Shown here: positions 1-36,999 of the stretch, piece after piece
Layout of the letters: every line of letters begins with the position of its first letter
Numbering within the stretch: the stretch's first letter is position 1
NCBI GenBank assembly: GCA_028710405.1
Contig: JAQTUD010000003.1
Coordinates: forward strand, 1 to 36,999
Length of the DNA stretch: 36,999 nt
Direction of reading: 5' to 3'
Source: Candidatus Omnitrophota bacterium
GTDB lineage: Bacteria > Omnitrophota > Gorgyraeia > Gygaellales > Profunditerraquicolaceae
Program-made: the position numbers and the translations under genes
Notes under the pieces: generated by a model
What the model was told of the DNA's origin: nothing
The model's database searches: none
The model's input: the letters and a program-made list of their open reading frames with translations, nothing else

Positions 1-4
1 ACAC

Positions 5-10
5 TATAAT
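5..10 (+). promoter_or_regulatory. possible -10 box (TATAAT) of a promoter for dnaK-dnaJ; -35 lies outside or at the window edge
   Basis: Exact TATAAT about 100 nt upstream of the dnaK start; the -35 cannot be seen. Confidence 0.35.
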
Positions 11-112
11 AGAAGAATTGCAAAAAGGTTACTTATTAAATGACCGGGTGTTGAGGACTTCAAAAGTAAAAGTTTCTAAAAAAACATAGAACAAGAAACA
101 AGGAGGGTAGAT

Positions 113-2041
113 ATGGCAAAAGTAATCGGAATAGACTTGGGAACTTCTAATTCAGCGGCAGCAGTGATGGAGGGCGGCAGGCCGGTGATCATACCATCGG
201 CTGAAGGCGCCGGTGTTGCATCAGGAAAGGCGTTTCCTTCTTACGTGGCTTTTACCAAAGACGGCCAGAAGCTTGTGGGGGAGCCTGCCAGGCGCCAGGC
301 GGCGATAAACGCCGAAGGCACTATTCAGGCAGCCAAGCGCAAGATGGGGACGGATTTTAAATTTAAGGTCCACGGCAATGAATACTCTCCTCAGCAGATC
401 TCCGCTTTTATCCTGCAGAAGATAAAGCAGGATGCCGAGTCGTATTTAGGCGATAAAGTGGAAGAGGTGGTAATTACCTGTCCCGCTTATTTTGACGACA
501 ACCAGCGTACCGCCACAAAAGACGCCGGTGAGATCGCCGGATTAAAAGTGCTGCGTATCATCAATGAACCTACCGCGGCCTGCCTTGCTTACGGTCTGGA
601 AAAAGCCGGTAAGGAACTTAAGATTCTTGTTTTTGATTTCGGCGGCGGGACCTTGGACGTGACCATTATGGAGATGTGGAAGGAAGGCGGCTTTAAGGTC
701 ATGGCTACCTCCGGCGACACGCAATTGGGCGGCACGGATATGGACAATGTGCTTATTGATTATATCAATAATGAATTCAAGCGCTCCACCGGCATTGACC
801 TTAAGAATGATAAGATGGCCACGCAGCGTTTACGTGAGGCCGCGGAAAAAGCCAAGGTTGAGCTTTCCAGCACGCTGACTACGGATATCAACCTTCCGTT
901 TATTACTGCCGACGCCACAGGCCCGAAACATCTTACAATGTCGATTAACCGCGCCAAATTAGAGGAACTGGTTGGTTCGATCATCGAACGCTGCCGGCAT
1001 CCTCTGGAGCAGGCCTTAAAAGACGCTAAAGCGGCGTTTGAAAAAGAAGGCGCCAACTTCGGCGAAAAAGGCGTGGATAAGATCATCATGGTTGGAGGCC
1101 CCACCCGGATGCCCATTGTGCAGAAATTTGTCGAGGATTATTTCGGTAAGAAGATCGAGCGCGGTATTGATCCGATGGAGTGTGTGGCCTTAGGGGCTGC
1201 GGTACAGGCGGCGATCATCAAGGGTGATGTAAAGGATGTGCTATTGCTTGATGTTACTCCGCTGTCGTTAGGTATTGAGACTCTGGGTGGAGTAAACACT
1301 AAGCTTATTGACAGAAATACTACTATCCCCACTCGCAAAAGCCAGATATTTTCTACTGCCGCGGATAATCAGACTGCGGTGACCATACGGGTCATCCAGG
1401 GCGAGCGTCAGATGGCCGATGCCGAGGGGAACGTGGAATTAGGCAGGTTTGATCTGGTGGGTATCCCTCCTGCCCAGCGCGGCGTGCCGCAGGTGGAGGT
1501 CGCTTTTGATATTGACGCCAACGGCATCGTGCATGTCTCGGCCAAAGACCTGGGTACCGGTAAGGAACAGTCTATCCGCATTACCGCCCCCAAGAAACTT
1601 TCCAAGGAAGAGATCGATAAGATGGTCAGGGACGCGGAAAAATTTGCCGCCGAAGACAGCAAGATCAAAGAAGAGGTCGAGGCAACTAACCAGGCGGATC
1701 AGTTAGTCTATGCCACCGAAAAGTCGCTTAAGGATTATGGCGACAAGGTAAATCAAGCTGAGCGCGCTAATATAGAGGCAAGCCTTAATGACCTCAAGAC
1801 TGCGATTAAAGATAAGAATATCGAGAGGATCAAGAAAGGTATGGAGGATCTGACCAAGGTTTCGCATAAATTGGCTGAAGAGATCTATAAACAGGCAGCG
1901 GAAAAACAGAAAAACTCCCAAGGACAGAAAGCAGAAGAGCCGAAAACCGAAGGGCCGGATTCCTCCACAGGCCAAGGTACCTCCAGCGGAAAAGACGATG
2001 TGATTGACGCGGAGTTTAAGGAAGAGGACGATAAGAAATAA
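113..2041 (+). CDS. dnaK: molecular chaperone DnaK (Hsp70)
   Basis: [10 protein letters not shown] start, [14 protein letters not shown], full-length 642 aa, acidic C-terminus [26 protein letters not shown] upstream. Confidence 0.98.
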
Positions 2042-3198
2042 TGATGTCTACCAAGCGTGATTATTATGAAATTCTGGGGGTCAAAAAGAGCGCGACCCTG
2101 GATGAGATTAAAAAGTCCTATCGGGAAATGGCTTTACGTTATCATCCGGATAGGGTGCCGCACGAACAGAAAAAGGAGGCCGAAGAGAAGTTTAAAGATA
2201 TCTCTGAGGCCTACGCTGTCTTGTCGGATTCCCAGAAGAGGGCGCTCTATGATCAATATGGCCATTCCGGAATTGACCAGAAGTATGCCTATGAAGATAT
2301 TTTTAAGGGAGCGGATTTCGGCAGCGTATTTGAGGGCATGTCTGATTTCGGGGTAGGAGGCGGGCTCTTTGATGAAATATTCAGCGATTTAGGTTATGAT
2401 ATTTTTGGCTCACAGGGCAGGCGCGGTTCACGCAGCCGGCGGGGGGCAGATCTACAAGTCGCCGTGGATATCACCTTAGAGGAGGCAGCTACGGGTGTAG
2501 AGAAGACCGTAAACCTATTGCGTTATGAAGCCTGCCCTACTTGCTCCGGGAGCGGGGCAAAGCCGGGGACGAAGAAGGCTACCTGCCCGGTATGTAAAGG
2601 CGCCGGCCGCACGGTAGTCTCACATGGTTACTTCCAGTTGGCCCAGGCCTGTTCGCGTTGCGGCGGAGAAGGGACGATCATTTCCTCTCCCTGTCCTGAA
2701 TGTCGCGGAGAGGGACGGGTGAAGATATCGCGGAAGATAAAAGTCAAGATCCCCGCCGGGGTAGATACGGATTCGCATTTGAGAGTAAGAGGCGAAGGCG
2801 AGGCAGGAAGCGCCGGAAGAGGAGATCTTTATGTTATTATAGAGGTAAAGCCGCACCCGGTCTTTACCAGGCATAATAATGATATAATCGCCCAGTTGGA
2901 TATCAGCCTGGGAAAAGCCATATTGGGGGGAGAAGTGGAAGTCCCCACTTTAGGCGCTAACGTAAACATGAAGATACCTGCCGGCACGCAGAGCGGGAAG
3001 GTTTTTCGCCTGAGAGAAAAAGGCCTTCCGGACCTGCACTCAAGCCAGATGGGCGATGAATTAGTAAAAGTGAATGTAGAGATACCTACCCGGTTGACTC
3101 CCGAGCAACGCAGGCTTATCGAAGAGTTTGCCCGGCTCTGCGGAGAAGATACTGATAAGAATAGTTTCACGGATAAGATCAAGAAGGCGTTTAAATAG
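2041..3198 (+). CDS. dnaJ: molecular chaperone DnaJ
   Basis: J domain with HPD (RYHPDRVP), four CxxCxGxG-type zinc motifs, C-terminal substrate-binding domain; overlaps the dnaK stop. Confidence 0.96.
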
Positions 3199-3208
3199 GA
3201 GCGAAAAA

Positions 3209-3454
3209 ATGCCAACCTACGAATATGAATGTACGCATTGCGGGCATACTTTTGAGGTTTCCCAAAAGATAACCGATAAGCATCTGGAGAAGTGCCCCAA
3301 ATGCGGTAAAAAAGTCAAGAGGCTTATTGCTTCCGGAGTAGGCGTGATATTCAAGGGGACAGGGTTTTACGCTACTGATTATCCCAAGAAGGGTAAAGGC
3401 CACGAAGCCAAAACCCCGGACTGTCCTAGAGGTTGCAAAGGCTGTCCGCAATAG
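3209..3454 (+). CDS. FmdB-family zinc ribbon protein
   Basis: MPTYEYECTHCGHTFEVSQ...CPKCGK; ATG at 3209 has an RBS (the supplied ORF start at 3128 is too early); Cys-rich tail CPRGCKGCPQ. Confidence 0.85.
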   Translation: MPTYEYECTHCGHTFEVSQKITDKHLEKCPKCGKKVKRLIASGVGVIFKGTGFYATDYPKKGKGHEAKTPDCPRGCKGCPQ

Positions 3455-3464
3455 TATATCATCT

Positions 3465-4754
3465 ATGGCTAAGATAAAACCTTTCCAAGCGGTAATTTAT
3501 AACCAGGAGAAGATCAAGGATCTCTCTAAGGTTGTTTGTCCGCCGTATGATGTGATCTCCGCCAAGCAGCAGGATTATTATCACGGCTTAAGCGAATATA
3601 ACTTCATTCATATACTCTTGGGTAAGGATATCTCTGGAGAGGATAAGTATGAGCGTTCCGCTGATTATTTCAAGGGTTGGCTTAAAAATAATATACTTAT
3701 TCGCGACCGTAAGCCTGCCGTATATTTTTATAGCCAGGATTATAAGGTCCGGGGAGAGAATAAGACCCGCCTGGGGTTTATTACGCTATTGCGCCTGGAA
3801 GAAGAAAATTCCGCCATATTCCGTCACGAACATACCCGCTTGGCCCCGAAAGAGGATAGATTTAACCTGATGAAGCAGGTAAAAGCAAATCTCAGCCCTA
3901 TCTTTGTTATTTTCTCTGATAAAAAGCGTATTATCCAACGCGTCTGGCAGAAGGACCTGCAGGGCCAGAAGCCGTTCATTGAGGTTACCGACCAGGACAA
4001 GGTAACGCATAGATTATGGAGAATAGAATCCGATGATGTGCTTTCTTATATGCAGGCGGGAATGGCAGAAGAAAATATCTTTATTGCCGACGGCCACCAC
4101 CGTTATGAAGTTGCCTGCGCATATCGGGCGATGATGTTAAAGGAAGGCCCCGGGAAACCTCAAGAGGAAGAGGATTTCAATTACGTTCTTACTTATTTTA
4201 CCAATACCGACGCCCGCGGGCTTTCGATATTGCCTTTTCACCGCCTGGTCAGGCTGCAACAGGGTCTGGATATCGAGGACCTGAAGCTGAAGCTAAAAGA
4301 TGATTTTGACCTGGAGGAGATCAAGGATAAAAGCCGTTTCTTTTTCCTCATGGAGAAAGGCGGACGTAGCGAGCATGTCCTGGGGATGTACAAAGACAAG
4401 AGATATTGGCTCCTGCGCCTGAAGAATGTCAGGATCCTGGATAAGATGGTCCCTGATAAGCCTAAGGAATACAGGTCGCTGGATGCGGTCATCCTGAATT
4501 ACCTGGTTTTAAAAAAGGTCCTTGCTTTCGGGGAACAGGATAACCAGAATATTACTTATGGGCCTTTTCCGGATGAATTCATAGAGAAAGTGGATAATGA
4601 TCCTTTTTCTATTGCGTTTTTCCTAAATCCAGTCAGAATAGAACAGATAATGGCGGTGGCCGAGAAGGGCGAAAGGATGCCGCCTAAGTCAACTTATTTT
4701 TATCCCAAGGTGTTATCGGGCCTGGTAATTAACAAGTTTGATTCTGCAATCTAG
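3465..4754 (+). CDS. DUF1015 family protein
   Basis: AKIKPFQAVIYN...VVCPPYDVIS, FRHEHT, FIADGHHRYEVA: characteristic DUF1015 motifs. Confidence 0.85.
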   Translation: MAKIKPFQAVIYNQEKIKDLSKVVCPPYDVISAKQQDYYHGLSEYNFIHILLGKDISGEDKYERSADYFKGWLKNNILIRDRKPAVYFYSQDYKVRGENKTRLGFITLLRLEEENSAIFRHEHTRLAPKEDRFNLMKQVKANLSPIFVIFSDKKRIIQRVWQKDLQGQKPFIEVTDQDKVTHRLWRIESDDVLSYMQAGMAEENIFIADGHHRYEVACAYRAMMLKEGPGKPQEEEDFNYVLTYFTNTDARGLSILPFHRLVRLQQGLDIEDLKLKLKDDFDLEEIKDKSRFFFLMEKGGRSEHVLGMYKDKRYWLLRLKNVRILDKMVPDKPKEYRSLDAVILNYLVLKKVLAFGEQDNQNITYGPFPDEFIEKVDNDPFSIAFFLNPVRIEQIMAVAEKGERMPPKSTYFYPKVLSGLVINKFDSAI

Positions 4755-4779
4755 TTAACTCCGAGCGAAGCGAGGCAAG

Positions 4780-5619
4780 ATGGCTCTGTTTGGCAAACCA
4801 AAATATACCATTGTAAGGTTAAAGAAGAAAGAGATCCCGGACGGGCTCTGGACTAAGTGCGAGGAGTGTTCCGAGACCCTTTATAATAAGACCCTGGATG
4901 AAAACTTGAGGGTTTGCCCGAAGTGCAATTACCACTTCACCTTAGGCGCCTACGAAAGGATAAATACACTCTTAGATAAGGATAGCTTCCAGGAGCTTGA
5001 TAAAGATATGTCTTCCCTGGATCCTTTGAATTTTAAGGGCCCCAAGACTTATAAGGAAAAACTGGCTGCCGACCAAAGCGCTACCGGTTTAAAGGAAGCC
5101 GCGGTATACGGAGAGGGATTAATAGAAGGCAAAAAGTTAGTCCTGGCGGTCACGGATTCGCGTTTCATCATGGGTTCTATGGGATCGGTCGTTGGAGAAA
5201 AGATCACCCGCGCTATAGAATTAGCTACTAAAAAGAGGCTCCCGCTGGTAATAGTCTCCGGATCAGGCGGCGGCGCCAGAATGTACGAAGGTATGTATAG
5301 CCTTATGCAGATGTCCAAGACCTGCGCGGCATTATCCTACCACCACAAAGAAAAACTCCCTTATATTTCCGTGTTGACCAACCCCACTATGGCCGGTGTC
5401 ATGGCTTCTTTCGCTGGAGTGGCTGATTTAATTATCGCCGAGCCAAAGGCATTGATCGGTTTTACCGGGCCGCGCGTTATTGAACAGACCATAAGGCAGA
5501 AGCTGCCTGCCGGTTTCCAACGTTCGGAGTTCCTCCTGGAACATGGCCTCATAGATATGATAATACATCGCAAGAGCTTAAAACAGACATTAAGCCATGT
5601 CTTTGACTATCTGAGTTGA
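4780..5619 (+). CDS. accD: acetyl-CoA carboxylase carboxyltransferase subunit beta
   Basis: N-terminal CxxC...CxxC zinc finger (CEEC..CPKC), GSMGSVVGEKITRAIE, SGSGGGARMYEG, GFTGPRVIEQT. Confidence 0.95.
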   Translation: MALFGKPKYTIVRLKKKEIPDGLWTKCEECSETLYNKTLDENLRVCPKCNYHFTLGAYERINTLLDKDSFQELDKDMSSLDPLNFKGPKTYKEKLAADQSATGLKEAAVYGEGLIEGKKLVLAVTDSRFIMGSMGSVVGEKITRAIELATKKRLPLVIVSGSGGGARMYEGMYSLMQMSKTCAALSYHHKEKLPYISVLTNPTMAGVMASFAGVADLIIAEPKALIGFTGPRVIEQTIRQKLPAGFQRSEFLLEHGLIDMIIHRKSLKQTLSHVFDYLS

Positions 5620-5657
5620 GAGATTAGCCGTAGGCCTAAAGACGAAGGAGCCAGGCA

Positions 5658-6770
5658 GTGGCGCAGGTAAGTCTAAGGAATATTTCGAAGATCTTTGAGA
5701 GTAACCATGGCTCGGTCAAGGCGGTAGATAACATTAGCTTAGGGGTTGAGGATAAGGAGTTTATGGTTTTAGTCGGCCCCTCCGGATGTGGCAAGTCTAC
5801 TACTTTAAGGATGATTGCCGGCCTGGAAGAAATAAGCCAGGGTGATATTTACATAGGGGATAAGAGGGTTAATGATGTCCCGGCCAAGGATCGCGATATC
5901 GCGATGGTCTTTCAGAATTACGCGCTCTATCCGCATATGACCGCTTTTGAGAATATGGCCTTTGGCCTGAGGTTGAGGGGGATACCCGGGGATGAAATAA
6001 CCCAGCGTGTAAATGAGGCAGCCCAGATATTAGGCATTAAACGTCTGCTTAACCGCCGGCCGCCCGAACTCTCCGGAGGAGAGAGGCAGCGCGTCGCCGT
6101 CGGTAGGGCCATCGTCAGGAAACCGATGGCTTTTCTTTTTGATGAGCCCTTAAGCAACCTGGATGCCAAAATGAGGGTGCAGATGCGCACCGAGATACAT
6201 AAACTCCATATTCGCCTGCAGGCCACTATAATATACGTGACTCATGACCAGGTTGAGGCTATGACTATGGGGGATAGGATAGCGATAATAAAAGACGGTA
6301 TCCTGCAGCAGGTAGCGGATCCCGCCACTATTTACGACCACCCAAAGAATAAGTTTGTCGCCGGATTTATCGGTTCACCTCCCATGAATTTCATGAACGG
6401 CAGGATCATCAAGAAAAACGGAAAATTATATTTTGATGAGGGTAAGATCCAGGTTAAACTTATTGAGGATATACATGAGAAGATAATTCCTTATAACGGA
6501 AGCGAAATAATCTTTGGTATTCGCTGCGAAGATATTTATGACAAGCTTTTTGTTTCCGAAGCCCCACCTGAAAATGTCATCCGGGCCAACTGCGAGGTAT
6601 ACGAACCGATGGGTTCAGAAGCATACCTGCATCTTAATACGGGCAGGCATGCTTTTATCGTCCGTGTGGGAGCGCACGATAAGCCAAAAGTCAATCAGGA
6701 CCTGGAAGTAGTTTTTGATATGAGCAAGGCGTACTTCTTCGATAAAAATAGCGAAGAGACCATCGCCTAG
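5658..6770 (+). CDS. sugar-type ABC transporter ATP-binding protein (UgpC/MalK/MsmX family), GTG start
   Basis: Walker A GPSGCGKST, signature LSGGERQRVAVGRA, Walker B FLFDEPLSNLD, C-terminal OB/MOI-like domain with GIRCED. Confidence 0.93.
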   Translation: MAQVSLRNISKIFESNHGSVKAVDNISLGVEDKEFMVLVGPSGCGKSTTLRMIAGLEEISQGDIYIGDKRVNDVPAKDRDIAMVFQNYALYPHMTAFENMAFGLRLRGIPGDEITQRVNEAAQILGIKRLLNRRPPELSGGERQRVAVGRAIVRKPMAFLFDEPLSNLDAKMRVQMRTEIHKLHIRLQATIIYVTHDQVEAMTMGDRIAIIKDGILQQVADPATIYDHPKNKFVAGFIGSPPMNFMNGRIIKKNGKLYFDEGKIQVKLIEDIHEKIIPYNGSEIIFGIRCEDIYDKLFVSEAPPENVIRANCEVYEPMGSEAYLHLNTGRHAFIVRVGAHDKPKVNQDLEVVFDMSKAYFFDKNSEETIA

Positions 6771-6804
6771 GCCATCTTTGGAGGCCTCGCCAAGAGAGAT
6801 TTTG

Positions 6805-8103
6805 ATGCCTGCGTTCGCAAAAAAAATCCTCTCCTCAAATATACGCCTGCGTATTTTATTGGCGTTGTTTTTCTTAGTATTTTTACCCGTATATATTACT
6901 TTTATTTTTAAGGCCCGGGCTTTCCCCGGGCTCTTTCTTTTCTACCTAATAAATGCCGGGATCATATTTTACCATTTCAATAAGTTTTCCCGCCAGAAAT
7001 ACCGCCTGCAGAGCCTAAGCCAGGACCTGCGGGAGAAAATGAATATCCTCGCCGTCTGGAATCTTCAGGAGAAAAAATATAACCTCGCCCTACACCAGAA
7101 GATAGAGCGTTATAATATGCTCAAAGATATCGTAGAACAGGTCAACCGTGATCCGTCATTAGACGCTGTATCCGAGAGCCTGCTATCTTTTACATCTTCC
7201 CTAATTCCCAATAATCAGGGGGTATGTGTATTGTATCTAATAGACAATGGGTTGGCCCCGGAGGCCTTTGAGGCAAAAAAAGAAAACAAGGGTCCAGGTA
7301 CCAGGGCAAAACAGGGAGATATATTCGATTATTGGGTGTTAAAACACCGCGCGCCGTTATTGATCGAAGATACAGGTAAGGATTTCCGTTTTGACCCGGA
7401 CAAACTTCCCAAAGGCAAAGATAGGGTGGTTTCATCATTGATGATCGCGCCGTTGGTAAGCGAACACAGGTTTCTGGGTATAATGCGTTTAGATAACCCG
7501 CAGGTAAATTTCTACTCCCAGGAAGATTTGAGGTTATTGGTGAAGATATGCGATTTAGGGGGCGCGGCCCTGGAAAACAGCCAACTCTTTGAAAAGGTCC
7601 AGGAGCTTGCTACACACGATGGCCTGACCAAGCTCTTTACCAAAGGGTATTTCCTGGAGCGCTTGAAGGATGAATGCGCCAGAGGATCTCAGGATAAGAC
7701 CGTTAACTCGGTATTAATGCTGGATATAGATTCCTTTAAAGATTTTAATGATAAGTTCGGCCATGCTGCCGGAGATATCGCGTTAAAGAGGATAAGCAAG
7801 GCCATAACTTTCTCTCTGCGTAAATTTAAAACCGCGATAATCAGCCGTTTTGGCGGAGAAGAATTCTGCGTTATGCTCACCCAGATAGCTAAACTTGAAG
7901 CCCTTGGCGTGGCTGAGGAGCTACGCCGCCAGATAGAACTGAAAAAAATACCTTTACGTAATAATCCTCAAGGAGTCACTGTATCTATCGGGGTAGCCAG
8001 CTTTCCCGAAGATTCTCAGAGTGAGGATGAACTTATCCAGAAGGCAGATAAGGCGATGTATAAGGCAAAGCAGGGAGGAAAGAACCGGGTATGTGGTATA
8101 TAG
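6805..8103 (+). CDS. membrane-anchored GAF-like + GGDEF diguanylate cyclase
   Basis: N-terminal hydrophobic helices, GAF-like middle, LDIDSFKDFNDKFGHAAGD, RFGGEEF; likely ATG at 6805 (supplied ORF starts at TTG 6778). Confidence 0.88.
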   Translation: MPAFAKKILSSNIRLRILLALFFLVFLPVYITFIFKARAFPGLFLFYLINAGIIFYHFNKFSRQKYRLQSLSQDLREKMNILAVWNLQEKKYNLALHQKIERYNMLKDIVEQVNRDPSLDAVSESLLSFTSSLIPNNQGVCVLYLIDNGLAPEAFEAKKENKGPGTRAKQGDIFDYWVLKHRAPLLIEDTGKDFRFDPDKLPKGKDRVVSSLMIAPLVSEHRFLGIMRLDNPQVNFYSQEDLRLLVKICDLGGAALENSQLFEKVQELATHDGLTKLFTKGYFLERLKDECARGSQDKTVNSVLMLDIDSFKDFNDKFGHAAGDIALKRISKAITFSLRKFKTAIISRFGGEEFCVMLTQIAKLEALGVAEELRRQIELKKIPLRNNPQGVTVSIGVASFPEDSQSEDELIQKADKAMYKAKQGGKNRVCGI

Positions 8104-9080
8104 CCGCCTTGGTTTTATTAACATTAGTTATATTTATTCTGGCTTTTGAAATTCTGAAGAAGGAATCCTCAAATTTAGGGGGTAGGGCCGGAAGCCTGCG
8201 GGTTGAATATGAGTTAGCCTTGCAGGATAATACAACTTTGAAAGCGGATAACGCCGCCCTGGAGAGGGTCGCGGAAGATACCGTCGCCCTTTATGAAATA
8301 ACCAAGGATATGCGTAAGACCTTAGATGAGAATAAGATATTCAGTCTCTTTAAAGAGCGTATAGATAAATACCTGCCCACGGTAGAGTGCAGATTTGTTA
8401 AGACCTCCGTTGAATCTTACGGATACGCCACTGTGCTGCCGTTGGTAATCCAGAAGGATACCATAGGCTATCTGGTGGCGGGTGATATCAAAGAGAAGGA
8501 CAAAGATAAATTTTATATTTTGGCCCAGCAGTTTTTGATCGGTATCAAAGGCGTTTTTCTTTTTAAAAAGATCCAGGAACTCAGTATTATAGACGGCCTG
8601 ACGCAGGTATTTAACCGGCGGCATTTCTTAGAGAGGCTAAGAGAAGAATTCCTGCGTTCTAAAAAGTCGGGCTATGACTTCTGTTTCCTTATGGTGGACA
8701 TAGACCACTTTAAAGATTTCAATGATCATTATGGCCACCTGGTAGGGGACGCGATCTTAAGGCAGGTAGCCGAAGTGATCAAGGAGAACATTCGTCAGGT
8801 GGATTTTATGGGTAGATACGGCGGGGAAGAGCTATCCGTGGTATTGACTGAAACTAATAAAGAGCAGGGGAGTTTTGTGGCCGGGCGTATCCGGCAGATT
8901 ATAGAAAAACATAAATTCCACATTTACGATGAATATATGCAGGTGACGGTAAGTATTGGCATATCTATGTTCCCGGAGGATGCCGCGGATCCGGCGGCGG
9001 TCATGGAGAAGGCCGACCTCGCCCTGTATCAGGCCAAGCAGGCAGGCAGGAATATGGTCTGCCTGTATAAAACTCCTTAA
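8091..9080 (+). CDS. membrane-anchored GGDEF diguanylate cyclase
   Basis: N-terminal TM, VDIDHFKDFNDHYGHLVGD, RQVDFMGRYGGEEL (RxxD I-site plus GGEEL); overlaps the upstream gene by 13 nt. Confidence 0.87.
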   Translation: MWYIAALVLLTLVIFILAFEILKKESSNLGGRAGSLRVEYELALQDNTTLKADNAALERVAEDTVALYEITKDMRKTLDENKIFSLFKERIDKYLPTVECRFVKTSVESYGYATVLPLVIQKDTIGYLVAGDIKEKDKDKFYILAQQFLIGIKGVFLFKKIQELSIIDGLTQVFNRRHFLERLREEFLRSKKSGYDFCFLMVDIDHFKDFNDHYGHLVGDAILRQVAEVIKENIRQVDFMGRYGGEELSVVLTETNKEQGSFVAGRIRQIIEKHKFHIYDEYMQVTVSIGISMFPEDAADPAAVMEKADLALYQAKQAGRNMVCLYKTP

Positions 9081-9135
9081 AGCACCAGTGATTATCACTT
9101 GCAATTAAGATATTTTTATTATAGAATACACCGAA

Positions 9136-10065
9136 ATGGAGAAAAAATTCATTCTCGGGGTTGACTTGGGAGCCACAAATCTAAGGGTCGCGCTTTTTGA
9201 TTTAGGCTGCGGGATTAAAAAGAAGGATAGTTTTAGTACCGTTGATTTCAGGAATAAGGAAGATTTGATCAGGGCGATTGTCTGCGGCGCAAACAGTATC
9301 ATAGAAAGAAGCGGCTTAGAGAGAAAGAATATTTTAGGTCTGGGTTTAGGGGTGCCGGGGCCGGTTGATGTAAAAAAAGGCATAATCCATTTCCTTCCTA
9401 ATATCCCCGGCTGGCGCCAAGTAAGAATAAAAAAAATCCTGCAAGAAAGATTGGGTATGCCCGTATCGTTAGATAACGATGCCAAACTGATGTGTTTGGC
9501 GGAATATAAGCTCGGACAGGCCCGTGGTTTCAAGAATGCTTTATGCCTTACATTGGGCACAGGTGTAGGGGGAGGGCTTGTGCTTGGCGGTCGTCTCTAT
9601 CGCGGAGCGGATAATGCCGCCGGAGAAATCGGCCATATCCCCATTAATGGAAAAGGCCCGCGCTGCAATTGCGGGGGTATTGCCTGTTTGGAATCATATA
9701 TCGGTAATCATAGAATTATGCATCGGGCAGCCGGAGTTTTTAAACGCAGGATAAGTTTGGAGGAGTTAAGCGCCCTGGCGAAAAAACAAAACAAGAAGGC
9801 TCTGCGTATATGGAGAGAGGCCGCCGGAAACTTAGGGATAGCGCTCTCTGGGGTCGTAAACCTGCTTAATCTGGATGCTATTGTTATAGGCGGAGGCGTT
9901 TCCGCCTCCGGCAGGATATTATTTGACACAGTAAGGCAGACAATTAAACGCCGGGCAATGTCAGTACAGGCCAAGCGCGTGAAAGTATTCAAAACAAAAC
10001 TTGGTAATGACGCCGGGTTAATTGGCGCGGCTATTTTAGTTAAAGAAGGCCGAAATATACTTTAA
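9136..10065 (+). CDS. ROK family sugar kinase (glucokinase-like)
   Basis: [37 protein letters not shown], zinc motif [12 protein letters not shown]. Confidence 0.9.
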
Positions 10066-10079
10066 AGAGGGGTCCGGGA

Positions 10080-10754
10080 GTGAAGATCTTTATTGATACC
10101 GCCAACGTCAAAGAAATAAAAGAAGCAACCCAGTTAGGCTTGATTGATGGGGTTACCACCAATCCTACCCTTATCGCTAAAGAAAAACGTCAGGCCCAGG
10201 ATTTGTTAAGCGAGATTTGTTCTTTAGTATCCGGGCCGGTGAGCGCCGAGGTAATCAGTCTGGATACCGCGGGGATGCTTAAAGAGGCAGAACATCTTTC
10301 CAGGATCGCCAAGAACATTGTGATCAAGATCCCTTTGATCAAAGAGGGCCTGAAGGCGGCCAGGGCCCTGGCCCAGGAAGGGATCAAGACCAACGTTACT
10401 CTTTGCTTCTCCGCATCGCAGGCCTTATTGGCCGCTAAGGCCCAGGCAACTTACGTCTCGCCCTTTATCGGCAGGTTAGATGATATCAGTCAGACGGGGA
10501 TGGACCTGATCCGGGATATAAAACAAATTTATTCCAATTATGGTTTTATGACCCAGATCATCGTTGCCTCGGTGCGTAATCCTATGCATGTAGTTAATGC
10601 CGCGCTTTTAGGCGCGGATATCGCTACCGTGCCTTTTAGTGTTATTGAGCAATTGATAAAACATCCGCTTACCGACATAGGTATACAGAGATTCCTGGAA
10701 GATTATAAGAAGATCCCCAAACAGCAGGCGGAATGCCCAAATTTAAAGTATTAA
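10080..10754 (+). CDS. fsa: transaldolase / fructose-6-phosphate aldolase (Fsa/TalC-type), GTG start
   Basis: [56 protein letters not shown]. Confidence 0.92.
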
Positions 10755-12934
10755 AAAATTATATTTCTCATTGCCAACACAGCCAATTACAGATTATTCT
10801 GCTCTTTGCTTTTTGTTTCCTGCCTTCTGTTACGCTCGCCCAGAATGACGCCGGCGGTTCAGTAGTAGTCAACGGCGACCAGGTTGAGTTTATGACCAAC
10901 AAGAAGGATGTCGTTGCCACCGGTAATGTAGAGGTATTCTATAAAGGCGCGAAGCTTACTTGCCAGAAACTTACCCTCAATACACTGACTAAGAACGGCC
11001 TGGCTGAGGGTAACGCCAGGATTGACGATAAGAACGGGGTCATAGAAGGCGAAAAGATAAGCTATAATTTTGATACCAAGACCGGTAATATTATGGACGC
11101 GCAGTTCAGGTCTAATCCTTACTTTGGCAAATCGCGTAAAGTTGATAAAGTAAGCGAGAATGAATTTATCTCCCGTTATGGATATACCACTACCTGTAAT
11201 TTTGACCGTCCCCACTACCGGATAACCTCACAGAAAGTAGATCTTTTTCCGGGAGATAAGATCCAGACCAAGGAAGATATTTTTTATGTGGGCAAAGCTC
11301 CGTTGTTCTACCTTCCTCGTTATAACCATAGCCTTAAAGATCCGCTGATGCATGTGCAGTTGATGCCGGGAAAAAGTAAAAAAGAAGGGCCATTCTTGTT
11401 GAGCGCCTGGAGGTATAACCTTACCGAAAACTTAAGCGGAAGGATCTACAGCGATTATAGGGATAAGCTGGGTTTTGCCGAAGGTTTCGGGACTAATTTT
11501 AAGAGTGATAATCTAGGCAAAGGGGATTTTAAGTTTTATTACACCCAGGAGAGGGTCAAGGATCTTGAAGAGGGCGATCCCGCGGAGTTTGAAAGGTACC
11601 TTGTCCGTTTCCGCCACAAGTGGGATATAGATGAACAGACAAATATCAACTCGGAATATTATAAGATCACGGATTCCAAGAGGGCGGTATTAGGCAGCGA
11701 TAATAACTTGCTGAAGGATTATTTCTTCCGTGAATACGAGAAGGATCCGCAGCCGTTATCTTATATTAATGCGCATCATGCCTTTGGTTACTCCAGTATA
11801 GACGCTGTACTCCAGAAACGGACTAACCGCTGGTATACACAGCTGGAAAAGCTTCCTGAGATAAGGTACAGTTTGCCGAGTATTCCGATTGGCGAAAGCC
11901 TGTTTTATCTTGATAACAGTTCGCAGGCGGCAAGTTATAATTATAAGCATGCCGTCCCTTCTCCGTCCGCAGACGATATTTATGTTAACAGGCTGGATAC
12001 CATAAATAAGCTATCTGTATCCAGGAGAGTCAGCTTTATAAACTTCACGCCTTTTGTAAAAGTCGATAACACCTATTATGATCAAAATGTTTACGGGGCC
12101 TCCACGGTATTAAGGACTATTTTTTACAGCGGAATGGACGCCAGCACAAAATTCTACCGCGTCTTTAATGCCAAGACCAATTTCTTTAAACTTAATATCA
12201 ATGGCCTCAGGCATATAATCACTCCTACCGTGGCGTATTCTTATAATCATGAGCCGAGCGTCGCCAGCTCTAAATTAAAACAGATCGATGGGATTGATGC
12301 GCTTACCCGTAGTAATGTCGCTGGTTTAGGGTTATCTAATAAATTACAGACTAAAAGAAATGGCACGAGCGTGGATTTGGTTGACGTTAATGTCACCAGC
12401 AGTTATATTTTTAAACCCAAAACCGGAGATAAACGAGGGAGTAATCTCTCAGATTTTCTTTTTACCGTAAAACTTCTTCCTTATTCCTGGTTAAGGATAG
12501 AAGGAGACACTACTTATAAACGTTCCGGAAACCGTTACGCCGAAGGTTATAATAGTTTTAATAACGCTAATTACGATATTGATTTTGATTTCGGCCAGGA
12601 GCGCACTATTGGTTTAGGCCAACGTTACCAGAGAAAGGGAGGTAACGAGATAACCCTGGATGTGGATTGGCGCCTGACTCCCAAATGGAAATTTTTATTT
12701 TATCAGAGGCGTAATCGCGGGCATGACCCGACGTTGAAACGCGGATTAAGGCAGCAGGAATATGGTATTGTCAGGGACCTGCATTGCTGGCTGGCGGAGC
12801 TTAATTATAGCCTGATCAGGGGGCAGGGTGAGACGATTTGGCTGATCTTTCGCCTCAAGGCCTTCCCGGAATTGGAATTTGAGTATAATCAGAATTATCA
12901 TCAACCTAAGCCAGGTTCGCAGTCAAACCCATAA
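10733..12934 (+). CDS. lptD: LPS-assembly protein LptD (OstA-like)
   Basis: Signal-peptide-like N-terminus, OstA-like domain ([33 protein letters not shown]), long beta-rich C-terminal barrel. Confidence 0.82.
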
Positions 12935-12968
12935 TAAAAGTAAAAAACAGCAGGAGAGTAGAAAGAGG

Positions 12969-14270
12969 ATGAGGATTTCAATTATCGGTTCAGGTTATGT
13001 CGGCCTGGTGTCCGGCGCATGTTTTTCAGAATTAGGCAATAAGGTCATCTGCCTGGATAATAATGCCAAGAAGATTTCCGAGCTTAAAAAAGGCATTATT
13101 CCCATTTATGAACCGGGGTTGGCAGAGATGATCAAGCGTAATGTCAGGCGCAAGAGATTGAGTTTTACCTCCAATATAAAAGAGGCGATAATTAAATCCG
13201 AGGTTATATTTATTGCTGTGGGCACCCCATCCATGGAGAATGGGGAGGCAGACCTCACGGGGATAGAAAATGTGGCGCGTAATATCGCCTTAAACATGGA
13301 TAGCTATCGCCTGATAGTGGAGAAGTCTACTGTCCCAGTTGAAACGGGGAATTGGGTCAGGCGCACTATCTCAACCTATATAAAGCGCAAGGTGGAGTTT
13401 GACGTGGCCTCTAATCCTGAATTTCTAAAGGAGGGGCAGGCGATAAGCGATTTTATGCATCCGGACAGAATAGTCATCGGGGTTGAATCCAAGAGGGCCG
13501 CGGATATCCTGGTGGATTTATATAAACCGCTTAAGGCCCCGATGGTGGTCGCTGATATTAAATCGGCCGAGTTGATTAAACACGCCTCTAATGCTTTCCT
13601 GGCTACCAAGATCTCTTTTATTAACGCGCTCTCCAGGATCTGCGATAGGGTGGGCGCTGATATCAAGGAAGTCTCCAAAGGCATGGGGTTGGATAAGAGG
13701 ATCGGCGCGGGATTTTTACAGGCCGGCATAGGTTACGGAGGCTCCTGTTTTCCCAAAGATGTGGATGCCTTTATCAAGATCTCGGAAAAGATAGGTTATG
13801 ATTTCAGGTTGCTTAAAGTCGTAAAAAATATTAATGAGGAACAGAGGGATTTTTTCCTGAAAAAGATCAGAGATGTCCTATGGATAGTCAAAGATAAAAG
13901 TATCGGAGTATTGGGGCTGTCTTTTAAACCTAATACCGATGACATACGCCAGGCTCCCTCTATAGGTATCATAAAAGCGCTGCAGGCAGAAGGGGCCAAG
14001 ATCAGGGCTTATGACCCGGAGGCGATGCAAAAGGCAAAAGAGTTATTAACCGGAGTAACCCTATGCAAGAACCCCTATGAAGTATGCAAGGGCTCAGAAT
14101 GCTTATTGATTGTCACGGAATGGAAGGAGTTCCAGGAGATGGACCTATGCAGGATTAAAAAAATGCTCAAGAGGCACCTGATCATTGATGGGCGTAATAT
14201 TTTTGATCCGCAAAAACTAAGAAAGATGGGTTTTACTTATATAGGGATAGGCAGGCCGGATAGTGAATAA
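12969..14270 (+). CDS. ugd: UDP-glucose 6-dehydrogenase
   Basis: MRISIIGSGYVGLVSGACFSELG, STVPVETG, NPEFLKEGQAISDFMHPDRIVIG, GYGGSCFPKDVDA; ATG at 12969 (supplied ORF start 12879 is upstream). Confidence 0.93.
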   Translation: MRISIIGSGYVGLVSGACFSELGNKVICLDNNAKKISELKKGIIPIYEPGLAEMIKRNVRRKRLSFTSNIKEAIIKSEVIFIAVGTPSMENGEADLTGIENVARNIALNMDSYRLIVEKSTVPVETGNWVRRTISTYIKRKVEFDVASNPEFLKEGQAISDFMHPDRIVIGVESKRAADILVDLYKPLKAPMVVADIKSAELIKHASNAFLATKISFINALSRICDRVGADIKEVSKGMGLDKRIGAGFLQAGIGYGGSCFPKDVDAFIKISEKIGYDFRLLKVVKNINEEQRDFFLKKIRDVLWIVKDKSIGVLGLSFKPNTDDIRQAPSIGIIKALQAEGAKIRAYDPEAMQKAKELLTGVTLCKNPYEVCKGSECLLIVTEWKEFQEMDLCRIKKMLKRHLIIDGRNIFDPQKLRKMGFTYIGIGRPDSE

Positions 14271-15564
14271 CTATATCAGGGAATTCCAAGGAAGGATCCT
14301 TAAGAAAAAAGTCAAGATCGCTGTGGTGGGCTTAGGTTATGTGGGCCTGCCTTTGGCGATAGAGTTTGCCAAAAAAGGTTTGGTAGTTTTGGGGATAGAA
14401 ATCGATAAGGACAGGCTCAATCATATCAAGAAGAAAGAGTCTTATATTATTGATGTGCCGACCAAGGATCTACGTCAGGCCTTAAGTTCGCGAAGGTTTT
14501 GTGCCAGCGGAAAATTTGATAGCCTGAAGGAAATGGATGTGGTTATTGTATGTGTGCCCACGCCGCTAAAAAGAAAATACCATCCGAATATGTCTTATAT
14601 CATAAATTCGGTAAAATCCATCTCCGGTAACCTTAAAAGAGGGGCATTGGTCATCCTAGAAAGCACTACCTATCCGGGGACGACAGAAGAAGTGATCTTG
14701 CCTCTGCTGGAGAAACCTCGCTTTCGGCATAACCGTGATTTTTTCCTTTGTTTTTCTCCTGAAAGGATTGACCCGGGAAATAAAAACTATCCGGTGCATA
14801 AGATCCCCAAGATCGTAGGCGGCATAAGCCCGGAAGCGGCCGCCTTGGGCAAAGCGGTTTATCAAAATATAATTGATAAAGTAGTTGTGGTATCTTCCGC
14901 CCGGACCGCGGAGGCAGCCAAGCTCCTTGAGAATACCTTCCGTCTGATTAATATCGGCTTAATAGATGAATTGGCGATGATGGCCCATAAAATGAAGATC
15001 GATATATGGGAGGTGATCAGCGCGGCGTCAACTAAACCTTTTGGTTTTATGCCTTTTTATCCCGGGCCCGGAGTTGGGGGGCACTGCATTCCAAAGGACC
15101 CGTTGTACCTTTATTGGAAGGCCAGGCGTTTCGGGTTCAGCTCGCGTTTTATAAAGCTTGCCTCGGATATTATCAATTATATGCCTGAATATGTGGCCGC
15201 AAGAATAGAAGAGGCATCGGGTAAGAGCGCCGCGAAGACGCGGGTCTTAGTAGTAGGAGTTACCTATAAAAAGGATATAAAGGACTTGCGTAAATCACCC
15301 AGTATTGATCTAATCGATATCCTAAAACGTAAGGGGTCCAGGGTTTCTTATACCGACCCCCTGATTCCCTATCTAAAGATAAATTCCATTGATCTTAGGT
15401 CTGTGGAGTTGACAAAGAGTGTGGTCGGAAAATTTGACTGTGTAGTTATCGCGACAGATCACTCCAGTATTGATTACGGCCTGATCTTAAGGAATGCCAA
15501 AATGATCCTTGATACCCGTAATGTATACAAGAATAAGAAGGATAAGAGGATAATCAAGTTATGA
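14263..15564 (+). CDS. nucleotide-sugar dehydrogenase (UDP-N-acetylhexosamine dehydrogenase family; WbpO/TviB/WecC-like), GTG start
   Basis: KIAVVGLGYVGLPLAIEFAKKG, ESTTYPGTTEE, SPERIDPGN, GPGVGGHCIPKDPLYL. Confidence 0.88.
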   Translation: MNNYIREFQGRILKKKVKIAVVGLGYVGLPLAIEFAKKGLVVLGIEIDKDRLNHIKKKESYIIDVPTKDLRQALSSRRFCASGKFDSLKEMDVVIVCVPTPLKRKYHPNMSYIINSVKSISGNLKRGALVILESTTYPGTTEEVILPLLEKPRFRHNRDFFLCFSPERIDPGNKNYPVHKIPKIVGGISPEAAALGKAVYQNIIDKVVVVSSARTAEAAKLLENTFRLINIGLIDELAMMAHKMKIDIWEVISAASTKPFGFMPFYPGPGVGGHCIPKDPLYLYWKARRFGFSSRFIKLASDIINYMPEYVAARIEEASGKSAAKTRVLVVGVTYKKDIKDLRKSPSIDLIDILKRKGSRVSYTDPLIPYLKINSIDLRSVELTKSVVGKFDCVVIATDHSSIDYGLILRNAKMILDTRNVYKNKKDKRIIKL

Positions 15565-16490
15565 GCAGGTTTTTAGTTACAGGAGGCGCCGGTTTTATCG
15601 GCGGGCATATCGTAGAAGAACTAGTGAGGAGGCGCCATACTGTCAGGGTCCTGGATAATTTTAGTAGTGGTAATAGAAAAAATTTAGCGGCTGTCGCTGG
15701 CAAGATAGAATTGATCAGGGGAGATATCCGTTCCAAGCCGGCCTGTCTTAAGGCAACTAAAGGCGTTGATTTTATCCTGCATCAGGCGGCATTAAGAAGC
15801 GTGCCTAAGTCAATGCACAACCCCGGAGATTATAACGAAGTTAATATTGGGGGGACCCTGAATATGTTGCAGGCCGCGCTTGCCAATAAAGTGAAGTGCC
15901 TTGTTTTTGCTTCTTCCAGTTCAGTCTATGGGCAGGTACATGATTTTCCGGAGCAGGAAAGTTTCATCCCTGCGCCTATTTCGCCATATGCCTTGACTAA
16001 GTTGAGCGGAGAACATTATTGTAGAATCTTCAGCCTTCATTATGGCCTGCCTACGGTATGTTTGCGTTATTTCAATGTCTTTGGGCCACGCCAGTCTTTA
16101 GACGATGAATACGCGGTGGTTATCCCGAAGTTCATCAACTGCATGCTTAAGGGCCAGCATCCGCCTATCTTCGGAGATGGGAGGCAGTCGCGGGACTTTA
16201 CCTATGTCTCAAACGTGGTAGAGGCTAATATCCTGGCGGCAAAGTTGACTAATCTCTCCGGAGGAGCGTTTAATATTGCCTCAGGTAAGGATTATACTAT
16301 TTTACAACTGGTAAAATTATTGAATAAATTAATGGGTAAATCTATCCGCCCGATATTTTTAAAACCCCGTCCGGGAGACGTATTCAAGACACTTGCCAGT
16401 TTATCATTATCAAGGAGTATTTTAGGTTTTAGGCCGAAAGTGGATTTTATAAAAGGGTTGGAGTTATGCGTAAAAAACATATCGTCATAA
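15561..16490 (+). CDS. NAD-dependent epimerase (UDP-GlcNAc/Glc 4-epimerase, WbpP/TviC-like)
   Basis: [52 protein letters not shown]. Confidence 0.85.
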
Positions 16491-17425
16491 CCGGAGGCGC
16501 CGGTTTTATCGGCTCGCACCTCTGTGGCAGATTAATAAAAGAAGATTACAGGGTAATCTGCCTGGATAATCTTATTACCGGTTCCCTGGAGAATATAAGG
16601 CATTTGCTTAAAGAAAATAAATTTAAGTTTATAAAGCACGATGTTACCCGCTATATAGATATTAAGGGGAGCCTGGATTATGTCCTGCATTTTGCATCGC
16701 CTGCTTCGCCACAGGACTACCTTAAATTTCCCATCCAGACATTAAAGGTAGGTTCCCTGGGGACGCATAATGCCCTGGGCCTGGCTAGGCAAAAAAAAGC
16801 AAAGTTTATGCTTGCTTCTACCTCTGAAGTGTACGGCGATCCCCTGGAGCACCCCCAGCCTGAAACCTATTGGGGGAATGTCAATCCCGTCGGGATTCGC
16901 GGCTGTTATGATGAAGCCAAACGTTTTGCCGAAGCGATCACTATGGCTTATCGCAGGGTGCATAATATAGATACCAGGATAATCCGGATTTTTAATACTT
17001 ATGGCCCGCGCATGAGATTGCACGACGGCAGGGTTGTGCCGAACTTCATCTATCAGGCTTTAACTAATAAGCCATTAACGGTATACGGCAGGGGAAAACA
17101 GACCAGGAGTTTCTGCTATGTTGATGACCTAGTGGAGGGTATATTCAGGTTGATGCAAGTTAAAGCCGATAGGCCAGTAAACTTAGGCAATCCGTGTGAA
17201 TTCAGTATTATGGAATTGGCCAGATTGGTGATCAAGCTCACAGGGACAAAGATCAAGATAATCTTTCAGCCCCTGCCTCAAGATGACCCTCGTCAACGTA
17301 AGCCCGATATAACTAAAGCCACTAAGTTGATCCATTGGCGCCCAAAAGTGGAATTGGCCGAAGGCCTGGATAAGACCATAAATTGGTTTAAAGCCAAGAA
17401 AGCGCTTTCCTTGACACGGCTATAA
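16466..17425 (+). CDS. UDP-glucuronate decarboxylase (UDP-xylose synthase-like SDR)
   Basis: [87 protein letters not shown]. Confidence 0.9.
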
Positions 17426-17439
17426 CCTTATGTTATACT
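17411..17439 (+). promoter_or_regulatory. sigma70-type promoter TTGACA-N17-TATACT
   Basis: TTGACA 17411-17416, 17-nt spacer, TATACT 17434-17439, about 35 nt upstream of the cvpA-like start. Confidence 0.8.
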
Positions 17440-17473
17440 TTAACAACTACTTATAACAAAAAGCGAGGTGGGA

Positions 17474-18052
17474 ATGCTGAACATCCTTAAACAGTTCAAC
17501 TGGCTGGATGTTTTTATCCTAATTCTAATATTTAGAATACTTTACATTTCTATAAAAAGCGGGCTATCCAAGGAGTTTTTTAAATTATTAGGGGTCTTAA
17601 GCGCGACCTATCTTTCTCTACATTATTTTACTGTTCTCTCTGATTTGATCTGTAAGAATCTGCCGGTTAAAAAAATGCCCCTGGAGTTCTTTGACTTTCT
17701 TCTTTTCACGGTGTTAGCTATCCTGGGTTACTTGGTATTTGTGTTGTTGCGCACCATATTCAACCATTTTATAAAGATGGAAGCCGTGCCGCTGTTGGAG
17801 AAGTGGGGAGGGCTGGTTATGGGTATATTGAGGAGCTTCTTTTTGCCGAGCCTGATCATATTCATGTTAGCGATATCCAGTGTCGGCTATCTTAAAAAGA
17901 GCGCGCAGTCTTCGTATTTGGGCAAGAAACTTTTTGATGTCGCCCCTGACACATATAGCTGGTTTTGGAATTCTATTACTTCTAAGTTCATGAAAGACGA
18001 AAAGTTTAATAATAATGTTTTAAATATTAAGGAAGGTTTTAAACAGGAATGA
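17474..18052 (+). CDS. CvpA-like membrane protein
   Basis: N-terminal NWLDVFILILIFRILYISIKSGLSKEFFKLLG plus several TM helices; RBS GAGGTGG supports ATG 17474. Confidence 0.72.
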   Translation: MLNILKQFNWLDVFILILIFRILYISIKSGLSKEFFKLLGVLSATYLSLHYFTVLSDLICKNLPVKKMPLEFFDFLLFTVLAILGYLVFVLLRTIFNHFIKMEAVPLLEKWGGLVMGILRSFFLPSLIIFMLAISSVGYLKKSAQSSYLGKKLFDVAPDTYSWFWNSITSKFMKDEKFNNNVLNIKEGFKQE

Positions 18053-18927
18053 AACTATCAAAGTTATATAGCCAGGTCTTAAAATTTGGCGCCGAGCGCG
18101 ACCCGCGCGGTAAAAAAAGCAAGATCAGCTCTTACGAGGATACCGCGATACTTTTCGGCGATCCCGATACAGAGGTCAAGAAGATCCTGGTGGGTATAGA
18201 TATAGAGGTGCCTGAATTATTGCTGGCAGATAGGATACGCCAGCAAGAAGGCCTGGATCTGGTTCTTTCTCACCATCCGGAAGGCAAAGCCTACGCTTCA
18301 TTGCATAAGGTGATGCAGTTGCAGGTAGCGATGTTAAAGGGTTTGGGGATGGCCCAAGGCGTGGCCCAGAAGTTTCTTGATGAAAGGATGCGCGAGGTAG
18401 AACGCAGGGTAATGCCTCAGAACCATACGCGCCCGGTGGACGCCGCCAGGTTGCTTAATATGCCGTTTATGTGCGCGCATACTCCCGCGGATAACCACGT
18501 GCAGAAATTTATTACGGATCTCATGCGTAAAAGAAAGCCCCGCAGGGTCGCTGATATCGTAGATATCCTGATGGAGGTGCCGGAATATGCTCAAGCAGAA
18601 AAAAATTCTGCCGGGCCGCGGATCATTTCCGGAAATCCCGCCAAATACGCCGGCCTGATATCCGTGGAGATGACCGGAGGCACCGAAGGGTCAGCTGAAA
18701 TTTTTGGCAAGCTTTATAAGAAAGGGGTAAGGACCCTGATCTGCATGCATTTAGGTGAAGAACACTTCAAGAAGGTAAAAGATGCGAACCTCAACGTAGT
18801 CATCGCCGGCCATATCTCTTCTGATAACCTGGGCCTGAACCTGCTCCTGGATAATATCGAGAAGGAGCAGAAGGAGAGGTTACAGATAATCAGCTGTTCG
18901 GGTTTCACCAGAGTAAGAAGACAGTAA
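18049..18927 (+). CDS. NIF3-like (NGG1p-interacting factor 3 family) protein
   Basis: DLVLSHHPEGK, CAHTPADN, VVIAGHISSDNLGLNLLLD: pattern of NIF3 metal-site motifs. Confidence 0.7.
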   Translation: MKLSKLYSQVLKFGAERDPRGKKSKISSYEDTAILFGDPDTEVKKILVGIDIEVPELLLADRIRQQEGLDLVLSHHPEGKAYASLHKVMQLQVAMLKGLGMAQGVAQKFLDERMREVERRVMPQNHTRPVDAARLLNMPFMCAHTPADNHVQKFITDLMRKRKPRRVADIVDILMEVPEYAQAEKNSAGPRIISGNPAKYAGLISVEMTGGTEGSAEIFGKLYKKGVRTLICMHLGEEHFKKVKDANLNVVIAGHISSDNLGLNLLLDNIEKEQKERLQIISCSGFTRVRRQ

Positions 18928-18974
18928 ATCATTTTTTATGGTATGGAAAAGTATAAAACACTTTCCCAACCACT

Positions 18975-19025
18975 GAAACTTCATAAGGAAAGTTCTGAAT
19001 CCCGCCTTTGGCGGAATGAAGTTTC
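18975..19025. repeat. nested inverted repeat upstream of dnaG (GAAACTTCAT ... CCGCCtttGGCGG ... ATGAAGTTTC)
   Basis: Perfect 10-bp outer arms 18975-18984 and 19016-19025, with an inner CCGCC/GGCGG hairpin. Confidence 0.75.
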
Positions 19026-19057
19026 TTGGAAAACAATAATTTTTAAGGTATTTTAAA

Positions 19058-20824
19058 ATGGCAGGCCGTATTCCCGATAATGTATTAGAAGATATCCTGG
19101 GCCGCGTGGATATCGTGGAGGTCATCTCGGGCTATATACCGCTCAAAAAAGCAGGCAGGAATTTCAAAGCGCCCTGCCCTTTTCATCACGAGAAAACACC
19201 ATCTTTTATGGTCTCTGGCGACCGCCAGATCTATCATTGTTTTGGCTGTGGAGAATCCGGAAACGCCTTTAAGTTCCTGATGCGCTATGAACGCATGGAT
19301 TTCCTTGAGGCGGTAGAAGCTATGGCCAAGAAAGCGGGTGTTATTTTACCGAAGGCCAGGGCAGAGGACCATAAAGCCGAGAGTTTCATTCTGGAACTCT
19401 ACCGGGTAAATGAGATAGCCGCTGTCTTTTACGCGGATTGCCTGAATAAATCTCCTGAAAGCGCGCGGGCAAAAGACTACCTTTTAAAACGCGGGATAAA
19501 CGAAGAGACGGTAAAGGCGTTCAGGTTAGGTTTTGCCCCTGGAAAATGGGACAGCTTGATCAACTTTTTAAGGAGTAAAGGCGCTCCTCTTTCTTTGATA
19601 GAAAAGGCAGGGCTTATCCTTTCTAAGGAGGGCGGCGGATATTACGACAGGTTCCGTAATCGGGTAATCTTTCCCATATTTGACGTCAAGTCCAGGGTAG
19701 TCGGTTTCGGGGGGAGAGTCCTTGATGATGCACAGCCGAAATACCTGAATTCTCCGGAAACCCCGATATATACCAAGGGAAAAAATCTATACGGGCTTAG
19801 TTTTGCCAAGGATAGCATAAGGGATGATGATTTCGTGGTGATTGTTGAGGGCCAGCTGGATTTCATTACTCCTTATCAGGCCGGCTTTAAAAATATAACG
19901 GCATCACAGGGGACGGCGCTTACCCTTGAGCAGGCCCGGCTTTTAAAACGGCATACGCATAACGTGGTCATGGTCTATGATGCCGATGACGCCGGGCAGC
20001 TGGCCACCTTAAGGACCCTGGATATATTTATAGAAGAAGAGATGAACGTGAAAGTAGTCTCTTTGCCGAAAGGCTTTGACCCGGATTCATTCGTGCGTAA
20101 ATACGGCGTAGATGATTTTCGCCAGATGGTAGCGCAGGCAAAGGGCCTCCTGGATTATAAGCTGGAGGTGTTAAAGGCGCGCTACGGCATAAAAGACGCG
20201 GAATCTAAAGCCAGGGTCGTCGAAGGCGTCCTGGAAACTATCGGTAAGTTCAAGAACCTGGTATTAGTTTCGGAATACATTAAGAAATTGGCGCAGGACC
20301 TGGACTTAAGGGAAGAGATGCTTCTGGCGGAGTTAAAAAGGACCAAGAAAGATAAAACCGCGGTGGATTATGAAAGGCCCGCTCCGGGCCCGAGCCGCAT
20401 GAAGATCAATCCCGCGGAAAAATTGTTGATCAAACTCATGCTCGAAGAGACCTCGCTTATCCATAAGATGAGGGGCGAGCTGGAGCCGGCTGATTTTCAG
20501 GATGAGAGGACTTCCAAGATCGTCTCAATAATGTTTGACCTTATTGACCAGGGTAAGGCAGTAGAGCCAAGTTCTTTAATGAATGATTTTGGGCAGGAGG
20601 ATATTTATCAGGTTATCTGCGAGTCGGTCTTCCTGCCGGATGAATTATCCGAGCAGAATAAAGAAAAAATAGTAAATGATTGCGTGCAGCGCCTTAAAAA
20701 TGATAAATTAAAGCTCAGGAGGCAGAGGCTGCATGACCAGATAGCGACCGCGCAGCATTCAGGCGACCAGGAAGAATTGCGCAGGCTCACAGAAGAGTTC
20801 CATAATTTAATCAAGCAGGGGTGA
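19058..20824 (+). CDS. dnaG: DNA primase
   Basis: [36 protein letters not shown] zinc domain, [18 protein letters not shown] and [14 protein letters not shown] motifs, DnaB-binding-like C-terminus. Confidence 0.97.
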
Positions 20825-20828
20825 GGGC

Positions 20829-22361
20829 ATGATAAAGAAGAAAAACGATATCAGTAAAGAGATACGTAAAATCGTAGAGCTGGGTAAGCAGAAAGGGTTT
20901 CTGACTTATGATGAGGTAAACGGCCTTTTACCCGGAGACCTCTCTTCATCAGAAGAGATTGACCGTTTGTTTGAGGTATTAGGGCAAGAAGATATAATGA
21001 TTGTGGACAATGAGGAAGAGGGGGCCCCGGCAAAACAGAGCATTATCCCTAAGGCAGACCTTCTGCAGGAACAAATGAAGGCGCAGGAGAAGTTCCTGCC
21101 GTTAGACGACCCGATAAAGATGTATCTTAAACAGATGGGTTCGATTTCCTTACTTTCCCGGGAGAACGAGATAGACCTGGCCAAGAAGATAGAGGCGGCT
21201 GAGAATATGTTTAAGCGCGCAGTGCTGTCTACGAAATTCGCGCGTAAAGAAATGATGTCAGTTGCAGCAGATCTGCTGGCAGGCAAGATCAATTTAGAAG
21301 ATATCCTTAAAGACGATATAAAGGCGAATAAGGTAAGCGTCGTAAGCAGGACAAGGAGGACGCTTGACCGCCTCAAAGATACACGCAGCCCTTCCGGAGC
21401 GATCGAGTTACTTTTGCGTTTAAATTTTACCACTTCCGTGATTGAAGACATCGTGCGTAAATTAAACGGCCTGCTCAGGGAATTGGATCATATGGCACGC
21501 AGGAATATCCGTTCACCGCTCAAGAAGCGCGCTATACTCAAGCAACTCGGCGAGCCTTACGTCAAAATTAAGAAGCAGATGAAATTAATCAGGTCCGCCC
21601 AGTTTAAGTTTAACCGCACTAAGAAGAAGCTGGTGGAGGCAAACCTGAGATTAGTCGTCAGTATCGCCAAAAAATACACTAACCGCGGGCTTTCTTTCCT
21701 GGATTTGATACAAGAGGGTAATATCGGCCTGATGCGCGCGGTAGAGAAGTTCGAATACCGCAGAGGATATAAATTTTCCACTTACGCCACCTGGTGGATA
21801 AGGCAGGCGATCACCCGTTCCATTGCCGATCAGGCCAGGACTATCAGGATACCCGTGCATATGACTGAGACCATAAATAAGATAATCAGGCTATCCCGTG
21901 TATTCGTGCAGGAGAACGGCAGGGAACCATTGCCTGAAGACATCGCGGTAAAGATGCGCCTGCCGCAGGAAAAGGTAAAAACAATATTAAAGATCGCGCA
22001 GGAGCCGATATCTTTACAGATGCCTATCGGAGATGAAGGGGATACGCATTTCGGGGATTTTATCCAGGATAAAAAGGCGGTCTCTCCGGCCAATGAAACC
22101 GTGCGCAATATGTTAAGGGAAGAGATGGGTTCTGCTTTGGCCACGCTTTCCGAGAGAGAGAAGAGGATATTGGTTTTACGTTTCGGTATAAACGACGGAT
22201 GCGCGCATACACTGGAAGAAGTGGGTAATGTTTTCAGGGTAACGCGTGAGAGGGTCAGGCAGATTGAGGCCAAGGCCTTAAGGAAGTTAAGGCACCCTAC
22301 CCGTTCAAGGAGATTACGCAGTTTTCTGGATATGACGTTGGCGCATCAGAGGGAATTCTAG
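20829..22361 (+). CDS. rpoD: RNA polymerase primary sigma factor
   Basis: [66 protein letters not shown], region 4 [19 protein letters not shown]. Confidence 0.97.
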
Positions 22362-22391
22362 ACAGATAGTGAAGAGCAGACCAGAAACTAT

Positions 22392-22434
22392 AAAAAGCGG
22401 CTTTCTTATTGTATTAAGATAGCCGTTTTTTATT
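22392..22434 (+). terminator. rho-independent terminator after dnaG-rpoD
   Basis: CGGCTTTCTTA ... TAAGATAGCCG stem followed by TTTTTT. Confidence 0.8.
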
Positions 22435-22453
22435 CTAGGGAGGAATAGTTTAG

Positions 22454-23716
22454 ATGGTGAATAAAAGCAAGAGACAGATAAGGCTGGAACAGGAGATAGA
22501 GAGGTTGCGTTGCCGTCTTAACAAGGTTCAAGATGAGCTTCGGGTTTCAAACAAAAAGGCACGCCAGATGTCGTTCATAGATATCCAGACTGGGCTCTTT
22601 AACCATCAATATCTTGAACGGGTCATGACAGCGGAGTTGCGCCGTTCCCAGAGGTTCGCTTATCCGGTTTCACTGATCGTGTTGGATATAGATTATTTCA
22701 AGTCTGTAAATGACCTCTACGGGCGCGTTTTCGGCGACTTTGTCTTAAAACAGCTCGCCGCTGAGTTGAAGAGCAAGGTGAGGGTCTATGATACCGTGGC
22801 CCGCCTGGGGGGAGGGGAATTTGTTGTATTATTACCCAGCACCGACGGGGCTGGCGCTTTAGCATTAAGCCGCAGGCTTTTGGATGGTTTTAATTTATAT
22901 AATTTCGGGGATAAAAGCCGCAAGGTAAAATTAAAGTTGAGCTTTGCGGTTAGCGCTTATCCTGAAGACGGCGTCGTCAATACAACAGATTTGCTCAACC
23001 TGGCCCAGAAGATCCTGAATAGGGCAAAAGAGGCCGGTGGTAATAGGGTTTATTCTTATGCGGATCTGGAGAAGGCGGATTCGCAAGAAATAGACCGTCG
23101 CAGCGATATCGGTTTCCTGAAATCCAAACTTGAGAAAATGACCAAGAAAACAAATCAGGGCCTGATCGAGTCAATATTTGCCCTGGCCAAGACCGTAGAA
23201 GTAAAGGACCACTATACCGGAGAGCACGCGGAGAACACGGTCCGCTATGCCACCGGAATAGCCAGGAAACTGAATTTATCCGAGAATGAAACAGAATTGA
23301 TCAGGCAGGCCGCCATACTGCATGACCTGGGTAAAATCGGCATAAGCGAAAGGATCCTGCTCAAGAAATCAAAGCTCACTAAAGATGAATTTGCAAAGAT
23401 CAAAAAACACCCGTATATTGCCGCGGATATCTTGAGGCCGATACAGGCGTTACATGACGTGATCCCTTTAATCTTTTATCATCATGAAAGATGGGACGGC
23501 AAAGGATATCCCAGCTCCCTCAAGGCCCAGGAGATACCTTTAGGAGCGCGTATAATCGCTATCGCGGATGTGTATCAGGCCCTGACATCTCGTCGGCCTT
23601 ACCGTAAGGCCTATTCCAAAAAGGAGGCCCTTAAGATTATCAAGTCCGGAGCCGGGACGCAGTTTGATCCGCAGATGGTCCGCGTATTCACGGAAGTCTT
23701 AAATAAAGAAAAATAG
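22454..23716 (+). CDS. GGDEF (degenerate GGGEF) + HD-GYP c-di-GMP phosphodiesterase-like protein
   Basis: LDIDYFKSVNDLYGRVFGD, RVYDTVARLGGGEFVVLL; HDLGKIGI, HHERWDGKGYP, ADVYQALTSRRPYRKAY. Confidence 0.9.
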   Translation: MVNKSKRQIRLEQEIERLRCRLNKVQDELRVSNKKARQMSFIDIQTGLFNHQYLERVMTAELRRSQRFAYPVSLIVLDIDYFKSVNDLYGRVFGDFVLKQLAAELKSKVRVYDTVARLGGGEFVVLLPSTDGAGALALSRRLLDGFNLYNFGDKSRKVKLKLSFAVSAYPEDGVVNTTDLLNLAQKILNRAKEAGGNRVYSYADLEKADSQEIDRRSDIGFLKSKLEKMTKKTNQGLIESIFALAKTVEVKDHYTGEHAENTVRYATGIARKLNLSENETELIRQAAILHDLGKIGISERILLKKSKLTKDEFAKIKKHPYIAADILRPIQALHDVIPLIFYHHERWDGKGYPSSLKAQEIPLGARIIAIADVYQALTSRRPYRKAYSKKEALKIIKSGAGTQFDPQMVRVFTEVLNKEK

Positions 23717-23743
23717 TTTTTAGCGGTATGTAAAGTTTAGCAT

Positions 23744-23828
23744 CCGGCGCTTATGCGGTATTGCGCACCTTGGCATAAATGATTGCCAAGTGCGCCCTTT
23801 GTGGGCAGCCGGTGTGCCCTAACTGGGC
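23744..23828 (+). promoter_or_regulatory. structured intergenic/leader element of unknown class upstream of a lipoprotein gene
   Basis: GCGCAC-c-TTGGCA/TGCCAA-GTGCGC hairpin (23763-23795), GCCC/GGGC hairpin, enclosing CCGGC/GCCGG pairing, then TGCCC/GGGCA hairpin (23815-23828) next to the start codon. Confidence 0.5.
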
Positions 23829-23840
23829 AAGGGAGAGAAG

Positions 23841-24326
23841 ATGAGAATATTATCTTTATTGGTATTAGTTATTTTCTTGGGCGGATGCGCCACATATAAA
23901 TTCCAGCGCGCCAAGGCCCCGGATAATAAAGGTTATGTGGTTTCTCGGGATGATTATGTGATATTAGAGTATACCGCAGGAAAAGATAATCAAGCGCCGG
24001 AACGCAAATTAGCCCAAGAGCGTTTTTTACGGCGCAGGCATATGGTAGAACACTATTATAAAAAGATGGGTTACATAGAGAATCATTTTAAAATGTCCAT
24101 CTGGGATCCTTGTATTATGTCCCTGAAGGTAATAGGCGGAACTTTCCGTCTTCCTTTTATTGCCGTATCGGACTACAGATACGCTCATAATCCGCAATAT
24201 AAGGCCAGGATTGAGCGGCTCCAGGAGGCGCGGGATTCATCCGAAGAGGCGCGTATAAAGGGGTTGAGCGCTCAGCTGCATGGATACATAGAAAGCGATT
24301 TAGCAAAAGAAGGAGCCATAAAGTGA
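23841..24326 (+). CDS. putative lipoprotein of unknown function
   Basis: MRILSLLVLVIFLGGCATYKF: signal peptide with lipobox LGGC. Confidence 0.7.
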   Translation: MRILSLLVLVIFLGGCATYKFQRAKAPDNKGYVVSRDDYVILEYTAGKDNQAPERKLAQERFLRRRHMVEHYYKKMGYIENHFKMSIWDPCIMSLKVIGGTFRLPFIAVSDYRYAHNPQYKARIERLQEARDSSEEARIKGLSAQLHGYIESDLAKEGAIK

Positions 24327-25762
24327 GGGGATTGGCAGAAAGATTAAACGATAATTATTTATTATTCGTGCTTTTGGGCCTGGCCAGCATATTGATCTTC
24401 GCTTATTCCTGGGTGCCCGGCGGCCTGGATGTGGATTCCTGTAACTATGCCGTGGTAGCCAAGGATATTCTCTATACTAATAAATGGCTGAATCTTTATG
24501 ACCCGATCTATGAAGGGCCGTTCTATTATCATTTTCCGCTCTGTATTTGGGTTACGGCATTGCTCTTTAAATCTTTGGGCATAACTACTTTTGCCGCGAA
24601 ATTATTCTCTATGGCCTGTGGCTTGGTATTGGTGGCTACGATATATTATTTCGGAAAGCTGCTTAAAGATAAATGGGTAGGGTTTTTTGCCGGAATAAGC
24701 CTCCTGCTGACAAATCATATAGTGCGTCTGAGCCGTCAGTGCCGGATGGATATACCGGTAACCCTATTTATTACGCTGGCGATGTTAAGCTTTTTTCTGG
24801 CGCAGAGGCGCCGGCGGGCTTATTATCTACTATTTGGTTTATTCACTTGCCTGGCCATATTCGCCAAGGATATCTTCGGTGTCTTCGCGTTAGCTATCGC
24901 GCTTGGTTATCTTGTTTTACGGTTGCGCTTTAAAGAAATATTCCATCCCTTATTCTTATCGGGCATAGTGATCGCGCTGCTACCTGTTCTTATCTGGAGA
25001 AAACTGGATAATAATATGTTATTCGGTAACTGGTATAGCGCTAACTTCATGCATTTGTGGAAGAATATCGTCATTGAAGTGCCTTGGTATTATTATATAT
25101 GGGCGATTGTCACTAAATACGCATATCTTCTGCCTTTTGCCCTCTATGGTGGATATCTGGCAGTCAGGGAAGCCGCCAGGAACAGGAATTACGAAGTCTA
25201 TATTTTATTGATCTGGATCGCTATTTTCCCATTGGCATTTTCTTTTGGCAGGCATAAACTGCATTATTTTATCCTGCCGATATATCCGGCAGCCGCGTTA
25301 TTGGCGGGATGGGCTTTTGAGGCGATATTTAAAGAGCGGGCTAAAGAGAGAATAGCGGCTACCTGTAAATATATTTTTATTTTCTCCGCTGTTGTTATGT
25401 TATGCCTGCCGCTAGATATCCGCAGTAAGCGCTTTGCCCAAACGGTGCGGTTAGGCCCCTTTATAAACCAGATACGAAAACAAATGCCGCTTCATGAATT
25501 CATCGTCTATAGGGAGGATAAGTCCGCGCTCTTATTCTACGCGTATGAGATAAAGCGCTCCAGGTCCATCGATGACAAGAAGGTATTTGAAGACATGCTT
25601 AAAGCCAAGGACAAAAGTTACCTTTGTTATCTCTCCCAAGGCTCTTTTGAAGAGCTGGATAGCCTTTCTAAGCTAAATTCCCGTATCGTATTAAGATATA
25701 AAGACAAAATAGTCCTGGCTACCCCAAAGAATACGGATCTCCCCGTGGCCTTACCTGAGTAA
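24323..25762 (+). CDS. membrane glycosyltransferase, GT39/ArnT-like (PMT superfamily), GTG start
   Basis: About 479 aa polytopic; N-terminal GGLDVDSCNYAVVAKDIL, YHFPLCIWVTALLFKSLG, CRMDIPVTLFIT. Confidence 0.8.
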   Translation: MRGLAERLNDNYLLFVLLGLASILIFAYSWVPGGLDVDSCNYAVVAKDILYTNKWLNLYDPIYEGPFYYHFPLCIWVTALLFKSLGITTFAAKLFSMACGLVLVATIYYFGKLLKDKWVGFFAGISLLLTNHIVRLSRQCRMDIPVTLFITLAMLSFFLAQRRRRAYYLLFGLFTCLAIFAKDIFGVFALAIALGYLVLRLRFKEIFHPLFLSGIVIALLPVLIWRKLDNNMLFGNWYSANFMHLWKNIVIEVPWYYYIWAIVTKYAYLLPFALYGGYLAVREAARNRNYEVYILLIWIAIFPLAFSFGRHKLHYFILPIYPAAALLAGWAFEAIFKERAKERIAATCKYIFIFSAVVMLCLPLDIRSKRFAQTVRLGPFINQIRKQMPLHEFIVYREDKSALLFYAYEIKRSRSIDDKKVFEDMLKAKDKSYLCYLSQGSFEELDSLSKLNSRIVLRYKDKIVLATPKNTDLPVALPE

Positions 25763-25788
25763 GTGATATCTAAAGGGCATAAAATAAT

Positions 25789-26034
25789 ATGAAAATAAAA
25801 TTAAATTTATCCGCAGCGGTTGAAGATATAGAAGAGGAATTGGCTCAGGCTATGCAGAGGGCAAAGGTAAGCCAGGCCAGCCAGATTGAGATATCCTACG
25901 GAACAAGCAAGGGCCAGACCAAGAAGCGCATACTTAATTTTCTGATGAAAAAAGAGCGCCGTGCTTTGTATGACCGGCTGGTGAAAACCAGGGATGGCTG
26001 GGGCAGGATTTTTGTGCTTTTTAGGTGGAAATAG
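25789..26034 (+). CDS. small protein resembling a stand-alone degenerate Smr domain
   Basis: IKLNLSAAVEDIEEELAQAMQRAKVSQASQIEISYGTSKGQTKKRILNFL...IFVLFRWK resembles the Smr (DLHG...HGKG...L...V) pattern, with H replaced by Y. Confidence 0.4.
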   Translation: MKIKLNLSAAVEDIEEELAQAMQRAKVSQASQIEISYGTSKGQTKKRILNFLMKKERRALYDRLVKTRDGWGRIFVLFRWK

Positions 26035-26066
26035 CATCTTGAGTATATCAGGGGAGGAGGCGGGAA

Positions 26067-27095
26067 TTGAGGAAGGTTTCTCTGGTTAAGGGTGAGGATA
26101 GGTATGAGAATATAAAAAAGGCGCTTGCCTTAATAGGCAAGGACTTGGACGATATCCGGGACAAGAAACGCATTTTGATAAAGCCGAATCTGACGGCTAC
26201 TAAAAACAAATTTGCCAATACGGATGTCCGGGCTGTGGAGGCGGTGATAGATTTTTTGCTGGATACCTATAGTCAGTTAACCTCAAGCCAGATTACTATC
26301 CTGGAGGGTAGCGGAAGCGCTTATTACGAGAAGAAGACAACGAGGCAGGTGTTTGAGGATTTCGGTTACTCTAGGCTAGCCAGGAAATATGCCAATGTGA
26401 AACTGGAATGCGTAGAAGACTTTTCCGAATTCACGCAAGCGCAAATTATGTCCATAGCCGGGCCGGAGAAGATAAAAATCGTAAAACGCTTATCCGATTT
26501 TGATTTTAGGATATCTGTGGCAGTGCCAAAGGTCCATAATTACGCCATTGCCACTTTTGGCATAAAGAATATGGCGGGATTGATTATGCAGGAGGACAAG
26601 TCCTTGCTGCATGGTTTACGTACTCCCAGCGCGCCGGAGGCAAAGACTATATTTACCTATATACCTACATCGGCCATCTCATGGGCAAGGAGAAGATTCC
26701 CCGGGTTAGTGAACATGGTATTTAAGAAATCTATGGCTTATATGAAGGCGGTCAAGGTGATCCACCGGAATGTGGCGGATTTAGCTAAGGCCACCCTGCC
26801 GGATATGGTGGTGTTGGATGGATTTTATTGCATGGACGGTAATGGCCCGGTAGACGGCTTTCCCGTTGAATTAAAAGCAGCGGTATGTTCCATGGATGCC
26901 TTGAAGGCAGACGGGGTAGGGGCCAGGCTGATAGGCCTTGAGCCTTCCGAGATAGGATATCTTTATTACCTCAGCCAGGATAAGGTGGGGGATTATTCTT
27001 TAGATGGCTTAGTGGGGGAAGACCTAAAGCAGGTCCGGAAGTTCTTCAAATTACATCCTACCTATAATATCCAGAAAAAATGGAAAGATTCTTAA
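26067..27095 (+). CDS. DUF362 domain-containing protein, TTG start
   Basis: ILIKPNLTATKN, RISVAVPKVHNYAIATFGIKNMAGLI, VVLDGFYCMDGNGPVDGFP: DUF362 motifs. Confidence 0.82.
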   Translation: MRKVSLVKGEDRYENIKKALALIGKDLDDIRDKKRILIKPNLTATKNKFANTDVRAVEAVIDFLLDTYSQLTSSQITILEGSGSAYYEKKTTRQVFEDFGYSRLARKYANVKLECVEDFSEFTQAQIMSIAGPEKIKIVKRLSDFDFRISVAVPKVHNYAIATFGIKNMAGLIMQEDKSLLHGLRTPSAPEAKTIFTYIPTSAISWARRRFPGLVNMVFKKSMAYMKAVKVIHRNVADLAKATLPDMVVLDGFYCMDGNGPVDGFPVELKAAVCSMDALKADGVGARLIGLEPSEIGYLYYLSQDKVGDYSLDGLVGEDLKQVRKFFKLHPTYNIQKKWKDS

Positions 27096-27586
27096 CCAAT
27101 ATCCGGGTAAGATTTTTTTTGTTATTGACTATAGCTATCTTTTATCCCGCTTCTATTTATGCCCAGGAGAATGTTGATCTGGCGGATAGGGTAATCGCCG
27201 CGACATTCAAGACATTAGCAAAGGGATATACCGTTGGCGTCAATATCGATAAATTAAAAGAAGATAGCATAGCTAAGCTTCAAAGAATGGATGAGGATAA
27301 ATTCAGGAAAAGGTATGCCGAAGTTTACGCGGCCATAAAGGACCTGCCACCTGAGCTGAAGCTTAAATATAGGATATCCCAGGATATGACTAAGGAGCAG
27401 GTTATTTCCGCCATAAGTGGCGCGGATAAGAAAAAGATATATGAGTTAATAGATTCTGTGCCCGATAAAGCGATATCTACCCAATTTAAGAAATACTTGA
27501 TTAAGAAGAAGCAGGATATACAGAAGAGTAATATCGCCGCGCAGGTCAACAGGGCTTGGGAGAGGATAACAGGGAAGATAAAGTAG
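27080..27586 (+). CDS. secreted hypothetical protein
   Basis: Signal peptide FFLLLTIAIFYPASIYAQ; charged helical mature region; overlaps the preceding stop. Confidence 0.6.
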   Translation: MERFLTNIRVRFFLLLTIAIFYPASIYAQENVDLADRVIAATFKTLAKGYTVGVNIDKLKEDSIAKLQRMDEDKFRKRYAEVYAAIKDLPPELKLKYRISQDMTKEQVISAISGADKKKIYELIDSVPDKAISTQFKKYLIKKKQDIQKSNIAAQVNRAWERITGKIK

Positions 27587-27610
27587 ATATCCCGGGTGAA
27601 AATGCGCATC

Positions 27611-27638
27611 TTGACAAAGACCTAAATTATGTTATACT
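27611..27638 (+). promoter_or_regulatory. sigma70-type promoter TTGACA-N16-TATACT for the riboswitch transcript
   Basis: TTGACA 27611-27616, 16-nt spacer, TATACT 27633-27638, just upstream of the aptamer. Confidence 0.8.
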
Positions 27639-27664
27639 TATAGTGTAAAAAGCACTTTTGACAA

Positions 27665-27756
27665 TTTGGCCTGTCCTACTGAAAAGGTAAACCAGTAGTA
27701 ATACTGGGGCGCAAAGCTACAGCCCCGACGGTAAGTCGGGGGGCTGAGCTGCCAAA
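27665..27756 (+). ncRNA. cyclic di-GMP-I (GEMM-I) riboswitch aptamer
   Basis: GGTAAACC, P2 CCAGTA-GTAA-TACTGG with GNRA loop, GGGGCGCAAAGC core, P3 CAGCC..CCGAC-ggtaa-GTCGG..GGCTG, GAGCTGCC; closing P1 TTTGGC/GCCAAA. Confidence 0.88.
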
Positions 27757-27765
27757 GAGGCGTAT

Positions 27766-27795
27766 AACCCTAAAGATGCCTTTTAGGGTTTTTTT
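27766..27795 (+). terminator. intrinsic terminator of the GEMM expression platform
   Basis: AACCCTAAA-7nt-TTTAGGGTT followed by TTTTT. Confidence 0.85.
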
Positions 27796-27800
27796 GTGTG

Positions 27801-27848
27801 CCCCGGTTATCATCTGCTTTAAGCGCAGATGGCCGGGGTTTTTGTTTT
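27801..27848 (+). terminator. second tandem terminator-like hairpin
   Basis: CCCCGG-ttat-CATCTGC-tttaagc-GCAGATG-g-CCGGGG followed by TTTTTGTTTT. Confidence 0.75.
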
Positions 27849-27891
27849 AAGGGGTGGGTAAGATCCGCCAATGCAAAGGAGGTGAGCGGGA

Positions 27892-28151
27892 TGAAGAAGG
27901 ATAAGGAGGGGGTAAAAGCAGGGTTGAGTACCCACCGTGTTATCACCAAACTGGACCGCAGGGAGATCGATTTCCTGGATAAATTAGGAAAAGACGCCCT
28001 TTTTACTACAGGACACAAGCTCTCGTATAATGAGATATTAAGAGGGCTGATTGATTTTGCCATGGTGTCCGGTATTTCAGGGGATAATATAGATTCTACT
28101 CTGACGTTAAAAGCGAAATTACAGCAGTGGAGCAGGCAAAACAGCAGTTAG
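27892..28151 (+). CDS. small ribbon-helix-helix-like protein, downstream of the riboswitch
   Basis: RBS AAAGGAGGTGAG then ATG at 27892; THRVITKLDRREIDFLDKLGKD..TGHKLSYNEILRGLIDFAM resembles RHH; the supplied ORF start (27798) lies inside the terminator. Confidence 0.55.
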
Positions 28152-28173
28152 ATATTATAAAAAGGAGGATCAG

Positions 28174-28635
28174 ATGAGAATTAGAACTATTTTATTGGCT
28201 TGCGTAGTTGGCGCGGTTGTTTCAATGTTGGCGATGGCAGGAGCCTACGCCAATGATCAGGATATCTACTATGACAGCGATAATCAGGATATCTACTACG
28301 ACGGAGATTATCACCATATCTACTATGACAGCATTGTGGCCGATGATATTGCTTATGAAAATAGCCCGATAAATAAACTGGGGCGCGGCACGATCAATAC
28401 CGCGACCTGCTGGGCAGAAGTGCCGGCGCGCGTATTCGAAGTATCCAACAGGCATGACCCGCTTACCGGCTTTACTTTAGGTACGGTGGAAGGGGTTTTT
28501 ACCGGGATATTTCGCGGCTTGACTGGTATATTTGACGCGGTGACATTTATTATCCCCCCCTATGATGAGCCGATAATGCAGCCTGAGTATGCGTTGACCA
28601 GGGCGGATAGGGAGATCAAAGAGTATTTGTGGTAA
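28174..28635 (+). CDS. TIGR04073-like (exosortase system-associated) secreted protein
   Basis: Signal peptide; INKLGRGTINTATCWAEVPARVFEVSNRHDPLTGFTLGTVEGVFTGIFRGLTGIFDAVTFIIPPYDEPIMQPEY matches my recollection of the TIGR04073 pattern. Confidence 0.7.
   Translation: MRIRTILLACVVGAVVSMLAMAGAYANDQDIYYDSDNQDIYYDGDYHHIYYDSIVADDIAYENSPINKLGRGTINTATCWAEVPARVFEVSNRHDPLTGFTLGTVEGVFTGIFRGLTGIFDAVTFIIPPYDEPIMQPEYALTRADREIKEYLW
28255..28332 (+). repeat. in-frame tandem repeat, period 27 bp, about 3 copies (D-x-Q-D-I-Y-Y-D-S)
   Basis: GATATCTAC / GATATCTAC / CATATCTAC at 28261, 28288 and 28315. Confidence 0.9.
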
Positions 28636-28651
28636 CCTCGTTGTTCAAGCA

Positions 28652-28697
28652 AAATAAGGGCGCTTTTTTACTATATAAAAGGCGCCCTTATTTTTTA
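28652..28697 (+). terminator. strong (possibly bidirectional) terminator after the TIGR04073-like gene
   Basis: AAATAAGGGCGC..TTTTTTA/ATAAAA..GGCGCCCTTATTTTTT. Confidence 0.88.
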
Positions 28698-28725
28698 TCC
28701 TCAGGCAAAAATCCCTAATTTTATC

Positions 28726-28754
28726 TTGCCAAAATCACCATAAAATAGTAAAAT
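28726..28754 (+). promoter_or_regulatory. promoter for the tRNA pair, TTGCCA-N17-TAAAAT
   Basis: TTGCCA 28726-28731, 17-nt spacer, TAAAAT 28749-28754, 15 nt before the first tRNA. Confidence 0.65.
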
Positions 28755-28769
28755 AGAAGTCTTAATTTG

Positions 28770-28843
28770 GGGCCCATAGCTCAGCTGGTCAGAGCAGTTG
28801 ACTCATAATCAATTGGTCCGGGGTTCAAATCCCTGTGGGCCCA
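28770..28843 (+). tRNA. tRNA with CAT anticodon, probably tRNA-Ile2 (lysidine-modified) rather than Met
   Basis: Full cloverleaf GGGCCCA...TGGGCCC-A; anticodon loop CTCATAA in GACTCATAATC..TTGGTC, the E. coli ileX-like context; no encoded CCA. Confidence 0.92.
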
Positions 28844-28846
28844 GAG

Positions 28847-28920
28847 GGGCATTTAGCTCAGTTGGTTAGAGCGCTACACTCACATTGTAGAGGTCAGAGG
28901 TTCAAGTCCTCTAATGCCCA
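28847..28920 (+). tRNA. tRNA-Val (CAC)
   Basis: Cloverleaf GGGCATT...AATGCCC-A; anticodon loop CTCACAT; TTCAAGT T-loop; no encoded CCA. Confidence 0.93.
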
Positions 28921-28958
28921 TTTATAATTCTTAAATCCAATCGCAGGAGAACCAAGAA

Positions 28959-29684
28959 GTGCCGACAATTGATTTAAAAACACAGTTAGGCAATCTTTTA
29001 AAGTTGCAATCCCTGGATACTGAGATCTATGGTTTAGGCAGGGAAAAACAGGCCAAGCCAGAAGAGATAAAGGTTTTAGAAGCGGATTTCCAGGCCAAGA
29101 AAGAGCATCTGGCGCAGCTGGAGAAGGATTCCTTAGACCTGCAGAAACAAAGGAAAGACAAGGAATTAGAGCTGGCTTCAAAGGAAGAAGGGGTCAAGAA
29201 ACTGCAGACGCAGCTTTATTCGCTTAAGACTAATAAGGAATACCAGACGATGCTGCAACAGATACAAGATGCCAAGGCAGATGGCTCTTTAATAGAAGAT
29301 AAGATACTGGAATTATTTGAGAAGGCGGATAAACTTAAGAACGAGATAGCCCAGGAGAAACAGAAGGTTGGCGAAGAAGAGAAGGTTTTTCTGGGGAAAA
29401 AGAAAAATATTGAAGATAGGGTAAAGGAAATAGATGGGCGATTGAGCCAGTTAGAGGCGCAGAGGAAGCAGGCGGTAGTCGGCATTGAGCCTAAGATGCT
29501 TTCACAATATGACAGGATATTGTCCGGCCGCGATGGGTTAGCGATAGTATCGGTGCAACATGATTCCTGCGGAGGATGCAATATGTTTGTCCCACCGCAG
29601 GTAATCAATCTCATTAAGATGTATGAGAAGATCATTACCTGCGAAATCTGTAACCGGATATTATATATAGATGATTCCGGATAA
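28959..29684 (+). CDS. coiled-coil + C4-type zinc ribbon protein (CT398/CdsZ-like)
   Basis: Long coiled coil then CGGCNMFVPPQVINLIK...ITCEICNRILY. Confidence 0.85.
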   Translation: MPTIDLKTQLGNLLKLQSLDTEIYGLGREKQAKPEEIKVLEADFQAKKEHLAQLEKDSLDLQKQRKDKELELASKEEGVKKLQTQLYSLKTNKEYQTMLQQIQDAKADGSLIEDKILELFEKADKLKNEIAQEKQKVGEEEKVFLGKKKNIEDRVKEIDGRLSQLEAQRKQAVVGIEPKMLSQYDRILSGRDGLAIVSVQHDSCGGCNMFVPPQVINLIKMYEKIITCEICNRILYIDDSG

Positions 29685-30093
29685 GCTTATAGAGATATAC
29701 ATAGATGGGGCTTCAAAAGGCAACCCCGGGCCCAGCGGTATAGGGGTGGTGATCTGCCAGGGTACGGAAACGATCAGAAACATCTCTAGTTTTATCGGTA
29801 ACACCACCAATAATATTGCCGAATATACCGCTCTTATCTATGGATTGGAAGAAGCCCTGTTGCTGAAGGCCCAGGTATTAAAGATATACAGTGACAGCCA
29901 GTTATTATGCCGGCAGTTAAATAAGGTTTATAAAGTAAAAGACCCGGATATACTGGAGTTATATAAACGGGCGGTGCATCTTATCCCCGGTTTTAAAAAA
30001 GTTACCATAGATAATATTCCCCGTGAAAGTAATCGCGGCGCGGATAAATTGGCTAATAAAGCGGTAAGGGAACGGTTAAGGAAAGGTCTTTGA
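29671..30093 (+). CDS. ribonuclease H-like protein (RNase HI family)
   Basis: IYIDGASKGNPGPSGIGVVI, NNIAEYTALIYGLEEAL, IYSDSQLLCRQLN, RESNRGADKLANKA. Confidence 0.9.
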   Translation: MIPDKLIEIYIDGASKGNPGPSGIGVVICQGTETIRNISSFIGNTTNNIAEYTALIYGLEEALLLKAQVLKIYSDSQLLCRQLNKVYKVKDPDILELYKRAVHLIPGFKKVTIDNIPRESNRGADKLANKAVRERLRKGL

Positions 30094-30096
30094 TAA

Positions 30097-30424
30097 GGCG
30101 GGTAGAAAGTGGCTGCTCCGACGTATTGTCGGAGAGGAAAGTCCGAGCTCCAGAGGACAGCGTAATGGGATAATGCCCATCTCCGCCGCGAATCGCGGTG
30201 GAAGGATTAGAGCCACAGAGACGATACCTTGCTTTACGGCAAGGGGTGAAACGGGCAATCTCTACGCGGAGCAAGGCAGAATAGGAGACGAGCGCTGGTT
30301 CCGGCGCGCTAATAGTCTTGGGGTAAGCTGCTTGAGCCCCGGATGTAAATCCGGGATCTAAGAGAAATGGCCACTAGATGCGGATAATCGTATCGACGAC
30401 AAAACTCGGCTTATTCTACCCGCC
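30097..30424 (+). ncRNA. rnpB: RNase P RNA (bacterial class A)
   Basis: GAGGAAAGTCCGAGCTCC, AGAGCCACAGAGACGATACC, GGTGAAACGGGCAATCTCTACGCGGAGCAAGGCAGAATAGG, ACAAAACTCGGCTTA; ends pair GGCGGGTAGAA/TTCTACCCGCC. Confidence 0.95.
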
Positions 30425-30513
30425 TGATAAATTTGTATCATATATAGAACATTGTACCTGCGTTACGCATTACACAGTTAACATTACACAATCATATCCT
30501 AAGGAGGAACACA

Positions 30514-31266
30514 ATGTCCGGTCATTCTAAATGGAAGACGAATAAAGGGAAAAAAATGGTGGCTGATGCTAAAAGAGGAGCCGCCTTTACCAAAATTATC
30601 AAGGAACTTACTGTAGTCGCCCGGGAGGGGGGTGGTAACCCTGACACTAATCCCAAGTTACGTATGGTGATGCTCCGCGCCAAGGAGCTTAATATGCCTA
30701 GCGATAACGTGAAGATGGCTATAAAGCGTGGCACAGGCGAATTGCCCGGGGTAATTTATGAAAATGTGGTCTACGAGGCCTATGGGCCGGGAGGCGTGGC
30801 CATCATTATTGAGGCGCTTACTGATAATAAAAATCGCACCACCGCGGAATTACGCAATATTATGTCTAAAAGAGGCGGGAATATGGCCGGCAGCGGTTCG
30901 GTAAGCTGGATGTTTACCAAGAAGGGTTATCTGCTTATTGAAAAAAGCCAGATCGGCGAGGAAGAGATCATGTCTTTGGCTCTGGATGCCGGGGCCGAGG
31001 ATATCAAGTCCGATGAAAAAAATTACGAGGTCATTACTTCGGTGCAGGATTTTGAAAAAGTAAAACAGGCCATTCAGGATAAAGGAATAAAGTTCCAGGA
31101 CGCCGAACTGACCATGTTGCCGTCTTCTTCAATAAAATTAGGCGGCAATGAAGCCAAGCAGTTATTGGCCTTGATCGACAGCCTGGAAGAGCATGATGAT
31201 GTGCAACAGGTGTATGCTAACTTTGATATACCTGATGAGATCTTGGAGCAGTTAGCATCTGAATAA
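30514..31266 (+). CDS. yebC: YebC/PmpR family (TACO1-like) protein
   Basis: MSGHSKWKTNKGKKMVADAKRGAAFTKIIKELTVVAREGG; RBS AAGGAGG. Confidence 0.95.
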   Translation: MSGHSKWKTNKGKKMVADAKRGAAFTKIIKELTVVAREGGGNPDTNPKLRMVMLRAKELNMPSDNVKMAIKRGTGELPGVIYENVVYEAYGPGGVAIIIEALTDNKNRTTAELRNIMSKRGGNMAGSGSVSWMFTKKGYLLIEKSQIGEEEIMSLALDAGAEDIKSDEKNYEVITSVQDFEKVKQAIQDKGIKFQDAELTMLPSSSIKLGGNEAKQLLALIDSLEEHDDVQQVYANFDIPDEILEQLASE

Positions 31267-31269
31267 AAT

Positions 31270-31752
31270 ATGGTCATTCTGGGTATCGACCCGGCACTGG
31301 CTACGACCGGATACGGTGTTATTGAAACAGCCAGGAACAAGATCTTTTTATTAGAGGCGGGGATTATATCGACTTGCGCGGCCGATAAGTTACCCCAGCG
31401 CCTGAATAAAATATATACCGGGGTTTCAAAATTAATCAGCGACACACGCCCGGGGTGCCTGGTCTTAGAAAAGTTATACGCGCACTATCGTCATCCTACT
31501 ACCGCGTATCTGTTGGGAGAGGCCCGCGGGGTGATCTGTCTTGCCTGTGCGCGAGAGAATATTCCTTTCTTTGAATACGCCGCTACGCGCATAAAGAAGG
31601 CGATAGTCGGCCAGGGGCTGGCATCAAAATTACAGGTGCAGCGGATGGTGATGAGCTTGCTTGATATCCGCCAGTTGCCCAAATATACAGACATCACCGA
31701 TGCCTTGGCTTTAGCCATCGGGCATAGCTTTATGACGAGAATAGCCAGATGA
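31270..31752 (+). CDS. ruvC: Holliday junction endodeoxyribonuclease RuvC
   Basis: ILGIDPALATTGYGVIE, LEKLYAHYRHPTTAYLLGEARGVI, DITDALALAIGH. Confidence 0.95.
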   Translation: MVILGIDPALATTGYGVIETARNKIFLLEAGIISTCAADKLPQRLNKIYTGVSKLISDTRPGCLVLEKLYAHYRHPTTAYLLGEARGVICLACARENIPFFEYAATRIKKAIVGQGLASKLQVQRMVMSLLDIRQLPKYTDITDALALAIGHSFMTRIAR

Positions 31753-32375
31753 TCTCCAGGATCTCCGGAAAAATAGTAGAGAAGGGCGCGAATTACCTGC
31801 TTGTGGATATGGGGGGTATTTGTTATGAGGTGCTCATACCTGTGGCGGCGATGCAGCGCCTGGCTGAAAATACCGCTAGTGACGGAAGGGTAACCCTGGT
31901 GACCTATCATTATCTTCAGGTGGAGCCTTCCAAGAGTATCCCGGTATTGATCGGTTTCTTAAACGAAGTAGAGAGGGATTTCTTTGAAATTTTTATCACT
32001 GTCTCCGGCATAGGCCCGCGCGCGGCATTGAAGGCGCTGAATAAGCCCATATCGCAGATAGCCCGGGCGATAGATGAAGCGGATATGAAATTCCTGAAGT
32101 CTCTACCCGGTATAGGAGAACAGAAAGCCAGGGAGATCGTCGCCAAACTGCAGAATAAGATAGGCAGGTTTGGCCTTATCCAGGATGGCAAGGCAAAAGA
32201 ACAGCAGTCAAAGGCCGGGAATATCACCGAAGAGGCCTTGAGTGTTTTGATGCAACTTGAATATAAAAAGCCGGAAGCACAGGAGATGATCAAGAAAGCG
32301 CTGGAGACTTCCGGCGGCATAGAGACTACTGAGGAGTTGCTCAACGCAGTCTATAAACAAAGAAAGGCAAGATAG
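31749..32375 (+). CDS. ruvA: Holliday junction branch migration protein RuvA
   Basis: MISRISGKIVEKGANYLLVDMGGICYEV, FITVSGIGPRAALKAL, LPGIGEQKAREIVAKL. Confidence 0.95.
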   Translation: MISRISGKIVEKGANYLLVDMGGICYEVLIPVAAMQRLAENTASDGRVTLVTYHYLQVEPSKSIPVLIGFLNEVERDFFEIFITVSGIGPRAALKALNKPISQIARAIDEADMKFLKSLPGIGEQKAREIVAKLQNKIGRFGLIQDGKAKEQQSKAGNITEEALSVLMQLEYKKPEAQEMIKKALETSGGIETTEELLNAVYKQRKAR

Positions 32376-32377
32376 AG

Positions 32378-32971
32378 ATGTCGGATGATAATATCAAGCC
32401 GGTGATTGAGGCTTTATTGCTTGCCAGCGATAAGCCGCTGACTATTGATCAGATCAAGAACGTTTTAGATGACCTGCCTGCCCCGCAGATCCGCCAGATC
32501 CTGGAGGAGCTAAAAGGTTCTTATGAAGAGTCCGCGCGCGGGATACGTATCATTGAAGTAGCCGGAGGATTCCAGTTGACTACCCCGTCAAACCTCGCCC
32601 CATTTGTCAGGAAACTATTTAAAGAACGGCGCGTGGATAGGCTTTCAAAACCGGCGCTGGAGACCCTGGCTATCATCGCCTATAAACAGCCGGTGACTAA
32701 ATTGGAGATAGAGTCTTTCAGGAATGTGAATATAGACGGGGTGATGGAAAACCTTTTAGGCAAGAACCTGGTGCGTATCTGCGGCAGGAAAGACGCCCCG
32801 GGCAGGCCTTTTGTCTTTGGCACCACCCGGCAGTTCCTGGAATATTTCGGCTTGAAATCACTGGAGGAACTTCCTAAATTAGAAGAATTCGCAAATCTCT
32901 CGGTGCAGAAGGAGATCGCTTTAGCCGGCGAGAAAGAAAAAATTACGGAGGGGACAAATGGAACTAAATAG
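32378..32971 (+). CDS. scpB: segregation and condensation protein ScpB
   Basis: KPVIEALLLASDKPLTIDQIKNVL, LSKPALETLAIIAYKQPVTKLEIESFRNVNIDGVMENLL. Confidence 0.93.
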   Translation: MSDDNIKPVIEALLLASDKPLTIDQIKNVLDDLPAPQIRQILEELKGSYEESARGIRIIEVAGGFQLTTPSNLAPFVRKLFKERRVDRLSKPALETLAIIAYKQPVTKLEIESFRNVNIDGVMENLLGKNLVRICGRKDAPGRPFVFGTTRQFLEYFGLKSLEELPKLEEFANLSVQKEIALAGEKEKITEGTNGTK

Positions 32972-34019
32972 TCTGCGTAAAAAAATAGATTCTCTAGACA
33001 GCCAGATCACCAAGATGTTGAATATGCGCGCTAGGATCACTCTGTCTATAGCGGCCTCAAAAGAAAAGTCCGGCAAGAGTATTTATTCCCCGGATCGCGA
33101 GCGGCAGGTGATCCGCAAGATCACTAAAGAAAATAAAGGGCCCCTTGGCGACAGCGCTTTAGAGGCGATATACCGCGAAGTTATGTCGGGTTGCCTGGCG
33201 CTGGAGAAGCCCCTGAAGATATCTTATTTTGGCCCGCAGGCTACCTTTACCCATTTAGCCGCGCTCAAGAGGTTTGGCTCGCAGGTCGGATATGTCGCCT
33301 GTGATAGTATCGCGGATGTCTTTCTGGAAGTAGAGAGAGGAAACGCTGATTATGGAGTGGTGCCTATAGAGAATTCTATTGAAGGCGCGGTTACGCACAC
33401 AATGGATATGCTGGTAGATTCAGACCTAAAGATCTGCGCCCAGATAATTTTAGATATCACGCATAACCTTTTGGCTAATTGCCCGAAGGCGGGGATAAGA
33501 CGCGTTTATTCCATCTCGCAGGTATTCGGGCAATGCCGTCTCTGGCTTCAAGAGAACCTGCCGGGGGTCGAGCAGATAGAGGTTTCCAGCACTACCCGCG
33601 CGGCCCAGATAGCCGCGAAAGAAAAAAAGAGCGCCTGTATAGCCTCTATATTGGCAGCCAAGATCTATAAATTGAAAGTAATTGCCAGCGATATTGAAGA
33701 TTCGCCGCACAATATCACCAGGTTCCTTGTGGTAGGTAAATCTTCGGTCCCACGCACTGGTTTTGATAAGACTTCGGTCCTCTTCTCGATTAAGGACAGG
33801 GTCGGGGCCTTACATGATATGCTTATGTCTTTTAAAAAGAATAAGATAAACCTGACCAAGATAGAATCCCGTCCATCAAAGAAGAAGGCCTGGGATTATT
33901 ATTTCTTTGTAGATTTACAGGGCCATCAGGATGACGCTAAAGTAAGGAAGGCCCTCTGGGAACTGGAGCAGAAATGCACATTTTTAAAAGTTCTGGGTTC
34001 TTACCCGACAGGAGAATAG
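32958..34019 (+). CDS. pheA: chorismate mutase / prephenate dehydratase (P-protein)
   Basis: N-terminal LRKKIDSLDSQITKMLNMRARI; ISYFGPQATFTHLAAL, VVPIENSIEGAV; ACT domain KIESRPSKKKAWDYYFFVD. Confidence 0.95.
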   Translation: MELNSLRKKIDSLDSQITKMLNMRARITLSIAASKEKSGKSIYSPDRERQVIRKITKENKGPLGDSALEAIYREVMSGCLALEKPLKISYFGPQATFTHLAALKRFGSQVGYVACDSIADVFLEVERGNADYGVVPIENSIEGAVTHTMDMLVDSDLKICAQIILDITHNLLANCPKAGIRRVYSISQVFGQCRLWLQENLPGVEQIEVSSTTRAAQIAAKEKKSACIASILAAKIYKLKVIASDIEDSPHNITRFLVVGKSSVPRTGFDKTSVLFSIKDRVGALHDMLMSFKKNKINLTKIESRPSKKKAWDYYFFVDLQGHQDDAKVRKALWELEQKCTFLKVLGSYPTGE

Positions 34020-34026
34020 AAAGAAA

Positions 34027-35112
34027 ATGAGTCTAGCCAGAAAACACATACTTAATATAGTGCCTTATGAATCAGGAAAACCCATAGAGGAACTCAAGAG
34101 GCAGCTTAATCTTAAAGAGGTGATCAAGCTTGCTTCCAATGAGAATCCTTTAGGGGTTTCTCCTAGGGCGCAGGAAGCGATCAGAAAAAATCTTTCCAAG
34201 ATAAACCGCTATCCGGATAGCCGCTGTTTCTATTTAAAAAAGAGGCTGGCGGAATTTTATAATCTCAAAAGCGATAATTTCGTCCTGGGGAATGGCTCTG
34301 ACGAGCTTATTGATATAATCATCAAGACCTTTGTCGAGGAAGATGAGCATATCATCACCGCGGATTTTACTTTCCTGGAGTATAAGATCATAGCTTCTGT
34401 TAAAGACAGGACAGTCATAGTCGTGCCCATAAAATATTTTAAGTATGATCTGGACGCGATCAGGAAGAAGATCGATAAAAAGACTAAGGTGATCTTTATC
34501 GCTAATCCTAATAATCCTACCGGAACGTATGTGACTAAATACGAGATTGAGGAGTTCATCCGCGACCTCCCGGAGGATGTCTTGCTGGTTATGGATGAGG
34601 CTTATGATACTTTTGTGGACGTAGATGATTTTCCGCAGAGCCTGAAGTACCTGAATAAGAAGAATGTTATTGTGCTTAAGACCTTTTCTAAGGCTTATGG
34701 ATTGGCCGGGCTGCGCGTGGGTTATTCTATAAGCAATCCGGAACTGGCTTCCTATATGGAGATCACCAGGCAGCCTTTCAACGTGAATTCGCTGGCCCAG
34801 GCAGCGGCGATCGCCGCGCTGGATGATAAGGAGTTCCTGAAAAAAACCAGGTCGACTATCCTGGAAGGTAAAAACTATATCTACGATGTCCTAAAAAAGA
34901 TAGGCCTGGCCTATGTCCCAAGCGTGGCTAATTTTATCCTCATTGATGTAGGTAAAGACGGCACGGATGTCTTTAGGGCGATGCTTAAATACGGAGTGAT
35001 CGTGCGGGATATGAGACAGTACGGGATGAAGAACTTTATACGCGTAACTATCGGCACCAAAAAAGAAAATGAGAGGTTTGTAAGAGTGCTCAAGAAGGTT
35101 TTACAGGCTTAA
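34027..35112 (+). CDS. hisC: HisC-like aminotransferase (histidinol-phosphate / aromatic aminotransferase)
   Basis: IKLASNENPLGVSP, NGSDELIDII, ANPNNPTGTYV, TFSKAYGLAGLRVGY. Confidence 0.92.
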   Translation: MSLARKHILNIVPYESGKPIEELKRQLNLKEVIKLASNENPLGVSPRAQEAIRKNLSKINRYPDSRCFYLKKRLAEFYNLKSDNFVLGNGSDELIDIIIKTFVEEDEHIITADFTFLEYKIIASVKDRTVIVVPIKYFKYDLDAIRKKIDKKTKVIFIANPNNPTGTYVTKYEIEEFIRDLPEDVLLVMDEAYDTFVDVDDFPQSLKYLNKKNVIVLKTFSKAYGLAGLRVGYSISNPELASYMEITRQPFNVNSLAQAAAIAALDDKEFLKKTRSTILEGKNYIYDVLKKIGLAYVPSVANFILIDVGKDGTDVFRAMLKYGVIVRDMRQYGMKNFIRVTIGTKKENERFVRVLKKVLQA

Positions 35113-35124
35113 GGGGAAGATAAT

Positions 35125-36141
35125 ATGATAATAGTTTTAAGGCCGGATGCCACAGAAGAACAGATAAATCATATCGTTAGTAAAGTGCAGAAATTGGGGT
35201 TAACGCCGCATTTATCCCGCGGCACGCAGCGTACCATCATCGGCGTTATCGGGCCGGAGGATGTCCTGCGGGTCACTCCCTTGGAGGTATTCCCGGGGGT
35301 AGAAAATGTTATCCCGGTCCTGGCCCCTTTTAAACTTGTCTCCCGTGAATTCCACAAAGAAGATTCTGTAATCGAGCTGGGCAAGGGAATCAAGATCGGC
35401 GGAAACAAGATCGTGGTTATGGCCGGTCCCTGCACAATAGAGAACATCGACCTTTTATATGAGATCGCCAAGGAAGTCAAGGCCGCCGGCGCTACGGTTT
35501 TAAGGGGCGGGGCCTTTAAGCCCCGCACTTCTCCATACAGTTTCCAGGGCCTGGGGGAAAAAGGCCTGCAGTATCTGCGGGAGGTCGGCAATGAATTGGG
35601 GTTGGTCACGGTAACCGAGGTTATGGATGCCCGCGATGTGGGATTGGTGTCCGGTTACGCCGATGTCTTGCAGATCGGCTGCCGTAATATGCAGAATTTC
35701 AACCTTTTAAAAGAAGTAGGCCAGATCCAGAAACCGGTCTTACTTAAACGCGGGATGTCCAGTACCGTAAAAGAGATGCTCATGTCGGCGGAATATATAC
35801 TCGCAGGGGGAAATTTTAACGTTATACTCTGTGAGCGCGGTATCCGGACATTTGAGGATTCTACCCGCAATACCCTGGATATCAGCGCCGTGGCGGTGGC
35901 AAAGCAACTATCTCACTTACCGATAATCATTGATCCTTCTCATGCCGCGGGCAGATGGAGTTATGTCCCGGCGCTTTCTAAGGCGGCAATTGCCTGCGGC
36001 GCTGATGGCCTGATCGTTGAAGTGCATAGTCATCCGGAGGAAGCGGTTTCGGATGGCGTGCAATCATTGATCCCATCTAACTTTATGAAGATGATGCAGG
36101 AGTTAAAAATATTAGCTAAGGTATCAGGCAGGGAGATTTAA
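35125..36141 (+). CDS. aroF: 3-deoxy-7-phosphoheptulonate synthase, type I-beta with N-terminal regulatory domain
   Basis: [68 protein letters not shown]. Confidence 0.95.
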
Positions 36142-36144
36142 AAT

Positions 36145-36999
36145 ATGAAGTCATTTCATAAAGCGGCAATAGTAGGCACTGGTTTGATCGGCGGCTCCAT
36201 CGCCATGGCCATCAAGAAGCAGGGGCTTGCCGATAAGGTCGTCGGAGTCAGCCGTCATCAAGAAAGCCTGCGTATAGCCAGGCAAAAGGGCGCCATTGAC
36301 CAGGGCGCGCAAGGGATTAGTATCGTAAAGGGGGCGGATCTTTTAATTTTGGCCTTGCCGGTAGGGTTGATCATAAAACTTGCGCCGCGCCTGGCCAAAC
36401 TTGTCGCTCCGGGATGCGTAGTCACAGATGTGGGAAGCACAAAGGCCGAAATCACGGCGGCTCTAAGTAAAATTTTTCCCTTTTACGTGGGGAGCCATCC
36501 TTTAGCCGGTTCGGAAAAAAGAGGGATAGCCTATGCCGATGCAAAGATATTCAAAAATTCTCTTTGTATATTGACCCCTACCATAAATACAAGGAGCGAG
36601 GTTACCAGGAGAGTAAGCGCGTTATGGAAGAAGTTCGGGGCAAGGATAACTTTGCTTTCTCCTGTTACTCACGATAAAATCCTTTCTTTTACCAGCCATT
36701 TACCGCACGCGGTTGCTTTCTCTTTAATAGGGGCGGTTCCGCCCGAGCACCTGAAGTTTGCTTCCAGCGGGTTAAAAGATACTACCCGCCTTGCCGCTTC
36801 CGAGAGCGGACTCTGGGTGGATATATTCTTGAGTAACCGCAAAGATATCCTGAAGGCGATAGGGGCATTTGAGCGGAATTTGCACGGGCTTAAGACAGCG
36901 ATAAATAAAAAAGATAGGAAATGGTTAGCCAGGTTTTTAGATAATGCAAAAGAGAAAAGGGGGAGACTTTCCGTCTACGCTGAAGGGGACACTTTCCTG
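36145..36999 (+). CDS. tyrA: prephenate dehydrogenase, 3'-truncated by the window end
   Basis: Open frame from ATG 36145 to the end: MKSFHKAAIVGTGLIGGSIAMAIKKQGLADKVVGVSR..., TDVGSTKAEI, GSHPLAGSEKRGIAYAD, LPHAVAFSL, GLKDTTRLAASES. Confidence 0.92.
   Translation, partial: MKSFHKAAIVGTGLIGGSIAMAIKKQGLADKVVGVSRHQESLRIARQKGAIDQGAQGISIVKGADLLILALPVGLIIKLAPRLAKLVAPGCVVTDVGSTKAEITAALSKIFPFYVGSHPLAGSEKRGIAYADAKIFKNSLCILTPTINTRSEVTRRVSALWKKFGARITLLSPVTHDKILSFTSHLPHAVAFSLIGAVPPEHLKFASSGLKDTTRLAASESGLWVDIFLSNRKDILKAIGAFERNLHGLKTAINKKDRKWLARFLDNAKEKRGRLSVYAEGDTFL

Follow-up and report, generated by a model that had tools for sequence, protein, structure and literature searches.

A c-di-GMP-I riboswitch conserved with a small ribbon-helix-helix-like gene family in Omnitrophota

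The window, which is the whole 36,999 nt stretch of DNA analysed here, belongs to contig C62 of an Omnitrophota genome assembly that is 1.16 Mb in size and 87% complete. The assignment to Candidatus Omnitrophota comes from relatives of the 86-aa protein listed below. A complete transcription unit is found at positions 27611–28694. The initial annotation of this DNA had noted a promoter, an aptamer, terminators, a small ribbon-helix-helix (RHH)-like open reading frame with its ribosome-binding site, a TIGR04073 gene and a final terminator, and all of these are present where it had placed them. The features are as follows.

27611–27638, + strand: sigma-70-type promoter, TTGACA-16-TATACT with TG before the -10 element (11/12 consensus bases)
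27658–27669, + strand: conserved leader motif TTGACAATTTGG (consensus TTGACAATTWGG) in the interval between promoter and aptamer (two copies in the genome)
27676–27756, + strand: c-di-GMP-I (GEMM-I) aptamer, P2 with GUAA loop, P3 a continuous helix (RF01051, 69.2 bits)
27751–27763, + strand: candidate antiterminator strand GCCAAAGAGGCGU, overlapping the 3′ end of the aptamer (pairing and energy)
27776–27789, + strand: candidate antiterminator partner AUGCCUUUUAGGGU, in the loop and 3′ arm of T1 (pairing and energy)
27766–27790, with U-tract to 27797, + strand: intrinsic terminator T1 (-10.3 kcal/mol)
about 27800–27839, with U-tract to 27844, + strand: T2, a second, stronger terminator-like hairpin (-25.5 kcal/mol)
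27875–27885, + strand: strong ribosome-binding site AAAGGAGGTGA (read from the sequence)
27891–28151, + strand: RHH-like open reading frame of 86 aa, Omnitrophota-specific family (open reading frame and family profile)
28174–28635, + strand: TIGR04073 protein of 153 aa with a signal peptide predicted by eye (75.3 bits, cut-off 50)
about 28651–28694, + strand: strong terminator closing the unit (-24.8 kcal/mol)

Of 157 related GEMM sites, 73% have a promoter with at least 10/12 consensus bases on their 5′ side, versus 3% in shuffles. Directly 5′ of the unit, at 27080–27586, is a 168-aa protein with a signal peptide predicted by eye; no Pfam or NCBIfam family was found for it.

The aptamer call passed the covariance-model check: in the window scan, the RF01051 match at 27676–27756 scores 69.2 bits against a gathering threshold of 35, with an E value of 1e-11. 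The aptamer itself is ordinary. The P2 hairpin (27692–27707) carries a GNRA-type loop, GUAA, and the CUAA/UAUGG tetraloop receptor (CUAA and a matching bulge) is absent from the alignment of the window aptamer, where P3 is continuous. The ligand-selecting position, 20 in Vc2 numbering, is a G within GG-T-AAACC. This G before YAAACC had been read by eye in the initial annotation, and it is invariant in 31/31 aligned aptamers. Aptamers of this class that sense 3′,3′-cGAMP, termed GEMM-Ib, exist in Geobacter, and in a cGAMP riboswitch the A20G substitution switches the specificity to c-di-GMP (PMC6456294). That the riboswitch of the window senses 3′,3′-cGAMP and not c-di-GMP is very improbable, however, given a G at the selecting position of every aligned aptamer (n=31) and ordinary GGDEF signatures in the genome. 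Seven GGDEF domains are encoded there, and the four distinct ones with a readable signature have the usual aspartate of GxxxxGD where Hypr enzymes have Ser/Thr. Specificity for cGAMP was rejected on G20 and these signatures, which together favour c-di-GMP as the ligand. The window itself encodes two diguanylate-cyclase-type proteins and one GGDEF/HD protein. The latter, at 22454–23716, has the active-site motif GGGEF and is probably a degenerate cyclase fused to a phosphodiesterase-type HD domain.

GEMM-I sites are present in 96 of 98 related genomes, often several in each. A profile of the 86-aa family detects 59 distinct members in the 98 genomes, and a GEMM lies 55–515 nt upstream of 48 of these. 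Two of the 11 members with no GEMM upstream are at contig ends. A scan of 85,462 GTDB species genomes with a single conserved peptide pattern, which might overlook distant members in other phyla, recovered 64 members; every record is named Omnitrophota except one named only 'bacterium'. A c-di-GMP-I aptamer is located within 1 kb upstream in 57 of the 64, and a purpose-built RNA model shows variant or interrupted aptamers before several of the others. The riboswitch–gene association noted at one locus thus recurs in relatives, and, with GEMM sites numbering a few per genome, it is far beyond chance. The genome of the window has a second copy of the arrangement on contig C64, consisting of promoter, GEMM, T1, a second hairpin (T2) and an RHH-like gene. 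Aptamer, T1 and RHH-like gene are conserved as a unit across the phylum.

Some GEMM-I aptamers are interrupted by GC-rich REP-like hairpins of the CCCGCCA..TGGCGGG type, at core junctions beside the ligand pocket or in P2 (L113:1151-1275, L142:1230-1355, L238:2537-2765, L130, L103 and L052). The insertions in L142, L113 and L238 adjoin the ligand-binding pocket.

The initial annotation had presented the RHH-like gene and the TIGR04073 gene as a pair under GEMM control. What stays constant behind the riboswitch is the RHH-like gene; the TIGR04073 gene is one of several variants downstream. The TIGR04073 assignment itself was confirmed by a full-length domain match (75.3 bits, cut-off 50), and such a gene follows the RHH-like gene in 10 of the 48 GEMM-RHH units, including that of the window. 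At seven further loci TIGR04073 comes after a GEMM with no RHH-like gene. In 13/48 units, as counted by motif, TIGR04073 is replaced by a putatively secreted family of 85–135 aa whose members have xVSCxIPAIPGVNAP close to the N-terminus and end in Y-S-R at the C-terminus; it directly follows the RHH-like gene at L133, L127, L131, L140, L143 and eight other loci. A 63–68 aa family continues 5/48 units, and the remainder continue with other genes. GEMM-RHH units also contain basic microproteins of 32–45 aa with a K/R/H-rich head and a FLEALRLYxGMP tail. This microprotein family is unannotated, has ribosome-binding sites, and is found mostly behind GEMM-I riboswitches in Omnitrophota (L038:1957-2180, L047:1303, L176:1573, L236:822 and L300-L329); in the genome of the window, contig C64 carries two copies.

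The link to exosortase-type biology was not supported. No match to the exosortase family PF09721 was found in the 87%-complete genome, and PF09721 is present in 24 of the 98 relatives. Among 59 genomes of the taxonomic family to which the window belongs, 26 have TIGR04073, 10 have PF09721 and four have both, which is about what chance would give. The connection was accordingly rejected for this genome, and the name of the family is no guide to function here.

Other GEMM sites have different genes behind them. The commonest Pfam families among the first genes behind 79 such sites, counts that are biased towards high-scoring GEMM sites, are GH1 (11), peptidase C39 (7) and TPS (3). On contig C105 (L002), a strong GEMM-I precedes the gene of a large exported protein that carries a peptidase C39 domain, and similar C39 genes are behind six other sampled sites. 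A weak GEMM-I match on contig C36 (L004:1501-1632; 29.4 bits, below the cut-off) precedes three small proteins that resemble Flp/class III signal peptide pilins.

At the amino acid level, the 86-aa protein displays a strand-helix-turn-helix pattern with an R-V-V-T-F-L strand. The AlphaFold monomer (pLDDT 81) has an extended N-terminal strand region followed by helices at residues 23–40, 46–60 and 70–85. Searches of Pfam, NCBIfam and the PDB gave no match to the family, and PHROG gave none above chance. Foldseek with the model returned nothing significant, PDB structures included (E above 0.2); its viral neighbours include small transcription regulators with TM 0.68–0.72 and E above 1. Alignment by hhalign to a hand-made RHH profile, which is possibly a poor one, gave 0.5%, the level of column-shuffled controls. 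Of the RHH-like description in the initial annotation, the helix order is thus compatible, and the family searches, Foldseek and hhalign do not add a significant match. An RHH fold is plausible from the predicted helix order, and the protein is hypothesized to bind DNA. That it is instead another small helical protein, e.g. an adaptor or one that modulates the secreted partner, is a real possibility. The lack of matches in Pfam, NCBIfam, PDB and PHROG, the hhalign score at control level, and the failure to find an operator-like motif enriched beyond GEMM leaders are all consistent with such a protein, but the strand-helix-turn-helix pattern with its R-V-V-T-F-L strand, the three AlphaFold helices and the small transcription regulators among the viral neighbours (TM 0.68–0.72, E above 1) point to the RHH type.

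At the RNA level, the aptamer and T1 do not overlap: the aptamer ends at 27756 and T1 starts at 27766, 10 nt after it. A T1 equivalent is found in 42 of 48 homologous leaders. The strand GCCAAAGAGGCGU (27751–27763) can pair with AUGCCUUUUAGGGU (27776–27789) to form a 12-bp competing helix of -11.7 kcal/mol versus -10.3 kcal/mol for T1. Two C residues in this helix presumably correspond to the ligand-pairing region of Vc2. The same pairing, between the post-aptamer strand and the loop plus 3′ arm of T1, scores a mean z of -1.13 ± 0.22 against shuffled strands in 41 related leaders, and -3.5 in the window. Swapping strands over all 109 leaders worsens antiterminator pairing (p 0.0002), whereas swapping within the RHH set does not make it significantly worse (p 0.21). 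Locus-specific covariation is therefore modest, and was dropped as a claim for the RHH set; the antiterminator pairing is more a conserved consensus than a locus-by-locus covariation. A P1 formed by the strand 5′ of the aptamer and the post-aptamer strand is weak across leaders (mean z -0.32 ± 0.13). The minimum free energy fold of the full leader prefers T1, and folding the leader with T2 included yields rearranged aptamers.

In the proposed mechanism, RNA polymerase would start about 7 nt past 27638 and then transcribe the aptamer. With c-di-GMP bound, the aptamer would retain its 3′ strand (27751–27761), T1 would be free to fold and transcription would stop. Without ligand, the 3′ strand would pair with the T1 loop and 3′ arm as a 12-bp antiterminator, and read-through would lead to expression of the small putative DNA-binding (RHH-like) protein and of the secreted TIGR04073 protein. 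The known OFF switch Cd1 allows aptamer and terminator to form side by side, and its antiterminator sequesters the C that pairs with the ligand; in the pilM riboswitch, an ON switch, aptamer and terminator share a strand and are mutually exclusive (PMC9262584). An OFF switch is expected here because the window has the Cd1 topology. By topology and energies, the leader is probably a transcriptional c-di-GMP-I riboswitch of the OFF type that controls the two-gene operon, with c-di-GMP switching it off at T1. An ON switch, in which c-di-GMP prevents T1 and the operon is expressed at high c-di-GMP, is unlikely. Many GEMM-I riboswitches are ON switches, such as that of pilM (PMC9262584), and the rearranged aptamers in folds that include T2 would be in keeping with this direction. 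However, the pilM terminator shares a strand with its aptamer, whereas T1 in the window begins 10 nt downstream with no overlap, and the strand that does overlap the window aptamer pairs with the 3′ arm of T1.

T2 is very stable and no obvious antiterminator for it was found. A T2-like hairpin is present in 31 of 48 related leaders and, by the pattern used, missing from 17. Probably it lowers basal expression; the OFF-switch mechanism does not account for passage of the polymerase through T2. In an alternative reading, the two terminators would effectively lock the leader in the OFF state, and expression would need a second input, e.g. a protein that binds the leader as DNA or RNA, which might be the RHH-like protein itself at the TTGACAATTWGG motif. 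There is a precedent in Bc1 of Bacillus thuringiensis, a dual-terminator riboswitch in which T2 masked the response to c-di-GMP (PMC11218506).

The 1.16 Mb genome has exactly two copies of the TTGACAATTWGG motif, one at window positions 27658–27669, 18 nt before the aptamer start, and one on contig C64 (G000:C64:16791-16802). Both copies are upstream of GEMMs that precede RHH-like genes. A scan of the 98 genomes gave 58 matches versus 32 for the reversed pattern; about 26 of the 58, by our own count, are in GEMM, RHH or microprotein leaders, and 20 of 30 inspected loci lie 17–114 nt upstream of a GEMM. No excess was found outside GEMM leaders in these genomes, and a regulon-wide operator for the RHH-like protein was rejected for that reason. 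In many leaders a complementarity of the form (W)GG(U)...(A)CC(U) can be made out by eye, and the motif may be an autoregulation operator or the 5′ side of a hairpin in the leader. Some genomes with no detected RHH-like gene have the motif in their GEMM leaders as well, which disfavours a pure RHH operator role. A locked leader, for which the Bc1 precedent, the stability of T2 (-25.5 kcal/mol), the T2-like hairpins in 31/48 leaders and the confinement of the motif to GEMM-RHH leaders within the window's genome may be cited, is rather unlikely in view of the motif's occurrence in genomes such as G047, which have no detected RHH-like gene, and of the 17/48 leaders in which the pattern finds no T2.

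If the small protein binds DNA, the unit would relay c-di-GMP to a regulator of its own, from second messenger to RNA to protein. More broadly, and only tentatively, the data may describe an Omnitrophota-wide c-di-GMP riboswitch dedicated to undescribed small DNA-binding regulators, a two-step relay with the leader element TTGACAATTWGG, tandem terminators and exchangeable downstream proteins, these being the TIGR04073 proteins, the 'IPAIPGVNAP' proteins and the basic microproteins. The open-access papers searched contain nothing on riboswitches or c-di-GMP signalling in Omnitrophota, which is weak evidence as few subscription journals were covered; none was found that treats a c-di-GMP riboswitch together with a ribbon-helix-helix protein, and none mentions TIGR04073. 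The aptamer class is known, but the gene family under GEMM control is undescribed in the papers searched.

Omnitrophota are almost entirely uncultured. The near-obligate pairing of a well-understood RNA sensor with an orphan family provides a testable physiological signal for that family, and a handle on how these bacteria behave when c-di-GMP is high or low. Behind the other GEMM sites sampled are genes for glycoside hydrolases, C39-type peptidases, two-partner-secretion (TPS-domain) proteins and probably Flp-like pilins. The units would also present recurrent natural tandem terminators behind a c-di-GMP riboswitch, an arrangement so far discussed for Bc1 as rare.

Compared with known systems, the riboswitch of the window shares with the RF01051 class G20, the 3′ CC of the pocket, the GNRA loop on P2, a promoter on the 5′ side and an intrinsic terminator on the 3′ side. 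Type I members have an 11-nt-type tetraloop receptor in P3, which the window aptamer does not, and the receptor is not required for the class; a GUAA instead of a GAAA loop together with a continuous P3 is a recognised subtype. What differs from known GEMM-I riboswitches is the downstream partner, which is undescribed. The 86-aa protein resembles ribbon-helix-helix proteins (CopG/Arc/omega) in its small size and predicted strand-helix-turn-helix order, but its helices are separated by about six more residues, a third helix follows at the C-terminus, and neither sequence nor structure scores are significant. TIGR04073, termed 'exosortase system-associated', is here in a genome in which no exosortase was found, and some of the TIGR04073 genes lie under GEMM.

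With Cd1 of Clostridioides difficile, the window shares an aptamer and terminator that can coexist and, at the level of sequence and energy, a competing helix that takes the 3′ strand of the aptamer and sequesters the ligand-pairing C; it differs in having a second terminator, and its direction of switching is predicted. With Bc1 it shares a c-di-GMP-I aptamer followed by two intrinsic terminators, a weak one and then a strong one. Bc1 precedes mcpE, whereas the type found in the window precedes an orphan regulator-like gene and has tandem terminators in 31/48 leaders.
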